From Seonamhaeicola algicola (GTDB lineage: Bacteria; Bacteroidota; Bacteroidia; Flavobacteriales; Flavobacteriaceae): a DNA stretch of 64,000 nucleotides. The stretch covers positions 434,001 through 498,000 of the forward strand of contig NZ_VOSC01000012.1 of assembly GCF_007997385.1 (NCBI RefSeq), in the 5' to 3' direction. The position numbers and the translations under genes were made by a program. Numbering within the stretch: the stretch's first letter is position 1; each line of letters opens with the position of its first letter. Below, one piece after another: positions 1 through 64,000 of the stretch. Under the pieces are notes generated by a model, which made no database searches, had not been told where the DNA came from, and saw only the letters and a list, made by a program, of their open reading frames with translations.

Positions 1-1214
1 CGTTTTATAAATTAGTTATTTTACTAAGCATTTTGTTGTGCGGTATAGGAGCGTTTTCGCAAAATAATAAACGTAAAGAACTTGAAACCAGACGTCAAGA
101 ATTACGTCGCGAAATACAAAAAATAACACAGTTAAGAGCCCAAAATAAATCAAAAGAAAAATCTGAACTTTCACAAATTGAGGCTTTTAGTTATAAAATT
201 AGCGTATTAGATAATTTAATTAAAGTTACCAACCAACAAGCCAATTATATAACACACGAAATAAACAGTAATCAAAAAAAAATAACAAATTTAAGAGACG
301 AGTTAAAACAGCTTAAAGAAGACTATGCGTCTATGATTGTAAAATCATACAAAAGTAAAAATCAACACAGTCGCATAATGTTTTTACTCTCTTCAAATAA
401 CTTTAAACAAGCCTATAAAAGGTTACAATACTTAAAGCAATACACCAATCACCAAAAACAACAGGGTGAAGAAATAAAAGCTAAAACCGAAGAGTTACAA
501 AGCCTAAACACCAATTTAATAAAGCAAAAAGAAGAAAAAAACAAACTAATTGCCGAAAATAGAGTTACACAAAAAACATTAGAAGCAGAACGTACATTGC
601 ATGAAAATTTAATGCAATCTATTAGAAAAAACTTATCAAAATACACCGCACAAATACGTCAAAAAGAACGTGAAGCTGCACGAATTGATGCCGAAATAGA
701 CAAAATTATAAAGGCAGCCATAGCAAAATCTAACAAAGTAGCAGGTAAAGCAGCCAGCTCTAAAAGTTTTGCACTCACACCCGAAGAAAAAAAGTTAGCC
801 TCAAACTTTGTAGCCAATAAAGGCAAACTACCTTGGCCAGTAGAGCGTGGTGTAGTTAGTCTGCGTTACGGTAGCCAACCATCACCAATAGATAGGTCTT
901 TAACAATAAACAGTAACGGCGTGCGTATTTCAACCGAAAAAGGCGCCACCGCACGTGCCGTTTTTAATGGTGAGGTTCATGAAATACTTAAAATACGTAA
1001 CGTAAACCCCATTTTAATAATACGCCATGGTAATTACTGGACTTACTATAAAAACCTCTCTAAAATATACGTTAAAAAAGGCGACAAAGTAACTACAAAG
1101 CAAGCCATAGGCGAGGTGTTTACAAACCCAACTAATGGCGAAACAATTTTAGGATTCATTATTTCAAAAGGCCTAAACAAAGAAAACCCCGCACACTGGA
1201 TTAACGCTATGTAA
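1..1214 (+). CDS. EnvC-like murein hydrolase activator (5' partial)
   Basis: Secreted coiled-coil protein with a C-terminal LytM/M23 fold, of the EnvC type that activates peptidoglycan amidases at the division septum. The frame is open to base 3 with no start before the edge. The visible N-terminus (YKLVILLSILLCGIGAFS) is a signal peptide core, so the true start is upstream; the TTG at 33 is not it. About 200 residues of Lys/Glu/Gln-rich coiled coil follow, then the LytM domain from roughly residue 270. The M23 zinc ligands look lost: the HxG(x)D site reads NGVRIS and the final HxH site reads LGFII. That fits an activator rather than an enzyme. It converges on the small lipoprotein gene with a 2-bp gap. 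Confidence 0.85.
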   Translation, partial: FYKLVILLSILLCGIGAFSQNNKRKELETRRQELRREIQKITQLRAQNKSKEKSELSQIEAFSYKISVLDNLIKVTNQQANYITHEINSNQKKITNLRDELKQLKEDYASMIVKSYKSKNQHSRIMFLLSSNNFKQAYKRLQYLKQYTNHQKQQGEEIKAKTEELQSLNTNLIKQKEEKNKLIAENRVTQKTLEAERTLHENLMQSIRKNLSKYTAQIRQKEREAARIDAEIDKIIKAAIAKSNKVAGKAASSKSFALTPEEKKLASNFVANKGKLPWPVERGVVSLRYGSQPSPIDRSLTINSNGVRISTEKGATARAVFNGEVHEILKIRNVNPILIIRHGNYWTYYKNLSKIYVKKGDKVTTKQAIGEVFTNPTNGETILGFIISKGLNKENPAHWINAM

Positions 1215-1216
1215 AA

Positions 1217-1435
1217 TTACATCCTTGTAAAAACGTAGCCTCTTCTCGTTTTTATGTAATGATTTCCGTTCCAAAAATAATAACGTTTACCTCTAACAGT
1301 TACAATTTTATAATGTTTAGGTGGTGTTTTAACAACCGTAACGCTTGTATTTGGGCGGCGTGTTTGCACATGCGTAGCGCAAGATGTGGCACTAAACATT
1401 AACGCAGTAACAATTAAAATAACAAAATGTCTCAT
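1217..1435 (-). CDS. small lipoprotein, unknown function
   Basis: 72-aa predicted lipoprotein. The hydrophobic N-terminus ends in a lipobox-like SATSC at Cys19, followed by a short basic, Tyr/Arg-rich mature part with VRGKRYYFWNGNHYIKTRRG. This resembles short YxxNGxYY-type repeats of small Bacteroidota envelope proteins, but I cannot name a family. It has an ATG start. Its 3' end nearly touches the convergent EnvC-like gene, and a dispersed repeat begins about 70 bp upstream of its start. Confidence 0.6.
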   Translation of the reverse strand: MRHFVILIVTALMFSATSCATHVQTRRPNTSVTVVKTPPKHYKIVTVRGKRYYFWNGNHYIKTRRGYVFTRM

Positions 1436-1506
1436 AGTAAAATGTATTTGGGTTACACAACTATTAAGACCTTGGTTTTACAAAAAGGTTTAAAACATAT
1501 GTATTT

Positions 1507-1660
1507 GGGCGTTACCCGCAAGGGGTCGGGCTTTACGTTAAATCTTTTTAAAACCGTATTAAAAAAGGTAAGTTTATTAAACTAAAAAGCCATTTTAATA
1601 GCAATAATAGTAGCGCATTAGCTAATGTTTTAAAAAGGATACCACTGCAATCCCTAACGC
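1507..1660 (+). repeat. dispersed hairpin-headed element, copy 1
   Basis: Fills most of the 330-bp gap 1436-1765. It begins GGGCGTTACCC, a short loop, then GGGTCGGGCTTT; the ACCC/GGGT pair forms a hairpin. It ends GCAATCCCTAACGC. The same head and tail occur at 35027-35122 and, inverted, at 27863-27988, with unrelated middles. No reading frame is evident. It could be a non-autonomous mobile element or a structured RNA. Confidence 0.6.
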
Positions 1661-1765
1661 AGTTAAAACAACGGCATTTTAAAAAACATCCGTAAGAATA
1701 ATTTACAGGCGCACAAAGAAATTAAATAGTGTATAATTAATAAAAAGGTATGCCTAAACTTCACA

Positions 1766-2275
1766 CTAAACAAATAATGCTTTTAACTCGGTAGCATCAT
1801 TAGGTTTCATTTTGCCTGCTAATAATAAACTTAATTGTTTACGGCGTAAAGCAGCATCAAAACGTTGTTTTTCAAGTTCAGTTTCAGGATTAATTTCAGG
1901 TATTTTCACAGGGCGCCCTGTTTCATCAACCGCTACAAAAGTATAAATAGCTTCATTGGCTTTTGTTTTCTCACCAGATTCGCGGTCTTCAGTCCAAACA
2001 TCAATATAAATTTCCATTGATGATGTAAACGCTCTAGACACTTTAGCTTCAACCGTAACAACACTTCCCACCGGAACCGCTCTGTTAAAAGCCACATGGT
2101 TAACAGATGCTGTTACCACAATGCGCCTACTGTGGCGTCTTGCAGCAATACTAGCAGCCCTATCCATTCTAGCTAAAAGTTCACCACCAAACAAGTTGTT
2201 TAAAGGGTTTGTTTCACTTGGTAAAACTAAATCTGTAAGTATGGTTTTAGATTGTTCAGGCGTTTTTGCGTTCAT
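1766..2275 (-). CDS. acyl-CoA thioesterase, hotdog fold
   Basis: 169-aa cytosolic hotdog-fold thioesterase of the YciA/BFIT type, hydrolysing acyl-CoA to free acid and CoA. The N-terminal helix region carries SETNPLNNLFGGELLARMD, typical of the family with its catalytic Asn/Asp. It is followed by RHSRRIVVTASVNHVAF and a C-terminal EAIYTFVAVDETGRPVKIP. The length is normal for a single-hotdog protein with a C-terminal extension. A good minus-7 box lies 20 bp upstream of the ATG, so it is probably monocistronic. Chain-length preference cannot be read from sequence. Confidence 0.85.
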   Translation of the reverse strand: MNAKTPEQSKTILTDLVLPSETNPLNNLFGGELLARMDRAASIAARRHSRRIVVTASVNHVAFNRAVPVGSVVTVEAKVSRAFTSSMEIYIDVWTEDRESGEKTKANEAIYTFVAVDETGRPVKIPEINPETELEKQRFDAALRRKQLSLLLAGKMKPNDATELKALFV

Positions 2276-2295
2276 TACTTTAATTTTAATGCATG

Positions 2296-2303
2296 CAAAG
2301 GTA
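2296..2303 (-). promoter_or_regulatory. minus-7 promoter box of the thioesterase gene
   Basis: Reads TACCTTTG on the minus strand, an exact match to the Bacteroidota consensus TAnnTTTG, 20 bp before the ATG. Confidence 0.65.
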
Positions 2304-2377
2304 CTATCATTTTAATGATTTATAAAACAATTAAAACGAAACTAAAGCGTAGCAGTAGTTACCTGAAGTTTTTGTAG

Positions 2378-3319
2378 TTATTTTAAAGTGCTAACACTTG
2401 GGTCTACTTTTAACCAAGCATCTTTATTGTGGTTGGTTTTAATATGCCTTAAGGCTTGTAGCGCTTCTAATCTATCTTCATAGCTACCATAAGCAACTTC
2501 GTGTAAACCATATTTATTTACACCTATTTTGCGGGCTTTAAAACCAGCAGCTTTAAGTTGTTTTATTTTTTTATTGCAGTTTTCTTCAACTCTAAACGCA
2601 CCAGCAACAATGTGGTAACCACCAGTTTGTTTGCTTACATTTAAGTTTATAGCTGGTAAGGTATTTAAGTTAAAAGTAGCTTGTTGTATTTGGCCTTCAA
2701 GCTGTTCAATAGCGTCTTCTTGGGCTATTTTATTGTGGTTATTTATTTGGTTGTAATTATTATAAACACCAAAACCACCTAGTGTTAATGCTATTAAAGC
2801 AACAGCGGCGTATTTTAAATACGGTTTAGATTTACGTTTTTCAGTAGTTACCGTAATTGGCACTACGTTTTCAATAGCTTCAGCTTCTTTTTTGTAAACT
2901 TCTCTGCTAATTTCAGCCGATTCAAATTCGGCTAAACCAAAGGCATCGGTTAAATAATTGAGTTTATAGGTTGGTTCAAACACCAATTTACCTTCATTAT
3001 TTAAAGCAATATCGCCAATGTTTTTAAAAGTAAGTATTTCGCCTTGCGTTAAATTCGATTTTAAAAATTTAACACGTTTTTCAACCTTTTTATTAGCTTC
3101 TTCAAACGGTATTTTTTCTACATCGGCAATGTAATGCGCCAGTAGTCCGTCGTTATTTTGAATTTGTTCATTAAATGAAATACGTTTGCTAGGTGCAATA
3201 AAAGTGTTTGTTTCATCAATGTGTGCAGATACGCGTTGTGTTATAAATGCACCAAAATTAGGCACTGTAACACACTCATATCTGTAAAGTAAATCGCTAA
3301 TGTAGGTTTCAAGTTGCAT
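2378..3319 (-). CDS. HU-CCDC81 / SPOR domain membrane protein
   Basis: 313-aa bitopic protein. Residues 1-130 match the tandem prokaryotic HU domains of the CCDC81 family (YECVTVPNFGAFI near residue 14; GDIALNNEGKLVFEP near residue 102). A single transmembrane helix lies at about 169-187 (LKYAAVALIALTLGGFGVY). The C-terminal 80 residues form a SPOR domain (YHIVAGAFRVEENCNKKIKQ), which binds denuded glycan strands at the septum. The architecture suggests a cytoplasmic HU module, possibly binding DNA or protein, tied to the division septum; that role is inferred. The promoter box lies only 5 bp upstream of the ATG. Confidence 0.85.
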   Translation of the reverse strand: MQLETYISDLLYRYECVTVPNFGAFITQRVSAHIDETNTFIAPSKRISFNEQIQNNDGLLAHYIADVEKIPFEEANKKVEKRVKFLKSNLTQGEILTFKNIGDIALNNEGKLVFEPTYKLNYLTDAFGLAEFESAEISREVYKKEAEAIENVVPITVTTEKRKSKPYLKYAAVALIALTLGGFGVYNNYNQINNHNKIAQEDAIEQLEGQIQQATFNLNTLPAINLNVSKQTGGYHIVAGAFRVEENCNKKIKQLKAAGFKARKIGVNKYGLHEVAYGSYEDRLEALQALRHIKTNHNKDAWLKVDPSVSTLK

Positions 3320-3324
3320 GGAAA

Positions 3325-3332
3325 CAAAATTA
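3325..3332 (-). promoter_or_regulatory. minus-7 box 5 bp from the ATG (predicted leaderless)
   Basis: Reads TAATTTTG on the minus strand, 5 bp upstream of the HU/SPOR ATG. If used, transcription would begin at or within a base or two of the start codon. Confidence 0.5.
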
Positions 3333-3423
3333 AAAAAATATGCCGCTATTTAAAATTTAGGGTTAACTATTTATTAACATAAAAAAAAATATTTTATTTT
3401 GAATTCATAATCAAATACATACA

Positions 3424-4530
3424 ATGACTCATAATAATTTGCTTTACACGTTAGCTTTACAGCATGTGCCCAATATTGGCGATGTAACCGCTAAAAAACT
3501 CATTTCAATTTGTGGTTCTGCGGAGGCAGTTTTAAAAGAAAAAAAGCAAAACTTGCTTAAAATTGATGGCATAGGAAGCGTTACAATAGCAAGTATTCAT
3601 GACTCTGAACATTTAAAAGAGGCTGAAAAAGAAATAGCCTTTATAAAAAATAATAATATAAATGTGCTTTATTTTGAAGATGATAATTATCCGGAAAAAT
3701 TAAAGCACTGTATTGATGGGCCAATTCTACTTTTTAAAGCGGGCAATATAAATATAGAAAACCAACGTTTAATTAGTATTGTTGGTACCCGAAAAATAAC
3801 GACTAAAGGTATTGAATTTTGTGAGCGTTTAGTTGAAACCCTTAAGCCATACAACCCCGTAATTATATCTGGTTTTGCTTACGGCACAGATATTACAGCA
3901 CATAAAGCTGCTATTAAAAATAATTTACAAACGGTAGCGTGTTTAGCACATGGTTTTAATCAAATTTACCCCAAAGTACACAAAAAATATATGACGGAAG
4001 TGGAAAAAAATGGCGGTTTCTTTTCTGATTTTTGGAGTACTGATACTTTTGATAGAAATAACTTTTTAAAACGTAATAGAGTTATTGCCGGATTAAGTGA
4101 AGCCACTATAGTTATTGAATCTGCCGAAAAAGGAGGAAGCTTAGTAACTGCCGATATTGCAAACTCATACAACCGTGATGTTTTTGCGGTTCCGGGCAGA
4201 GTTACCGATGCCCAAAGTATAGGCTGCAATAACTTAATAAAATACCAAAAGGCACACATGCTTACCAACCCTTTAGATGTGCCATATTTATTAAACTGGC
4301 AACTTGAAAATGAGCAAAAACCTGCGCCTGTGCAAAAACAACTTTTTGTAGAGCTTGATGCTACTGAAAAGACAATTTATAATTACCTGAAAAATAATAA
4401 TAAAGAGCAGTTAGATATTATTGCGCTTAACTGCAATTTACCCATTTTTAAAGTATCAAGCACGCTTTTAAATATGGAGTTAAAAGGGGTTGTTAGGCCA
4501 CTACCAGGAAAACTATTTGAGGTTATTTAA
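3424..4530 (+). CDS. dprA: DNA-processing protein DprA
   Basis: 368-aa DprA/Smf, which binds incoming single-stranded DNA and loads RecA during natural transformation. The N-terminal 70 residues contain helix-hairpin-helix-like sequence (LALQHVPNIGDVTAKKLI). The Rossmann-like DNA-binding fold spans about 80-290 with the hallmark VGTRKITTKG, SGFAYGTDITAHKAA and EKGGSLVTADIANSYNRD then FAVPG. A winged-helix domain occupies the last 60 residues. The length is normal. Its 3' end overlaps the convergent trpS by 4 bp. Confidence 0.95.
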   Translation: MTHNNLLYTLALQHVPNIGDVTAKKLISICGSAEAVLKEKKQNLLKIDGIGSVTIASIHDSEHLKEAEKEIAFIKNNNINVLYFEDDNYPEKLKHCIDGPILLFKAGNINIENQRLISIVGTRKITTKGIEFCERLVETLKPYNPVIISGFAYGTDITAHKAAIKNNLQTVACLAHGFNQIYPKVHKKYMTEVEKNGGFFSDFWSTDTFDRNNFLKRNRVIAGLSEATIVIESAEKGGSLVTADIANSYNRDVFAVPGRVTDAQSIGCNNLIKYQKAHMLTNPLDVPYLLNWQLENEQKPAPVQKQLFVELDATEKTIYNYLKNNNKEQLDIIALNCNLPIFKVSSTLLNMELKGVVRPLPGKLFEVI

Positions 4531-5495
4531 TACCCTACTTTTTTTCTAACTTTACTTAAAACGGCATTAGCTACCACTTGAGCTTTTTCAGCACCAATGT
4601 TTAATGCTTTTTCTAATTCATCAAGATTTTCCATGTAATAATGGTATTTTTCGCGTTGGGTGGCAAATTTCTCAATAATAAGCTCAAATAATGCCTGTTT
4701 TGCGTGTCCGTAACCATAGTTACCGTTTTCGTAATTGGCCTTCATGGTGTTTATTTGCGTTTCATTAGCCAGTAAACTGTAAATAGCAAAACAATTACAA
4801 GTACTCCAATCTTTAGGTTCTTCTAAAGGTGTACTGTCTGTTTGAATACTCATAATTTGCTTACGTAGCTTCTTATCATTTAAAAATATATTAATGGTAT
4901 TGTTTCTACTTTTACTCATTTTTTCACCATCAATACCAGGAATAAGTTTGGTTTGTTCCTGTATTTTTCCTTCAGGTAAAACAAACACATCGCCTACTTT
5001 GCTATGAAACCTAGAAGCAACATCTCTGGTTATTTCAATATGTTGTAATTGGTCTTTACCAACCGGAATAATTTCGGCGTCATACAATAATATATCGGCA
5101 GCCATAAGCATTGGGTATGTAAACAACCCAGAGTTTACATCTTCTAACCTATCAGCTTTATCTTTAAAACTGTGTGCTAAAGTTAAACGCTGATACGGAA
5201 AAAAGCAGCTTAAATACCATGATAATTCAGTAACTTGTGGTATGTCACTTTGCCTGTAAAATACTGTTTTTTCAACATCTAAGCCAAAGGCTAGCCAAGT
5301 TGCAGCAACAGAGTAGGTGTTGGTGCGTAACGTTTCAGCATCTTTAATTTGCGTTAAAGTATGCAAGTTTGCAATAAATAAAAACGAATCGTTTTCGGGC
5401 TTTTGTGCCATTTCAATTGCGGGTAGTATAGCGCCTAAAATATTACCTAAATGTGGTGTTCCTGTACTTTGTATGCCAGTTAGTATTCTTGCCAT
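4527..5495 (-). CDS. trpS: tryptophan-tRNA ligase
   Basis: 322-aa class I aminoacyl-tRNA synthetase charging tRNA-Trp. The HIGH signature appears as TPHLGN (residues 13-18) after LTGIQSTG, the KMSKS loop is exact at 192-196, and PVGKDQLQHIEITRDVA is the tRNA/Trp-binding segment. The length matches the compact bacterial form. Preceded by a promoter box 21 bp before the ATG. The stop codon overlaps the end of dprA. Confidence 0.96.
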   Translation of the reverse strand: MARILTGIQSTGTPHLGNILGAILPAIEMAQKPENDSFLFIANLHTLTQIKDAETLRTNTYSVAATWLAFGLDVEKTVFYRQSDIPQVTELSWYLSCFFPYQRLTLAHSFKDKADRLEDVNSGLFTYPMLMAADILLYDAEIIPVGKDQLQHIEITRDVASRFHSKVGDVFVLPEGKIQEQTKLIPGIDGEKMSKSRNNTINIFLNDKKLRKQIMSIQTDSTPLEEPKDWSTCNCFAIYSLLANETQINTMKANYENGNYGYGHAKQALFELIIEKFATQREKYHYYMENLDELEKALNIGAEKAQVVANAVLSKVRKKVGY

Positions 5496-5516
5496 GGTTT
5501 ACTTTTTATGAAGCTG

Positions 5517-5524
5517 CAAAGGTA
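5517..5524 (-). promoter_or_regulatory. minus-7 promoter box of trpS
   Basis: Reads TACCTTTG on the minus strand, 21 bp upstream of the trpS ATG. Confidence 0.65.
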
Positions 5525-5557
5525 AATTTTTTAATAGAATTGCTCAATACAATTATG

Positions 5558-5565
5558 TACTTTTG
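5558..5565 (+). promoter_or_regulatory. minus-7 box 6 bp from the ATG of the PlsC gene
   Basis: TACTTTTG matches TAnnTTTG and sits 6 bp before the ATG at 5572, predicting a leaderless or nearly leaderless mRNA. Confidence 0.5.
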
Positions 5566-5571
5566 AAACTT

Positions 5572-6327
5572 ATGAAGTTATTTAAATACATTTTTTGGAC
5601 ACTTTACCGTATTTGGTTTTACATTTTGGTGGCTTTACCCATAGTAGTATTGTTTCCTTTTTTGTTATTGTCTATTAGTAAAGAATCGTGGTATCCGTAT
5701 TTTTTTAAACTTGCTAGGTTTTGGGCAAAGTTTATTTTAATAGGTATGGGTTTTAAAACATCTTTTCAAAAAGAACAAATTCCAGAAAAGGGCCAAAGTT
5801 ATATGTTTATTGCTAACCATACATCTATGGCCGATATCATGTTAATGTTAGTTTCGGTTAAAAACCCGTTTGTGTTTGTAGGAAAAAAGGAATTAGCTAA
5901 AATTCCGTTATTTGGTTTCTTTTATAAACGCACCTGTATTTTAGTTGATAGAAGCTCTCCTGAAAGTAGAAAAGCCGTGTTTTTAAGAGCACAACGCAGG
6001 TTAAAACAAGGCTTAAGTATTTGCATTTTTCCTGAAGGAGGCGTGCCCGAAGAAGATATTGTATTAGATACGTTTAAAGATGGTGCTTTTAGGCTAGCTA
6101 TTAACCATCAAATACCAATTGTTCCTTTAACTTTTGCTGATAATAAAAAACGATTTTCGTATACTTTTTTTAGTGGAAGCCCCGGTAAAATGCGTGTTAA
6201 AATACATACATTTATTAATACAAAGGGCTTAACAACTGAAAATACTAAAACATTGAATGCCAACGCAAGAAATGTTATTTTAAAACAGCTAGAAGCGTTT
6301 AATAAAAAAGCTGCTTCAAAATTTTAA
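5572..6327 (+). CDS. plsC: 1-acyl-sn-glycerol-3-phosphate acyltransferase
   Basis: 251-aa membrane-associated acyltransferase making phosphatidic acid from lysophosphatidate. Hydrophobic N-terminal segments (about residues 5-35) precede the catalytic NHTSMAD motif (H83, D88), then FVGKKELAKIPLFG and the FPEGG motif (153-157). I start at ATG 5572; the in-frame TTG at 5563 overlaps the promoter box. The gene's end lies inside a strong bidirectional terminator. A second PlsC-family gene occurs at 45713-46450 with the same close promoter spacing. Confidence 0.88.
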   Translation: MKLFKYIFWTLYRIWFYILVALPIVVLFPFLLLSISKESWYPYFFKLARFWAKFILIGMGFKTSFQKEQIPEKGQSYMFIANHTSMADIMLMLVSVKNPFVFVGKKELAKIPLFGFFYKRTCILVDRSSPESRKAVFLRAQRRLKQGLSICIFPEGGVPEEDIVLDTFKDGAFRLAINHQIPIVPLTFADNKKRFSYTFFSGSPGKMRVKIHTFINTKGLTTENTKTLNANARNVILKQLEAFNKKAASKF

Positions 6328-6338
6328 AGCAGCTTTTT
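6305..6338. terminator. bidirectional terminator
   Basis: AAAAAGCTGCTT and AAGCAGCTTTTT form a hairpin with A and T tracts on both sides, overlapping the 3' end of plsC and facing the convergent gene at 6388. Confidence 0.75.
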
Positions 6339-6387
6339 AGGTAATAGTTTGAGCTTAATAAACCATTACCCAGATCTAACCAAAAAC

Positions 6388-7872
6388 CTAGAATTTAATG
6401 GCGAATCCGGTATAAACACCAATTATAAATGGTGTGAAGTTACCAGAAGTATTATTAAATGTGTTTATTTGATATTTAAACATGGGTTCTAAATTCAAAT
6501 CAAATGTTTCTGAAAATTTATAATTTAAACCCAACCCAAAATTGGCACTATAACTAATTTTATTAAGGTTTGTTGCTTCGCCTAAAAGTATGCGTTGCCC
6601 GGTATTAGACTCTGAATACATACTATTATCATTTAAGAAAAATGAACTAAAACCACCAATAACATTAACTCCAAATTTTTTATTTATTAAGGCATATTGA
6701 ATTTCTAAAGGCACTTCAATGTAGCCTAAAGATTGGTTTAATGTTGTTTCAGAAGCTATAAAAGATTCTGGAACACTTTTTAAAGTGGTTTGGCTAATTA
6801 TAGAAACACTACTTGAGGCTACATTAGCAACATCAGAATCACGATTGCTATTGTTGTTTGAACTAACGTTTGCAAATGAACTTTGTGCGCTAATACCTGC
6901 TGTTTGAAACAACACAACATCATTGGTGTTGTACCCTAAGTTTACTTTGTTAATACCTGAACGAATTTTTATTTTATCATTAAATGCATAACTAGCAGTA
7001 ATACCATAACTCATATTAATTTCTCCACTTTTTGCGTTGTTAGTAAATTGCGGATCTATTGATGAGCCTTCTCCTAAAGTATTAAAATAAACAGGCGCTG
7101 CATTAGCGGCTACTTGCCATCTTTTTTTGTTGTTTTCCTTGGTTAAAAGTTCTTTATTTTTCTCTAAAGCTTCTTCAATGGTTAATGTTTCTTTTTTGTT
7201 TTCTGAAGTATTTTCAACAATAAGTTTTGTATTATTTTCTTCGGAACTTTTTTTGGCTTTAGCAATGTTTTTGTTGTTAATATTACTTGTTTTTGAAGTA
7301 TTGTTTTGAAGTGTTTTTGTTTTGTTTTCTTCAACAACATTACTACTAGCAACATGCGTGTTGTTTTTAGTGGTTTGCGGTGTAGTGTTATTAGCAATTA
7401 CTTGTTTGTTTTTAGTAAGGTTACCTTTTTTACTAACACTGCTTTTGGTTGAAGTAATATTGTTTTTTGTACGGGTATTTTTATTGCTATTATAATTGTT
7501 TTTTAAAGTATTATTTGATGGTTGCATTTTATCAACCGCATTTTCATCATTTGTGTTTGCTATACTAGTGTTGGGGGTGTTTGTTGCCGGTGTTTTGGTT
7601 TTAGGTGTGTTGCTGTTGTTATTAGTTTTTTCAGTGTCTACAACTTTTATAGGTGTTTCATTTTTATTACTGTTTGTTAAAAAACCAATGGTAAGTAATA
7701 GTAACAAAAGTGCTGCGGCACCAGCATAACGCCACCAAATTGGAATAATGCGTTTTTTCTTTTTCTTGTTCAAATTGGCTTCAATATGTTTCCAAACGGC
7801 ATCACTTGGTGCCGCTTCAAAATCTTTAAAGCGTTCTTGAAACAATCTGTCTATATGTTTTTTATCACTCAT
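6388..7872 (-). CDS. anti-sigma-like membrane protein with beta-barrel domain
   Basis: 494-aa protein encoded directly downstream of an ECF sigma factor. Residues 1-45 are a charged cytoplasmic segment with VWKHIEANLNKKKKK, then one transmembrane helix (about 47-66, YAGAAALLLLLLTIGFLT). A roughly 180-residue Asn/Thr/Lys/Ser low-complexity linker follows, then a C-terminal outer-membrane beta-barrel-like domain (about 250-494; alternating strands such as NMSYGITASYAFNDKIKIRS, final residue Phe). Such fusions are found beside ECF sigma genes in Bacteroidota and are taken as anti-sigma factors. How one chain could span both membranes is unclear. Spacing to the sigma gene is 3 bp. Confidence 0.7.
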   Translation of the reverse strand: MSDKKHIDRLFQERFKDFEAAPSDAVWKHIEANLNKKKKKRIIPIWWRYAGAAALLLLLLTIGFLTNSNKNETPIKVVDTEKTNNNSNTPKTKTPATNTPNTSIANTNDENAVDKMQPSNNTLKNNYNSNKNTRTKNNITSTKSSVSKKGNLTKNKQVIANNTTPQTTKNNTHVASSNVVEENKTKTLQNNTSKTSNINNKNIAKAKKSSEENNTKLIVENTSENKKETLTIEEALEKNKELLTKENNKKRWQVAANAAPVYFNTLGEGSSIDPQFTNNAKSGEINMSYGITASYAFNDKIKIRSGINKVNLGYNTNDVVLFQTAGISAQSSFANVSSNNNSNRDSDVANVASSSVSIISQTTLKSVPESFIASETTLNQSLGYIEVPLEIQYALINKKFGVNVIGGFSSFFLNDNSMYSESNTGQRILLGEATNLNKISYSANFGLGLNYKFSETFDLNLEPMFKYQINTFNNTSGNFTPFIIGVYTGFAIKF

Positions 7873-7875
7873 TTT

Positions 7876-8418
7876 TTATAATGATTGTACACTTTCAGAT
7901 ATTTTATAATCTTCAATATTCTTTTTTAAAATTTGTCTAGCACGTGCTAAATTAGATTTTGAGGTGCCTACATTTATTTTAAGCATCTCAGCAATGTCTT
8001 TGTGCGAATAGCCATCAAGTACGTAAAGGTTAAAAACCAATCTATATCTGTCTGGTAATTCTTGTATTATTTGCAATAAATAATCTATTGAATAGTTGCT
8101 TTCTTCAATATCAACTTCTACATCTTCAACAGTATTTTCATTCACAATATCAAAAACTTTTTGGCTTCTGTAGCGTTGTAGCGCGGTATTAACTGTAATA
8201 CGTTTTAGCCAACCCTCAAATGAGCCTTTGCCTTTGTATTGTTCTATTTTATTAAAAATTGTTAGAAACGCATCTTGTAAATTATCTTCAGCTTCGGCAT
8301 GGTTACGTGAATACTTTAAGCACAAAGAGAATAACTTACTTGCAAAAAGTTTGTATAATTCTCCTTGTGCTTTAGTATCATTGCGTTTACAATTTTCTAT
8401 GAGTTGGTTTAAACTCAA
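7876..8418 (-). CDS. ECF RNA polymerase sigma factor
   Basis: 180-aa sigma-70 family ECF factor. Region 2 covers about residues 20-90 (AEAEDNLQDAFLTIFNKIEQYKGK, then GSFEGWLKRITVNTALQRYR) and region 4 about 110-165 (LPDRYRLVFNLYVLDGYSHK, DIAEMLKINVGTSKSNLARA). No ATG is available near the N-terminus; the start is TTG at 8418, with no better in-frame start found. It is followed after 3 bp by its presumed membrane anti-sigma partner and preceded by a lipoprotein gene in the same direction. Confidence 0.9.
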   Translation of the reverse strand: MSLNQLIENCKRNDTKAQGELYKLFASKLFSLCLKYSRNHAEAEDNLQDAFLTIFNKIEQYKGKGSFEGWLKRITVNTALQRYRSQKVFDIVNENTVEDVEVDIEESNYSIDYLLQIIQELPDRYRLVFNLYVLDGYSHKDIAEMLKINVGTSKSNLARARQILKKNIEDYKISESVQSL

Positions 8419-8448
8419 TTTTAAACACGTATTAGTTAGTACTTATTT

Positions 8449-8862
8449 TTATTCTACAACAGGTACTTCTATGGTTAAGTATTGGCTTTCACCGTTATCA
8501 TCTTCACCTTGCCAAAACTTAAAAATGTATGAGCCATTGCTTGTTACAATAAAATTAAAGGTGGCTTCAACAAGTTCGTTTTCTAATGGTTCGCAGTTGT
8601 TACGCTCAAACACATAGTTTATAGGCGCAACAGTACGTTCATTAAGTTCTTTTAAATAATAAAAATCGTTAAATGCGTAGCATGTAGTGGGTTTGTAATA
8701 TGAAATTGTAATAGGGTATGTTTCGCCTAGAACAAACTCATCAGGTATATCTACACTTTCAACAGGTAAAATTTCAAAACTAAAGTTTAAATTATCGTCA
8801 TCGTTAACACTACACGATGCAAAAAGCACGAGTGTTAAACATAGCATAATAACTCTTTTCAT
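8449..8862 (-). CDS. lipoprotein, unknown function
   Basis: 137-aa predicted lipoprotein with signal peptide MKRVIMLCLTLVLFASC and lipid-modified Cys17. The mature part is acidic and beta-rich (EFVLGETYPITISYYKPTTC, NYVFERNNCEPLE), ending with NGSYIFKFWQGEDDNG, which suggests an immunoglobulin-like sandwich with two conserved Cys. I start at ATG 8862; a longer frame from 8889 would put nine residues before the signal peptide. It lies 30 bp upstream of the ECF sigma gene, so it may belong to the same transcript. No function can be assigned. Confidence 0.65.
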   Translation of the reverse strand: MKRVIMLCLTLVLFASCSVNDDDNLNFSFEILPVESVDIPDEFVLGETYPITISYYKPTTCYAFNDFYYLKELNERTVAPINYVFERNNCEPLENELVEATFNFIVTSNGSYIFKFWQGEDDNGESQYLTIEVPVVE

Positions 8863-8940
8863 AGCAAATAATATTAGGGTTAAATACATGTTTATACCCT
8901 TTAGATGCTGGTAATATTGAATGGTTGCGTATGCGAAACA

Positions 8941-8967
8941 AAAAATCCCGAATTAATCGGGATTTTT
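8941..8967 (-). terminator. terminator of recA
   Basis: AAAAATCCCG / CGGGATTTTT inverted repeat with flanking T tract, 10 bp beyond the recA stop. Confidence 0.75.
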
Positions 8968-8976
8968 AAAATATTT

Positions 8977-9975
8977 TTATGAGGCTACAATTTCTCTAAC
9001 CTTAGTTTCAAGTTCATCCATAAGTTCAGGATTATCTTTTATTAAGGCTTTTACGGCATCTCTACCTTGGCCTAATTTGGTATCGCCGTAGCTAAACCAA
9101 GAGCCACTTTTCTTTATAATTTCATTATCAACAGCAATATCTAAAATTTCGCCAACTTTACTAACGCCTTCGCCATACATAATATCAAACTCGGCCATTT
9201 TAAATGGTGGTGCTACTTTGTTTTTAACTACTTTAACACGGGTTTTATTACCAGAAACTTCGCCAGCGCTATCTTTTATTTGTGTTGAACGACGAATATC
9301 TAACCTAACCGATGCATAGAATTTTAAGGCATTACCACCTGTTGTGGTTTCTGGGTTACCAAACATAACACCAATTTTTTCGCGCAACTGGTTAATAAAA
9401 ATAACAGTACAGTTAGTTTTGCTAATTGAAGCTGTTAGTTTTCTTAATGCTTGCGACATTAAACGTGCATGTAAGCCCATTTTTGAGTCGCCCATTTCGC
9501 CTTCAATTTCACTTTTAGGTGTTAATGCTGCTACAGAATCTACCACCACAATATCAATAGCGCCTGAACGTATTAAATTATCGGCAATTTCAAGGGCTTG
9601 CTCACCGTTATCGGGTTGCGATATTATTAAATTATCAATATCAACGTTTAGTTTTTCAGCATAAAATCTATCAAAAGCATGTTCGGCATCAATAAATGCT
9701 GCAATACCACCTGCTTTTTGAGCTTCGGCAATAGCGTGTAAAGTTAATGTGGTTTTACCAGATGATTCTGGCCCATAAATTTCAATAACACGACCTCTAG
9801 GGTAGCCACCAACTCCTAAGGCAATATCTAAGCCTAATGAGCCAGACGGAATAGCATCAACATCTATTACTGCGGCATCACTCATTTTCATTACGGTACC
9901 TTTTCCGTAGGCTTTATCTAATTTATCTAGTGTAAGTTTTAGTGCTTTTAATTTTGCTTCTTTTTCGCTGCTCAT
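8977..9975 (-). CDS. recA: recombinase RecA
   Basis: 332-aa RecA, the ATP-dependent strand-exchange protein of homologous recombination and the SOS response. Walker [10 protein letters not shown] is at 68-76; the MAW region ([18 protein letters not shown]) and loop sequence [20 protein letters not shown] are intact. I chose ATG 9975 ([10 protein letters not shown]) because it aligns with the normal RecA N-terminus; the open frame runs back to 10065 without family similarity. A minus-7 box about 140 bp upstream suggests a long leader. I see no clear LexA-type operator. Confidence 0.97.
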
Positions 9976-10117
9976 TTCTATTAAATCTAAAAAATTGTAT
10001 GCTAAAATACTACATCTTTTGTCACAATACAATTTTATAACGCAACCTTTTTCCACAATTTGCATCTACATTAAAAGCGGGAAAAACAATGCTATGAAAA
10101 ACATGTTTTTTTACTAA

Positions 10118-10125
10118 CAAAACTA
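10118..10125 (-). promoter_or_regulatory. candidate minus-7 box of recA
   Basis: TAGTTTTG on the minus strand matches TAnnTTTG; it would give recA an untranslated leader of about 135-140 nt. Confidence 0.4.
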
Positions 10126-10141
10126 ACGCTATTCTAAATTT

Positions 10142-10178
10142 AAAAAGCACTTTAATATAGGTTTAAAGTGCTTTTTTT
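10142..10178. terminator. orphan terminator-like hairpin between divergent genes
   Basis: AAAAAGCACTTTAA and TTTAAAGTGCTTTTT form a strong hairpin with poly-T on either strand. It lies in the 304-bp divergent gap between recA and trhO, upstream of both promoter boxes, so no annotated gene ends here. Confidence 0.55.
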
Positions 10179-10211
10179 AGATTGTAAATTACCTTTTTTG
10201 CTTAAAAAATG

Positions 10212-10219
10212 TACCTTTG
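10212..10219 (+). promoter_or_regulatory. minus-7 promoter box of trhO
   Basis: TACCTTTG matches TAnnTTTG, about 60 bp before the ATG. Confidence 0.6.
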
Positions 10220-10279
10220 CGGCTCATAAAAATCTTTATATCGCAATAGTGCGACTTTAACCTTAAAAATTAGTATAGC

Positions 10280-11344
10280 ATGCAACTGTACAATAAATTA
10301 AGCGCTAAAGAAAGAGCAGCGTTAATTGAAGAAGCCGGTAAAGACCGCTTAACGCTTTCTTTCTATCAATATGCCAAAATTACAAACCCTCAAGAATTTA
10401 GAGACCAACTTTTTTTAGTTTGGGATAAATTAGATGTTTTAGGTAGAATTTATGTAGCTACCGAAGGTATTAACGGCCAATTATCATTACCCGCCGATAG
10501 ATTTAATGAGTTTAAGGCTCATTTAGATACCATTGATTTTTTAAAAGATATCAGATTAAATATTGCTGTTGAGCAAGACAACATGTCTTTTTTAAAGCTG
10601 AAGGTGAAGGTGCGTAATAAAATTGTTGCTGATGGTTTAAATGATGATACCTTTGATGTAACCAACAAAGGAGAGCATGTTGGTGCCGAAAAATTCAATG
10701 AACTTATAGAAGATGATAATACGGTATTGGTTGATATGCGTAACCATTACGAAAGTGAAATAGGCCATTTTAAAAATGCCGTAACACCCGATGTTGATAC
10801 CTTTAGAGAATCTTTAGACATCATTGAAGACGATTTAAAAGAACACAAAGAAGATAAAAACCTTGTTATGTATTGTACGGGTGGTATTCGTTGTGAAAAA
10901 GCCAGTGCCTATTTTAAACACAAAGGTTTTAAAAACGTATTTCAGTTAGAAGGTGGCATTATTGAATATACCAGACAAGTAAAAGAGCACGAATTAGAAA
11001 ATAAATTTATTGGTAAAAATTTTGTGTTTGATGAACGAAGAGCTGAAAAGATAAGTGATGACGTTATTGCACAATGCCACCAATGTGGTAAACCTGCTGA
11101 TGTGCATACCAATTGCGCCAATGATGCCTGCCACCTATTATTTATTCAGTGTGATGATTGTAAAGCCGAAATGAATAATTGCTGCTCTACCACATGCAAA
11201 GAAATACACGCATTACCCTATGAAGAGCAAAAAGCTCTACGCAAAGGCCAAGGTAATAGTAACGATATATTTAAAAAAGGACGTGCAGACCACCTACCTT
11301 TTAAAAAAGACTTAAGAAACATTACCAATCTTTTTAAAAAATAA
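10280..11344 (+). CDS. trhO: tRNA uridine(34) hydroxylase TrhO
   Basis: 354-aa rhodanese-domain protein of the TrhO/YceA family, which hydroxylates U34 of certain tRNAs using oxygen. The N-terminal domain has FYQYAKITNPQEFRDQLF and GRIYVATEGINGQLS. The rhodanese domain (about 130-235) has the active-site loop CTGGIRCEK with Cys199. The C-terminal Cys-rich segment (CHQCGKPADVHTNCANDACH) is usual for the family and may bind metal. The length is normal. A rho-independent terminator follows. Confidence 0.92.
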   Translation: MQLYNKLSAKERAALIEEAGKDRLTLSFYQYAKITNPQEFRDQLFLVWDKLDVLGRIYVATEGINGQLSLPADRFNEFKAHLDTIDFLKDIRLNIAVEQDNMSFLKLKVKVRNKIVADGLNDDTFDVTNKGEHVGAEKFNELIEDDNTVLVDMRNHYESEIGHFKNAVTPDVDTFRESLDIIEDDLKEHKEDKNLVMYCTGGIRCEKASAYFKHKGFKNVFQLEGGIIEYTRQVKEHELENKFIGKNFVFDERRAEKISDDVIAQCHQCGKPADVHTNCANDACHLLFIQCDDCKAEMNNCCSTTCKEIHALPYEEQKALRKGQGNSNDIFKKGRADHLPFKKDLRNITNLFKK

Positions 11345-11376
11345 AATAAAGCCTCTTTTTTAAGAGGCTTTATTTT
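11345..11376 (+). terminator. terminator of trhO
   Basis: AATAAAGCCTCTT / AAGAGGCTTTATT inverted repeat followed by T-rich sequence, just after the trhO stop. Confidence 0.75.
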
Positions 11377-11537
11377 AATTATAATAATCTTATCTTTACA
11401 TCGGTAATAGCGTAGTTTTGAAATATTACTTTAAAAAACACGTTTAAATTATCATAAGTGCTTCAGCATAAAATAAATAAATTATAAACCCATCATTCGT
11501 AATAAATTATTTATTAACGAATTCAATATATAAACTT

Positions 11538-12818
11538 ATGGCTTGTACAAGCTGTTCTACTAAAGATGGCCAACCAAAAGGCTGTAAAAATAATGGTACT
11601 TGCGGAACCGATAGTTGTAACAAACTAACGGTTTTTGATTGGCTTTCAAATATGACATTGCCCAATGGCGAAAAACCATTTAATTGGGTGGAGGTGCGTT
11701 TTAAAAACGGCCGTAAAGAGTATTATTATAATCCGGAAAATATAACACTAAGTATTGGTGATGTTGTAGCAACCCAAGCAAAAGCAGGGCATGACATTGG
11801 TATGGTAACACTAACAGGCGAGTTGGTGCGCGTACAAATGAAGCGTAAAAACATACCCGTAAATACAAAAGAAGGCTTAAAAATATACCGAAAAGCATCA
11901 CAAAAAGATATTGATATTTGGCAAAAGGCGCGTGACAGAGAAGAACCTATGAAGGTAAAAGCACGCCAGTTTGCTATAGATTTAAAGTTAGAAATGAAAA
12001 TTTCTGATATTGAATTTCAAGGTGATGCTAGTAAAGCTACATTTTACTACACCGCTGAAGAGCGTGTAGATTTTAGAGAATTAATTAAAGTGTTTGCAAG
12101 AGAGTTTCGCACACGTATTGAAATGAAACAAGTGGGCTTTAGGCAAGAAGCCGCAAGACTTGGCGGTATTGGCTCTTGTGGGCGCGAATTGTGTTGTTCA
12201 ACTTGGTTAACAGATTTTCGTTCGGTAAGTACATCGGCAGCACGTTATCAACAATTATCTTTAAATCCGCAAAAGTTAGCAGGCCAATGTGGTAAGCTTA
12301 AATGCTGTTTAAATTACGAGTTAGATTCGTATTTAGATGCTTTAAAAGATTTTCCAAAAACCGATGTTAAACTAAAAACCGAAAAAGGTTTAGCTGTTTG
12401 CCAAAAAACCGATATTTTTAAAAAACACATGTGGTTTGCCTATGAAGGTGAATGGGCTACGTGGCATAAATTAACCACAGACCAAGTACAAGAAATAATT
12501 GCCTTAAATAAAAAAAATGATACGGTTGCAAGCCTTGAAGAATATGCAGCCGATATTCCTGAAGATACAAAAACAGAATTTGAAAATGTTGTTGGGCAAG
12601 ATAGTTTAACACGTTTTGATAATCCAAAACCCAAAAGAAAACGTAAAAACAATAGGAATAGAAAGAATAATAACAACAAAAACAACGCTAATAACGCCAA
12701 TAATAGTAACAATCAAACTAAAAACACTAATAGAGGCAATAAAAGTAATAGTAACCGAAATAGAAACAAAAACAAACGAAAACCTCAAAACCAAAACACT
12801 AAAAATGCGGCAAAATAA
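11538..12818 (+). CDS. RicT-like PSP1 domain protein
   Basis: 426-aa homolog of RicT/YaaT, in Bacillus part of the RicAFT complex affecting RNase Y and development. The N-terminus is Cys-rich (C3, C6, C16, C22, C27). The PSP1 C-terminal domain covers about 110-205, followed by the family hallmarks GSCGRELCC (212-220) and CGKLKCCLNYE (251-261). The last 70 residues are an Asn/Lys/Arg low-complexity tail likely to be disordered and possibly RNA-binding. It overlaps gldH by 14 bp in another frame, implying translational coupling. The partners RicA and RicF are not in this window. Confidence 0.85.
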   Translation: MACTSCSTKDGQPKGCKNNGTCGTDSCNKLTVFDWLSNMTLPNGEKPFNWVEVRFKNGRKEYYYNPENITLSIGDVVATQAKAGHDIGMVTLTGELVRVQMKRKNIPVNTKEGLKIYRKASQKDIDIWQKARDREEPMKVKARQFAIDLKLEMKISDIEFQGDASKATFYYTAEERVDFRELIKVFAREFRTRIEMKQVGFRQEAARLGGIGSCGRELCCSTWLTDFRSVSTSAARYQQLSLNPQKLAGQCGKLKCCLNYELDSYLDALKDFPKTDVKLKTEKGLAVCQKTDIFKKHMWFAYEGEWATWHKLTTDQVQEIIALNKKNDTVASLEEYAADIPEDTKTEFENVVGQDSLTRFDNPKPKRKRKNNRNRKNNNNKNNANNANNSNNQTKNTNRGNKSNSNRNRNKNKRKPQNQNTKNAAK

Positions 12819-13299
12819 TAGTTGGTTATTTTTATTAATTGTTTCTGTTTTAATGATTTCATGCGATACTAATCGTGTTTTTGATAGCTATAAACCTATT
12901 CCCAATTCGTGGCATAAAGATTCTATTGTGAGTTTTAAAATTACGCCACCCGATACCACAAACAAGTATAATTTATTTGTAAATTTAAGAAACACTAATG
13001 CCTACAAATACAGTAATTTACATGTAATTGTAGAAATGATTTTTCCGCATGGAAAAACCATAAAAGATACTTTAGAGTATAGAATGGCAGATCCTAGCGG
13101 TAAGTTTTTAGGCACTGGTTATACCGATGTTAAAGAAAACAAACTTTGGTATAAAGAAAACGTCATATTTAACGAAACCGGTACATACACGGTAAACATA
13201 CAACACGCTATGAGAGAAAATGGTAAAGTAAATGGCGTGGTAAGTTTAGATGGTATTACCGATGTTGGATTTAGAATTGAAAACCCAAACTCAAATTAA
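12805..13299 (+). CDS. gldH: gliding motility lipoprotein GldH
   Basis: 164-aa lipoprotein of the GldH family, required for gliding in Flavobacterium. The signal peptide (LFLLIVSVLMIS) ends at lipobox Cys22 (MISCDTNR). The mature part contains the family-typical WHKDSIVSFKITPPDT, NLFVNLRNTNAYKYSNLHV and a C-terminal NIQHAMRENGKVNGVVSLDG. I start at ATG 12805, inside the end of the ricT-like gene, because the longer open frame only translates its Asn-codon repeats. No other gld genes are visible here. The PBP gene follows after 42 bp. Confidence 0.88.
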   Translation: MRQNNSWLFLLIVSVLMISCDTNRVFDSYKPIPNSWHKDSIVSFKITPPDTTNKYNLFVNLRNTNAYKYSNLHVIVEMIFPHGKTIKDTLEYRMADPSGKFLGTGYTDVKENKLWYKENVIFNETGTYTVNIQHAMRENGKVNGVVSLDGITDVGFRIENPNSN

Positions 13300-13341
13300 C
13301 TATCAATATTTAAGGCACTTATAATTTTACGTACTTAGGTT

Positions 13342-15702
13342 ATGGCAACAAAAAATCAAAACAAAAAAGAAGCAGCACCAGATTTTTCTAAATACATACG
13401 TTGGTTTTGGATGCTGTTTTCAGCCGGAGCGCTATCAGTAATTCTTATTTTTTTATTAGCATCATGGGGTGTGTTTGGTGAAATGCCAGATCACACTGTT
13501 TTAGAAAACCCAAGAACCAATTTAGCTACCGAAATTATTTCTGCTGATGGGCAAACCCTTGGTAAATTCTATTTTAACGATAACAGAACACCTATTGGCT
13601 ATGATGAATTACCAAAACATTTAGTTGATGCCCTAATAGCTACAGAAGATGTTCGATTTAAAGAACACTCGGGTGTTGATGCTAGAGGTACCTTACGTGC
13701 TGTGGTAAAAATGGGTAGTGGCGGTGGTGCCAGTACTATTTCACAACAATTAGCTAAACAATTATTTCATGGTGAAGGCTCAAAAAATACCATTGGAAGA
13801 ATTTTGCAAAAAGTTAAAGAGTGGATTATAGCTATCCGTTTAGAAAAACAATATACCAAAGAAGAAATTATAGCACAGTATTTTAATATTTATGATTTTG
13901 GTAATAATGCCGATGGAATTCGTAGTGCTGCGCGTATTTATTTTGGTAAAGAACCAAAAGAATTAACATTAAAAGAATCTGCTATGTTGGTGGGTATGTT
14001 CAAAAACTCATCACTTTACAATCCAAGGCCTCATAGAAATCCAATAGGTGTTAAAAACAGACGTAATGTGGTTTTATCACAAATGTATAAGTATGATTAT
14101 ATAGATGAAACACTTAAAGATTCACTTCAAAAAACAGCATTAGATTTGAATTATTCACCAGAGTCGCACCGTGAAGGCTTAGCAACATATTTTAGAGGAT
14201 ATTTAGATGGTTTTATGAAGGAATGGATAAAAAATAATCCGCAACCAGATGGTTCTAAATGGAATTTATATACCGATGGTTTAAAAATTTATACAACCAT
14301 TGATTCTAGAATGCAAAAATATGCTGAAGATGCTGTACAACAACATATGCCAAGGCTGCAAGCAGAATTTTTTCATCAAAACACACCAAAACGTAACCCA
14401 ACAGCACCGTTTTTAGAGCTTGATAATTCTGAAATTGAAGCTTTAATGAAACGTTCAATGAAACAATCTGAACGTTGGAGACATTTAAAATACGACTTAA
14501 AAAAATCTGATAAAGATATTGAAGCATCATTTCACAAACCAACAAAAATGACGGTATTTAAATGGGATAAAGGTAATCCATCTGAGGTTGATACCATTAT
14601 GAAACCTTGGGATTCTATGCGTTATTATAAATCGTTTTTAAGAACCGGTATGATGTCTATGGATCCTACAACAGGTCATGTAAAAGCATGGGTTGGTGGC
14701 ATGAATTACAGGCACTTTCAGTATGATATGGTAATGCAAGGTAAGCGCCAAATAGGTTCTACATTTAAGCCTTTAGTGTATACAGCAGCTATAGACCAAT
14801 TACATTATTCGCCTTGCGATGAATTTCCTGATACGCCCTTTTGTATTGAAGCTAATAAATTTGGAAACCCTGAAGAATGGTGCCCAAGAAACTCAGGTGG
14901 TGAAAATGATTATGGCGGATCAAGAACACTTAAAAATGCTCTTGCAAATTCGGTTAACACCATTACAGCTAGGTTAATTGATAAAGTAGGACCACAACCT
15001 GTAGTTGATTTGGCAAGAAAATTAGGTATAGAATCTGATATTCCTGCAGTACCTTCAATAGCTTTAGGTACACCAGATTTAAGTGTTTATGAAATGGTAG
15101 GTGCCTATTCAACTTTTGCTAATAAAGGTGTTTATACAAAACCTGTAATGGTAACAACCATTGAAGATAAAAATGGTACTATACTATATCAATTTAAACC
15201 TGAAACACGTGATGTTTTAAGCGCCGAAACAGCTTATGTGGCTGTTAAATTAATGGAAGGTGTAACAGAACATGGTTCTGGTGCCAGATTAAGAACAAAA
15301 GGTGCCGATTCATATAGAGCAGATTATAGAGAAGTTGTAACAGGTTATCCGTATGAGTTTAAAAACCCAATAGCGGGTAAAACGGGTACTACACAAAACC
15401 AAAGTGATGGTTGGTTTATGGGTATGGTGCCAAACCTTGTAACAGGTGTTTGGGTTGGTGCCGAAGATAGAGCCGCTCATTTTGCAAGCATTACTTATGG
15501 GCAAGGTGCTGCAATGGCATTACCTATTTGGGGTGTTTACATGAAAAGTTGTTATGCCGATGCTTCTTTAGATATTTCTAAAGAACCTTTTGAAGCTCCA
15601 AAAAACTTATCAATAGTGGTTGATTGTTCTAAAATAGATACTAATACAACCGATGAAGATACTGTAAAAGAAGATTTACCTGATGATTTAGATGGGTTTT
15701 AA
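13342..15702 (+). CDS. class A penicillin-binding protein (PBP1A type)
   Basis: 786-aa bifunctional peptidoglycan synthase. A short cytoplasmic N-terminus and one transmembrane helix (about 20-45) lead to the GT51 glycosyltransferase domain, with catalytic Glu102 in ATEDVRFKEHSG and STISQQLAKQLF (131 on). The transpeptidase domain has STFK with nucleophile Ser473, SVN at 537-539 and KTG at 680-682. All key residues are present. It probably shares a transcript with ricT-like and gldH and ends at a shared bidirectional terminator. Confidence 0.93.
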   Translation: MATKNQNKKEAAPDFSKYIRWFWMLFSAGALSVILIFLLASWGVFGEMPDHTVLENPRTNLATEIISADGQTLGKFYFNDNRTPIGYDELPKHLVDALIATEDVRFKEHSGVDARGTLRAVVKMGSGGGASTISQQLAKQLFHGEGSKNTIGRILQKVKEWIIAIRLEKQYTKEEIIAQYFNIYDFGNNADGIRSAARIYFGKEPKELTLKESAMLVGMFKNSSLYNPRPHRNPIGVKNRRNVVLSQMYKYDYIDETLKDSLQKTALDLNYSPESHREGLATYFRGYLDGFMKEWIKNNPQPDGSKWNLYTDGLKIYTTIDSRMQKYAEDAVQQHMPRLQAEFFHQNTPKRNPTAPFLELDNSEIEALMKRSMKQSERWRHLKYDLKKSDKDIEASFHKPTKMTVFKWDKGNPSEVDTIMKPWDSMRYYKSFLRTGMMSMDPTTGHVKAWVGGMNYRHFQYDMVMQGKRQIGSTFKPLVYTAAIDQLHYSPCDEFPDTPFCIEANKFGNPEEWCPRNSGGENDYGGSRTLKNALANSVNTITARLIDKVGPQPVVDLARKLGIESDIPAVPSIALGTPDLSVYEMVGAYSTFANKGVYTKPVMVTTIEDKNGTILYQFKPETRDVLSAETAYVAVKLMEGVTEHGSGARLRTKGADSYRADYREVVTGYPYEFKNPIAGKTGTTQNQSDGWFMGMVPNLVTGVWVGAEDRAAHFASITYGQGAAMALPIWGVYMKSCYADASLDISKEPFEAPKNLSIVVDCSKIDTNTTDEDTVKEDLPDDLDGF

Positions 15703-15733
15703 AAAAAGCGCTCTTAAAAAGAGCGCTTTTTTT
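15703..15733. terminator. bidirectional terminator
   Basis: AAAAAGCGCTCTT / AAGAGCGCTTTTTTT hairpin between the convergent PBP and acetoacetyl-CoA synthetase genes. Confidence 0.8.
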
Positions 15734-17690
15734 ATATATTTTTAGCAAAATCAATATAAAAATCTACACATTCAGGGTTGCGCATAGCATCAATGTTTAT
15801 TGATTTTTCTACGGGCATTTTTAATAGAATTTTTTTAATAGGCGCTTCCATTTTTTTGCCACTAATGGTGTATGGAATATCTGCTACTTCAATAATTTCA
15901 TCGGGTACATGACGGGGCGAATAATCGTTTTTTAACTGATTGCAAATATCTTTTTTAACGGAATCATTTAATTTAAAACCTTGTTTTAACTTTACAAATA
16001 ATGGCATGTAGTGTTTACCACCTTCTAATTCAAGATTAATAATTAAGGCATCTTCTATAGCGTTTATTTTGTTAACGGCGCTGTAAATTTCGCTAGTGCC
16101 AATTCTAATTCCGTGCCTGTTTAATGTAGCATCAGAGCGCCCGTAAATAATTAACCCATTGGTTTCCGAATTAATTTTTATAAAATCGCCATGTCTCCAT
16201 TTGCCTGGGTAATCTTCAAAATAACTGGCTTTATATCTGCTGTTATCTTTATCATTCCAAAAGTAAATAGGCATTGACGGCATAGGCTTGTCTATTACCA
16301 TTTCTCCTAAATTATCTTCAATAGGTTTACCTAAATCATCTAAAGCAAATAATGAAACACCTAAGGCCCTACATTGAATTTCTCCGGCATGTACAGCATA
16401 AAAAGGTGTGCCACCAACAAATGCTGTACAAACATCGGTGCCACCAGCCATTGAGCATAACCAAACATCATGTTTAATGTTGTTATATACGTAATGAAAA
16501 GCTTCTGTAGGTAATGGTGCTCCCGTTGAGCTAATAGATTTTAAGGTATTTAATTTATGTGTTTTTTTAGGAGTCAATTCTTTTTTCATGTTGGCAACCA
16601 AATAAGGTGCACTGGTACCAAAATGGTTTATCTGTAAATTGTCTGTAAACGTCCAAAGCGCATCAAAATTAGGGTATGTTGGAGAGCCGTCGTATAATAC
16701 AATTGATGCACCCATAAGTAATGCCGATTGTAAAAAATTCCACATCATCCAACCAGTAGTTGTAAACCAAAAAAAGCGTTCGTTTTCATGTACATTGTTA
16801 TGAAAAGCCATGTATTTATAATGCTCAAGTAAAATACCTCCGTGAGAGTGTACAATGGCTTTTGGTAAACCTGTAGTGCCCGATGAGTATAGTACCCACA
16901 TTGGGTGATTAAAATCTACGGGAGTAAAGGTTAATTCTTCACCCTTTTTGTTAAGTATGGTGTTTATGTTTTCACAATTTTCATCAAAATAATTTAAAGC
17001 ATTTTCATTTAAATAAGGCTGAATAATTACCTTTTTAAGTGTTGGTAATGCTGCAATAATTGCTTTTACAGTGTTGGTTTTATCAAAAGGTTTGCTGTTG
17101 TAAGTATAACCATCAGTAGCAATAAGTACTTTAGGTTTAATTTGAGAAAACCTGTTTACAACACTTTCAGTACCAAAATCTGGTGAAGTGCTAGACCATA
17201 CAGCACCTAAAGCATTTGTGGCTAAAAAAGCTATGGTGGCTTCGGGCACATTAGGTAAAAATGCTACAACACAATCGTTTTTTTTAACGCCTAAGGTTTT
17301 TAAATAGCTTGCCATGGCGGCTACTTTTTCTTTTAATTGTGCCCATGTAATTTTAGTTTGTTTGCCTAATTCATTTTTAAAAAATATTGCTGTTTTGTTG
17401 GGTTGTATTTGTTTAAAAATATGCTCACTATAGTTTAAAGTAGCGCCTTCAAACCATTTGCAATTTGGCATATTATAACCAGATAATACTTTTTTATAAG
17501 GCGTATGCGATGTTATTTTGAAATAATACCACAGGCTTTCCCAAAAAGCTTCGGTGTTTGAAATAGACCATTGCCATAATTGCTCATAACTGTCAAATGT
17601 TAAATTTTTATGGTCCTTTAACCAGTTACAGTAGGTTTGTAAATGACTATGCTCTTTAAATAACTTAGAGGGTTGCCAAAGTTTTTTCAT
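15732..17690 (-). CDS. acetoacetate-CoA ligase
   Basis: 652-aa ATP-dependent acyl-CoA synthetase (ANL superfamily) of the acetoacetyl-CoA synthetase type, activating acetoacetate for lipid or poly-hydroxyacid metabolism. The AMP-binding core has YSSGTTGLPKAIVHSHGG; further family features are the N-terminal FEGATLNYSEH, SSTSPDFGTESVVNRFSQIK, and the C-terminal SDATLNRHGIRIGTSEIY and YTISGKKMEAPIKKIL with the catalytic Lys. The length matches the family. A promoter box lies upstream at 17749. Assignment of acetoacetate over another acid is by overall resemblance. Confidence 0.88.
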   Translation of the reverse strand: MKKLWQPSKLFKEHSHLQTYCNWLKDHKNLTFDSYEQLWQWSISNTEAFWESLWYYFKITSHTPYKKVLSGYNMPNCKWFEGATLNYSEHIFKQIQPNKTAIFFKNELGKQTKITWAQLKEKVAAMASYLKTLGVKKNDCVVAFLPNVPEATIAFLATNALGAVWSSTSPDFGTESVVNRFSQIKPKVLIATDGYTYNSKPFDKTNTVKAIIAALPTLKKVIIQPYLNENALNYFDENCENINTILNKKGEELTFTPVDFNHPMWVLYSSGTTGLPKAIVHSHGGILLEHYKYMAFHNNVHENERFFWFTTTGWMMWNFLQSALLMGASIVLYDGSPTYPNFDALWTFTDNLQINHFGTSAPYLVANMKKELTPKKTHKLNTLKSISSTGAPLPTEAFHYVYNNIKHDVWLCSMAGGTDVCTAFVGGTPFYAVHAGEIQCRALGVSLFALDDLGKPIEDNLGEMVIDKPMPSMPIYFWNDKDNSRYKASYFEDYPGKWRHGDFIKINSETNGLIIYGRSDATLNRHGIRIGTSEIYSAVNKINAIEDALIINLELEGGKHYMPLFVKLKQGFKLNDSVKKDICNQLKNDYSPRHVPDEIIEVADIPYTISGKKMEAPIKKILLKMPVEKSINIDAMRNPECVDFYIDFAKNI

Positions 17691-17748
17691 AGGCTTAGTT
17701 TAATATGTTTAGTTGGTGGTTTTAGTAATTATATATTTTTCAATTACT

Positions 17749-17756
17749 CAAAGATA
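17749..17756 (-). promoter_or_regulatory. minus-7 promoter box of the acetoacetyl-CoA synthetase gene
   Basis: TATCTTTG on the minus strand matches TAnnTTTG, about 58 bp before the ATG. Confidence 0.55.
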
Positions 17757-17943
17757 ACTATTTAAATACTTACTTTATGTTACATGTATTACACTTTAAA
17801 ATAGCTTTTAGCTTACAAAAAGAATAGTATTTGTGTATTTCATCGAAAAAATATGTTTTTTGGCTATGATTTTGAAAAAAAGTTTGATATTAGCAAAACC
17901 AAATCAACCATTATAAATATTTGAATTTGTTCCTAAATCTATC

Positions 17944-18117
17944 ATGAACTTAACCTACAAAAATATGGAACCAAATCTACCTGAACTGCCAACGGCAGAG
18001 GCGGCTTCTATAGAGTCGTCTTCATTTCACGAAAGTAAAATAAAGGAAACGCTTCAAGATAATTTGAGGTTTTTTAAAAGTTTGTTTTACTTAACAAAAA
18101 AAATATTCATGCTATAA
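17944..18117 (+). CDS. possible small protein, 57 aa
   Basis: An ATG frame of 57 codons occupies the otherwise empty 421-bp gap 17691-18111; a second in-frame ATG is at 17965. The product has an acidic, Pro-rich N-terminus (MEPNLPELPTAEAASI) and a basic hydrophobic C-terminus ([17 protein letters not shown]). Its stop lies within the hairpin ATGCTATA/TATAGCAT that ends the convergent ABC gene. A frame this long could arise by chance, I see no promoter box, and the family is unknown. Confidence 0.3.
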   Translation: MNLTYKNMEPNLPELPTAEAASIESSSFHESKIKETLQDNLRFFKSLFYLTKKIFML

Positions 18118-18135
18118 CCCTTTGGGTATAGCATG
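18110..18135. terminator. short hairpin between convergent frames
   Basis: ATGCTATA and TATAGCAT enclose a 10-base loop, overlapping the end of the ABC ATPase gene. There is no strong T tract, so it is a weak terminator candidate. Confidence 0.4.
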
Positions 18136-19791
18136 AATTAATTTTTTAGTGTAATTTGTTTGCGGATTGTTATAAATTACATCAGCATCATCAAGTTCTT
18201 CAATTTCACCTTTATTCATTACCAAAAGTTGATCGCTCATATATTTTACAACTGCTAAATCATGCGAAATAAAAATATAAGTAAAGCCAAAGGTTTCTTT
18301 TAAGTTATTTAACAAATTTAAAACTTGTGCTTGTACTGATATATCTAGAGCAGATACAGACTCATCGCAAACTATAAGTTTGGGTTGTAAAGCAATTGTG
18401 CGCGCAATACCAATACGCTGCCTTTGCCCACCTGAAAACTCATGCGGATAACGGTTATAATGTGTTTCATTTAACCCAACGTTATTTAAAATTTCAATAA
18501 CTTTCTCTTTACGCTCTTTATTAGAATTGTAAAGTTTATGAACCTTCATAGGTTCTAAAATAGCTTCACCAACTGGTATTCTTGGGTTTAATGATGAATA
18601 AGGATCTTGAAATATTATTTGAATATCTTTTCGCAGCTTTTTTATAGCACTTTTAGAGAGCTTTGTAATATCTGTTCCTTTATAAATTATTTGGCCAGCA
18701 GTAGCTTTGTCTAATTGTAAAATAGCATTGCCTAAAGTAGATTTTCCGCAACCAGACTCGCCAACCAACCCTAAAGTTTCTCCTTCATACAGTTTAAAAC
18801 TAACATTGTTTACCGCTTTAAATGTTGTAGGTTTTGAAAACCATCCAGATTTTGACATGTATGTTTTTTCTACATTAATAACCTCTAAAAGTGGCGGTTT
18901 GTTGTATAATTTTTTATGTTGAAGTTTACGTTGTTCGGTTGTAATTTCAGTTTTTACAATAGTATTACTCAAATAATCTTGAATAGTTGGTAATATTTTT
19001 AACCGAGTATGTAATGAAGGGCGCGCGTTTATAAGTGCCTTAGTATAATTGTGTTGCGGGTTATTAAAAATGCTTGTAACATTGCCTTCTTCAACAATAT
19101 TGCCTTTATACATTACCAAAACCCTATTGGCAATTTCAGAAATTAAAGCCAAATCATGCGTTATAAATATAACGCTCATTTTTGTTTCTTTTTGAAGGCT
19201 TTTTAGCAGTTTTATTATATCTTTTTGTACCGTAACATCAAGTGCTGTTGTAGGCTCATCGGCTATTAAAATATCAGGTTTGCAGGCAATGGCCATAGCA
19301 ATCATAACACGTTGTTTTTGTCCGCCAGATATTTCATGCGGGTATGATGAAAACACGCGTTGAGGTGTTGGTAACTTTACTTTTTCAAAAAGCGAAATAA
19401 CTTCGGTTTTAATTTCAGATTTTGATAATGTAGTATGCTGAAACAAAATTTCTTCAACTTGTTTTCCGCAGGTCATTGTTGGGTTTAAAGAACTCATAGG
19501 TTCTTGAAAAATCATAGCTATTTTTTTGCCTCTTATATTTTGAAAAGCTTTGTTTGAAAGTGTTGTTATTTCAGTTTCATTATAAAAAATGTTACCCGAT
19601 GTTATTTTTGAAATGACTTTGGGTAACAAGCCTAAAATAGCTAATGATGATACCGATTTACCCGAACCAGATTCTCCAACTATACCTAAAATTTCATTTT
19701 CATATAGATTATATGATATGTTATGAATTACATCATTTTTTCCAAAGGAAATAGATAGGTTTTTAATTGATAAAATAGGTGTTTTTTTCAT
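18112..19791 (-). CDS. oligopeptide-type ABC transporter ATPase, fused OppD-OppF
   Basis: 559-aa protein with two complete ABC ATPase domains, resembling OppD/DppD (about 1-265) and OppF/DppF (about 300-559) fused. The first domain has Walker A GESGSGKS (39-46), signature SGGQKQR and [12 protein letters not shown]; the second has [15 protein letters not shown] and [12 protein letters not shown]. Such ATPases power peptide import through two permeases and a binding protein. None of those is in the window, so the partners are encoded elsewhere. It follows the exonuclease gene after 25 bp and probably ends that operon. Confidence 0.92.
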
Positions 19792-19816
19792 AAAATGATG
19801 TTGCTAACTTGCAATT

Positions 19817-20530
19817 TTAAATATGAATAATTTCATCATCGGTTAATATATTAGCACCTTGAAATTTTAAGAAAATTTGAGCAACTGCTATCGTGTCTTT
19901 TTCACAATAGGTAATAATTCTATCAATATTTTTTTCTTCGTAGTAAACACCTCTAACTTCGCTGCCATCAATATCGTCTTTTGGTGAAGGAATACCTAAA
20001 ACATTGGTTAATAATTTTAATGATGTGTAGGTTTTATAATCGCCAAATTTCCAGAGTTCTAAAGTATCTAAATGCGGAACTTCCCAAGGTTTTTTACCAA
20101 ACAAATTGAGTTTATACGGTAGTTCAATATTATTAATAATCATGCGGCGTGCAATGTACGGAAAGTCAAACTCTTTACCGTTATGAGCACAAAGTAAATG
20201 CTTATTTTGGCTAAAATGTGTTGTAATTAAATTTTTAAAATTTTGAAGTATTTTGGGTTCATCACCAAAAAATGAAGTTACTCTAAATTTTCTGATGTCG
20301 CCTTGCATTTTGAAATACCCAACTGAAATACAAACAATTTTACCAAACTCAGCCCAAATACCAGCACGTTCGTAAAATTCTTCGGGTGTAAACTCGTCTT
20401 TTCTTTGATATTTTGATTTTTGTTCCCAAAGCGCTTGTTTTTCTTCATCTAAATCTGAAAAATGGGGTTGTTCAGGAACGGTTTCAATATCTAAAAAAAG
20501 TATGTTTTCAAGGTTAATTTTGCTAATCAT
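19817..20530 (-). CDS. DEDDy 3'-5' exonuclease, PolB-like
   Basis: 237-aa predicted single-domain exonuclease of the RNase H-like/DnaQ fold, related to DNA polymerase B exonuclease domains. The acidic residues are visible: DIE (14-16) in FLDIETVPE, the second Asp in CAHNGKEFDFPYIARR, and Y(x)3D in YCEKDTIAVAQIFL. No polymerase domain is present. It overlaps the serine hydrolase gene by 4 bp (ATGA type), so the two are likely co-translated. The substrate is unknown; a DNA repair or turnover role is inferred. Confidence 0.82.
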   Translation of the reverse strand: MISKINLENILFLDIETVPEQPHFSDLDEEKQALWEQKSKYQRKDEFTPEEFYERAGIWAEFGKIVCISVGYFKMQGDIRKFRVTSFFGDEPKILQNFKNLITTHFSQNKHLLCAHNGKEFDFPYIARRMIINNIELPYKLNLFGKKPWEVPHLDTLELWKFGDYKTYTSLKLLTNVLGIPSPKDDIDGSEVRGVYYEEKNIDRIITYCEKDTIAVAQIFLKFQGANILTDDEIIHI

Positions 20531-21678
20531 TCACCAAGCATTTTGTAAGCTTCTTCAATATACGTATTTATATCTGAAGTGAAATGTCCTACAACATTAT
20601 TTACGCCTTTTGAGTGGCCAAGTCTTACAATAATAACATTATCATTAGGTTCTACAATAACGTATTGGCCCAAATGCCCACGCATCATAAAAAAGTGTTT
20701 GTTTCCTATGGTTTGTAACCACCAACCGTAACCGTAAACATTACCATTTGGGTAAACGGGTTTTAATGATTTTGCTACAAAAGCAGAGTCTAAAACCTGT
20801 TTGCCATTCCATTTGCCATGATCTTTATAAAGTTTGCCAAAACGTGCAAAATCTTTGGCATTACTGGCAATGCAGCAATAGGCTTTTACTAAATCATGGT
20901 TTTCACTATCTACTTGCCAAAGGGCTTGGTTTTCGCAGTTTAGTGGTTTCCAAAAGCTTTCAGTTAAATAATTATACAGTTTTTTACCTGTAGCTTTTTC
21001 AATAACCATGGCTAGCATTTGCGTATCGCCACTAGAATATTTAAAACTTTTACCAGGTTCTTTTTCCATTTTAAGGCCTAGCATTACTTTTTCTAAATCG
21101 TCATCAAAATAGGCACGTGTTACAATTGAAAGCGGTGAGTAATATTGCTCATCCCAGGTGGTGCCTGATGCCATACTTGATAAATGACCTACCGTCATTT
21201 TTGCAGCTAAACCTTGGTTAAACGTAGGTAAAAAATCACTAACAGGCTGATTTAAATTTTTTATGTAACCATCTTGTATAGCTTTACCTAAAAGTCCTGA
21301 AACGTAGCTTTTGGCCATAGAAAATGAGTTAGACTTTGAGTTTTCGTTAAAACCGTCATAATAGTTTTCAAACCAAATACTATCATTTTTAATGATAACA
21401 TAGGCAATGGTACCGTTTGCTTTGTTTATATTGTTTAGTGTGCTTGTTTCTTTAACCGTGTTGTAGTTTTTATGATTTGGCCACGGTTGTGGTGTACCAA
21501 TGGCTATGGGTTGGTTATCAAATTTTTTATAGTCTTCTAAATAAGCTGTTGAATGTCCTGTTAAATAGATAGTTCTAACGGCTTTTATTAGGTAATCTGT
21601 ATCAGTAGCATAAAGCACAATAATTACCAAGCCTAAAAAAACAAGAAACCATTTAATTAGTTTTTTTATAAATCTCAT
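20527..21678 (-). CDS. beta-lactamase-fold serine hydrolase
   Basis: 383-aa membrane-anchored serine hydrolase of the class C beta-lactamase/esterase group. One N-terminal transmembrane helix (about 7-25) is followed by the periplasmic domain with nucleophile motif SMAK (S120, K123), the second motif YSSGDTQML (around 214) and NVYGYGWWLQ plus HFFMMRGHLGQYV near the third motif. It is first gene of a probable operon with the exonuclease and the ABC ATPase. The family hydrolyses varied esters and peptides; true beta-lactamase activity is unlikely, and no substrate can be given. Confidence 0.82.
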   Translation of the reverse strand: MRFIKKLIKWFLVFLGLVIIVLYATDTDYLIKAVRTIYLTGHSTAYLEDYKKFDNQPIAIGTPQPWPNHKNYNTVKETSTLNNINKANGTIAYVIIKNDSIWFENYYDGFNENSKSNSFSMAKSYVSGLLGKAIQDGYIKNLNQPVSDFLPTFNQGLAAKMTVGHLSSMASGTTWDEQYYSPLSIVTRAYFDDDLEKVMLGLKMEKEPGKSFKYSSGDTQMLAMVIEKATGKKLYNYLTESFWKPLNCENQALWQVDSENHDLVKAYCCIASNAKDFARFGKLYKDHGKWNGKQVLDSAFVAKSLKPVYPNGNVYGYGWWLQTIGNKHFFMMRGHLGQYVIVEPNDNVIIVRLGHSKGVNNVVGHFTSDINTYIEEAYKMLGE

Positions 21679-21740
21679 TTTAGTTAATAGTTTTAGGAAT
21701 AACTAAATATACTAAAAAATTATGCACGCATAATAATAGG

Positions 21741-22262
21741 CTATTTTTTTTGCGCTTTTTGTTTGCGTTTGGCTTTGTAGTAGCTTTTGTTTGCTATGTA
21801 AAGCGTTTTGGTAAGTTCGGCAATAATTACACCGTTTTCAGTAACAATATTTAGTTTTTTTACAAAGTCTGTTTCGTTATTTATGGCTACATCTTTAATT
21901 ATTTGAGTTATTTCACTTTCAGAAATTAAAAATTTAGCATAAACATCTTCTCTTGCGGGTCTTTTATATTTTATGGTGGCATCTTTATCCCAAACTACAT
22001 AATCATCGCCTAAAATATTTATAAGTTGAATCATGAAAATAGGATCTGTGGTAGAAAACAAACTACCACCAAAAATGGAACCTACGTAGTTGCGGTTTTT
22101 ATAGCTAATAGGTATTTTTACGGTTACACGTCTTAAATCATCAGAAACCCGAATAATTTTTCCGGTAGTACGTTTATACATTGATGACCAATTAAAGCCA
22201 TACTTGTAAATTTGTGCATCGGTAAAAAAACGTCTTAATATTTTTACTAGTTTTTGATACAT
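21741..22262 (-). CDS. DUF4442-like hotdog protein
   Basis: 173-aa protein resembling the DUF4442 branch of hotdog-fold thioesterases: YVGSIFGGSLFSTTDPIFMIQL marks the central helix, followed by DKDATIKYKRPAREDVYAKF. A basic C-terminal tail (KAKRKQKAQKK) follows. Catalytic ability is uncertain. It abuts ogt with no gap, placing it last in a CNNM-ogt-DUF4442 operon. Confidence 0.75.
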   Translation of the reverse strand: MYQKLVKILRRFFTDAQIYKYGFNWSSMYKRTTGKIIRVSDDLRRVTVKIPISYKNRNYVGSIFGGSLFSTTDPIFMIQLINILGDDYVVWDKDATIKYKRPAREDVYAKFLISESEITQIIKDVAINNETDFVKKLNIVTENGVIIAELTKTLYIANKSYYKAKRKQKAQKK

Positions 22263-22736
22263 TTAAAATAGTGTTTGTTGTTTAAACGGATTTTCATGAT
22301 TTAAAAGCCATTGCTTTCTGTGTAATCCGCCAGCATATCCTGTTAAATTGCCGTTAGAACCAATAACTCTGTGGCAAGGTACAATTATCCAAATTGGGTT
22401 TTTTCCATTGGCATTAGCAACGGCTCTTATAGCTTTAACATCGCCTAATTGTTTAGATAACTCTAAATATGAAACGGTTTTACCATAAGGAATATTTTGT
22501 AAAGCAAGCCAAACGTTTTTTTGAAACGGTGTGCCTTCGGGGTTTAGTTTTAAACTAAAATTTTTACGATTACCGTTAAAATACTCGTTTAATTGTGTAG
22601 CACAATCTTCAAGGGTTTCAGGAATTACATCTGTAATAGTTTCTTCAGAATTTAAAACAGTAACTGATGAAATACCATCAATATTGCCAATAATTTTGGT
22701 AAAACCCAAAGGCGATTTGATGATACAACTTTCCAT
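22263..22736 (-). CDS. ogt: methylated-DNA-protein cysteine methyltransferase
   Basis: 157-aa O6-alkylguanine-DNA alkyltransferase repairing O6-methylguanine by irreversible transfer to Cys121 in IIVPCHRVIG. The upstream helix TPFQKNVWLALQNIPYGKTV contains the usual DNA-binding segment with RAVANANGKNP (helix-turn-helix with the Arg finger). It is the short Ogt form without an AdaA domain. It lies 6 bp after the CNNM gene and directly before the DUF4442-like gene. Confidence 0.93.
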   Translation of the reverse strand: MESCIIKSPLGFTKIIGNIDGISSVTVLNSEETITDVIPETLEDCATQLNEYFNGNRKNFSLKLNPEGTPFQKNVWLALQNIPYGKTVSYLELSKQLGDVKAIRAVANANGKNPIWIIVPCHRVIGSNGNLTGYAGGLHRKQWLLNHENPFKQQTLF

Positions 22737-22742
22737 TATGTT

Positions 22743-23855
22743 TTATTCTTCGTCTTTTAAAATGCCTAGTTTTTTAGCTCTGGCTTCCCAGTTTTTTCGG
22801 GCTTGTACTTGTAAATCTGAAACATTATCACTTTCGTCCATAATTTCAAGTCCTAATAAGGTTTCAATTACATCTTCCATTGTAACTAAGCCGCTTACTG
22901 TACCGTATTCATCAACAACCAATGCCATGTGGTTTCTGGTTTCAACAAGGTTTTCAAACAGTTTAGGTATGGGCATATCACGGTCTACAATAATAATATC
23001 TCGTTTAATTTCGGCTAATTTTTTTTCGCCATTATTAAGAGCCATTTCTTTAAAAACTTCATCTTTTAAAACAAGGCCTTTAATGTTATCTTCATTATCA
23101 ATATATACGGGTATTCTAGAAAATCTTAAATTTAAATTTCTGTTGAAAAATTCTTCAACAGTGGTAGTTTCACTTTCGGTTTTCATTACCGTTCTAGGTG
23201 TCATTACATCTTTAGCTTTAACCTCTTTAAATGTTAAAAGGTTTTTAATTACTTTACTTTCAGATTCTTGAAAAACACCTTCTTCATGAGCCATATCTGC
23301 CATGGCATGAAAATCTTCTCTACTTAAAACACTGCCATGGTGCCCTTTACCGCCAATTAATTTGGTTGTAAGTTGTAATAACCATAAAATGCCTGTCCAT
23401 TTTAATGGGAATATTAAGATTTTTAAAGCTTTTGCTGTAAAGTTAGAAAGCCCTTTCCAGTAGGTAGCTCCAATGGTTTTTGGAATAATTTCAGAAGCAA
23501 CTAAAATTAAAATTGTCATTATTGAAGACACAACACCAACCATTAATTCTTCAGTAAATTCTATACCAAAAATAGATGTTGTTTGGCTTCCGTACATTTC
23601 AACATAAGCTACTTTGGCTTGTACACCAACCAAAATTGCCCCAACAGTGTGTGCAATAGTGTTTAGTGTTAATATTGCAATTAACGGGCGGTCTACATCT
23701 TTTTTTAAGGCTTCTAACTCTAAGGCATAGGCTTTACCTTCTTTCTTTTTAACATTAACAAATGTTGGGGTTACGCTTAGTAAAACAGCTTCTAAAATAG
23801 AACATAAAAAGGAAAAGAAAATGGATATAACGCCGTAAAAAATAAGTAAGGCCAT
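22743..23855 (-). CDS. CNNM/CBS domain membrane protein (hemolysin-like)
   Basis: 370-aa protein of the CNNM/CorC-HlyC group, linked to Mg2+ or Co2+ efflux. Residues 1-180 form the CNNM transmembrane domain (several hydrophobic helices, VASEIIPKTIGATYW). Two CBS domains follow (about 210-330: VMTPRTVMKTESETTTVEEF; NHMALVVDEYGTVSGLVTMEDV). The C-terminal CorC/HlyC transporter-associated domain is absent, so it ends shortly after the CBS pair. A promoter box lies 33 bp upstream, so it heads the ogt operon. Confidence 0.87.
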   Translation of the reverse strand: MALLIFYGVISIFFSFLCSILEAVLLSVTPTFVNVKKKEGKAYALELEALKKDVDRPLIAILTLNTIAHTVGAILVGVQAKVAYVEMYGSQTTSIFGIEFTEELMVGVVSSIMTILILVASEIIPKTIGATYWKGLSNFTAKALKILIFPLKWTGILWLLQLTTKLIGGKGHHGSVLSREDFHAMADMAHEEGVFQESESKVIKNLLTFKEVKAKDVMTPRTVMKTESETTTVEEFFNRNLNLRFSRIPVYIDNEDNIKGLVLKDEVFKEMALNNGEKKLAEIKRDIIIVDRDMPIPKLFENLVETRNHMALVVDEYGTVSGLVTMEDVIETLLGLEIMDESDNVSDLQVQARKNWEARAKKLGILKDEE

Positions 23856-23888
23856 GAATTTGATTTGTTTGTGGCTAATTTACAAAAT

Positions 23889-23896
23889 CAAATTTA
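23889..23896 (-). promoter_or_regulatory. minus-7 promoter box of the CNNM operon
   Basis: TAAATTTG on the minus strand matches TAnnTTTG, 33 bp before the ATG. Confidence 0.55.
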
Positions 23897-23933
23897 TAAC
23901 CTTAAAAAATTTTATAGTGCTTTAAATTTTTTA

Positions 23934-24923
23934 TTAACTAATTAGTTTTACTACATCTTTTGCAAAATAACTGGCTATAATATTGGCACCGGCGCGTTTA
24001 AAAGCCATGGTGGTTTCTAGCATTACTTGGTTGTGGTTAAGCCAACCCTTTTCGGCAGCAGCTTTAATCATGGCGTATTCGCCAGAAACTTGGTATACAG
24101 CCACAGGAACATCAACTTCATTTTTTATTTCACGCAGAATATCTAAATACGATAAACCTGGTTTAACCATAACAATATCGGCACCTTCATCAATATCCAT
24201 TTCGGTTTCACGAATGGCTTCAAAGCGGTTACCAAAATCCATTTGATAGGTTTTTTTATCCTTCGGAATATCAACCATATCTACAGGAGCAGAGTCTAAA
24301 GCATCACGAAATGGCCCATAAAAGGCAGATGCATATTTAGCAGAATAGCTCATAATACCTGTATTAATAAATCCTTCATCTTCTAAGGCTTCGCGAATGG
24401 TAAGAATGCGTCCGTCCATCATATCACTAGGTGCTACAAAATCGGCACCAGCTTTGGCGTGTGAAATACTCATTTCTGCAAGAAATTCGGCAGTTTCATC
24501 GTTTACTATTTGTCCGTTTTCAATAATACCGTCATGTCCGTATGCCGAGTATGGATCTAAAGCCACATCAGTCATTACCAACATATCGGGGCAAGCATTT
24601 TTTACGGTTTTAATGGCGCGTTGCATTAATCCGTTTGGGTTTAAAGCTTCAGCACCTTTGTTGTCTTTTAAATTATCGGGCACTTTTACAAATAGTAATA
24701 CCGATTTTAAGCCTAACTTCCACAGTTCTTTTACTTCGTTTTCTAGTAAATCTAAGCTATAACGATAGTAGTTTGGCATAGACGCAATTTCGTCTTTAAC
24801 ACCTTTGCCTTCAACTACAAAAAGTGGTACTAAAAAATCGTTTGGAGTTATAATGGTTTCTCTAACCAAGCTTCTTATGGCTTCGTTAGTTCTTAATCTT
24901 CTGTTTCTTCTTAAAGGATACAT
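23934..24923 (-). CDS. hemB: delta-aminolevulinic acid dehydratase (porphobilinogen synthase)
   Basis: 329-aa enzyme condensing two aminolevulinate molecules into porphobilinogen, the first common tetrapyrrole step. Schiff-base lysines are K196 (MSYSAKYASAFYGPFRD) and K254 (MVKPGLSYLDI). The metal segment reads DVALDPYSAYGHDG (119-132): the three Cys of zinc enzymes are replaced by Ala and Asp, indicating the Mg-type enzyme. It follows hemF after 53 bp of short AAGTTAAA repeats, in the minus-strand heme cluster. Confidence 0.96.
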   Translation of the reverse strand: MYPLRRNRRLRTNEAIRSLVRETIITPNDFLVPLFVVEGKGVKDEIASMPNYYRYSLDLLENEVKELWKLGLKSVLLFVKVPDNLKDNKGAEALNPNGLMQRAIKTVKNACPDMLVMTDVALDPYSAYGHDGIIENGQIVNDETAEFLAEMSISHAKAGADFVAPSDMMDGRILTIREALEDEGFINTGIMSYSAKYASAFYGPFRDALDSAPVDMVDIPKDKKTYQMDFGNRFEAIRETEMDIDEGADIVMVKPGLSYLDILREIKNEVDVPVAVYQVSGEYAMIKAAAEKGWLNHNQVMLETTMAFKRAGANIIASYFAKDVVKLIS

Positions 24924-24976
24924 GCTTTTAAGTTAAAAAGTTAAAAGTGTAAAGTTAAATGTTGCTTACAAAAACT

Positions 24977-25879
24977 CTACACCCATTCTATAGGTTTTTT
25001 TAATACTTCAATTAATTTTGCTTCTTCACTACCGTCTTCCGGTTTATGGTTGTAAACCCATTGTACATGTGGTGGTAAACTCATTAAAATACTTTCTATA
25101 CGTCCGTTTGTTTTTAAGCCAAACAAAGTCCCTTTATCATGTACTAAATTGAATTCGACATAACGACCACGACGTATTTCTTGCCAATTGCGTTGTGCTT
25201 TTGTGTATGGTAATTCTTTGCGTTTTTCTACAATAGGAAGATAAGCTTCAAGGAAACTATTGCCAACTTCGGTTACAAAATCGTACCAGTTTTCCATACT
25301 CATCTCATCTGTTGCTTTGCAGTAGTCAAAAAATAATCCGCCAATACCTCGTGCTTCGTTACGATGTGTGTTGTGAAAATATTCATCGCAACGGGCTTTG
25401 TATTTTGGGTAAAATGCTGTATTGTGTTTATCGCAAGCGGTTTTACATGTTTGGTGAAAATGTTTTGCGTCTTCTTCAAACAAGTAATAAGGCGTTAAAT
25501 CTTGTCCGCCACCAAACCATTGGTCAACTATATTTCCTGTTTTATCATACATTTCGAAGTAACGCCAATTTGCGTGTACAGTTGGTACCATTGGGTTTTT
25601 TGGATGAATTACAAGACTTAAACCGCATGCAAAAAAATCGGCATCTTCTACGCCAAAATATTTTTGCATACTATCTGGTAATTTACCGTGTACACCAGAA
25701 ATATTTACACCGCCTTTTTCAAACACATTTCCGTTTTGGATGACGCGTGTACGACCGCCGCCACCTTCGGGTCTTACCCAAATATCTTCTTCAAATTTGG
25801 CGTTACCGTCAATAGCTTCTAAACCAGCAGTAATTGTGTTTTGTAAATTTTGTATGTATTTGTAAAATTTATCTTTCAT
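24977..25879 (-). CDS. hemF: oxygen-dependent coproporphyrinogen III oxidase
   Basis: 300-aa HemF, decarboxylating coproporphyrinogen III to protoporphyrinogen IX with O2. Visible hallmarks are VHANWRYFEMYD, WFGGGQDLTPYYLFEEDAKHF, GIGGLFFDY, RRGRYVEFNLVHDKGT and the C-terminal ESILMSLPPHVQW. Its presence implies aerobic heme synthesis. The start overlaps the stop of the upstream membrane-protein gene by 1 bp. No oxygen-independent HemN is in this window. Confidence 0.96.
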   Translation of the reverse strand: MKDKFYKYIQNLQNTITAGLEAIDGNAKFEEDIWVRPEGGGGRTRVIQNGNVFEKGGVNISGVHGKLPDSMQKYFGVEDADFFACGLSLVIHPKNPMVPTVHANWRYFEMYDKTGNIVDQWFGGGQDLTPYYLFEEDAKHFHQTCKTACDKHNTAFYPKYKARCDEYFHNTHRNEARGIGGLFFDYCKATDEMSMENWYDFVTEVGNSFLEAYLPIVEKRKELPYTKAQRNWQEIRRGRYVEFNLVHDKGTLFGLKTNGRIESILMSLPPHVQWVYNHKPEDGSEEAKLIEVLKKPIEWV

Positions 25880-26562
25880 TATCTAATACGTTCTTTGTTT
25901 TTAAAAACTTTATAAGACTTAATATTTTTTAATGTTTCGAATTTTTTAATGGTTTTTTCGGGTGGTTTTTTTCTTAAAAAATAAACTTCAACCAACGAAA
26001 GCCCTATGTAATATAAAAAGCCAAAACACATGGTAACGTGTGGTTTTTCAATAAACTCGCCAGTAGCATCAATATTTTTTAAAAAGTTGGTTTCATTTAA
26101 AAAAGCAGGTGTTAAACCTAAAAAAGGTATAGATGATTGCAGTATTAACACCACAAAAATCAATACAAAATAAATGCCCATTGATGATATGGCATTAAAA
26201 ATAACTCTGGCTTTAATTTGTAATGGTACGTTTGAAAAAGCAAAACGCATACGGTTTAAAATTACAAAGCAATAGAGAATTAAAATAGTATTGTCTTTTG
26301 AAAAACTATTAAAAGCTAGTGCAAAAATACCATAAAAAGGCACGAATATAAATAATGATAATTTTTTTGGCATTACAGCCATAAAAATACCAGAGTGTAC
26401 CAGCACAAACTCAAAAAGCATGAGTGTAATATATGAGCTTATTTTTTCAATATCATTTGGTGTAGGCTGGTACCAAAGCATAAAAAACTGGTAGGCCATA
26501 ACAAGGTTTAATGCCAGTGCGCCGTATTGAAATGGTTTATCGTATTTTTCAATAATATTCAT
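25879..26562 (-). CDS. multi-pass membrane protein, unknown function
   Basis: 227-aa integral membrane protein with about six hydrophobic segments (for example GALALNLVMAYQFFMLW, LMLFEFVLVHSGIFMAVM, SMGIYFVLIFVVLILQS). It resembles the DUF6498 type, though I cannot confirm this. It lies between the GNAT gene (6-bp gap) and hemF (1-bp overlap), so it is co-transcribed with heme genes. A second protein of similar design is at 55923-56543, sharing a MGxYFVxI segment. Confidence 0.65.
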   Translation of the reverse strand: MNIIEKYDKPFQYGALALNLVMAYQFFMLWYQPTPNDIEKISSYITLMLFEFVLVHSGIFMAVMPKKLSLFIFVPFYGIFALAFNSFSKDNTILILYCFVILNRMRFAFSNVPLQIKARVIFNAISSMGIYFVLIFVVLILQSSIPFLGLTPAFLNETNFLKNIDATGEFIEKPHVTMCFGFLYYIGLSLVEVYFLRKKPPEKTIKKFETLKNIKSYKVFKNKERIR

Positions 26563-26567
26563 GTAGG

Positions 26568-27104
26568 TTATAACTTTTGTAATTGATAAAGCTCCATGTT
26601 TAGAGGGTTTTCACCAGGAGGCGTGTATGCATTTTCTAAAGTTTTAACCCATATAAAGTTACAGTTTTTTGCTACTTTAACACTACTTAAATTGGTTTTG
26701 TGTACTATAATTTGAAGGGTTTTAATACCAAGTTCATTAAAAGCATATTGCGATAAATAATTAACCGATTTTGAAATGATACCTTTGCCTTCAAAATTAT
26801 AATCTATGGCATAGGCGAATTCACCTTGTTTTGTTTGCCAGTTAAGTTCTTTTAAATAAATGAGGCCTATTATTTTTTTGGAATTAGTGGGTTTTAAAGT
26901 GAATAAAAATTCAGACTTAGTGGCATGTTCTTTTTCCTTTTTATTTACAAAGATTTCAGAAAGTTCTGGGGTTAAATTTTGCTGAAGGGTTATAGGAAAA
27001 AAGCGTTTTAATCTATCTTCGTTTGCAACAGCAAAATTACATATAGACCAAGCATCTTTGATATTTATAGCGTGTATTTCAAAAGCATCAAAATTAAACA
27101 ACAT
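26568..27104 (-). CDS. GNAT family N-acetyltransferase
   Basis: 178-aa RimJ/RimL-type acetyltransferase using acetyl-CoA. Core strands include KKIIGLIYLKELNWQTKQGE and AYAIDYNFEGKGIISKSVNY, the latter a degenerate Q/RxxGxG/A acetyl-CoA loop, followed by LGIKTLQIIVHKTNLSSVKV. The substrate could be a protein N-terminus, an amine or an antibiotic; the sequence does not decide. It overlaps the EI24 gene by 11 bp and lies in the heme-cluster operon. Confidence 0.82.
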   Translation of the reverse strand: MLFNFDAFEIHAINIKDAWSICNFAVANEDRLKRFFPITLQQNLTPELSEIFVNKKEKEHATKSEFLFTLKPTNSKKIIGLIYLKELNWQTKQGEFAYAIDYNFEGKGIISKSVNYLSQYAFNELGIKTLQIIVHKTNLSSVKVAKNCNFIWVKTLENAYTPPGENPLNMELYQLQKL

Positions 27105-27849
27105 GTTCTGGTTTGTTGTTATTTAATGCTTGAATAGTTTTGGTAGAGGCTGCTGTAACTGATAGTGGTAACACTAAAATAACACCAACAACAGGAATCA
27201 ATAAACACAATAAAAATACTATACCGTTGCCAATAGCTAAACCACGGTTTTTACGCACAAACTTAATACTTTCTTGATATTTAAAGTGGCGCTCTAGTGT
27301 GTAATCCATATTACCAAAACCAGCATAATAAGCTTGCAATAAAAAGAGTAAAAAAGTTGAAAATATATTAACAACTGGAATTAATTTTAAAAGTAAAAGT
27401 GGTATTGTATACAAGAGTTCCATGCCTAAATTTCTAACATTAACGCGTATACCTCGCCATAACTGTTCGCTAAACGTAGTGTTACGGTGGTAATGTACTG
27501 TTTTGCCAGTTATGTGTGCTTCAATTTTTTCTGAAACAGGACTCATAAATGGGGCAGAGAGCGCCATGATAATGTGTTTAAAAAGTATTAAGCCTATAAC
27601 TAAAACAATGAGTCCGCCAATAAATGAACTTATGGTTGTGAAGGTTTCATGGCCCCAATTCCAAATCCAGATTTTGGCTATAAATTGCCCAATATTATCA
27701 GATAAATTATAAGCCAAACCAAAAATAAGTATAAATGTTATGAAGCTTATTAACATAGGAACAGCAAAATATTTCCAGAGTTTTAGTTTTGAAATTAAAC
27801 CGAAAGCTCCAAAATAAGCTTTTATCCCTGATATAATATTTTTTACCAT
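27094..27849 (-). CDS. EI24 / CysZ-like membrane protein
   Basis: 251-aa integral membrane protein resembling the EI24 family (sulfate permease CysZ-like). It has an amphipathic N-terminus (ISGIKAYFGAFGLISKLKLW) and then hydrophobic segments at about 30-50, 72-100, 140-175 and 205-235. FMSPVSEKIEAHITGK lies in the cytoplasmic loop usual for the family. It overlaps the GNAT gene and is separated from hemE by a dispersed repeat, so it may start a separate transcript. Confidence 0.75.
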   Translation of the reverse strand: MVKNIISGIKAYFGAFGLISKLKLWKYFAVPMLISFITFILIFGLAYNLSDNIGQFIAKIWIWNWGHETFTTISSFIGGLIVLVIGLILFKHIIMALSAPFMSPVSEKIEAHITGKTVHYHRNTTFSEQLWRGIRVNVRNLGMELLYTIPLLLLKLIPVVNIFSTFLLFLLQAYYAGFGNMDYTLERHFKYQESIKFVRKNRGLAIGNGIVFLLCLLIPVVGVILVLPLSVTAASTKTIQALNNNKPEHVV

Positions 27850-27862
27850 GCGTTCTTTGTTT

Positions 27863-27988
27863 GCGTTAGCGATTGAACGGTCTGTTTGAGCTCCTCGCAG
27901 AGAGCGAGTAGTGAAAGCGCGACCTACTTTTTTACGTCTATTAGTTGAAATTTATGACTAATTGTTACTAAAAAAGTAGGTAACGCCC
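27863..27988 (-). repeat. dispersed hairpin-headed element, copy 2 (inverted)
   Basis: Read on the minus strand it begins GGGCGTTACCTACTTTTTTA, closes the hairpin with TAAAAAAGTAGGTCGCGCTTT, contains a second hairpin CTCGC..GCGAGGAG, and ends CAATCGCTAACGC. Head and tail match the copies at 1507-1660 and 35027-35122. The first stem is longer here. It separates hemE from the EI24 gene. Confidence 0.6.
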
Positions 27989-27996
27989 TAAAAATT

Positions 27997-29022
27997 TTAA
28001 GCTTTATAGTTTTTTACAGCATCTATAAATGCTTGTGCGTTTTCTAAAGGTATGTCTGGTAAAATACCATGACCTAAATTAACGATGTATTTATCTTTAC
28101 CAAATTGGTTAATCATATCGGTCACCATAGTTTTAATTTTTTCTGGTGAAGAATATAATCGTGTTGGGTCAAAATTACCTTGTAAAGTAATGTTATTGCC
28201 AGTTAAATAACGTGCGTTTCTTGGAGAGCAAGTCCAATCTACACCTAAAGCAGATGCGCCAGATTTTGCCATAACGTCTAACGCAAACCAGCAACCTTTA
28301 CCAAATGCAATTACAGGAGCATCGTCTTTTAAGGCATCTATGATTTGTTGAATGTATTGCCATGAAAATTCTTGATAATCATCTGGAGCTAACATTCCGC
28401 CCCAAGAATCAAACACTTGCACAGCGTTACAACCTGCTTTTACTTTTTCTTTTAAGTAAGCAATGGTTGTATCGGTTATTTTTTGAAGCATTTGGTGTGC
28501 TGCAACTGGATTTGTAAAACAGAATTTTTTGGCTTTGTCAAAGTTTTTGCTGCCTTGTCCTTGTACGCAGTAGCATAAAATTGTCCATGGTGAACCTGCA
28601 AAACCTATTAACGGAATTTCGTCATTAAGTTTTTCTTTGGTTGCTTTTATGGCTTGGTATACGTAGTCTAATGCTTCTGTAACGTCTGGTACAATTACAT
28701 TGTCTACATCTTGTTGTGTACGTATTGGATTTGGTAAATAGGGACCAAAATTAGGTTTCATTTGTACCTCAATATTCATGGCTTGCGGAATTACCAAAAT
28801 ATCGCTAAACAAAATAGCTGCATCCATACCGTAACGGCGAATAGGTTGTACGGTAATTTCGCTTGCTAATTCTGGCGTTTGGCAACGTGTAAAGAAATCG
28901 TATTTGGCTTTAATTTCCATAAATTCAGGAAGGTAACGACCTGCTTGACGCATCATCCATACTGGTGGACGTTCTACGGTTTCTCCTTTTAATGCTCTTA
29001 AAAATAAATCGTTTTTTATCAT
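27997..29022 (-). CDS. hemE: uroporphyrinogen decarboxylase
   Basis: 341-aa enzyme decarboxylating the four acetate side chains of uroporphyrinogen III to give coproporphyrinogen III. The N-terminal signature [15 protein letters not shown] with catalytic Arg residues is intact, as are [35 protein letters not shown] and the C-terminal [11 protein letters not shown]. The length is normal. It follows the hemC-hemD fusion after 67 bp, which holds short direct and inverted repeats rather than a promoter box. Confidence 0.97.
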
Positions 29023-29025
29023 ATT

Positions 29026-29072
29026 GTTGTTGGTTGTTTGTTAATGGTTGTTTGTTAACAAGTAACCAACAA
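29026..29072. repeat. short direct and inverted repeats between hemE and hemC
   Basis: GGTTGTTTGTTAA occurs twice (29032-29044 and 29046-29058), and GTTGTTGGTT at 29026-29035 is the reverse complement of AACCAACAAC at 29063-29072. They could form a hairpin in the intercistronic mRNA. Confidence 0.5.
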
Positions 29073-29089
29073 CTAATAACAAGAAACAC

Positions 29090-30664
29090 TTATGTATAAT
29101 GTTCATTCACTAATTCAATAACGCTTTCAACGGTTGGTACTTTAGCTATTCTAATATCTGTAAAATGTTTTTTTGCTTCTTTTGCCGTGGTTTCACCAAT
29201 ACAAAATGCTATTACGTTGTTGCTGTTTTTTTGTTTGAAACTTTGTACTGTTGAAGGGCTGTAAAACATAACACCTTCTACGGTATCATCAAGTTGTGTT
29301 GCATCAAATTTGGTTTGATATGCTTCAACTTCATTTACTTTTATGTGATTGTTTTCTAGAATTGTTGGTAAATCATCTAACCTTAAATTACTGCAAAAGT
29401 ATGTAACTTCGGTGCCTTCAATATATTCCACTAAATAATTAGCCAAAGCTTTGGCGTTTTTTTCAATGTGCTTTACGGTTCCAATTTTATTTTCAATTAA
29501 ACGTTTTGTACGGCGACCAACACAGTATATGTTTTTAAACTGTAATTCTTCTTTTGAAAAATTGGTTAATAATGCATCAACGGCATTTTTACTGGTAATA
29601 ATTACGTTGTCTATGCTGTTTTTTACTACGTGCTTTGGTATGCGGTTGGGGTTGGTTTTTATAAAATCTGAACTTTCTACTTTTATTTTATCATTTAGTA
29701 ATAAGCGTTGATCTTCGGTTAATGTTTTTGTGGAATATACGTTGGTTTTCTTGCCTTCGTTTTTAATATCATCCATTAAACGTTTGCCACCGCGCTCAAT
29801 AATGTAACTTGATGCGTAGGTTGCAATTTTATCATGATTGCCAAGTTTTTCAACACGCTTTACTTCAATTTTTTTGCTTCCGTCTTTACTTAAAAGTATG
29901 CCTTTAAAGTTTACTTCGTCATCTTTAATTCTTGCCAAAGCGCCTATAGGAGCCGTACAACCGCCTTCAAGTTTATTTAAAAATTCGCGTTCAATAGTGG
30001 TACAAATTTCAGTTTCTTCGTGGTTTAATTGTTGGCAAGCTTCAATGGCAAAAGTGTTTTCTTTTAAAGCAGCAATCATTATAGCGCCTTGTGCAGGTGC
30101 AGGAATCATCCAATCTAAATTAATAGATTCTGTGGGTCTTAAACCTATTCTGCCAATACCAGCGGCGGCAAAAATGGCGCCGTTCCAGTTGTTGTTTTTT
30201 AATTTTTCTAAACGTGAATTTACATTGCCTCTTAAATCTACCACTGTGTGTGTTGGGTAGCGGTTTAACCATTGTGCACGCCTGCGTAAACTACCTGTAG
30301 CAATGGTGGCTGTTGGAGCGCTTAAAAATTCTTCATTGTTTTTAAAAACAAGTGTGTCATTAACGTTACCGCGTTTTAAAACAGCAACTTGCGTAATGCT
30401 TTTTGGTAAAATTGTTGGTACATCTTTTAATGAATGTACAGCAATATCAATATCGTTATTTATTAAGGCAATGTCTAAGGTTTTAGTAAAAATACCTGTA
30501 ATACCAAGCTCATAAAGTGGTTTGTCTAGTACTATATCTCCGGTAGATTTTACTGGAACTAATGTTGTTTTATACCCTAAATTTTCAAGTTGTTGTTGTA
30601 CGGTTTTGGCTTGCCATAACGCTAATTCGCTATCGCGTGTGCCAATTTTTATGGTTTTAAACAT
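29090..30664 (-). CDS. hemC: hydroxymethylbilane synthase / uroporphyrinogen-III synthase fusion
   Basis: 524-aa fusion covering two consecutive heme steps. Residues 1-305 are HemC: GTRDSELALWQAK, VHSLKDVPT, GSLRRRAQWLNRYP and the dipyrromethane cofactor Cys236 in KLEGGCTAPIGAL. Residues about 310-524 resemble HemD: NVIITSKNAVDALLTNF, IYCVGRRTKRLIE, VEAYQTKF, GVMFYSPSTVQSF and AFCIGETTAKEAKKH. HemD is poorly conserved, so that half rests on fold-like motifs and position. There is no separate hemD here. The start overlaps hemA by 8 bp. Confidence 0.92.
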   Translation of the reverse strand: MFKTIKIGTRDSELALWQAKTVQQQLENLGYKTTLVPVKSTGDIVLDKPLYELGITGIFTKTLDIALINNDIDIAVHSLKDVPTILPKSITQVAVLKRGNVNDTLVFKNNEEFLSAPTATIATGSLRRRAQWLNRYPTHTVVDLRGNVNSRLEKLKNNNWNGAIFAAAGIGRIGLRPTESINLDWMIPAPAQGAIMIAALKENTFAIEACQQLNHEETEICTTIEREFLNKLEGGCTAPIGALARIKDDEVNFKGILLSKDGSKKIEVKRVEKLGNHDKIATYASSYIIERGGKRLMDDIKNEGKKTNVYSTKTLTEDQRLLLNDKIKVESSDFIKTNPNRIPKHVVKNSIDNVIITSKNAVDALLTNFSKEELQFKNIYCVGRRTKRLIENKIGTVKHIEKNAKALANYLVEYIEGTEVTYFCSNLRLDDLPTILENNHIKVNEVEAYQTKFDATQLDDTVEGVMFYSPSTVQSFKQKNSNNVIAFCIGETTAKEAKKHFTDIRIAKVPTVESVIELVNEHYT

Positions 30665-31919
30665 TTTGAGATTGTTCTTCTAGCTGAAACACTTTTTTAA
30701 TAAGCTCTAAACTATCATCGGTTGCGTTGCTATCGTCTTTTAAATGATGCGCAAAATGATTGGTTATTTTTTGAATAATATTTTTGCTAATTAAAGCGGC
30801 TTGTTCTTCGTTAAAGTCTGATAATTTTTTGCGTTGGGTATCAAGTTCAGCAGTTGCAAAATCTGCTAATTTTAATTTTAACGCTTTTATTGTAGGTGCA
30901 AACTTGCGCGTTTCTAACCAACTGTTAAACTCTGTATTAACTTGGCTAATTATGGCTTCGGCATGCGGTATGTGTGCTTTACGTTTTTCTAAGGTTTCAT
31001 CGGTCATTTGTGATAAGTAATCTAAATGTACCAATGTAACATTGTCTAAATCGTTTACGTTTTCGTTTACGTTTTTCGGAATAGATAAATCTAAAATAAG
31101 TAATGGTTTTTCAGACTGAATAATATGCTTATCAATAGTTGGCCTGTGAGCTCCTGTAGCAACAATTAAAATATCAGAATTTGATATTTCTTCCTGTAAA
31201 TTAGCATAATCTTTAACAATTAAATTGAACTTTCCAGCAATTTTTTCGGCTTTATCTTTAGTTCTGTTAATTAGTGTTATATGCTCATTTTTGGTGTGCT
31301 TAACTAAGTTTTCGCAAGTGTTTCGGCCAATTTTACCCGTACCAAAAAGAAGTATGTTTTTAGTTGAAACGTTTTCAATATTTTTTAAAATATATTGAAC
31401 TGATGCAAACGATACTGATGTAGCGCCCGATGAAATTTCAGTTTCAGTTTTAATGCGTTTGCTTGCTTGTATTACAGCGTTTACCAAACGCTCTAAAAAC
31501 GGATTTAAAAGTGCATTATTTTTTGATAAAATGGCGCTAGATTTTAACTGACTTATAATTTCAAAATCACCTAAAATTTGGCTATCTAAACCAGAGCCTA
31601 CCCTAAACATATGGCTTATGGCTTCTTTATTTTTATATACGTATGCTACTTTTTGAAATTCATCAACAGTGCCTTCAGTATTATCACAAAGTAGTTTTAT
31701 GAGCTGAAAAGGGTGTTCGGCAAAACCATAAATTTCGGTACGGTTACAGGTTGATGTTACTACCAAACTTTCAATTTGATTATCTTTAGCTTGTTGTAGT
31801 AAATTAAGCCTAGAATCGTCACTTAAACTAAAATGACCACGTATAACGGCATCGGCTTTTTTGTAACTTAAACCAATGGCATAAAAGTTTTTACTTTTTG
31901 ATATGTTATACTTTTGCAT
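30657..31919 (-). CDS. hemA: glutamyl-tRNA reductase
   Basis: 420-aa first enzyme of the C5 heme route, reducing glutamyl-tRNA(Glu) to glutamate-1-semialdehyde with NADPH. Catalytic Cys58 lies in VVTSTCNRTEIYGF; FRVGSGLDSQILGDFEIISQ and the NADPH fold LLFGTGKIGRNTCENL are intact, and the C-terminal dimerisation helix is present. It is first gene of the minus-strand heme operon with a promoter box 22 bp upstream. hemL, needed next, is outside the window. Confidence 0.97.
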   Translation of the reverse strand: MQKYNISKSKNFYAIGLSYKKADAVIRGHFSLSDDSRLNLLQQAKDNQIESLVVTSTCNRTEIYGFAEHPFQLIKLLCDNTEGTVDEFQKVAYVYKNKEAISHMFRVGSGLDSQILGDFEIISQLKSSAILSKNNALLNPFLERLVNAVIQASKRIKTETEISSGATSVSFASVQYILKNIENVSTKNILLFGTGKIGRNTCENLVKHTKNEHITLINRTKDKAEKIAGKFNLIVKDYANLQEEISNSDILIVATGAHRPTIDKHIIQSEKPLLILDLSIPKNVNENVNDLDNVTLVHLDYLSQMTDETLEKRKAHIPHAEAIISQVNTEFNSWLETRKFAPTIKALKLKLADFATAELDTQRKKLSDFNEEQAALISKNIIQKITNHFAHHLKDDSNATDDSLELIKKVFQLEEQSQNV

Positions 31920-31941
31920 TTTATTACCTAACTGTGGGGAG

Positions 31942-31949
31942 CAAAAATA
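31942..31949 (-). promoter_or_regulatory. minus-7 promoter box of the hemA operon
   Basis: TATTTTTG on the minus strand matches TAnnTTTG, 22 bp before the hemA ATG. Confidence 0.6.
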
Positions 31950-32110
31950 AAAGCATCGCTCAAAAAAAAATAACGCTCAAAGAACTTTTAGTATCGTTAT
32001 AAGTTTTTTAAAGCTATTTTGAGGCAAAATATGATAAATGTCATATTTTTGAGGTAAAATGGCAGGTTTAAAAGCGTTTAATGTAGAATGGATCTAAATA
32101 ATATTGTGTT

Positions 32111-33007
32111 ATGAATAATCAAATAGATGAAAAAAATATCGCTGCAGGTACTTTTAATGAAACATGTGTAGATGATGGAGTTTTGGTTTTAACCTATAAA
32201 AATGAAACCAACGCCATGCAAAATGTTGCAAAAGAAATAGATAGCAGTTACATACAGTTTCACTTTTGCATTAAGGGTGCTACTAAGTTTGTTTTTAATC
32301 AGGGTAGATATGTTTTAGATATTCATGAAGAAAACTCATTATTACTTTACAATCCGCAACGCGAATTACCTATAGACTTGCAGGTTGAACCAAATTCATG
32401 GATAGTTTCAATACTTATATCAATAAAAAAATTTCACGGCTTGTTTTCTCAAGAGGCCGATTATATTTCATTTTTAAATGAAGAAAATAGAGATAAAAAG
32501 TACTATAAAGATGGTGTAATTTCACCATCAATGGCCATAGTTTTAAACCAACTAATTAACTACAGTTTAAACAGCTCTATTAAGCATATTTATTTTAAAG
32601 GTAAAGCTTATGAACTTTTAAGTTTATATTTTAATAGAAGTGAAGATGCTAATATTGAGCAGTGCCCATTTTTAATTGATGAAGCCAATGTTGTAAAAAT
32701 TAGAAAGGCAAAAGATATTATAGTATCTCGTATGGCAGAGCCACCAAGTTTACAAGAATTGGCCGATGAAATAGGCTTGAATATTAAAAAACTTAAAGAA
32801 GGTTTTAAGCAAATTTATGGCGATTCTGTTTTTAGTTTTCTATTTGATTATAAAATGGAATTTGCTAGAAAACTCTTAGAATCTGGTGAAAACAACGTAA
32901 ACGAAGTTGGGTTAAAAGTAGGGTATAGTACTTCAAGCCATTTTATTGCTGCTTTTAAAAAGAAATACGGCACTACACCCAAAAAATACATTATGTCTTT
33001 ATCATAA
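32111..33007 (+). CDS. AraC family transcriptional regulator next to heme genes
   Basis: 298-aa regulator. The N-terminal 180 residues are a sensing domain without strong cupin motifs (SYIQFHFCIKGATKFVFNQG). The C-terminal AraC DNA-binding domain (about 195-298) has two helix-turn-helix units: SLQELADEIGLNIKKLKEGF and VNEVGLKVGYSTSSHFIAAF, closing with KKYGTTPKKY. It is divergent from hemA (191 bp between) and upstream of hemH, so control of heme genes is a reasonable inference. The inducer is unknown. Confidence 0.85.
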   Translation: MNNQIDEKNIAAGTFNETCVDDGVLVLTYKNETNAMQNVAKEIDSSYIQFHFCIKGATKFVFNQGRYVLDIHEENSLLLYNPQRELPIDLQVEPNSWIVSILISIKKFHGLFSQEADYISFLNEENRDKKYYKDGVISPSMAIVLNQLINYSLNSSIKHIYFKGKAYELLSLYFNRSEDANIEQCPFLIDEANVVKIRKAKDIIVSRMAEPPSLQELADEIGLNIKKLKEGFKQIYGDSVFSFLFDYKMEFARKLLESGENNVNEVGLKVGYSTSSHFIAAFKKKYGTTPKKYIMSLS

Positions 33008-33223
33008 AAAGTGTAATAAATTATATGTTATTTGCTTGATATTTAGTGTTTTTGTTGGTTCATTGCAATTAAAACTTTAATCGGTTTTTTAAATTCTGCT
33101 TTATAGTAGCATGTATTTAAACGTTAAAAAGTTACAATTTGTAAGCTATTTTAGTGTTAGCTTTAATATTTTTTTAAATTGAAGTTAATTTGCAATAAAT
33201 TTAAATACAAAACCCCAAGTATT

Positions 33224-33385
33224 ATGAAGTTTTTATCACCTGAAATTGAAGCGTTATACAAATATCATAACAAAAGTACGCAAACAAAATCATTAGCTAG
33301 ACAAAGCACATCTTGTGGTATTTTTCAAGATTGTGATTACAGTGAAAATAGACCCAGCGTTTATTACCATAATAAACAGAAATAA
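33224..33385 (+). CDS. small 53-aa protein upstream of hemH
   Basis: Small protein starting at ATG 33224 (MKFLSPEIEALYKYHNKSTQ) and rich in Ser, Tyr and Asn, with two Cys in SCGIFQDCDYSENRPSVYY. A longer frame from 33179 adds a basic extension that looks non-coding. It sits between the AraC regulator and hemH, all on the plus strand, 61 bp before hemH. I know no family; the Cys pair and position make a heme- or metal-related role conceivable but unproven. Confidence 0.55.
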   Translation: MKFLSPEIEALYKYHNKSTQTKSLARQSTSCGIFQDCDYSENRPSVYYHNKQK

Positions 33386-33446
33386 ATCATAGTTTAAATT
33401 TATAATACAAAGTGCATTTTTATAATTTGTGTTGTATTTTTACAAC

Positions 33447-34466
33447 ATGAAAAAAGGTGTTTTACTTGTAAACTTAGGCTCACCAGATAGCCCTGAACCT
33501 AAAGATGTAAAAAAATATTTAGGTGAATTTTTAATGGATGAGCGCGTTATTGATATTCCCTATGTTGCTAGAGCGCTTCTTGTAAGAGGCATAATTTTAA
33601 AAACACGCCCAAAAGCATCGGCTGCAGCTTACAAAAAAATTTGGTGGGATGAAGGTTCGCCACTCATTGTAATTTCTGAAAGACTTCAAAATAAAATTCA
33701 AAAGCAAGTTGATGTACCTGTAGCCTTAGCTATGCGCTACGGCAGCATGACTATTGAAAAAGGCTTACAAGAGCTAGTTGATAAAGGCGTTGATGAGGTT
33801 TTGTTATTCCCATTATATCCGCAATTTGCCATGGCTACAACTGAAACTATTTTAGTAAAGGCCGAGGCGCTTAGAGATATGCATTTTCCAAATTTAAAAA
33901 TAGAATCGGTTCCTGCATTTTATAACAAAACAGATTATATTGAAGTGTTAGCAAACTCAATAAGCAATCACTTAAAAAATAAGCCATATGAACATTTGCT
34001 GTTTTCATATCATGGTGTGCCAGAGCGCCACATACGAAAAAGTGATATAACAAAATCACATTGTAAAATAGATGGTAGTTGTTGTGCAACACCAAGTAAA
34101 GCCCATGAGTTTTGTTACCGCCACCAATGCTTAGAAGTAACCCGTTTGGTAGCCGAAAAATTACAGTTAAAAAACGGCATGTATTCAACATCGTTTCAAT
34201 CGCGTTTAGGGTTCGATCCTTGGTTGCAACCATATACAGATAGAACTATTGAGCGTTTAGGAAAACAAGGCATAAAAAATATGGCCATTGTAACGCCAGC
34301 ATTTGTGAGCGATTGTTTAGAAACACTTGAAGAAATAGCCATGGAAGGCGAAGAAATTTTTCATGAAGTAGGAGGCAATCAATTTACAACCATTCCCTGT
34401 TTAAATGACAATGATGCTTTTGTTAATTTACTATCTAAATGGATAACAAATTGGTATAAAAATTAA
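33447..34466 (+). CDS. hemH: ferrochelatase
   Basis: 339-aa enzyme inserting Fe2+ into protoporphyrin IX. Hallmarks are the N-terminal KKGVLLVNLGSPDSPEPKDV, catalytic His189 in LFSYHGVPERH, the segment FCYRHQCLEVTRLVAEKL and the C-terminal PAFVSDCLETLEEIAMEG with the conserved acidic residues. I start at ATG 33447; the ORF-opening codon at 33429 adds six unlikely residues. Cys residues in CKIDGSCCATPSKAHEFC are worth a check as possible cluster ligands. It overlaps hemJ by 1 bp (TAATG). Confidence 0.95.
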   Translation: MKKGVLLVNLGSPDSPEPKDVKKYLGEFLMDERVIDIPYVARALLVRGIILKTRPKASAAAYKKIWWDEGSPLIVISERLQNKIQKQVDVPVALAMRYGSMTIEKGLQELVDKGVDEVLLFPLYPQFAMATTETILVKAEALRDMHFPNLKIESVPAFYNKTDYIEVLANSISNHLKNKPYEHLLFSYHGVPERHIRKSDITKSHCKIDGSCCATPSKAHEFCYRHQCLEVTRLVAEKLQLKNGMYSTSFQSRLGFDPWLQPYTDRTIERLGKQGIKNMAIVTPAFVSDCLETLEEIAMEGEEIFHEVGGNQFTTIPCLNDNDAFVNLLSKWITNWYKN

Positions 34467-35020
34467 TGTTAATGGATTATTACAACTACATAAAATCCTT
34501 TCATCTTATATTTGTAATAACATGGTTTGCTGGCTTGTTTTACATACCAAGGCTATTTGTATATCAAATAGAAGCATACCACAAACCATCGCCCGAAAAA
34601 GAAATATTAGGCAAACAATTAAAACTAATGGCCAAAAGGCTTTGGTACATAATAACGTGGCCATCGGCAATACTATGTACCATTTTTGCAGTATGGCTGC
34701 TTATAATAAATCCGGCATGGTTACAACAACCCTGGATGCATGTTAAATTAGCCTTTGTAATGCTGCTGTTTATATATCATGGTTTTACACATGCTTACTA
34801 TAAACAATTACAAAATGATATCGTAAAAAAAACATCAAGTTATATGCGCATCTGGAATGAGGGCGCCACATTTATACTCTTTGCCGTCATATTTCTAGTT
34901 ATTTTAAAAAGCAGCATAAATTGGGTTTGGGGCATAGTAGGCATGTTAATTTTAGGCATTTTAATAATGCTAGGTTTTAAAATATACAAACGCATACGGC
35001 AAAAAAATCCCGAAGCTTAA
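34466..35020 (+). CDS. hemJ: protoporphyrinogen IX oxidase, HemJ type
   Basis: 184-aa membrane protein resembling the HemJ/UPF0093 family, which oxidises protoporphyrinogen IX to protoporphyrin IX. The conserved His13 is in KSFHLIFVITWFAGLFYIPRL, followed by EKEILGKQLKLMAKRLWYII and HVKLAFVMLLFIYHGFTHAY. Four transmembrane helices are evident. Its overlap with hemH supports this assignment over a generic CopD-like protein. With HemF and HemH it completes aerobic heme synthesis without HemG or HemY. An ATG at 34472 is an alternative start. Confidence 0.88.
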   Translation: MLMDYYNYIKSFHLIFVITWFAGLFYIPRLFVYQIEAYHKPSPEKEILGKQLKLMAKRLWYIITWPSAILCTIFAVWLLIINPAWLQQPWMHVKLAFVMLLFIYHGFTHAYYKQLQNDIVKKTSSYMRIWNEGATFILFAVIFLVILKSSINWVWGIVGMLILGILIMLGFKIYKRIRQKNPEA

Positions 35021-35026
35021 AAATTG

Positions 35027-35122
35027 GGGTGTTACCCTATTGGGTCGGGCTTTCGCTACTCAATCTTTTTCCTTTTTTTTAAAGTAAAAAGGATTTCAAA
35101 CAAATAGCTCAATCCCTAACAC
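35027..35122 (+). repeat. dispersed hairpin-headed element, copy 3 (short)
   Basis: Begins GGGTGTTACCC, loop TATT, then GGGTCGGGCTTTCGCTACTC and CAATCTTTTT. It ends CTCAATCCCTAACAC. This is the shortest copy of the element also at 1507-1660 and 27863-27988, in the gap between hemJ and the histidine kinase gene. Confidence 0.6.
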
Positions 35123-35209
35123 AAACAATATGCTGAGTTCCTTTTTTTAAATAAGTTTTAGCCTGTTTGGTGCGATAATTGCTATATTTATGCAACATCA
35201 AAAACTAAA

Positions 35210-36694
35210 ATGAACTTCAAAAAACTATCATTACGCACCCGTATATTTTTGGCAATGATACTGTTAGTGCTATTAGCATCTGTACTAATATCGGCAGTAG
35301 CAATTTATCAATATAAAGAGCAAAGTGAAGACTATCATAAAGGGCGTTTAGAGCGTAAAGAAAAAAACATACAAACCCATTTAAAACGTGTTTTAAACGG
35401 TCGTCAAAACACCTGGGAAATTAAAACTGAAAATATACCTTACATCTACAAATACGAAATTTATAACGTAGCCGATATTCACAAACTACAAATAAATTTA
35501 TACGATTTAGAGGGGAACTTACTCCTCTCATCAAAAGCAGGTTTACTACAAGATGCAGAAACAACGTGTATAGATGCCGAAATATTAAATGCCATTTTTA
35601 ACACCGTACAAATAAACAACGAGTCTCAAATAGCAGAACACAGGTATGTTAATAAACACAATGAAAACGGAGAAACATTTCAATCATCTTACACCTTTTT
35701 AACCGACAACCAATCTAAACCCATTGCTATTTTAAACCTGCCATATTTAGAAAACGACGATTTTTTAAATAAAGAGCTAGAAGAGTTTTTAAAGCGTTTA
35801 GCATTTGCCTTTGTAGTTATATTTTTAACAGCTATTGCTATTGCGTTTTTACTTTCAAAATTTATAACAAAATCATTAAAAGCTATTAGTGATAAAATTA
35901 TATCAACACGTTTAGAAAAACGCAACAAAAAAATTGAAATTGATGATACAAGTGATGAAATTTCAATATTAGTAAACTCATACAATAGTATGATTGATGA
36001 ACTTGAAGAAAGTGCTGTACAATTAGCCAAAAGTGAGCGTGAACAAGCCTGGAGAGAAATGGCAAAACAAGTGGCGCATGAAATTAAAAACCCATTAACA
36101 CCTATGCGTTTAACGGTGCAAAATTTTCAACGCAAGTTTGATCCAGAAGATGAAACCATTCATTTAAAAGTTGATGAATTTAGCAAAACACTCATTCAGC
36201 AAATAGATACCATGAGCTCAATAGCATCGGCATTTTCAAACTTTGCCAAAATGCCTGCGCAACAAAATGAAACACTTAACGTAGTTAAAATTATAAAGTT
36301 AGCCCTAGATATTTTTAATGAAGGTTACATTACTTTTTCATCAAATTCCGAAGAAATTATTGCTAAATTTGACAGAACACAGCTTATACGTGTAGTTACA
36401 AATTTGGTTAAAAATGGCATACAAGCCATTCCTGAAGGCAGAACACCAAAAATTGCAATAAATGTTTCTACAAATCAAAATAATATTGTTTTAACAATTG
36501 AAGACAACGGCACTGGTATTGCCGGAGAAAACATAGATAAAGTATTTGAACCCAAATTTACCACCAAAACTAGTGGTATGGGTCTTGGGTTGGCCATGGT
36601 AAAAAATATAGTAGAAAACTATAATGGCTCTATAACTTTTACTACTAAAAAAAATAAAGGAACTACGTTTAAAGTAACATTTCCTAAAACCTAA
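35210..36694 (+). CDS. sensor histidine kinase
   Basis: 494-aa membrane sensor kinase. TM1 is at about 12-33, a periplasmic sensing domain at 35-195, TM2 at about 196-218 and a HAMP-like linker to about 268. The HisKA motif AHEIKNPLTP carries phospho-acceptor His290, and the HATPase domain has LVKNGIQAIPEG (N box), IEDNGTGI (G1) and SGMGLGLAMVKNIVE (G2). The pattern resembles NtrY-type kinases. No response regulator is adjacent, so it is an orphan here. The enoyl-CoA hydratase gene follows after 12 bp. A near-consensus TATATTTA is at 35183. Confidence 0.9.
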   Translation: MNFKKLSLRTRIFLAMILLVLLASVLISAVAIYQYKEQSEDYHKGRLERKEKNIQTHLKRVLNGRQNTWEIKTENIPYIYKYEIYNVADIHKLQINLYDLEGNLLLSSKAGLLQDAETTCIDAEILNAIFNTVQINNESQIAEHRYVNKHNENGETFQSSYTFLTDNQSKPIAILNLPYLENDDFLNKELEEFLKRLAFAFVVIFLTAIAIAFLLSKFITKSLKAISDKIISTRLEKRNKKIEIDDTSDEISILVNSYNSMIDELEESAVQLAKSEREQAWREMAKQVAHEIKNPLTPMRLTVQNFQRKFDPEDETIHLKVDEFSKTLIQQIDTMSSIASAFSNFAKMPAQQNETLNVVKIIKLALDIFNEGYITFSSNSEEIIAKFDRTQLIRVVTNLVKNGIQAIPEGRTPKIAINVSTNQNNIVLTIEDNGTGIAGENIDKVFEPKFTTKTSGMGLGLAMVKNIVENYNGSITFTTKKNKGTTFKVTFPKT

Positions 36695-36706
36695 AAATAT
36701 TTAAAC

Positions 36707-37489
36707 ATGAATTTTAATAACATACTAACAGAAACCAGTAATAACATTACAACTATCACTATTAACAGGCCCAAAAAATTAAATGCCCTAAACCAAGAAA
36801 CTATTCAAGAATTGCATAGTGCGTTTAAATTAGCAAATGAAGATGCTCAAACCAAAGTTATAATAATTACTGGTAGTGGCGAAAAAGCTTTTGTTGCAGG
36901 GGCAGATATTAGTGAGTTTGCAGATTTTAATGTAAGTGAAGGTGAGGCCTTAGCGGCAAACGGACAAAAAATATTGTTTGATTTTGTTGAAAACTTAACT
37001 ACACCTGTTATTGCTGCTGTTAATGGTTTTGCATTAGGCGGCGGTTTAGAGTTGGCTATGGCTTGCCATTTTAGAGTAGCAAGTGATAATGCCAAAATGG
37101 GCTTGCCCGAAGTGTCTCTTGGTGTTATTCCTGGTTATGGTGGTACACAACGCTTAACACAATTAGTGGGCAAAGGGCGCGCTATGGAAATGATTATGAC
37201 AGCAGGTATGATTGATGCTAAAACAGCGCATAATTACGGTTTAGTAAACCATGTAACTACCCAAGAAGATATATTGTATCTGTGCAAAAAAATAGCAGGT
37301 AAAATTACCAATAACTCATCGGTGGCTATTGCTAAGGCTATTAATGCTGTTAATGCTAGCCACAAAACTAACGTAAATGGTTTTGATATTGAAATTAAAG
37401 CTTTTGGTGCATGTTTTGGCACTGAAGATTTTACTGAAGGTACTACAGCTTTTTTAGAAAAGCGTAAAGCAAATTTTCCGGGTAAATAG
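36707..37489 (+). CDS. enoyl-CoA hydratase/isomerase family protein
   Basis: 260-aa crotonase-fold enzyme, probably hydrating 2-enoyl-CoA in fatty acid degradation. The oxyanion-hole segments are AFVAGADISEF and NGFALGGGLELAMACHFRVA; catalytic glutamates lie in that helix and in MGLPEVSLGVIPGYGGTQRL. The length is normal. It is in tandem with the kinase gene and followed by a terminator. Confidence 0.9.
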   Translation: MNFNNILTETSNNITTITINRPKKLNALNQETIQELHSAFKLANEDAQTKVIIITGSGEKAFVAGADISEFADFNVSEGEALAANGQKILFDFVENLTTPVIAAVNGFALGGGLELAMACHFRVASDNAKMGLPEVSLGVIPGYGGTQRLTQLVGKGRAMEMIMTAGMIDAKTAHNYGLVNHVTTQEDILYLCKKIAGKITNNSSVAIAKAINAVNASHKTNVNGFDIEIKAFGACFGTEDFTEGTTAFLEKRKANFPGK

Positions 37490-37516
37490 AAATAGTTATA
37501 TAAGTAGCTTGTAAAA

Positions 37517-37550
37517 AACAAAAGGCTTTAGTTAAACTAAAGCCTTTTTA
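37517..37550. terminator. terminator after the enoyl-CoA hydratase gene
   Basis: AAAAGGCTTTAGTT / AACTAAAGCCTTTTT hairpin with T tract, between convergent genes. Confidence 0.8.
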
Positions 37551-37571
37551 TTTTTCTTTTTAACAACTTTT

Positions 37572-38372
37572 TTATTTTAATTTTTCTAAAAGTAGTTCGG
37601 CAACAAGTTCTGATGATGCGGGATTTTGCCCTGTTATTAATAAACCATCTTCAACAGCATAAGCATTCCAATCGTCTTTCTTTGAATACACACCACCATT
37701 ATTTTTAAGCATGTCTTCCACTAAAAATGGTACAACCTCTGTTAATTGTACAGCCGCTTCTTCAGTATTAGTAAAGCCTGTTACTTTTTTGTTTTTCACT
37801 AAAGGTTCGCCATTAGTATTTTTAGTGTTTTTAAATACAGCAGGTGCATGACAAACTGCAGCTACGGGTTTGTTGTTATTGTAAAAGGCTTCAATTAAGG
37901 CAATACTATTTTTATTTTCAGCTAAATCCCATAACGGGCCATGGCCTCCAGGGTAAAAAACAGCATCATAATCTGCTTGGTTTACGGTTTCTAATTTTAC
38001 AGTTTTAGCTAATATGGCTTGTGTTTCCTTATCATTGTTAAACCTAACAGTTGCAGGGGTTTCAAAATCTTTTTCGTTACTTTTTGGGTCTATTGGAGGT
38101 TGCCCACCTTTTGGTGATGCAATGGTTATTTGTACACCTTGGTCTTTAAGTAAATAGTAAGGTGCTGCAAATTCTTCAATCCAAAAACCTGTTTTATGCC
38201 CTGTGTTTCCTAGTTCATCATGGCTAGTTAATACAAATAATACATGTTTCATTTTTGTAATTTTTTTAGTGTTATTATGTTCTTTTTCATTGGCAATAGT
38301 GTTTTTTTTAGCCTTTGTATTGCAGGCAAATAATACACTTACCGTTGTAAAAATTAAAAGTGCTTTTTTCAT
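37572..38372 (-). CDS. DJ-1/PfpI family protein with lipoprotein signal
   Basis: 266-aa class I glutamine amidotransferase-like protein of the Hsp31/YajL/DJ-1 group. The nucleophile-elbow Cys is C174 in PVAAVCHAPAVF; FYPGGHGPLWDL and EEFAAPYYLLKDQG match chaperone/glyoxalase-type members. Unusually it begins with a lipoprotein signal peptide (LLIFTTVSVLFAC, Cys17) and a Lys/Asn spacer before the domain starts at residue 41. An internal Met41 could give a cytosolic form. A promoter box 17 bp upstream of the first ATG supports the long form. Confidence 0.85.
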   Translation of the reverse strand: MKKALLIFTTVSVLFACNTKAKKNTIANEKEHNNTKKITKMKHVLFVLTSHDELGNTGHKTGFWIEEFAAPYYLLKDQGVQITIASPKGGQPPIDPKSNEKDFETPATVRFNNDKETQAILAKTVKLETVNQADYDAVFYPGGHGPLWDLAENKNSIALIEAFYNNNKPVAAVCHAPAVFKNTKNTNGEPLVKNKKVTGFTNTEEAAVQLTEVVPFLVEDMLKNNGGVYSKKDDWNAYAVEDGLLITGQNPASSELVAELLLEKLK

Positions 38373-38389
38373 TTCTAAATTAATTTATA

Positions 38390-38397
38390 CAAAAGTA
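38390..38397 (-). promoter_or_regulatory. minus-7 promoter box of the DJ-1 gene
   Basis: TACTTTTG on the minus strand matches TAnnTTTG, 17 bp before the ATG that includes the lipoprotein signal. Confidence 0.6.
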
Positions 38398-38437
38398 AAA
38401 AGCAGTTAACACAAAAAAATTGATGTATGGTAATAAA

Positions 38438-39022
38438 TTAACCTTTTGCTAAAGTCTTTCTAATTCTGCTCAAACTTTCGGTGGTTATGCCTAAATATGA
38501 AGCTATATGATAGTTTTTTACGCTTTGTTCTATATTTGGATAGGTATTTACAAATGCAACGTAGCGTTCTTGTGCAGATAATGCTAAGTTTGATAGAATA
38601 CGCTTTTGAAAACTAGAAAAAGCACGCTCCATTTTTTTTCTAAAAAAGGTTTCTAAAGCAGGAATGTTCTCTAATAAATGCTCCATTTGCGTTCTAGATA
38701 GTTTTAGTAATGTAGCATTTTGTATGCTTTCTATATTCATTATAGCTTTTCCCGATGAAAAAAAGGCTGTATAATCACTTATCCACCAATCTTCAATAGC
38801 AAATTGTAGTGTATGCTCCTTTCCAGTTTTATCAATATAAAAAGTTCTTAAACATCCACTGTAAACGTAGTATTGGTTTTTTACGGTTGTATTTATTTTT
38901 AAAAGTGTTTCATCTTTTTTTAAATAAACTTTTTCAAAAGTGTTTGCAATTAAATGTAACTCATCATTAGTTAGTGTAATGTTTTTAAATATTTTTTGTA
39001 CAATTTGTGTGGTATTACACAT
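38438..39022 (-). CDS. Crp/Fnr family transcriptional regulator
   Basis: 194-aa regulator with a cyclic-nucleotide-binding-like beta-barrel (about 10-115; QYYVYSGCLRTFYIDKTGKE) and a long dimer helix. The C-terminal part (SAQERYVAFVNTYPNIEQSV, then YHIASYLGITTESLSRIRKT) is the helix-turn-helix common in Bacteroidota Crp-like proteins. cAMP-contact residues are not obvious, so the ligand is unknown. It lies 65 bp upstream of the DJ-1 gene in the same direction and may control it. Confidence 0.85.
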   Translation of the reverse strand: MCNTTQIVQKIFKNITLTNDELHLIANTFEKVYLKKDETLLKINTTVKNQYYVYSGCLRTFYIDKTGKEHTLQFAIEDWWISDYTAFFSSGKAIMNIESIQNATLLKLSRTQMEHLLENIPALETFFRKKMERAFSSFQKRILSNLALSAQERYVAFVNTYPNIEQSVKNYHIASYLGITTESLSRIRKTLAKG

Positions 39023-39165
39023 GCTTAAATTTTTATTGAAAGTTAGTTAAAGCTTGCCAAAATACATAGTTGTTAATAACACAATTTTACTTTAACATTT
39101 TTGGACTTAAATAATGTGTAATTTTATAAAGTCTAGGTATTCCCAATATTTTTTAAATTATTTAT

Positions 39166-40239
39166 ATGAACCCCAAACCTGCTATAAAAGGACGTGGCGC
39201 TCAGCTAAACGTCCCTAATCGTTTCTTTGAATTTAGCCATGAAACCCGCAATGATTTCTTAGAATATTGCCAAAAAGAAGGTGAATTACCCGATAAAAAT
39301 AAAACCAAATATTTAGAGGTGTTTCCTAAAACTATTGTAAACAAAGTTGAAAGCACTGATGTTGGTATGGCGTATTCTATGAATGCCTATCAGGGTTGTG
39401 AGCACGGTTGTATTTACTGTTACGCCAGAAACTCTCATGAGTATTGGGGTTACAGCGCTGGTTTAGATTTTGAAAGGCGTATTTTAGTAAAAAAAGAAGC
39501 GCCAAAATTATTAGAAGCACTTTTAAAAAAGAAAAGTTGGCAAGCTAAAACCATTGTAATGTCTGGTAACACAGATTGTTATCAGCCAGCCGAAAAGCAA
39601 TTTGAAATTACACGCCAATGTTTACACATATTTTTAAAATATAAACATCCCGTTGGAATTATTACAAAAAACGCACTAATTTTAAGAGATTTAGATGTTT
39701 TAAAAGCACTTGCTAATGATAATTTAATTAGCGTAAACATATCAATTACATCATTAACTGAAGATATTAGGCGTGTTTTAGAGCCCAGAACAGCAACTAT
39801 TAAAAAGCGATTAGAAACGGTTAAAGTGTTAAGTGATAATGGCATACCTGTTAATGTTATGATTGCGCCTATTATACCATCAATTAACAGCCATGAAATA
39901 TTACCGTTAGCAAAAGCAGCTTTTGATAACGGTGCGCTTTCAATTGGCCATACCATTGTTAGGTTAAACGGTGCTATTGGTACTATTTTTACAGATTGGA
40001 TAAAGAAAACAATGCCAGATAGGGCAGATAAAGTTTTGCATCAAATAGAAAATTGCCATGGTGGAAGTTTAAATGATAGCAGATATGGAACACGTATGCG
40101 TGGTGAAGGTAAAATAGCCGAACAAATAAATAGTTTAGTAAAATTAGCTAGGTTAAAATATTTTAAAAATAAAGGTATGCCAATACTAAACACTAGTTTG
40201 TATGAGCAGTACAAACAAGGTCAATTAAAATTGTTTTAA
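39166..40239 (+). CDS. radical SAM protein, PA0069/SplB-like
   Basis: 357-aa radical SAM enzyme. The 4Fe-4S motif is C78-x3-C82-x2-C85 in QGCEHGCIYCYARNSHEYWG, typical of the PA0069/Rv2578c family related to spore photoproduct lyase. Later motifs are VMSGNTDCYQPAEKQ and PVGIITKNALILRD. The reaction is unknown for the family. It is monocistronic, ending at a strong terminator shared with the first of the triplicated secreted proteins. Confidence 0.87.
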   Translation: MNPKPAIKGRGAQLNVPNRFFEFSHETRNDFLEYCQKEGELPDKNKTKYLEVFPKTIVNKVESTDVGMAYSMNAYQGCEHGCIYCYARNSHEYWGYSAGLDFERRILVKKEAPKLLEALLKKKSWQAKTIVMSGNTDCYQPAEKQFEITRQCLHIFLKYKHPVGIITKNALILRDLDVLKALANDNLISVNISITSLTEDIRRVLEPRTATIKKRLETVKVLSDNGIPVNVMIAPIIPSINSHEILPLAKAAFDNGALSIGHTIVRLNGAIGTIFTDWIKKTMPDRADKVLHQIENCHGGSLNDSRYGTRMRGEGKIAEQINSLVKLARLKYFKNKGMPILNTSLYEQYKQGQLKLF

Positions 40240-40241
40240 AT

Positions 40242-40275
40242 AAAAAAACGGGTCTTTTTTTAAGACCCGTTTTTG
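40242..40275. terminator. bidirectional terminator
   Basis: AAAAACGGGTCTT / AAGACCCGTTTTT hairpin between the convergent radical SAM gene and secreted paralog A. Confidence 0.8.
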
Positions 40276-40313
40276 CAAAACTAAACTAAATAAGAATTTT
40301 AAATTACTTATTA

Positions 40314-40910
40314 TTAATTATTGATATACTTTGTGAATTCTTTACCATCAAAGTTGAAAACAATTTTGTATTTACCAGATTCTAATTTGTAAACACGCTC
40401 AATGGTTTTTTCATCTTTAATAGTTTCATTAAATAAAAGATCTGTTACTGTGTTGTAAACACCATAAACACTTACTTTTAAAGGCTCGCCATTTAAAGCC
40501 AGTTTAGTAATTAATACTAAATCGTCTTTTTGCCTTACAAAAGGTTTAAAAGTAGTTGTTTCGGCATTTTTGTTAAATGAAACTACAGTGTCCTTTACGT
40601 TAAAAGGAATGGTTTTAATTTCCATATCTTTTTCTAATTCAAAAAAGTAGTTGCCATCTGGTAAATCGGTTAAATCAAAACCTTTTGAGTACATACCAGT
40701 CTGCTCAATTACTTCCTTATATAATGTCACTCCATATATATCTTTAATAGATAATAGGTTACCTTCTTTTACATTGTTAATTGTTAATGCAGTTCCTCTT
40801 AAATCTTTACCAAATTTAATTAGAGAAATTTCGTTTGCATAACCCATAACCGCAGCCAACATTGCTACCATTAAGATTACTTTTTTAGTGTGTGTGAATA
40901 CGTTTTTCAT
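40314..40910 (-). CDS. tandem secreted protein, paralog A
   Basis: 198-aa secreted protein, family unknown. A signal peptide at residues 1-25 (KVILMVAMLAAVMGYA) is followed by a beta-rich mature domain with VKEGNLLSIKDIYGVTLYKE, FDLTDLPDGNYFFELEKDME and the C-terminal FNFDGKEFTKYINN. The LPDGNYFFEL part loosely recalls beta-sandwich modules of Bacteroidota surface proteins. It is about three-quarters identical to paralog B (nearly identical over residues 28-105) and about half identical to paralog C. It has its own promoter box and terminator. Confidence 0.75.
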   Translation of the reverse strand: MKNVFTHTKKVILMVAMLAAVMGYANEISLIKFGKDLRGTALTINNVKEGNLLSIKDIYGVTLYKEVIEQTGMYSKGFDLTDLPDGNYFFELEKDMEIKTIPFNVKDTVVSFNKNAETTTFKPFVRQKDDLVLITKLALNGEPLKVSVYGVYNTVTDLLFNETIKDEKTIERVYKLESGKYKIVFNFDGKEFTKYINN

Positions 40911-40937
40911 GATTTGGATAATTTAACGTTTACACTG

Positions 40938-40945
40938 CAAATATA
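40938..40945 (-). promoter_or_regulatory. minus-7 promoter box of paralog A
   Basis: TATATTTG on the minus strand matches TAnnTTTG; 27 bp before the ATG and 11 bp from the conserved 40-bp block. Confidence 0.7.
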
Positions 40946-40956
40946 TGGTGGTTTAT

Positions 40957-40996
40957 AAGTGTGTAAAACATTGATTTTGACTAATTTATATGCTAT
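40957..40996 (-). promoter_or_regulatory. conserved 40-bp upstream block A
   Basis: In the 455-bp gap 40911-41365. It shares AAGTGTGTAAAACATTGA and ATTTATATGCTAT (plus-strand reading) with the blocks at 42008-42047 and 43014-43053, always 11 bp from the promoter box. Probably a regulator site plus the minus-33 region. Beyond it, to about 41100, similarity to the other upstream regions fades; the rest holds nothing I can identify before the terminator at 41303. Confidence 0.6.
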
Positions 40997-41302
40997 ATTA
41001 TCTGTTAAATATATGCTAAGTTTATGTTAAGTCAATATGCCATAACTTGGTGTTAAAAATGTACATATTGCATAGTGCAAGTGTGCCATGGTATAACTTA
41101 AAATAGTAAGCTAATGGCATGGTTTAAAAGCAGTTGTTAAAAACGTTTAAATAGAGCTTTAATTGTATTAGGTTTATAAAGCGAGAGTTTAATTTTTGAA
41201 GTTTTTAATAAATTAAAAGTGAAGTAATTTAAATTTAACCTGTATTATTTTAAGTAAACTTTTATGCTAGTTAGTTATTAAATAGAATTATATAAAAAAA
41301 AG

Positions 41303-41328
41303 AAAGCGAGCCAAAAGGGCTCGCTTTA
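41303..41328 (-). terminator. terminator of paralog B
   Basis: AAAGCGAGCC / GGCTCGCTTT hairpin 37 bp beyond the stop of paralog B. Confidence 0.75.
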
Positions 41329-41365
41329 TCAAAACTAAACAAAATAAGAACTAATAAACTTTATA

Positions 41366-41962
41366 TTAATTATTTATATACTTGGTGTATTCTTTACCGT
41401 CAAAATTGAAAACCATTTTGTATTTACCAGCGCTTAATTTGTAAACACGTTCAATGTTTTTTGTGTTTTCAATTGTTTCATCTAATAAAAGTTCAGCATC
41501 ATTTTCATCTAAACCATATACAGTAATCTCCATAGGTTCAGCGTTTAAGGCTAATTTAGTTACATAAACTAAACCGTTACTTTCTCTAACAAATGGTTTG
41601 AAAGTTGTAGTTTCTTCAGTTTTATTAAAAGTAACTTTTGTTGCATTTACGGTAAAAGGTATGGTTTTAATTTCCATGTCTTTTTCTAATTCAAAAAAGT
41701 AGTTTCCATCAGGTAAATCAGTTAAATCAAAACCTTTTGTGTATAAGCCGCTTTGCTCAATTACTTCTTTATATAAAGTTATGCCGTAAATATCTTTAAT
41801 AGATAATAGGTTTCCTTCCTTTACATTTTCAATTGTTAATGCAGTTCCTCTTAAATCTTTACCAAATTTAATTAAAGAAATCTCGTTTGCATTTGCTATA
41901 ACCGTAGCTAACATTGCTACCATTACAATTACTGTTTTTGTGTGTGATAATACGTTTTTCAT
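41366..41962 (-). CDS. tandem secreted protein, paralog B
   Basis: 198-aa secreted protein, same family as paralogs A and C. Signal peptide 1-26 (VIVMVAMLATVIANA), then a mature domain almost identical to A up to about residue 105; the C-terminal half diverges (VYGLDENDAELLLDETIENT) before the shared KYKMVFNFDGKEYTKYINN-type end. The conserved N-terminal half and variable C-terminal half suggest selection for divergence in the exposed part, or partial gene conversion. Monocistronic with its own promoter and terminator. Confidence 0.75.
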   Translation of the reverse strand: MKNVLSHTKTVIVMVAMLATVIANANEISLIKFGKDLRGTALTIENVKEGNLLSIKDIYGITLYKEVIEQSGLYTKGFDLTDLPDGNYFFELEKDMEIKTIPFTVNATKVTFNKTEETTTFKPFVRESNGLVYVTKLALNAEPMEITVYGLDENDAELLLDETIENTKNIERVYKLSAGKYKMVFNFDGKEYTKYINN

Positions 41963-41988
41963 GATCTGGATTATTAACGTTTACACTG

Positions 41989-41996
41989 CAAATATA
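41989..41996 (-). promoter_or_regulatory. minus-7 promoter box of paralog B
   Basis: TATATTTG on the minus strand, in the same position relative to the ATG and upstream block as for paralog A. Confidence 0.7.
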
Positions 41997-42007
41997 GGGC
42001 GGCTTTT

Positions 42008-42047
42008 AAGTGTGTAAAACATTGATTTTGACTAATTTATATGCTAT
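42008..42047 (-). promoter_or_regulatory. conserved 40-bp upstream block B
   Basis: In the 411-bp gap 41963-42373. All 40 bases match block A: AAGTGTGTAAAACATTGATT through ATATGCTAT. It lies 11 bp from the promoter box. Confidence 0.65.
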
Positions 42048-42112
42048 TTTAACCCTGTTTTTATTCGCTTTTTATAACCAGGTTAATATGGTGTATTGGC
42101 ATGTTAATTTTG

Positions 42113-42131
42113 CATATATTTAGTACTATAC
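42113..42131 (+). repeat. 19-bp copy of the regulator promoter sequence
   Basis: GTTAATTTTGCATATATTT is identical to 43088-43106 in front of the AraC regulator, but the box here reads TATATTTA and no plus-strand gene follows. It looks like a relic of a duplicated divergent promoter. Confidence 0.6.
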
Positions 42132-42315
42132 ACATGTTGTTGTTACTACAACTTTTTATTAATAATTTTTTTTTGAAGCTTATGCTGAAATAGATTAGTA
42201 TTCTTTTTGAAGTATAAATGCTATACCTTTTAAAAAGTTAAGCATTAGTGTAATGAAAATTAAAATGCAGAAATTTTGTGAGCAATAATTTTGAAGTAAT
42301 TAGAAAAGCATAGAC

Positions 42316-42346
42316 AAAAAAAAGTGGGCCACCACAGCCCACTTTT
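42316..42346 (-). terminator. terminator of paralog C
   Basis: AAAAGTGGGC / GCCCACTTTT hairpin (loop CACCACA), 28 bp beyond the stop of paralog C. Confidence 0.75.
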
Positions 42347-42373
42347 ACCAACTAAACTAAATAAGACATTAAA

Positions 42374-42967
42374 CTAATTATTAATGAATTTTGTAAAATC
42401 TTTATTATTTGAATTAAAGACTATTTTATAATTACCAGACTCAAGTCTATATATTTTTTCAATAGATTGAGTACCTGTTATTGTTTCGGTGTATAATAAT
42501 TCTTCTGAATTTCCATTGTCAATGCCATAAACATTAACAGTAAAAGCTTCTCCTTTTGGCGAAAGTTTAGTTACATAAACTAAATCTTCTTTAACAACAA
42601 CAACTGGTTTATGATATATTGTTTCACTGTTGCTTTTAAAGTTTACTTTGTTATTATTAACTGAAAAAGGAATGGTTTTTATTTCAACATCTTTTTCTAA
42701 TTCAAAAAAGTAGTTGCCTTCTGGTAGCGCAGTTAAATCAAAACCTTTAGTATAAATACCATCTTGTTTAATTAACTCTTTATATAAAGTTACGCCGTAA
42801 GCATCTTTAATGGTAAGTAAATTACCTTCTTTCACATTATTTAAAGTAATAGCTGTTTTAGCAGCATCTTTTACTATTGTATTATCATTAGAAGCATAAC
42901 TAATAACAGAAGCTGCCATTGCTACTATTATAAATCCTTTTCTAGTATGTTTTAATAATGTGTTCAT
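42374..42967 (-). CDS. tandem secreted protein, paralog C
   Basis: 197-aa secreted protein, the most divergent of the three. I start at ATG 42967 (MNTLLKHTRKGFIIVAMAAS); a frame from 42997 would run through the promoter box. After the signal peptide (to about residue 27), VKEGNLLTIKDAYGVTLYKE and FDLTALPEGNYFFELEKDVE keep the family core, and the end is NSNNKDFTKFINN. It lies next to the divergent AraC regulator, which suggests it is the ancestral copy. Function unknown. Confidence 0.75.
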   Translation of the reverse strand: MNTLLKHTRKGFIIVAMAASVISYASNDNTIVKDAAKTAITLNNVKEGNLLTIKDAYGVTLYKELIKQDGIYTKGFDLTALPEGNYFFELEKDVEIKTIPFSVNNNKVNFKSNSETIYHKPVVVVKEDLVYVTKLSPKGEAFTVNVYGIDNGNSEELLYTETITGTQSIEKIYRLESGNYKIVFNSNNKDFTKFINN

Positions 42968-42994
42968 GTTTTGTGTTATTGTTTGATAACGGTA

Positions 42995-43002
42995 CAAAGA
43001 TA
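42995..43002 (-). promoter_or_regulatory. minus-7 promoter box of paralog C
   Basis: TATCTTTG on the minus strand matches TAnnTTTG, 27 bp before the ATG. Confidence 0.7.
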
Positions 43003-43013
43003 TGGCAGTTGTA

Positions 43014-43053
43014 AAGGGTGGAAAACATCAATTTTAGCAAGTTTATATGCTAT
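43014..43053 (-). promoter_or_regulatory. conserved 40-bp upstream block C
   Basis: Diverged copy of blocks A and B: GGAAAACATCAATTTT, then GTTTATATGCTATTTTAACC, again 11 bp from the promoter box. Conservation between diverged genes suggests a protein-binding site. Confidence 0.6.
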
Positions 43054-43099
43054 TTTAACCGTTAACAATATGTTAAATCACTGTTAAGTTAATTTTGCA

Positions 43100-43107
43100 T
43101 ATATTTG
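43100..43107 (+). promoter_or_regulatory. minus-7 promoter box of the AraC regulator
   Basis: TATATTTG matches TAnnTTTG, within the 19-bp sequence shared with 42113-42131; about 62 bp before the regulator ATG. Confidence 0.6.
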
Positions 43108-43169
43108 GGGTAATAAAATATATAATGTATGCATAATATATATTAATTTTGCATAAAAATCATCCCACT

Positions 43170-44045
43170 ATGATTACAAAGAAACCTACATTTAAAAAGC
43201 TTTCGCCATCATTTGGAGAGTCTGTACTGGTAAAACAGCATAATGATAAGCTAGACAGGGGCGAAATGTTTTGGCACTTTCATCCAGAATTAGAATTAAT
43301 TTATGTGAATAGAGGCCAAGGAAAAACACACATTGGAAACCATTTATCATACTTTAATAATAGTCAGCTTATATTAATAGGATCAAATTTACCGCATAAC
43401 GGATTTACCGATAGGCTAACAGCTGCTGGTATTGAAACAACCATACAGTTTAGACCAGATTTTTTAGGCGATGACTTTTTTAACTCGGTGCCTGAAGCCA
43501 ATGCAATAGGCATACTTTTTGAAAAAGCTAAAAATGGTATTCTATTTAATAGAGCAACTAAAGATGTTGTTGGATCTAAAATTGAAGATTTAGAAAACTA
43601 TAATGGCTTTAATAGAATTTTAAAGTTATTAGAAATTCTACAATATTTAGCAACAACCGATGATTATACTATTTTAAATGCCGATGGTTTTGTGTTTGAA
43701 GCTGAACCACAAGACACTGATAAAATTAAAACCATATACAAATTTGTAAATGCTAATTTTAAAGAACATATTGCTTTAGAAGACATTGCCGATAAGGTTA
43801 GTATGACAGTACCTGCTTTTTGTCGTTATTTTAAGAAAACAACAGGTAAAACATTTACACAAGTAGTAAATGAAATACGTATAGTACATGCTACAAAACT
43901 ATTAAATGAAAGCCAAATGAGTATTGCTGATATTTGTTTTGAGTGTGGTTTTAATAATTTTTCACACTTTAACAAGCAATTTAATGAGGTAATTGGTAAA
44001 AGTGCTTCTAATTACCGAAAAGAAATTAAGCAGATAATAGGTTAA
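43170..44045 (+). CDS. AraC family regulator beside the secreted-protein array
   Basis: 291-aa regulator. The N-terminal cupin-like domain (about 15-110) has GEMFWHFHPELELIYVNRGQ and NLPHNGFTDRLTAAG, typical of Bacteroidota AraC proteins sensing small molecules. The C-terminal AraC domain (about 190-291) has ALEDIADKVSMTVPAFCRYF and IADICFECGFNNFSHFNKQF. I start at ATG 43170; an in-frame TTG at 43149 is less likely. It is divergent from paralog C. Its end overlaps the convergent HD gene by 4 bp. Confidence 0.87.
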   Translation: MITKKPTFKKLSPSFGESVLVKQHNDKLDRGEMFWHFHPELELIYVNRGQGKTHIGNHLSYFNNSQLILIGSNLPHNGFTDRLTAAGIETTIQFRPDFLGDDFFNSVPEANAIGILFEKAKNGILFNRATKDVVGSKIEDLENYNGFNRILKLLEILQYLATTDDYTILNADGFVFEAEPQDTDKIKTIYKFVNANFKEHIALEDIADKVSMTVPAFCRYFKKTTGKTFTQVVNEIRIVHATKLLNESQMSIADICFECGFNNFSHFNKQFNEVIGKSASNYRKEIKQIIG

Positions 44046-44695
44046 ACCTTACCATTCCATTCATTATAAAACTGTTTTAAGAACAGCTCCATAAACTGAT
44101 GCCTTTCAATGGCTAGTTTTTTACCTGTTTGGGTATTCATGCGGTCTTTTAAAAGCAGTAATTTTTCGTAAAAATGATTAATGGTTGGTGCGGTAGAATT
44201 TTTGTATTCCGCTTTGGTCATGTTTAAATTAGGGGGTATGCTAGGGTTGTATAATTGCCTGTTTTTAAATCCGCCGTAATTAAAAGTTCGGGCAATACCA
44301 ATAGCGCCAATGGCATCTAGCCTATCAGCATCTTGTACAACATCTAATTCTGCCGATGTAAATTTTTGTGCTTCATTACCACCTTTAAATGATATATTTT
44401 CAATAATATTTACAACATGCTCTATAACTGCCGAGTCTACATTTAATTTAAATAAAAATTCGCGTGCTACCTTGGGGCCAATTGTTTCATCGCCATTATG
44501 AAACTTACTATCAGCAATATCATGTAACAACGCGCCCAATGCAACAATAAATATGTTTACAGATTCATTTTTTGCAATTAAAAGGGCGTTGTTATAAACT
44601 CTAAGGGTGTGAAACCAATCATGACCACCTTCGGCTCCAGAAAGGGTTTTTTCTACAAAGGTTTTAGTTTTTTGTATTATAGCTTCTGAAGTCAT
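44042..44695 (-). CDS. HD domain phosphohydrolase
   Basis: 217-aa metal-dependent HD-superfamily hydrolase. Metal ligands are visible in GGHDWFHTLRVYNNALLIAK (H25, H29) and ALLHDIADSKF (H58, D59), with a further Asp in ELDVVQDADRLDAIGAIGIA. This matches the YedJ/YpgQ-like group, proposed to act on nucleotides. It is the last gene of an operon with the acyl-ACP desaturase (12-bp gap) and a PlsC-type acyltransferase. The substrate is unknown. Confidence 0.87.
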   Translation of the reverse strand: MTSEAIIQKTKTFVEKTLSGAEGGHDWFHTLRVYNNALLIAKNESVNIFIVALGALLHDIADSKFHNGDETIGPKVAREFLFKLNVDSAVIEHVVNIIENISFKGGNEAQKFTSAELDVVQDADRLDAIGAIGIARTFNYGGFKNRQLYNPSIPPNLNMTKAEYKNSTAPTINHFYEKLLLLKDRMNTQTGKKLAIERHQFMELFLKQFYNEWNGKV

Positions 44696-44707
44696 AAAAA
44701 TTTGAAA

Positions 44708-45700
44708 TTATTTAGCAATAGCAGGTTCTACCCATTTAAATTGAAATGAATTTTCAGGAATTTTCATTCTTTCAGCCAAACGGTACATTCTATCGGGCAG
44801 TTTCATTAAATAATCTCTTGCCTTTTCTGCTTCATCTGTTAGGTTTGTTATTTTATCAATTTCCCAGCGGTCAATTAATTTTTTAAGAATATCAACATAA
44901 TCTGTTGAGGTGTAAACACCAATGCGTTGTGCCGTGTTTGAAAACTCTTCAAAAGCAGTACTTATTTTATCGCCAGATTCTCTTAAAAAATGTGCTGGCA
45001 TGGTAATTTTTTGTTTCATCATGTAATGAAATGCCATCATCATTTGGCTGGGGTCTACTTTAAAAATGCGCTCCACAAATTCAGAGTAGGCGTTGTGGTG
45101 TCTCATTTCATCACCAGAAACCATTTGGCACATTCTTGCTAACCTTTTATTGCCATGTTTTTTAGCAATTTTAGCAACTCTGTTATGCGAAATGTATGTG
45201 GCAAGCTCTTGGAAACTTGTGTATACAAAGTTTTTATAAGGGTCTCTGTCTGTGCCAATATCAAAACCATCAGAAATTAAATGTTGTGTGGTTACTTCAA
45301 TTTCGCGCATGTTAACTCTACCAGATAGGTAAAGGTATTTGTTTAGCACATCGCCGTGTCTGTTTTCTTCTCCCGTCCAATGTTTTATCCATCTAGACCA
45401 TCCGCTGGGGTTATTTACTTGGTCAATTCCTTCAACATCCATTAGCCAAGACTCGTAAGTTGGTAAGGCTTCTTCAGTAATCATATCACCAACTAAAACC
45501 ACCCAAAAATCATAAGGTAGCTCTTTAGATAATTCGCGTATTTCAGTAATTTCATCAAAAAAGGTATCACTTTCAGAGTTTGGTAAAAAATCTGTTGGTT
45601 GCCATATTTTATCAATAGGTATTAAGTATTTTTGAATTAATGCGTCAACATCTTTTTCTAAAAACTGCATAACCTCTAAACGCACATTTTTTAACGACAT
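44708..45700 (-). CDS. acyl-ACP desaturase
   Basis: 330-aa soluble di-iron desaturase of the plant stearoyl-ACP type, introducing a double bond into acyl-ACP with O2 and ferredoxin. The two iron-binding motifs are EENRHG (in KHWTGEENRHGDVLNKYLYL) and DEMRHH (in QMVSGDEMRHHNAY), with additional carboxylates in EEALPTYESW. It lies 12 bp after a PlsC-type gene, consistent with control of phospholipid unsaturation. Confidence 0.92.
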   Translation of the reverse strand: MSLKNVRLEVMQFLEKDVDALIQKYLIPIDKIWQPTDFLPNSESDTFFDEITEIRELSKELPYDFWVVLVGDMITEEALPTYESWLMDVEGIDQVNNPSGWSRWIKHWTGEENRHGDVLNKYLYLSGRVNMREIEVTTQHLISDGFDIGTDRDPYKNFVYTSFQELATYISHNRVAKIAKKHGNKRLARMCQMVSGDEMRHHNAYSEFVERIFKVDPSQMMMAFHYMMKQKITMPAHFLRESGDKISTAFEEFSNTAQRIGVYTSTDYVDILKKLIDRWEIDKITNLTDEAEKARDYLMKLPDRMYRLAERMKIPENSFQFKWVEPAIAK

Positions 45701-45712
45701 TTTAGTTTTATT

Positions 45713-46450
45713 TTAAGGGTGAATATCTTGTTTTATAGTAGCTTCAATTTCATTTATTAGTGCTTGCTTATCAGCATGGTCAGCTAATTTTATGGGAGCA
45801 TGCACTTTAAATTTTATGTGTGTACCTAAACCCATAGGAAATTTTCCGTATCTAAACATTTTCCATGAGTTATTTATTGAAATTGGCACAATAAGTGCCG
45901 ATGGTATTTTTTTAAATAGTATTTCTAAACCTTTGGTTTGGAAAGGTTTTGGTTGGCCTGTTTTACTTCTGGTGCCTTCCGGAAAAATTGCAGCAGCGCG
46001 TTTGGTGGTTTCAATATATTCACCAAATTTCATAATAACAGGTAAAGATTGTCTGGGGTTTTTTCTGTCAATTAAAGCAGAACCGCCATGACGTAAATTA
46101 TATGATACACTAGGTATGCCTTTACCAAGTTCTTTTTTACTTATAAATTTTACATGATGTTTGCGCAGATACCACATTATTGGCGATATATCATACATAC
46201 TTTGATGATTAGCAACAATAATTATTGGGGTATTGGTTGGTATATTATGTTTGTTGTTAAACGTAATACGTGTGCCTAAAATATGCGTACATGTAATTAA
46301 AAAAAACTGAAGTGCATCTACACTTAATTTATGTGCTTTATACCCAAATATATTAAAGCAAAACCATTGTATAGGGTGAAATATAACAAGTGTTATAAAA
46401 AAACACAAGTAGTAAATAACGGTTATTGGGTACGATAAAATTTTTACCAT
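45713..46450 (-). CDS. 1-acyl-sn-glycerol-3-phosphate acyltransferase, second PlsC-type
   Basis: 245-aa membrane acyltransferase. N-terminal transmembrane region (about 5-28), then the catalytic NHQSMYDISP motif, KFISKKELGKGIP, and FPEGTRSKTG. I start at ATG 46450, since the frame's earlier TTG lies inside the promoter box. First gene of the operon with the acyl-ACP desaturase and the HD protein. It differs clearly from the plsC at 5572, so the two may serve different acyl chains or steps. Confidence 0.88.
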   Translation of the reverse strand: MVKILSYPITVIYYLCFFITLVIFHPIQWFCFNIFGYKAHKLSVDALQFFLITCTHILGTRITFNNKHNIPTNTPIIIVANHQSMYDISPIMWYLRKHHVKFISKKELGKGIPSVSYNLRHGGSALIDRKNPRQSLPVIMKFGEYIETTKRAAAIFPEGTRSKTGQPKPFQTKGLEILFKKIPSALIVPISINNSWKMFRYGKFPMGLGTHIKFKVHAPIKLADHADKQALINEIEATIKQDIHP

Positions 46451-46453
46451 GCC

Positions 46454-46461
46454 CAAAAGTA
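46454..46461 (-). promoter_or_regulatory. minus-7 box 3 bp from the ATG of the PlsC-desaturase operon
   Basis: TACTTTTG on the minus strand matches TAnnTTTG and ends 3 bp before the ATG, predicting a leaderless transcript. Confidence 0.5.
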
Positions 46462-46498
46462 CATGAATTTTTAAAGAAGTAAAATAAAACTAAGGTAT

Positions 46499-46909
46499 TT
46501 AATACACAGGAACGCAAACATTATTTTGGCAAGTAACATCTTTGGGTTGTAATATTACAGCACAATCTGAAACCACGCCCCATTTAGCATTAAATATGCT
46601 TTCAAGTTGGTTGTATTGTTCCACCTTGGTTTCAAAATCTTGTATGTTTATTGATGTTGAGTACACCAAATAACTCCATGGGCCACCACAAGGTTTACTA
46701 CCAAAGGCAATTATTTTACATGTTGAAGTTTCATTACAAACTGAGCTTTCTGCAATGGTTTCAATATCGTTTTTTAACTGTGTTAGAGTTTCTAATTCGC
46801 TGTTGTATGATGATACTTGATTATCATCATCACTTAAACACCCAGCAAGAAAAACAATTGATAAAACAAAAATTAAGGCTACAAATTTAAACGTATTACT
46901 AGCAAACAT
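46499..46909 (-). CDS. lipoprotein, unknown function
   Basis: 136-aa predicted lipoprotein. The signal peptide ends at VFLAGCLSDD (Cys24), then an acidic linker. The mature domain has six Cys, including CNETSTCKIIAFGSKPCGGP, DCAVILQPKDVTCQNNVC and the end PVY, so it is probably disulfide-bonded in the periplasm. I recognise the pattern as common in flavobacteria but know no function. It lies 42 bp upstream of the PlsC operon but outside its predicted transcript. Confidence 0.65.
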   Translation of the reverse strand: MFASNTFKFVALIFVLSIVFLAGCLSDDDNQVSSYNSELETLTQLKNDIETIAESSVCNETSTCKIIAFGSKPCGGPWSYLVYSTSINIQDFETKVEQYNQLESIFNAKWGVVSDCAVILQPKDVTCQNNVCVPVY

Positions 46910-46961
46910 TTTTTATTTTAATGATGTTATAATTATAAAAAGGTTGCGTTTTGGTATAAAA

Positions 46962-46985
46962 AAACCGCGAAAATAATCGCGGTTT
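46962..46985 (-). terminator. terminator of the bacilliredoxin gene
   Basis: AAACCGCGA / TCGCGGTTT hairpin, 25 bp beyond the stop. Confidence 0.75.
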
Positions 46986-47009
46986 GTAATTTATAAGCTT
47001 AAAGTTTTA

Positions 47010-47420
47010 TTAGCAAAACTCGTTGTAAGCGTCTTTTAAGTTATCAGCAATAAGTTCAGCAGGTCTTCCTTCAATATGATGACGCTCTAGCATGTGTACT
47101 AATTCGCCATTTTTAAATAAAGCCATACTTGGTGAACTTGGAGGAAACGGCACCATATATTCTCTAGCTTTAGTTACAGCGTCTTTATCAACACCTGCAA
47201 AAACAGTAACAATGTGATCTGGTTTTTTGCTGTTTTCTAAACTCATTTTAGCACCTGGGCGTGCGTTTGCTGCAGCACAACCACATACAGAGTTTACAAC
47301 CACTAATGTTGTACCTTCTTTAGCTAAGGCAGTATCAACTGCTTCTACAGTTTGTAATTCTTCAAAACCAACATTTGTTAAGTCTTCGCGCATTGGTTTT
47401 ACTAATTCTGCTGGATACAT
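47010..47420 (-). CDS. bacilliredoxin BrxA/BrxB family
   Basis: 136-aa thioredoxin-fold protein of the BrxA/BrxB (YphP/YqiW) family, which removes bacillithiol from S-bacillithiolated proteins in Bacillus. The CGC motif is C46-G-C48 in VVNSVCGCAAANARPG. I start at ATG 47420 (MYPAELVKPMREDLTNVGFE), which is where the family begins; the open frame from TTG 47459 adds 13 residues. Presence in this group fits bacillithiol use, but no bsh genes are visible here. The promoter box is about 57 bp upstream. Confidence 0.9.
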   Translation of the reverse strand: MYPAELVKPMREDLTNVGFEELQTVEAVDTALAKEGTTLVVVNSVCGCAAANARPGAKMSLENSKKPDHIVTVFAGVDKDAVTKAREYMVPFPPSSPSMALFKNGELVHMLERHHIEGRPAELIADNLKDAYNEFC

Positions 47421-47477
47421 ATTTTCAATTTTTTTAATTAACAATTTATTAGTTGCCAAAAATTACTTTTTGGATTG

Positions 47478-47485
47478 CAAAGATA
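47478..47485 (-). promoter_or_regulatory. minus-7 promoter box of the bacilliredoxin gene
   Basis: TATCTTTG on the minus strand matches TAnnTTTG, about 57 bp before ATG 47420. Confidence 0.6.
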
Positions 47486-47561
47486 TCAATTGTGTAACAA
47501 AATACGCGTGCAATCAACTAACTAATATTATATTTACCAATAAATAAAATTTATAATTATT

Positions 47562-48329
47562 ATGAGTGTTTCAAAATGGATTGGTGGTGCGCTTGGGTGG
47601 TCTTTTGGTGGCCCCATTGGTGCCATTATTGGTGTTGCCTTAGGAAGTATTGTTGATGCAATGTCAAACGGTAATACCGATACGTTTTTAGGTGAAGGAA
47701 AACAACAAAAAAGGCCAACGTATAATGGTAGAGCAGAACGCCCCCAAACACAATCGGGCGATTTTGAAGTTAGCTTACTTATTTTAGCATCAATAGTTAT
47801 AAAGGCCGATGGTAAACAAGACCAAAGAGAGCTAGATTATGTACGCCAACAATTTGCAACAATGTATGGTAAAGAGCGTGCAAATCATGCATTTCAATTA
47901 TTTAAAAACATAAGCAAACAAAGCGTATCTACAAGGCAAGTGTGTTTACAAATAAAGCAAATGATGGATCATCCGTCGCGCTTGCAATTAATGCATTTTC
48001 TATTTGGAATAGCTAAAGCCGATGGTGTTGTTACTGAAGATGAAGAACGCCAAATACAAATAATAGCGGGCTATTTAGGTATTAGTGTTAGAGATTATGA
48101 AAGCATAAAAGCCATGTTTTATAACAGTAGTGAAAATGCTTATAAAGTTTTAGAAATAGAAAAAGGCGCAAGTGTTGATGATATTAAGCGCGCTTACCGA
48201 AAAATGGCAAAAAAATATCACCCAGATAGAGTTATTCATTTAGGCAAAGAACATCAAGCAGGTGCCGAAGAAAAATTTAGGCAAGTGCAAGATGCTTATG
48301 AGCATTTGCAAAAAGAATTGAAGTTTTAA
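47562..48329 (+). CDS. TerB-DnaJ domain protein, DjlA-like
   Basis: 255-aa co-chaperone-like protein. A Gly-rich N-terminal hydrophobic segment ([20 protein letters not shown]) suggests membrane insertion. A TerB-like helical domain spans about 65-180 ([40 protein letters not shown]), and a C-terminal J domain about 190-255 has the HPD motif in AKKYHPDRV. This is the order of DjlA, which stimulates DnaK ATPase. Monocistronic, ending at a bidirectional terminator. Confidence 0.88.
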
Positions 48330-48349
48330 TTAATGTTCTTAAAAAAATA

Positions 48350-48387
48350 AAAATCCGTGTAAAAATGCTTTTACACGGATTTTTTTA
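48350..48387. terminator. bidirectional terminator
   Basis: AAAAATCCGTGTAAAA / TTTTACACGGATTTTT hairpin between the convergent TerB-DnaJ and 84-aa protein genes. Confidence 0.8.
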
Positions 48388-48406
48388 TGTTGTTTAAAAA
48401 ACTAAA

Positions 48407-48661
48407 CTATTTAGTAAAAACTTCTTTGCTAGTATAAATTTTTGTTGAATCGTTTTTATCAAAAACATATACTAATTTGTTATCATCATTTAAATAAACC
48501 GATGCTAATTTCCAACCTTCACTTTGTGTAGATTCTAATAAGCATTTTCTAACATCAGGGTTGTTTAAGTTTAAATTAGCAATTTTAATAGTGTCTGCTT
48601 TTGCTGTAAAAACAACACTTAACATTATAACTGTAAATAATAATTGTAATTTTTTCATCAT
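48407..48661 (-). CDS. small secreted protein, 84 aa
   Basis: Predicted exported protein with signal peptide MKKLQLLFTVIMLSVVFTAKA, then about 60 residues including CLLESTQSEGWKLASVYLND and DNKLVYVFDKNDS. Two adjacent ATG codons (48661 and 48658) could start it. It has one Cys and no recognisable family. It lies 45 bp downstream of the LD-carboxypeptidase gene in the same direction. Confidence 0.6.
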   Translation of the reverse strand: MMKKLQLLFTVIMLSVVFTAKADTIKIANLNLNNPDVRKCLLESTQSEGWKLASVYLNDDNKLVYVFDKNDSTKIYTSKEVFTK

Positions 48662-48706
48662 AGATAGGGGTTTAAATTCAGTACAATGCTATGATAAAAT
48701 TGATTT

Positions 48707-49720
48707 TTAGTTAAAAATAATAGTTGAATGCTCATTTTTAACCGTTAATGTAGCTAATTTACCAAGTATTAGTGCCCTATTGTCTTTTTCATGGCCAGCA
48801 GGCATATTAAATACAACCGGGAAATTATATTCGGAGAGAACATCTAAAATAAGCTGTTCTATAGAGCTTCCCCAAGGTGTTGTATTACGTTTAATTTTTG
48901 TCATATCGCCAATAATTACAGCTTTACAGTTATTAAAATATCCTGCGCGTTTTAAGCTTTGTAACATACGGTCTATATGATATTTATATTCGCCAATTTC
49001 TTCAATAAAAAGAATTTTTCCAGACGTATCAATACTAGTTTTAGAGCCTAGCATGGTGTGTAAAATAGTTAGGTTACCACCAACAATAGGAGCTGTTACA
49101 CTACCTGTTTTATTGTATTTTGAGCCTTTTAAGGTATAGTGTAAAGGTTGGCCAAAAAGTGAATATTTAAAAGTGTTTATAGTTTCGGTAATGGTTTCTG
49201 GTGTATCTTGTAAGCTTGTGCACATCATGGCATGTATAGATTGTACGCCTAAGTTATGCACTTGGTTATGAATGGCTGTAATATCACTATAACCAATAAT
49301 CCATTTAGGGTTTTCTTTAAAGTTAGACCAATCTAATTTATCTAAAATCCTAACAGAACCATAACCGCCTCTAGCGCACCAAATAGCTTTAATGTTTGGG
49401 TTGTTTAATGCGTTTTGAAAATCTTCACAACGCTCATCATCAGTTCCAGCAAAATGGTGTTCTTGGTTAAAAATATGTTTACCAACCTGGGCGTGTAACC
49501 CCCAACTTTTAAGCAGTTTTTTAGCACTTTCAATTTCAGCAGTTCTATTTTTTAAAATTCCGGCAGGTGCAACAATAGCTACTGTATCACCAGCTTTTAA
49601 GTAGGGTGGTTGTGTCAAATTTAATACTTGTTTTAAAGGTTCGTTTTGAGCAATAATGGTATTTTTTCCTAAGAAAAAAGTAGCGCAAAATACATACAAA
49701 ATTAGCAGGTTTCTATACAT
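48707..49720 (-). CDS. LD-carboxypeptidase, S66 family
   Basis: 337-aa S66 peptidase removing the terminal D-Ala from muramoyl tetrapeptides in cell-wall recycling. Visible are GDTVAIVAPAGILKNR, the nucleophile region WCARGGYGSVRIL and IIGYSDITAIHNQ; VVFNMPAGHEKDNRALILG holds the catalytic His. An N-terminal signal sequence (LLILYVFCATFFLG) marks it as exported, unlike cytosolic LdcA. I start at ATG 49720; the longer frame from 49753 adds 11 residues before the signal. Confidence 0.88.
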   Translation of the reverse strand: MYRNLLILYVFCATFFLGKNTIIAQNEPLKQVLNLTQPPYLKAGDTVAIVAPAGILKNRTAEIESAKKLLKSWGLHAQVGKHIFNQEHHFAGTDDERCEDFQNALNNPNIKAIWCARGGYGSVRILDKLDWSNFKENPKWIIGYSDITAIHNQVHNLGVQSIHAMMCTSLQDTPETITETINTFKYSLFGQPLHYTLKGSKYNKTGSVTAPIVGGNLTILHTMLGSKTSIDTSGKILFIEEIGEYKYHIDRMLQSLKRAGYFNNCKAVIIGDMTKIKRNTTPWGSSIEQLILDVLSEYNFPVVFNMPAGHEKDNRALILGKLATLTVKNEHSTIIFN

Positions 49721-49825
49721 ATTGTAAATGTACATTTTTTTAGTGAAACTCAATTTTTAGGAGCCTTTATGGCAAATTAAAAATTGTAAGTTGAACTTTA
49801 GGCTGTTTAAAAAGTAGTAAAGTGT

Positions 49826-49894
49826 GTTATTGTGAACAAAAGTGAAGCAATCACACCCTTTATTATTAAAAGATTACTTCGTAATACGTCATTC
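49826..49894. repeat. degenerate palindromic repeat upstream of metG, copy 1
   Basis: TATTGTGAACAAAAGTGAAG ... ACTTCGTAATACGTCATTC: imperfect inverted halves resembling the element at 49961-50046 and the GTCATTGCGA-type repeats common in Bacteroidota. It lies in the 348-bp gap 49721-50068. Confidence 0.5.
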
Positions 49895-49936
49895 ATTTAT
49901 TAGGTATTTTTTTTCGTAAAAAGCCCTTAAAATATG

Positions 49937-49944
49937 TACTTTTG
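49937..49944 (+). promoter_or_regulatory. minus-7 promoter box of metG
   Basis: TACTTTTG matches TAnnTTTG; it gives a metG leader of about 120 nt containing the repeat at 49961-50046. Confidence 0.55.
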
Positions 49945-49960
49945 TTGCTTTGAAAGACTC

Positions 49961-50046
49961 GTCATTCCGAGTAAAGAGAGGGCATCTGTTTAATAGTAAT
50001 CTTAAATTTTTAAAGATTGCTGCAGTTGTGCCTCCTTCGCAATGAC
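49961..50046. repeat. palindromic repeat in the metG leader, copy 2
   Basis: Starts GTCATTCCGAG and ends CTCCTTCGCAATGAC, whose reverse complement is GTCATTGCGAAGGAG; inner arms AGTAATCTT and AAAGATTGCTG also pair. A long imperfect hairpin is expected in the mRNA. No coding potential of its own. Confidence 0.65.
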
Positions 50047-50068
50047 ACAGAAACGCGATAAAATTACA

Positions 50069-52153
50069 ATGAATAAACCAAAAAGATATACAGTTACAAC
50101 CGCATTGCCTTACACTAATGGGCCAATTCATATTGGGCATTTAGCAGGTGTATACGTTCCAGCCGATATTTATGTGCGTTACTTACGCTTAACGGGCAAT
50201 GATGTTGCCTTTATTGGTGGTAGTGATGAACACGGAGTTCCTATTACTATTAAAGCAAAAAACGAAGGTGTAACACCACAAGATATTGTAGATAAATATC
50301 ATGCTATTATAAAGCAATCTTTTGAAGACTTTGGTATTAGTTATGATAATTATTCACGTACATCGGCACCTATTCACCATAAAACAGCTTCTAATTTTTT
50401 TAAAACATTATATGATAAAGGTGAATTTATTGAAGAAACTACAGAACAGTTATATGATGAAGAAGCTAAACAATTTTTAGCAGATAGATTTGTTATTGGA
50501 ACATGCCCAAAATGTGGTAATGAAGAAAGTTACGGAGACCAATGCGAAAATTGTGGAACAAGCCATAATGCAACCGATTTAATTAATCCTAAGTCTGCAA
50601 TAACCGGAAATACACCAACCTTAAAACAAACAAAACACTGGTTTTTACCACTTGATAAGCATGAAGATTTTTTAAAAGAATGGATTTTAAAAGGACATAA
50701 AAAAGATTGGAAACCAAATGTGTACGGACAAGTAAAATCATGGATAGACGATGGTTTACGCCCAAGAGCCGTAACACGCGATTTAGATTGGGGAATTCCC
50801 GTGCCTGTTGAAGGTGGCGAAGGCAAAGTACTTTACGTATGGTTTGATGCGCCAATTGGTTACATATCATCAACTATAGAATGGGCTGAACGCGAAGGAA
50901 AAAATTGGGAACCATACTGGAAAAGTGATGATACTAAACTTGTTCACTTTATTGGTAAAGATAATATTGTATTTCACTGTATTATATTTCCAAGTATGCT
51001 AAAAGCAGAGGGTAGCTATATTTTACCCGAAAATGTACCTGCTAATGAATTTTTAAATTTAGAAGGCAACAAACTATCAACCTCAAAAAATTGGGCCGTT
51101 TGGTTACCAGAGTATTTAAAAGATTTCCCTGGCCAGCAAGATGTATTGCGTTACGCATTAAATGCCAATGCACCTGAAACAAAGGATAACGATTTTACTT
51201 GGAAAGATTTTCAAGCAAGAAATAATAACGAGTTAGTTGCCATTTTTGGAAATTTTATAAACCGTGTAGTGGTTTTAACCAATAAATACTACCAAGGTAT
51301 TGTACCAAAACCAAGTGAATTTACTCAAGTTGATGAAGAAACACTTGCGGCTGTTAAGGCATACCCAAGTGTAATTGCAAGTTCTATAGAGCGTTACCGT
51401 TTTAGAGAGGCAGGCCAAGAATTAATGAATTTAGCACGCTTAGGAAATAAGTATTTGGCAGATGAGGAACCTTGGAAAAAAATAAAAGAAGACGAAGCAA
51501 GAACACAAACTATAATGTATGTAGCGTTGCAGATAGCTAGTGCCCTAGCTACTTTATGCGAACCTTTTTTACCATTTACTTCGGAGAAGTTAAAGAACAT
51601 TTTAAATGTCAGTTCGAGTGATTCGACGAAGGAAAATGGTATTGAGAACCACTGGAATGATATTCCAAATAAAGATGTGTTATTACCCGAAGGTCATCAA
51701 ATTGGAAAAGCAGAATTGTTATTCTCTAAAATTGAAGATAAAACCATCCAAGAACAGTTAGATAAATTAGAAGCTAGTAAAAAGGCTAATGAGGCTGCCA
51801 ATAAAAAAGTTGAACCTCAAAAGGATACTATTACTTTTGAAGATTTTACAAAACTTGATATACGTGTTGGAACTATTATTGAAGCAGAAAAAATGCCAAA
51901 AACAAAAAAGCTTTTAAAATTAAAAGTTGATACAGGTATTGATACACGCACCATAGTATCAGGTATTGCTGAAAGTTTTACTGCAGAAGAGGTTATAGGA
52001 AAAAAAGTAACCGTTTTGGTAAATTTAGCACCAAGAGCTTTACGTGGTGTTGAAAGCCAAGGTATGATTTTAATGACCGAAACTCCTGAAGGTAAATTAG
52101 TGTTTGTAAACCCTGATGATGCTAAAGTAAATAACGGTTTGCAAATAAGCTAA
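50069..52153 (+). CDS. metG: methionine-tRNA ligase
   Basis: 694-aa methionyl-tRNA synthetase. HIGH motif at 21-24 ([10 protein letters not shown]), zinc knuckle [18 protein letters not shown], the KMSKS motif in variant form KLSTS ([15 protein letters not shown]), an anticodon-binding domain, and a C-terminal EMAP-like tRNA-binding domain from about residue 585 ([20 protein letters not shown]). I start at ATG 50069, because the frame upstream is the repeat element. Residues 514-528 ([15 protein letters not shown]) are encoded by a repeat-like insertion in the linker. Confidence 0.97.
51607..51650 (+). repeat. repeat-like sequence read in frame inside metG
   Basis: TGTCAGTTCGAGTGATTCGA, then CGAAGG and ATTGAGAACC, matches the style of the intergenic GTCAGTTCGAG..GAGAACC repeats frequent in Flavobacteriaceae. 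It encodes a Ser/Asp/Asn-rich linker between the anticodon-binding and EMAP domains. Confidence 0.5.
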
Positions 52154-52171
52154 ACACTAAACAATTATATA

Positions 52172-54109
52172 ATGCTATTAACACATTACACTAAGAAACC
52201 ACTATTCTTTATAATTTGGTTTTTAATTTTCAGTTCGGCATCAAGTCAAGTAAAAATATTTGTAGATCCGCACACAACTAATTCAATAAAAGGCCATTTA
52301 GAGTTAAACAGACAAAAATATTTTAATATTTCATCAGGTGGTAAAAATTTTGAAAAAGCAGTAGGTAATTCTAAACTTTTAAAAACGTATTTAGATGATT
52401 ACAAAATTAATTTTGGTAGAGATTTAGGTATGGTACGTAGCCAAGTTAAATACGGAAACTCTGTAATTGAAGATGCAAATAGACCTGGTTATGTTGACAT
52501 AGAAAGACTAAAATTAAAAATTAAACCAGATAATAGTGCTAGCAAATCATTTAAATTAAGATGGAATAATTTAGATGTAGCAAACCATGAAGGCCATAAT
52601 GCATATCCAAATTTTATGGAAAAATATGGTGCGCCTAAAAAAGAAGATGAACAATACCCTGTAAATAATGAGGCAGCAGCAGAATTAGTAACTACTATTT
52701 TAAAATATGGTTTTAATGATTTTAATAGGCCAGCTACTTATGAAATAGTAAATGAGCCTCATTGGTCGTTATTAAAAGAACAAAAATTTGCTAATCTCCA
52801 TTTAAAAGTACACGAAAAAGTTAAGCAAGAAAATATTGAAACTTTAATTGGTGGCCCATGTTATTCAGTAGGATATTTTTATAAAAAAAACTATTCTAAT
52901 TTAAATAATTTTGGAGCTTTTATTGATAATACTAATGCTAAACTAGACTTTTATTCATTTCACATTTATGACTTCTTACAATGGAGTGAACAGAAAAAAG
53001 ATTTTTCAGGAAGAGTCACCACAGGTTTACCGCTTGAAGGAGTTTTAGACGCCATTCAAAATTATACCATTAATAACTTTGATAAGGAAGTGCAAATGGT
53101 TATTAGTGAGCATGGTGGGTATCTTTCAAAAGAAGAAACTAACTTAGTGCCACAAGCATTAGCAACAAAGTTAATTGGACCAAAAAAGGAAAATTTCAAA
53201 TATGAAATGACAAGAAGGTCTATAACTGATAGGTTAATGACCAGAAGTGCCATTTCTAACACAATGACATTTATGAATAATCCGCACATTATAAGAAAAG
53301 CGGTGCCATTTATTTTATTAGAAACTGTTGGCTGGAATCCTAAATACTATGCAACCTTGCTTGTGCCAAAAAATTATGAAAAGGGTAATGCTTGGCAAGA
53401 AACAGCTAACTTTAATTTTTATAAATTATTTTCTGAAATAAACGGAAAAAGAATTTTGTCAGAATGTGAAAATCCTGATATTCAGTATCAAACATTTTTA
53501 GATGGCAAGCATGTTTTTGTGGTTTTAAACAACCTAGGAGCTAAAACGGAAACAATAGATTTTAACTTTACCAATAATGCATTTAAAAGTATTGAGGTTA
53601 AAAAACATGGCCAAAATAAAGACTTTACGCCGTATTTTAAAGAGGAGACACTACAAAGCCTTGATGATTTTGTTTTAGAGGGAAGAGAGTCGGTAGTTAT
53701 AAAATTAACATACAATAGTACTATTAAAATTAAAAACCAAGTTGATGTACAGCCTTATTATAGTAAAGTAGGACAAAAAATTTTAATGGCAGGCGAAAAG
53801 ATTAATTTTCCTATAAAAGTTTCAGAGTATAATGAAGCAGCATATGCAACATTAAGAATATCTGTAGGGCGAGATAATGATAATGCCGGTAAACAAATAA
53901 ATGTAGTATTTAATGGTGAGCAATTAAATGTTCCTATTGAAGGTATTGCAGATTATCTTCAAACTGAAACTGAATATGGTTCAACAAAAATTATAAAGAT
54001 AAACCCTAAACTTGTTAAAGAACATAATGATATTGAAATTTCATTTTCTGATGGAAAAGTAGGTGGTATTGGCTCTGTAGTTCTTCGAGTTGGTTTAAGT
54101 AAAAATTAA
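52172..54109 (+). CDS. glycoside hydrolase, GH86-like (beta-agarase/porphyranase type)
   Basis: 645-aa secreted enzyme. Signal peptide to about residue 26 (FFIIWFLIFSSASSQ), then a clan GH-A (beta/alpha)8 barrel with acid/base Glu195 in YEIVNEPHW and nucleophile Glu313 in MVISEHGGY, 118 residues apart. C-terminal beta-sandwich regions span about 430-645. The pattern resembles GH86 beta-agarases and porphyranases acting on red-algal galactans, but specificity cannot be read. There is no T9SS C-terminal signal that I recognise. It lies 18 bp after metG, an odd neighbour, with no promoter box between, and a terminator follows. Confidence 0.75.
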   Translation: MLLTHYTKKPLFFIIWFLIFSSASSQVKIFVDPHTTNSIKGHLELNRQKYFNISSGGKNFEKAVGNSKLLKTYLDDYKINFGRDLGMVRSQVKYGNSVIEDANRPGYVDIERLKLKIKPDNSASKSFKLRWNNLDVANHEGHNAYPNFMEKYGAPKKEDEQYPVNNEAAAELVTTILKYGFNDFNRPATYEIVNEPHWSLLKEQKFANLHLKVHEKVKQENIETLIGGPCYSVGYFYKKNYSNLNNFGAFIDNTNAKLDFYSFHIYDFLQWSEQKKDFSGRVTTGLPLEGVLDAIQNYTINNFDKEVQMVISEHGGYLSKEETNLVPQALATKLIGPKKENFKYEMTRRSITDRLMTRSAISNTMTFMNNPHIIRKAVPFILLETVGWNPKYYATLLVPKNYEKGNAWQETANFNFYKLFSEINGKRILSECENPDIQYQTFLDGKHVFVVLNNLGAKTETIDFNFTNNAFKSIEVKKHGQNKDFTPYFKEETLQSLDDFVLEGRESVVIKLTYNSTIKIKNQVDVQPYYSKVGQKILMAGEKINFPIKVSEYNEAAYATLRISVGRDNDNAGKQINVVFNGEQLNVPIEGIADYLQTETEYGSTKIIKINPKLVKEHNDIEISFSDGKVGGIGSVVLRVGLSKN

Positions 54110-54128
54110 TAAAATTATATATTTAAAT

Positions 54129-54164
54129 GAAAGAGGTTGCTTGAAAAAGTAACCTCTTTTTTTT
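54129..54164 (+). terminator. terminator of the GH86-like gene
   Basis: AAAGAGGTTGCTT / AAGTAACCTCTTTTTTTT hairpin (one mismatch) with a long T tract. Confidence 0.75.
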
Positions 54165-54344
54165 GTTAATGTTTGTTAAATATTCAAACCTAAAATAGCT
54201 ATTGTTTTTGTTATAACATGCTGTTCTGTATTGGTTTAAATGTGTTTCTAAAAGTAATGTTAAAATCAAAGTTGCTTAAAATCACAATCTGAAACTATAC
54301 CAATATCGTATATATAAACAGTAACCAAAAACAAAAACAGCATA

Positions 54345-54815
54345 ATGAAAAAATTAATTTTACTATGTCTTTCAATAACAGTTCTTTCCTGCGGAACTTC
54401 AAAAACAGTAAGAACTTCAAAAAAAGTAATTAAAGGAAATTGGGTGTTAAATAATATAGATTACAGTGAAGCAGGTACCTATAATGTAACACTTTTAAAT
54501 GATGCAGATAAAGCCTGTTTTGAAGGTAGTACATGGCAATTTGTACCAAATAATAACACTGGTATATATTCAATTAACGGTTTAAGTTGTGCATCTGGAG
54601 AGCGGTATTTCATGTTTACAATAGACGAAGTAAATGCAGAAACTGGTTTGTATGATTTTCTTTTAAAACCTACTTCTGAAAAGTATAAATCTGAAACCAA
54701 TACAGGTTTTAGGTTGAGTTTAACGGCTTTGTCTGATTCCATGATGCAGTGGCAACAAACGGTTAATGTAAAAGGTAAGCCGTTTACAATTTCAATGAAT
54801 TTTACTAAACAATAA
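54345..54815 (+). CDS. lipocalin-like lipoprotein
   Basis: 156-aa lipoprotein, signal peptide ending at TVLSCGTSK (Cys16). The mature part begins with the lipocalin-like IKGNWVLNNIDYSEAGTYNV and continues as short beta strands (EGSTWQFVPNNNTGIYSI; MMQWQQTVNVKGKPF), as in small Bacteroidota lipocalin-like proteins. The ligand is unknown. It lies 12 bp upstream of an OmpA-type gene and is surely co-transcribed; the pair may form part of an outer-membrane/peptidoglycan tether. Confidence 0.82.
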   Translation: MKKLILLCLSITVLSCGTSKTVRTSKKVIKGNWVLNNIDYSEAGTYNVTLLNDADKACFEGSTWQFVPNNNTGIYSINGLSCASGERYFMFTIDEVNAETGLYDFLLKPTSEKYKSETNTGFRLSLTALSDSMMQWQQTVNVKGKPFTISMNFTKQ

Positions 54816-54827
54816 AAACTAAAAATT

Positions 54828-55523
54828 ATGATTAAGAAAATATCAATACTTCTGTTTACAGTGGTGTTAACCTTTGGTTTAACAAACTGTAAATCGGTTC
54901 AAAATGCAAATAATAAACAAAAAGGTGCTGTAATTGGTGCTACTGGTGGTGCCATTTTAGGAGCTATAATAGGCAATAATGTTGGTAAAGGCGGTAATGG
55001 CGAGTTAGGTGCCGTTATTGGTGGAGTAATTGGCGGTGGAGCAGGTGTGCTTATTGGTAATAAAATGGATAAGCAAGCTCAAAAAATTGAAGAGGAAATA
55101 CCAGGTGCTGAAGTTGAGCGTGTAGATAACGGTATTGTTGTAACTTTTGATGAATCAAGTGGTGTTTATTTTGATACTAATAAGTATAATATCAACGCAG
55201 CATCTCAAGCTACTTTAAATAAGTTAATAGGTGTTTTTAAAGAATATCCTGATACAAATATTTTAGTAGTTGGGCACACTGATAGCCAAGGTGCTGAAGA
55301 TTATAACATGACACTTTCAAAAAACAGAGCATACGCAGTAACAAATTATTTAGCTGGAAATGGTATTAGCAACGGGCGTTTAACAACCAATTGGTTTGGA
55401 GAAACACAGCCAATGCATGATAACAGTACTGCCGAAGGTAGAGCAAAAAACCGTAGGGTTAACGTAGCTATTTTACCAAATGAAAAAATGATTAAAGAAG
55501 CAGAAAATCAGGTTAAAGGGTGA
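54828..55523 (+). CDS. OmpA family lipoprotein with glycine zipper
   Basis: 231-aa envelope protein. Lipobox Cys near residue 21 (GLTNCKS), then a Gly-zipper segment (GAVIGATGGAILGAIIGNNV; AVIGGVIGGGAGVLIGNKMD) that packs in membranes. The C-terminal OmpA-like peptidoglycan-binding domain (about 110-225) has GVYFDTNKYNINAASQATLN, VVGHTDSQGAEDYNMTLSKN and AEGRAKNRRVNVAI with the diaminopimelate-binding Asp and Arg. Second gene of the lipocalin operon, ending at a terminator. Confidence 0.92.
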   Translation: MIKKISILLFTVVLTFGLTNCKSVQNANNKQKGAVIGATGGAILGAIIGNNVGKGGNGELGAVIGGVIGGGAGVLIGNKMDKQAQKIEEEIPGAEVERVDNGIVVTFDESSGVYFDTNKYNINAASQATLNKLIGVFKEYPDTNILVVGHTDSQGAEDYNMTLSKNRAYAVTNYLAGNGISNGRLTTNWFGETQPMHDNSTAEGRAKNRRVNVAILPNEKMIKEAENQVKG

Positions 55524-55545
55524 TAGATTTAATTGATTTATTATG

Positions 55546-55577
55546 AAAAAAGAGGTGTTTAAGCACCTCTTTTTTTT
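55546..55577 (+). terminator. terminator of the lipocalin-OmpA operon
   Basis: AAAAGAGGTG / CACCTCTTTTTTTT hairpin, 22 bp after the stop. Confidence 0.78.
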
Positions 55578-55629
55578 GATTAAAGATAATTTTAACAATT
55601 AATCTTATTTAGATTTATTAAAAATAGAA

Positions 55630-55637
55630 TATCTTTG
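55630..55637 (+). promoter_or_regulatory. minus-7 promoter box of the 58-aa Cys-rich protein
   Basis: TATCTTTG matches TAnnTTTG, 29 bp upstream of the TTG start. Confidence 0.6.
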
Positions 55638-55666
55638 CAACGGTTTGTATTTTAACAATATAAGTT

Positions 55667-55843
55667 TTGGGTAAAAATAAATTAGACAAGAAGCAACAAA
55701 AAAAAGCACTTAAAAGTTTGCATGAGGCTGGTATTATTAATGCCAAAAAAGTGAAAAGTAAATGTTGTGAAAAATATAAAAAAAGTGAGAAAAAGCGTTG
55801 TGGCAAATGCCCTTGTTTTGATTTGCTTAAAAAAGTAGCTTAA
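55667..55843 (+). CDS. small Cys-rich protein, 58 aa, TTG start
   Basis: Highly basic 58-residue protein with GKNKLDKKQQKKALKSLHEA and the Cys cluster SKCCEKYKKSEKKRCGKC, then PCFDLLKKVA. An in-frame stop at 55661 leaves TTG 55667 as the only plausible start. Five Cys in the pattern CC-x10-C-x2-C-x-C suggest metal binding or a zinc-ribbon-like fold; the Lys content suggests nucleic-acid contact. Similar short CCEKYKKSEKKRC-type proteins are, from memory, found in other flavobacteria. A good promoter box and terminator-bounded position support it being real. Confidence 0.7.
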   Translation: MGKNKLDKKQQKKALKSLHEAGIINAKKVKSKCCEKYKKSEKKRCGKCPCFDLLKKVA

Positions 55844-55922
55844 AAAATTATAGAGTACTTCGTTTTCTGCTAACTGTTTTTAATCATACAGTTTTTTATT
55901 TTCTATTATAAGAAAATGAAAC

Positions 55923-56543
55923 TTAACTATACTTAGATTTAAAATATTGAACCATACCTCTAATAAATATAAAAGGTAAAATTATAAGTACTGAACCCAA
56001 TAAATTTGTTGGTGTAAATGTTTCAGGAAAATTACGAACCACAAACAACATAATAATTACGCCTAAAATAATGGAAGCATGTAGAACTAACATGTTTGGT
56101 GTAAAAACTCCAAAACTTATTTTTAAAGGTTGTTGTGTGCGGTGAAGTATAATACGCTCTACAAGAAGAAATAAAAGATTAATATTAAAAAACCAATTTC
56201 TGAAAAATAATATTTTCATGTTAGTGAAAATAAGTACATCGTTATTCCAGTTAGCCATAAACGCAAAGAAAACTACAATAAAAACAAAATAAACACCCAT
56301 TTGAAATAATGAACTTATAATAGACGTTTTGCTACTTACAATTACAGCGTTTTTGTTTCTTTTATAAAGTAATCTATCGATTATTAATCTAATAAGTTCA
56401 TTCCACCAAAAAAAGAAAATAACATAAAACACAGTGGTTTGTCCGTTTCCAATAGATAAAGCAGTAAGTAGCATAAACACTAAAAAATCCCATTGTGCAT
56501 AATGTTTTAACGGCTTATCTATAAGAGAAAAAAAGCTATTCAT
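55923..56543 (-). CDS. multi-pass membrane protein, unknown function
   Basis: 206-aa integral membrane protein with about six hydrophobic segments (WDFLVFMLLTALSIG, VFYVIFFFWWNELIRLII, MGVYFVFIVVFFAFMANW, ASIILGVIIMLFVV). It resembles the DUF6498 type and, in its MGxYFVxI helix, the protein at 25879-26562. It is last in the operon running from the MORN gene, 58 bp after the preceding gene. Confidence 0.6.
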   Translation of the reverse strand: MNSFFSLIDKPLKHYAQWDFLVFMLLTALSIGNGQTTVFYVIFFFWWNELIRLIIDRLLYKRNKNAVIVSSKTSIISSLFQMGVYFVFIVVFFAFMANWNNDVLIFTNMKILFFRNWFFNINLLFLLVERIILHRTQQPLKISFGVFTPNMLVLHASIILGVIIMLFVVRNFPETFTPTNLLGSVLIILPFIFIRGMVQYFKSKYS

Positions 56544-56601
56544 AAGGTTAATATTTTCTGTTGGTAAAATTTAGAATGTTGTTTTTTGTACTGTGTTCAA
56601 T

Positions 56602-57603
56602 CTATATATGTTCATCAAAACTTACGTCATACATAATATTTATAATAGATGCTTTATGTAAATTTATATATTGAGAGGCTTGTATTTTATTATAAACAAG
56701 TGCAGTAACATTAATAATGCCGTTGTTAGTTTTAATTTTAAAACCAGTAGAATGTTTGTTTGAGGTTGTTTTTAATTTATCTATTACCTGCACTTTACTA
56801 ATTGTTTTTAAACATCCATTCCGTTTAAATTTAGTATATTGATTTAGCTGAATGAGTGCCGTAATGGCATAATATATAAACGCAATTATTAATGGAATTA
56901 GAAACAAAATAAAACCCGTCCAAAGCACAAAAAGTAACATGGCACTTAGCAGAAAATAGATTGTATTTTTTCTAATTTTTTTGAAAACTAACTTTTTTAC
57001 TAATTCAATTTCTTGTTGGCGCATAGGTTTGGTAATACTTTTACTTTTAAAAGGAATAACATGCAATGAATTGGTAATGTTATTAGCCGAATTTAGATGT
57101 TTTTCTAAAACAGTAAACGCTAAAACCTCTTTGCTTTTAGGGCTAGATTCTAAATATACTTTATCATTTACGCTTACTTTTGCATATTCTGAATATGGTA
57201 CACTATGTTCGTTGTTATCAATACTTATATAGTAATATGTTCTGTTAGACTTGTGTCTTGTATTTGTTCCTAATCCTGTATTATAACTTCTTGATTTAGT
57301 GGTGTGTTTATCTATACGTTTATCGCTAATGATACCTGTGTAACAGTGCTTAACACCTCGTTTTAAATCGATGTAGGTATTCCAAAATATATAAGAAAAA
57401 ATACCAGCAAAGAATAACAGGAACATAGAAAACATTACAATAGGAATTGTGCTAAAGTTATCTGGTTTTATAACAAAGGCATATATAAAATAAAATATAG
57501 CGCTTGCTACAAGTAAAAATAAAATAGCAAATAGGTACTGCTTTTTAAGTTTGTTTCTGTCTTGAGAGGATAGTGGCTTTATTTCAAAATTGCTAGCTGT
57601 CAT
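56602..57603 (-). CDS. membrane protein with beta-rich domain, unknown
   Basis: 333-aa protein with two N-terminal transmembrane helices (about 25-45 and 55-75) and a soluble domain at about 80-170 (KHCYTGIISDKRIDKHTTKS; TYYYISIDNNEHSVPYSEYA). A second hydrophobic hairpin lies at about 215-245, with another beta-rich domain (KTISKVQVIDKLKTTSNKHS). The two similar halves (hairpin plus beta domain) recall DUF3592-type membrane proteins and suggest an internal duplication. It follows the YD-like protein gene after 10 bp. Confidence 0.6.
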   Translation of the reverse strand: MTASNFEIKPLSSQDRNKLKKQYLFAILFLLVASAIFYFIYAFVIKPDNFSTIPIVMFSMFLLFFAGIFSYIFWNTYIDLKRGVKHCYTGIISDKRIDKHTTKSRSYNTGLGTNTRHKSNRTYYYISIDNNEHSVPYSEYAKVSVNDKVYLESSPKSKEVLAFTVLEKHLNSANNITNSLHVIPFKSKSITKPMRQQEIELVKKLVFKKIRKNTIYFLLSAMLLFVLWTGFILFLIPLIIAFIYYAITALIQLNQYTKFKRNGCLKTISKVQVIDKLKTTSNKHSTGFKIKTNNGIINVTALVYNKIQASQYINLHKASIINIMYDVSFDEHI

Positions 57604-57613
57604 TTAATAAATG

Positions 57614-58630
57614 TTATGGAATATTTATAAACTTAATATCTTCGTTAAATTCAGAAAATGCTTTACTATCAAAAGCTGTACTACCTACAACATTATTGTT
57701 TTTAAAGGTTGTTTTGTAAAAACTAATACTTGTAATGGTTTTTGTTTTTATGTTTACTAGTGCTTCTGCATACTTTATATTATTACCCGAAGCATCTTTT
57801 TTATACTTGTGAATTTTTATTTCAAAAGGGACTGCTTTGTCTAAATTTTTATTGTAAAACTGCCAAGTTTGGTTACAATGCTTTTGTAGATTGAACGGAA
57901 GGTTATCTTTAGGCGCTTCTTTGTTAAATCGTTGAATGCCTCTATCTAGTCTGCTTTTAATACGCTCGTCGTCCATAAGTTCAAAACCAATGTATACGTT
58001 TTCATTATAGATATGTGCTTTATAATGGTTTTTTGGCGCTGTATAAGAGAAAATTTCTTTATCTTCTAAATAAAAGTGATTGGAAATAACATTTGTTTTA
58101 TCAGTTCCTTTCTTAGAGTATACTTTTTTAAATAAATGCCCTTTTTGGCTATAGTGATATGTAGTTATACTCTCATTGGTACTACTGCTAACTTTGTGAA
58201 GTAAATTATTTTTATACTCAAATTTCACAGTATTCGTATTTCCGTTATTTAAACGAATTTGCTCATTGATTAAGTTGCCATTGTCATCATAAGTGTAGTA
58301 ATGCTTTTTATTTAGAGTAGAATTAGTATGCTTACAAGTTCTTTTGTGTAATTTTCCCTTTTTATAAATGTTTTTTTCTTTTTCCCAAGACTTGTTTTGT
58401 TTATTTCGGTGCTCATAGCTTTCAATATTACCTTCATTGTTAAAGCTGTAGCTACTAATTTCTAACGCCACTGCACTGTCATTATCAATATTGTAGGTTG
58501 TAATTTCTACTTGTTTGGTGTTTGGTTCAAATCCGTAATCTTTTGCATTTATATTTGTTACAGATTGTGCAATTGTATTTAAACTAAGTAGTAATAGGCT
58601 AGTTAAAAGTATTTTAATTTTTAGGTACAT
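57614..58630 (-). CDS. secreted protein with YD-like repeats, unknown
   Basis: 338-aa secreted protein: signal peptide to about residue 22 (IKILLTSLLLLSLNTIAQ), then short YD/RHS-like repeats (SYSFNNEGNIESYEHRNKQN; HYYTYDDNGNLINEQIRLNN; KFEYKNNLLHKVSSSTN; TTYHYSQKGHLFKKVYSK). The C-terminal 120 residues are a separate domain with Cys in NLQKHCNQTWQFYNKN. It overlaps the end of the MORN gene by 17 bp, so it is translationally linked. The function is unknown. Confidence 0.62.
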   Translation of the reverse strand: MYLKIKILLTSLLLLSLNTIAQSVTNINAKDYGFEPNTKQVEITTYNIDNDSAVALEISSYSFNNEGNIESYEHRNKQNKSWEKEKNIYKKGKLHKRTCKHTNSTLNKKHYYTYDDNGNLINEQIRLNNGNTNTVKFEYKNNLLHKVSSSTNESITTYHYSQKGHLFKKVYSKKGTDKTNVISNHFYLEDKEIFSYTAPKNHYKAHIYNENVYIGFELMDDERIKSRLDRGIQRFNKEAPKDNLPFNLQKHCNQTWQFYNKNLDKAVPFEIKIHKYKKDASGNNIKYAEALVNIKTKTITSISFYKTTFKNNNVVGSTAFDSKAFSEFNEDIKFINIP

Positions 58631-61052
58631 ATTGTTCTTTTAATTTATATTGACTAGAAAACCGCTTAGATTCTTCTCGCATGAAAGTTCGTTCTTCATT
58701 ACTTAATTCGGTTAAAATTTTGCCTGTATTGGCATTTGCATAAGGGTTTGGTAAGTATAATAAATATCTATGAGCGACTACTTTATCTAATTGAAATAGG
58801 TGTTTAATAAATAATGCATGTAGTTTATTTAACTTATCAATGCTCATTGTTTGTGTAAAATTATTATGTTGTTTAACTACAATTTTCTTAAACTCAGAAT
58901 TACTTTTGTAGTATAATTTTATTAATAAATTTGCTGAGTTTAGCATAGCTTTTTCTGCTTGTTTTGAGGCAGTACTGTTATTTGTTGTAGTGGCTGCGGA
59001 TGTATGGCTATTGGCATAATCTACAACCAATTTCCCGCTTTTAAACTCACCATAGCTTTTAGTGTTTGTTTTTTTATCTAGTTTTACACCAAGACCTGTA
59101 ATAAATCCATTGTGTGCAAAAGCACCTTTATAAACATAGGTATCTGTAAAAAATTGGCCTGTGTAATTTATTTTACCACTTTCGTCCCAATCACCCATAT
59201 AACTATTGCCGTTAGTCCACATATAAGTACCAGCTTTGTATGGCTTACCGTTTTTAAATAATCCCTCATAAACATCACCTTGATTGTAGGTGATAGACCC
59301 ATAGCCATTGGTACAATTACCGAGACAATTTCCACTAGACTTGCCGTTAGAAAAGTCGGTTAAAAGATTGGTTACCAATTTCCCTTCGTTATAGATACCA
59401 GCTTCAACTGTTTCTCCATTTTTTACAAAATATCCGTAACCGTGTTGCTTTGTATCTTTCCAATGGCCATAATACAGTAAGTTTTTCTGTTTCCAGTGAT
59501 AAATGCCATAACCATCGAGTTGACCGACAAGGTAATTACCATTATAAGTGTCGCCATTAGCGTAAATAAACTCTCCGTAACCGTCAAGTTTCCCATTCTT
59601 AAAAAAACCTTCTACTTTAGCACCGCTTTCATAAATATATGTTCCGTAGCCGTCTGCACAATTTCCTGTAATACAAGAAGCGGTTGATGATTTGTTTTGT
59701 GATGTAGTTGAATTTGTATTTGATGTGCTTGAAACTTTATCAACTGTAGCATTAAAATAACGGCCTTTACTAAATTGTTGTGGCTTAGAATTGCTATAGT
59801 TGCTTAAAACATAAGTAGGTTTCCCGTTTGTAGTAATCACAAAATCTACTGAGCCATCAATATAACCTGCTACTCCATAACCTTTAATTTCTTCTCCTTT
59901 AACATAAAGATTTACTCCTTTTTTTGTTGTGTTTGGTATGTACCACACTTCGCTATCTTTTGTATTCATAGAAATAGCATGATAGGCTTTAGTTTCGTTA
60001 GTATCTTTTCCCAAAGCGTTTGGAACAAAATAAACATCGCCACTTTTTGTGTCTCTGACTATGATGTTTTTATATTTAGCTTCGTACTTCCATTCTCTAT
60101 TTGCAAACATTGTTGACGTTCCTTGCTCTATTAGCAATACAGTTTTACCATCACTAATAAGTATGTTTTCTCCCTCTATTAAAGGCTTAAACGGAATGTT
60201 TTGGTTAAGAGCAATTGACTCGTTAAAAGCATTTTTTGCTACGTAATATTTAGAAGTAAGCGGATTATAGAATATATAATCGTTATTGAATTTATTCCAC
60301 AAATTTGTAAAGTCTAATTTACCATTAATATACAAATGAGGTATAGCTACTCCACCTTTTAAATTTAAATCTCCAGTGGTTTTTTTAAGTACTGCATTTT
60401 TATTAAACTCTTTATATTCACTATGGTAAATAATGCTAGATAAATCTTGATTTATTAAATTTCCTGCTGCATCTGTTTCCATGCTTTCAATCAAGTTGCC
60501 TTTTTCATCGTACTTATATTTAAAGAAAGTTTTTTTACGCTCTTTGCCTTTCTTTCTTGCTGTTAATACACCCTTGTTATAGTATTCTATTTGGGTAGTT
60601 GGTGCTTTATCTTTTGCTTTATGTGTCATAGTTACTATAATAATATCGCCTTGTTTTGTATAGCTGTATTCCACAATTTCCCAATTATAGTTTGCTTTTA
60701 TTATTCTGTTTTGGTTGTCATATTTATAAATTATTCCATCATCATATATTAGATTACCAGAAGCATCGTATTTATATTCTTTAATAGTTTCGTTAGGGTA
60801 GGTTATAGAAATAGGTCTATTCAACTGGTCGTAAGAAATATGCTTTCTTTTTTCTAAATCAAGCCTTTTTCCATTAGTGTCATAAAATGTCAAATTATGT
60901 TGAAAAACATCGCCTTTAAGCTGTGTTTTCTCTAAATTAACTCCTAATGGTAAAGGGTTTTTAGGTGCATTTACAAAATCTACTTTTTGAGAATAAGCAT
61001 TGAATGCTAAGAATAATGTAATTAAGAAACTTAAAGCTTTCAGTGTTTTCAT
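58614..61052 (-). CDS. secreted MORN-repeat protein with YD-like N-terminus
   Basis: 812-aa secreted protein. Signal peptide to about residue 21 (LSFLITLFLAFNAYSQ). Residues about 70-200 hold YD-like repeats (YDQLNRPISITYPNETIKEY; YKYDASGNLIYDDGIIYKYD). A middle beta-rich region follows, then MORN repeats from about 490 to 680 (GYGTYIYESGAKVEGFFKNG; GYGEFIYANGDTYNGNYLVG; GYGIYHWKQKNLLYYGHW), then a helical C-terminus. Paired Cys in CITGNCADGYG and CLGNCTNGYG precede the MORN blocks. I start at ATG 61052; a promoter box 24 bp upstream marks it as first in its operon. Confidence 0.75.
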   Translation of the reverse strand: MKTLKALSFLITLFLAFNAYSQKVDFVNAPKNPLPLGVNLEKTQLKGDVFQHNLTFYDTNGKRLDLEKRKHISYDQLNRPISITYPNETIKEYKYDASGNLIYDDGIIYKYDNQNRIIKANYNWEIVEYSYTKQGDIIIVTMTHKAKDKAPTTQIEYYNKGVLTARKKGKERKKTFFKYKYDEKGNLIESMETDAAGNLINQDLSSIIYHSEYKEFNKNAVLKKTTGDLNLKGGVAIPHLYINGKLDFTNLWNKFNNDYIFYNPLTSKYYVAKNAFNESIALNQNIPFKPLIEGENILISDGKTVLLIEQGTSTMFANREWKYEAKYKNIIVRDTKSGDVYFVPNALGKDTNETKAYHAISMNTKDSEVWYIPNTTKKGVNLYVKGEEIKGYGVAGYIDGSVDFVITTNGKPTYVLSNYSNSKPQQFSKGRYFNATVDKVSSTSNTNSTTSQNKSSTASCITGNCADGYGTYIYESGAKVEGFFKNGKLDGYGEFIYANGDTYNGNYLVGQLDGYGIYHWKQKNLLYYGHWKDTKQHGYGYFVKNGETVEAGIYNEGKLVTNLLTDFSNGKSSGNCLGNCTNGYGSITYNQGDVYEGLFKNGKPYKAGTYMWTNGNSYMGDWDESGKINYTGQFFTDTYVYKGAFAHNGFITGLGVKLDKKTNTKSYGEFKSGKLVVDYANSHTSAATTTNNSTASKQAEKAMLNSANLLIKLYYKSNSEFKKIVVKQHNNFTQTMSIDKLNKLHALFIKHLFQLDKVVAHRYLLYLPNPYANANTGKILTELSNEERTFMREESKRFSSQYKLKEQYVPKN

Positions 61053-61076
61053 AAAAATATGAGTTGTTGAGGTTAA

Positions 61077-61084
61077 CAAAACTA
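61077..61084 (-). promoter_or_regulatory. minus-7 promoter box of the MORN operon
   Basis: TAGTTTTG on the minus strand matches TAnnTTTG, 24 bp before the ATG. Confidence 0.55.
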
Positions 61085-61158
61085 CTTTTTAATGAAGTGT
61101 GAAGAAATACGATAAACATCGTATATTTTTAATTTTATAGCTACATACTATATAAAAC

Positions 61159-61193
61159 AAAAAGCGCTTGATTTTTTAAATCAAGCGCTTTTA
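61159..61193 (-). terminator. terminator of the GH29 gene
   Basis: AAAAGCGCTTGATTT / AAATCAAGCGCTTTT hairpin, 22 bp beyond the stop. Confidence 0.8.
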
Positions 61194-61214
61194 TATCTAA
61201 AATTAGTGTTTAGT

Positions 61215-62744
61215 TTATTCTAACTCCATTTTAAAAACATTAGCTAATTCACTTAGTTCAACATCTTCTGGAATAACAAATGAATGTGAACGTTCCGTTC
61301 TTTCCCATGTAACTTCTTTTCCAGATTTTAACTCAACAACACGTTTTACAGGGGTTGCTGGCCCGTAGCCTATATTGTTAAGTTTACCTAAGTTAATTTT
61401 AGTACCGGCTTTAGGTTTACCAAGTAAGAAAACATAAAGGGATTTTTTATCTTTTGACGTAGTAAAACGTACATCGCTAGCTGTGTATTCTACTTTAGCA
61501 GATTGCCCGCCATGAGCACCATCTTCAGCTTTGGCATGTCCAAAACCATATATATGAAATGGTCTTGTGCCATAAACAGCTTCACCATAAGTTTCTAACC
61601 ATGAACCAACACCAGTTAAAAGATCACGTTGTTCTTTATTAATGGTACCATCGGCCATTGGTGATATGTTTAACAATACAACACCGTTTTTACTCCAAAC
61701 ATCAATCATATTTCTTAATAATAACTCTGGAGATTTGTATACTTGCCCATGTGTATAGCACCAGCTACCTTTATCGCTAACAGTAATATCGGTCATCCAA
61801 ACGGTTTCAGAAACATCTTTTTTACCACCTTGTTCAATATCTAAAACACTCATAGTTTTAGGTAAATCGTCATGCTTAGCAATTAATACAGGCTCTTGTC
61901 CTGTTTTTAAACCATTGTTTAAAAAATGTGCAGACATTTCTTGTATTTTATCTTCAGCTACATGGTTTAACCATACATCATACCATAACATGTCTGGTGA
62001 ATATTTATCAACCACTTCATTTACCTGATCTAACCAATATTGGTCAAATTCTTTTTGTGGCATGTTACCATAAAACATTTTAAGTTTTTCATCTTCAGAA
62101 GATGTTGGGTAATCTGGATGGTAAGCAAAATGGCTATTGTAAGTATCCCATTTAGTAGAGTCTCCATCATGGCGTTGTCTTAATCTAGCATGGTGAAAAG
62201 AGGTCATTGTTTTTAAACCACGCTTTTTTATTGCTGTTAAAATTTCACCAGTAATATCTTTTTTCGGTCCCATGTCGGCAGAGTTCCATGGGTTTATTTC
62301 ACTATCCCACATAGCAAAACCATCATGGTGTTGCGCTACCGGACCAGCAAATTTAGCACCAGCTGCTTTAAATAATTCGGCCCAATTTTCAGCATCAAAA
62401 TTTTCAGCTTTAAACATTGGTATAAAATCATGGTAACCAAACTCTTCTAATTTGCCATAATTTTTTTCATGGTATTCTTTATAGTCAGGGTACTCATTTA
62501 CTCTATATAACCTGTATGGGTACCATTCTGAGCCATAAGCAGGAACACTATATACACCCCAGTGAAAGTATATACCTAGTTTTGAATCATGAAACCATTC
62601 AGGGTCTGCAGTGTGTTTTGCTAAAGATTCCCAATTAGGCTCAAATTTATTTGAGTCACTCTCATTAGCCATGGCTATTTTTTCTTCTTGTTTACAAGAA
62701 ACCAATAGAACACCAACAGCTAAAATTTTTAAAAAATTTTTCAT
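61215..62744 (-). CDS. alpha-L-fucosidase, GH29
   Basis: 509-aa lipoprotein (lipobox Cys17, VGVLLVSCKQ) with a GH29 catalytic barrel: LGIYFHWGVYSVPAYGSEWY, AGPVAQHHDGFAMWDSEINP and the nucleophile segment PDMLWYDVWLNH with Asp256. VLLNISPMADGTINKEQ precedes a C-terminal beta-sandwich. It removes alpha-linked fucose from glycans; in a marine flavobacterium the likely source is algal fucose-containing polysaccharide, which is an inference. No SusC/SusD pair, sulfatase or other hydrolase is adjacent, so it is not in a visible polysaccharide utilisation locus. Confidence 0.93.
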   Translation of the reverse strand: MKNFLKILAVGVLLVSCKQEEKIAMANESDSNKFEPNWESLAKHTADPEWFHDSKLGIYFHWGVYSVPAYGSEWYPYRLYRVNEYPDYKEYHEKNYGKLEEFGYHDFIPMFKAENFDAENWAELFKAAGAKFAGPVAQHHDGFAMWDSEINPWNSADMGPKKDITGEILTAIKKRGLKTMTSFHHARLRQRHDGDSTKWDTYNSHFAYHPDYPTSSEDEKLKMFYGNMPQKEFDQYWLDQVNEVVDKYSPDMLWYDVWLNHVAEDKIQEMSAHFLNNGLKTGQEPVLIAKHDDLPKTMSVLDIEQGGKKDVSETVWMTDITVSDKGSWCYTHGQVYKSPELLLRNMIDVWSKNGVVLLNISPMADGTINKEQRDLLTGVGSWLETYGEAVYGTRPFHIYGFGHAKAEDGAHGGQSAKVEYTASDVRFTTSKDKKSLYVFLLGKPKAGTKINLGKLNNIGYGPATPVKRVVELKSGKEVTWERTERSHSFVIPEDVELSELANVFKMELE

Positions 62745-63011
62745 CTCTTAAGTTTATTTACATTTGGTTAGAATACATGGCAAATTAAATTAATATTAAA
62801 CGTTTTAAGAGTAACAATCGTTTTTAAAAGTAGAACTAATGGTTATTTTACTGAAGATTGATTAGATTTTACTGTTCATTAACGCTGTAAAACAATGCTG
62901 ATTATCAGTTAAAAGCAAAAATGTCTAGTTTTTAACTAGACATAAATGGCTTTAATAATGTAAAAAAAGAGTTTCTTTTCTAAATTGCGTGTGTTTCAAA
63001 AAGTCAAAAGC

Positions 63012-64000
63012 ATGCAATTACTAAACTACATATATACACATACACAATTACCTGAAAGGGCCATACAAAACACCATTAATTTACTTAATGATGCGTGTAC
63101 CGTACCGTTTATTTCTCGTTACCGTAAGGAAGCCACAGGAAATTTAGATGAAGTACAAATTGGTGATATTGTAAAATATAAAGAACAATTTGAAACTTTA
63201 GAAAAACGAAAAGCAGCCATTTTAAAAGCTTTAGATGAACAAGGTGTTTTAACTTCAGATTTAGAAAAGAAAATAACTTCAGCAACAGATTTAACGGCGC
63301 TGGAAGATTTATACTTGCCTTACAAAAAAAGCCGAAAAACGAAGGCTGAAAAAGCACGCCAGTTAGGTTTAGAGCCTTTGGCCAAAATATTAATGAGCCA
63401 AAATGCAAGAGATGTAGAATCTGTGGCATTTCGTTATGTAAAAGGTGATGTAAGTTCTGCTGAAGACGCTCTGGAAGGCGCGCGCCACATAATTGCCGAA
63501 TGGATAAACGAGCGTACCGATATTCGTAATAACATGCGGCATCAATTAGAGCGTTTCGCTATTATTTCAACAAAGGTTATAAAAACAAAAGAAAACGAAG
63601 AAGACGCCCAAAAATTTAAAGATTATTTTAATTGGGAAGAATCGCTTAGCAGAATTCCGTCGCACCGTTTACTCGCCATTCTTAGAGCAGAAAAAGAAGG
63701 TTTTATTCGTGTGAAAATTGAAATTGATGACGACAGAGCGTTAAACAAGATTGAACAACGTATTATAAAATCGAATAACGACTGCGCCGAACAAATAGAA
63801 ATAGCCATAAAAGATGCTTACAAACGTTTGTTGTTGCCATCTTTAAGTAACGAAGCGTTGCAACAAGCTAAACAAAAAGCCGATGAAGCTGCTATTACTG
63901 TGTTTGCTAAAAACTTAAAACAATTATTACTAGGTTCGCCGTTAGGAGAAAAGCGTGTTTTAGCAATAGATCCAGGATTTCGTACAGGTTGTAAAATTGT
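63012..64000 (+). CDS. Tex family RNA-binding protein (3' partial)
   Basis: Open frame of 329 residues from ATG 63012 running off the window end. It matches the N-terminal half of Tex/YhgF transcription accessory proteins: the helical Tex N-domain (CTVPFISRYRKEATGNLDEV, then ALEDLYLPYKKSRKTKAEKA), EGARHIIAEWINERTDIRNN, and the beginning of the YqgF-like domain (GEKRVLAIDPGFRTGCKIV). The HhH and S1 domains would follow outside. Full-length Tex is about 700-780 aa. Tex binds nucleic acids and is essential or stress-related in several bacteria. Confidence 0.92.
   Translation, partial: MQLLNYIYTHTQLPERAIQNTINLLNDACTVPFISRYRKEATGNLDEVQIGDIVKYKEQFETLEKRKAAILKALDEQGVLTSDLEKKITSATDLTALEDLYLPYKKSRKTKAEKARQLGLEPLAKILMSQNARDVESVAFRYVKGDVSSAEDALEGARHIIAEWINERTDIRNNMRHQLERFAIISTKVIKTKENEEDAQKFKDYFNWEESLSRIPSHRLLAILRAEKEGFIRVKIEIDDDRALNKIEQRIIKSNNDCAEQIEIAIKDAYKRLLLPSLSNEALQQAKQKADEAAITVFAKNLKQLLLGSPLGEKRVLAIDPGFRTGCKI

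Follow-up and report, generated by a model that had tools for sequence, protein, structure and literature searches.

Flavobacteriia are major degraders of marine sugars, and few of their small RNAs (sRNAs) with known control have been described, the literature that we found being mainly on Flavobacterium psychrophilum. SgrS is an sRNA that has a dedicated regulator and represses sugar import; this regulator belongs to a family different from that of the AraC protein considered here, and the targets named here are predictions. In the CpxP/CpxQ system of enteric bacteria, one regulator-induced transcript likewise gives rise to a protein and a 3' UTR-derived sRNA, but control is exerted by a two-component system, whereas the present locus combines an AraC/cupin regulator with tandem paralogs and an RNA that also occurs without an ORF; CpxQ is moreover a demonstrated sRNA (PMC4817254), whereas ours is a candidate proposed from sequence. 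FopS and GibS of Bacteroides thetaiotaomicron are Bacteroidota sRNAs that bind beside the start codons of carbohydrate-uptake mRNAs, and one FopS member is 3' UTR-derived, like the element described below (PMC11697453). FopS uses its 5' end for pairing, and its targets are SusC homologs, whereas in our case the candidate pairing stretch precedes the terminator and the predicted targets are mainly porters; no AraC protein is named in the main text of that paper (PMC11697453). Rfp18 of F. psychrophilum is likewise an sRNA conserved in flavobacteria for which mRNA targets have been predicted, although those reported are metalloproteases (PMC9723704) rather than the sugar porters predicted here. 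A search of titles and the beginnings of abstracts found no paper on the present locus or its RNA.

The locus lies in a 64,000-nucleotide stretch of the Seonamhaeicola algicola genome (the window; features in Table 1). The initial annotation had described three secreted paralogs arranged head to tail, each with its own terminator, a better conserved N-terminal half and a divergent AraC gene beside paralog C; ORF positions and strands, pairwise identities (paralogs B and C are 76% and 58% identical to A) and comparison of the paralogs agree with it on all these points, as well as on the promoters, where the 40-base blocks of A and B are the same throughout, that of C has diverged, and all three lie 11 bp from a TAnnTTTG box. 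It was silent on the inverted half-sites and on the conserved 3' RNA element.

Table 1. Coordinates of features in the window
Feature	Position	Strand	Remarks
Paralog A	40314..40910	-	198 aa, secreted, two Ig-like domains; ORF list, fold comparison
Paralog B	41366..41962	-	198 aa
Paralog C	42374..42967	-	197 aa counted from ATG; AraC-proximal
AraC-family regulator	43170..44045	+	ATG start at 43170; TTG at 43149 possible (ORF list)
Regulatory block of A	40965..41002	-	Candidate AraC operator; module matrix/pattern match
Regulatory block of B	42016..42053	-	Candidate AraC operator; module matrix/pattern match
Regulatory block of C	43022..43059	-	Candidate AraC operator; module matrix/pattern match
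TAnnTTTG box of A	40938..40945	-	Predicted +1 near 40933
TAnnTTTG box of B	41989..41996	-	Predicted +1 near 41984
TAnnTTTG box of C	42995..43002	-	Predicted +1 near 42990
Inverted half-site, 45 bp upstream of block C	43088..43105	+	Half-site scan
Weaker inverted half-site, 21 bp further from block C	43109-43126	+	Half-site scan
Inverted half-site, 66 bp upstream of block B	42103..42120	+	Half-site scan
Inverted half-site (weak), 66 bp upstream of block A	41052..41069	+	Half-site scan
Canonical 3' RNA element after C	42316..42386	-	Final codons and stop of C, then the unpaired UCUUAUUUAGUUUAGUUGGU stretch and the terminator hairpin; candidate sRNA
Diverged 3' element copy after B	41294..41350	-	Sequence comparison
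Diverged 3' element copy after A	40242..40296	-	Sequence comparison; model match E 0.004
Candidate target site	17688..17720	-	11-nt perfect complement, 17 nt before ATG; prediction only
ORF behind candidate target site	15732-17690		652 aa; acetoacetyl-CoA-synthetase-like (by eye)

Residues 121-198 of paralog A form an Ig-like beta-sandwich that aligns with the DUF3244 structure 3d33 (Z 9.7, rmsd 1.9, 75 residues) and with the RgpB CTD 5ag8 (Z 9.5, rmsd 1.7, 64 residues), and FN3 domains tie in Z with 3d33 for this domain. The fold of this domain is shared with DUF3244 proteins and with T9SS C-terminal domains, from which the paralogs differ in having two domains in tandem. Membership of DUF3244 (PF11589) was rejected because the Pfam scores fall under the curated cut-off (20.5 bits against 25 for paralog C, with no listed match for A and B). 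The paralogs were also rejected as T9SS cargo, since the best stretches of A against sorting-domain models miss their cut-offs (residues 42-96, 19 bits against 27; residues 43-100, 17.6 against 23) and lie away from the C-terminus. A sequence search of solved structures with the secreted family gave no convincing match. A wide profile of this family (148 of 197 genomes) also picks up the sorting domains that large proteins carry, and the counts given here do not draw on it.

Conservation at the 3' end is a feature of the AraC-proximal genes and does not hold for distal paralogs in general. For the AraC-proximal genes of seven genomes, identity between genera is 95.5% over the first 50 nt past the stop codon and 68.0% over the ORF, with the UTR ahead of the ORF in 21/21 pairs; for the full set of 36 secreted genes from the same nine genera the values are 73.6% and 67.4%, the UTR being higher in 281 of 476 pairs. 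A UTR identity of 93.5% applies to 18 genes preselected for a 15-nt core, and becomes 90.1% without the core. The terminator stem covaries, with three base pairs changed on both sides. A conserved 3' UTR that ends in an intrinsic terminator is a feature of 3' UTR-derived sRNAs and is present at the AraC-proximal genes, where a stable short RNA may be made. Searching with an RNA model under strict filters, with 25 candidates scored per genome, gave 35 matches at E<=1e-5; they come from 20 of the 197 genomes and all lie at AraC/secreted loci. No Rfam family matched the element at its gathering score, either in the window or at six further loci, and over window positions 40200-43300, with E up to 10, SraG, the L20 leader and BTnc049, among others, stayed far under their cut-offs. 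A conserved hairpin before the unpaired stretch was considered and rejected: the stem is no better than chance, its 6-bp canonical form is matched by about a third of shuffles, and it does not belong to the fold of minimum energy. Among 43 other units, 11 have a stem at p<=0.05, some via terminators or sites outside the UTR.

The canonical element closes the AraC-proximal unit in all 19 genomes that carry it, as a 3' UTR in seven and in an ORF-less unit in 12. In these 12 genomes, from eight genera, the AraC-proximal promoter is followed by the RNA element with no ORF between them, no small ORF is conserved there (by eye), and in four of them the secreted gene itself is without a canonical element. 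The initial proposal of a regulator-controlled secreted family amplified by duplication fits the linkage and block data and is incomplete in having missed the 3' RNA element, the best conserved product of the AraC-proximal unit; protein-family amplification explains only part of the locus, because in these 12 genomes the promoter nearest AraC would drive an RNA without an ORF.

The best-surviving alternative, which we nevertheless regard as unlikely, is that the 3' element acts only in cis, as a stability or RNA-binding-protein site with a terminator, and that the ORF-less units are decaying remnants. Two such units (L061 and L066) retain the leader and start codon of the secreted gene, three others (L060, L065 and L067) weakly resemble the end of its ORF, and 56 other 3' UTRs of the family show an excess of UUAGUU-type repeats (52 occurrences of TAGTT against 7.4 in mononucleotide shuffles; 7 against 2.8 at 56 neighbour genes), as would be expected of a protein-binding site. 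Remnants would not, however, be expected to keep both promoter module and 3' element over eight genera while losing the interior, nor to persist beside AraC where the secreted genes sit elsewhere; yet in G020 and G008 AraC still adjoins a unit that contains UUUAGU or UUAGUU repeats but no ORF, although the secreted genes are located elsewhere.

It is less probable still that AraC controls the duplicated secreted family only and that the 3' sequence is a terminator homogenised by gene conversion. Identical 3' ends within a genome (three in L058) are what conversion would produce, and many distal paralogs differ at the 3' end. The sequence of the element is nevertheless kept between genera, beyond the reach of conversion within a genome, its terminator stem varies with compensation, and the ORF-less units contain no protein to be controlled.

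The TAnnTTTG box occupies positions -12 to -5 from +1 (PMC9723704). A 65-base module pattern (<=3 mismatches) has exactly three matches in the 3.7-Mb genome, one per paralog, and its reversed counterpart has none, so the three modules stand above chance; a wider regulon in this genome was rejected, a looser pattern adding only five matches, with 2-3 mismatches each, where the reversed pattern gives one. Across relatives the pattern has 49 matches in 22 of 118 genomes, against none when reversed. Of 88 upstream regions tried, 77 score, and 75 of these have the box, which is outside the scoring matrix used for the block, at one fixed offset of 58, counted from where the block starts. Of 100 modules, 63 have an inverted half-site at exactly -45 and 23 have one at -66, compared with 4 matches in 100 shuffled regions. 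These two positions are 21 bp apart, and for the direct repeat within the block 21 bp is only a local maximum, with 12 bp higher. AraC/XylS regulators bind half-sites arranged in tandem near -35, with a spacing of about 21 bp. The fixed offset of the box and the linkage to AraC described below indicate that the block is a genuine regulatory module.

The regulator has a C-terminal double helix-turn-helix (HTH_18, 76.3 bits against a cut-off of 33.6) and an N-terminal cupin-like domain that scores below threshold (AraC_binding 17.3 bits, cut-off 21.1; Cupin_2 16.6, cut-off 27.2). Residues H36, H38, E42, P75, H76 and G78, invariant in 42 orthologs, presumably correspond to the cupin-type motif. 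The relatives search matched 63 other genomes, of which six weak ones (G124, G125, G138, G156, G172 and G180) were left out; L108 (same place as L136) and the AraC ORF of L076 were also dropped. The block was looked for in relatives as a possible refutation of the initial annotation, and is present there, preceding secreted genes even where identity to paralog A is down to 20-40%; a linked, divergent and close AraC ortholog is found in 55 of the 58 genomes examined. Similar half-sites lie next to the AraC orthologs L168, L169 and L170, whose genomes belong to the same class but are not listed under the same order; the underlying search matched 14 other genomes, of which nine together with G122 and G135 were taken in and G253, G383 and G485 left out. 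These half-sites, the linkage and the position of all three module sites of the genome beside the AraC regulator make it very improbable that the block serves another, merely linked factor, and AraC would then bind the block itself.

Complements of the unpaired stretch at -3 to +10 nt from the ATG were found in 15/68 cases against 2/44 for the reversed pattern, within limits set post hoc; at any start-codon position the counts are 16/68 and 6/44 (p=0.23). Many of the start-proximal sites fall at sugar genes. Strong pairing is predicted at 10 of 27 Sugar_tr starts and at 5 of 115 other genes, in a post hoc test that includes orthologs from sister species, and at 7/24 against 5/115 when three genes already found are removed. 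The 27 starts include ones that an earlier motif filter had dropped, with duplicate start regions removed, and three (L282, L300 and L301) look misassigned. For an earlier set of 19 Sugar_tr genes the mean difference was reached by 1 and the rank p-value by 14 of 200 shuffled seeds; with the reversed seed p=0.022 was obtained, and the difference was smaller. In the genome of the window none of five complement sites outside the element (<=3 mismatches) is at a start codon, and a pattern-based start-codon target was rejected there; its one Sugar_tr gene (E<=1e-20) shows moderate pairing (-11.6). These comparisons suggest that the RNA probably represses carbohydrate uptake, with sugar-porter starts as provisional targets.

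We propose, with about an even chance of being right, that a single AraC switch has two outputs, Ig-like secreted proteins and a trans-acting sRNA that pairs at sugar-porter starts. The local AraC-family regulator, through its cupin-like sensor domain, would activate a small private set of promoters, in which the block abutting the -33 region and the inverted half-sites upstream are consistent with class II-like activation. The first output would be small secreted proteins, each built of two Ig/FN3-like beta-sandwich domains, whose genes have multiplied by tandem duplication. The second would be the 3'-end RNA with its unpaired stretch and terminator hairpin, transcribed and processed from the 3' UTR of paralog C in the window and made without an ORF from the AraC-proximal promoter of relatives. 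Acting in trans, this RNA would most likely block the translation of sugar porters and of other carbohydrate genes by pairing at their start codons.

The locus would be a compact unit of one regulator, three promoters and one conserved RNA. More tentatively, it may represent a flavobacterial carbon-control circuit in which an undescribed sRNA blocks sugar importers and in which 3' UTR and stand-alone forms are interchanged by ORF loss. The 3' UTR and ORF-less forms behind one promoter would be a natural series from mRNA tail to sRNA gene and, if this is true, the birth of an sRNA gene from a duplicated mRNA could be read stepwise in living species. If the targets hold, an AraC sensor would be tied to the switching off of sugar uptake at the post-transcriptional level, which would parallel SgrS and FopS.

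As the initial annotation had claimed, the three paralogs encoding predicted secreted proteins (A, B and C) are arranged head to tail, and an AraC-family gene next to C is transcribed in the opposite direction; the block, the box 11 bp away and the terminators were likewise found. All three paralogs are on the minus strand. The full module pattern (conserved block, the putative AraC operator, plus TAnnTTTG box) has exactly three sites in the 3.7-Mb genome at up to 3 mismatches, one per paralog, and the reversed pattern has none at the same tolerance.

Features of the window and of related loci in other genomes (L, fetched locus; G, compared genome)
Feature	Sequence	Position	Strand	Remark
Paralog A	window	40314-40910	-	
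Paralog B	window	41366-41962	-	
Paralog C	window	42374-42967	-	
AraC gene	window	43170-44045	+	
Canonical 3' element	window	42316-42386	-	last codons and stop of C, unpaired stretch, terminator hairpin; candidate sRNA
Flavo-1 RNA (RF01705)	window	1520-1668	-	48.5 bits, above the gathering score of 42
Candidate target site	window	17 nt before ATG at 17690		11-nt perfect complement
Module before short peptide	L050	8993	-	near AraC
Module before short peptide	L052	9106	-	near AraC
Module before short peptide	L056	4429	+	near AraC
Module before short peptide	L122	5976	+	near AraC
Module before ORF of ~36 aa	L120 (G001)	4493	+	~50 kb from cluster
Complement of RNA stretch	L155	1501-1519		just past stop of proton-pumping pyrophosphatase gene (by eye)
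Complement of RNA stretch	L157	1501-1519		as L155, second genome

A profile built from the three proteins detected the secreted family in 64 of 197 genomes, the window's included, with carriers in Seonamhaeicola, Aestuariivivens, Algibacter, Flavivirga, Tamlana, Yeosuana, Lacinutrix, Oceanihabitans and Formosa, among others. Sixty stretches were fetched from 57 of the 63 other matching genomes, the six omitted having weak matches, mostly within long ORFs. An AraC ortholog is divergent from and close to the secreted genes in 55 of 58 genomes, counting the window (in one, G032, it is in two pieces); it sits elsewhere in the genome in G020 and G008, and G086 has no ortholog at E<=1e-80. G078 and G090 carry extra unlinked secreted-gene copies in addition to linked ones. 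The regulator (46-92% identity to the window's AraC, 42 rows) is better conserved than the secreted protein (19-76% identity to A, 53 rows). Across the class, the regulator was found at E<=1e-80 in 15 of 295 genomes. Nine of these class-level loci were read: judging homology by eye, the adjoining secreted protein has a similar two-domain make-up in five (its ORF split in two in L170) and is shorter in three, and one locus has none; half-sites scoring >=13 in the promoter direction occur in 4/9. In L168, L169, L170 and L174, which belong to the same class and are not listed as the same order, AraC orthologs adjoin small secreted proteins of like make-up. The original observation holds, the locus being widely conserved, and sequence comparison strongly supports a link between the regulator and the module and secreted genes.

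The AlphaFold model of the secreted protein (mean pLDDT 87.7) predicts a signal-like helix followed by two beta-sandwich domains. Structural alignment of the C-terminal domain matches it to DUF3244 (3d33) and to the C-terminal domain of RgpB, with FN3 domains scoring equally well. The N-terminal domain of A and B resembles the sorting domain with a score below the cut-off. That the proteins have a binding role at the surface or in the periplasm is our guess.

A refined block matrix, from which the box was kept out, scores >12 in 77 of 88 upstream regions; most of the remainder either have a misplaced start codon, set too far upstream, or lack the module. TAnnTTTG lies at offset 58 from the block start in 75 of the 77, and the box is placed at -12 to -5 in PMC9723704. 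Scanning with a half-site matrix places inverted copies at exactly -45 from the block in 63/100 modules and at -66 in 23/100, a 21-bp register, compared with 4 matches in 100 shuffled regions. Similarity between direct repeats within the block has only a local maximum at 21 bp, with a higher score at 12 bp. That the block adjoins the -33 region suggests class II-like activation by AraC.

The main new point is a predicted RNA, a 3' element that is conserved in the AraC-proximal unit. Scanning with the module revealed AraC-adjacent promoters lacking a downstream ORF >=45 aa, and these ORF-less units end in the sequence that also closes paralog C, whose final codons and stop it contains. The canonical element is present in 19 genomes, in 12 of which (8 genera) it is ORF-less beside AraC and in 7 the 3' UTR of the AraC-proximal gene. 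In four of the 12 (L061, L065, L066 and L071) the secreted gene itself does not carry the canonical element. A secreted gene's leader and start codon are retained in two ORF-less units (E 2e-8 and 7e-8), those of L060, L065 and L067 show weak similarity to the last part of the secreted ORF (E 2e-4 to 2e-3), and 8 of 12 interiors searched have some match at E<=0.01. At least two ORF-less units, and probably more, therefore derive from a secreted gene that lost its ORF. G020 and G008, with secreted genes elsewhere, have beside AraC an ORF-less unit with UUUAGU or UUAGUU repeats and a terminator; that of G020 is also matched by the covariance model of the element (E 0.007), and that of G008 lacks a box at offset 58. 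We infer that the 3' element may also be made as a transcript of its own. A third kind of module output, none of which was seen in the window, is a peptide of ~33-45 aa with one hydrophobic segment.

In the 7 genomes where the element is the 3' UTR of the AraC-proximal gene, these genes share 95.5% identity over the first 50 nt past the stop and 68.0% over the ORF, with the UTR exceeding the ORF in 21/21 pairs. For 18 genes of 9 genera, selected for carrying a 15-nt core, identity over 123 between-genus pairs is 93.5% in the UTR (90.1% without the core), 67.8% in the ORF, 77.5% in the module and 63.9% in downstream DNA. For all 36 secreted genes of the same genera, UTR identity is only 73.6%, against 67.4% for the ORF. 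Judged from these alignments, the 3' end is constrained at the proximal unit and free to vary in distal paralogs. Three pairs of the terminator stem are changed on both sides. Of 197 genomes searched with the covariance model under strict filters, 25 have a match at E<=0.01, and all 35 matches at E<=1e-5 (20 genomes) are at these loci; no Rfam family matched the element. TAGTT is also enriched in a further 56 3' UTRs of the secreted family, with 52 occurrences compared with 7.4 in shuffles (56 neighbour genes: 7 compared with 2.8). The number of TTTAG repeats within the element varies, and in L059 and L062 (G023 and G078) two tandem copies of the element stand between secreted genes. A hairpin preceding the unpaired stretch is unsupported by folding and shuffle comparison.

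Searching seven genomes of the genus for the complement of CUUAUUUAGUUUAGUUGGU gave 84 matches. The element itself accounts for 16; the other 68 and all 44 reversed-pattern matches were inspected. The start codon of a plausible ORF is nearby at 16/68 complement and 6/44 reversed sites (p=0.23), and within -3 to +10 nt at 15/68 and 2/44 (p=0.014, with the cut chosen afterwards). The 16 genes encode three Sugar_tr porters, two other MFS proteins, two aldose epimerases, two glycoside hydrolases, an SSS symporter, a symporter small subunit, ThuA, a TonB receptor, DUF5107, ribosomal L23 and one protein without a family; the six reversed sites include one glycoside hydrolase. When duplex energy was computed at the start regions of the genus's Sugar_tr genes (E<=1e-20; some are orthologs from sister species), 10/27 reached <=-13 kcal/mol compared with 5/115 other genes (p=2e-5), or 7/24 without the three porters already found (p=9e-4). 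For an earlier 19-gene set, the mean difference was reached by 1/200 shuffled seeds and the rank p-value by 14/200. Start-codon complementarity is a lead to possible targets of the RNA, and no proof of them. FopS acts at start codons (PMC11697453), and the start-codon pairing predicted here fits that; it is plausible that the RNA would act in trans on sugar uptake.
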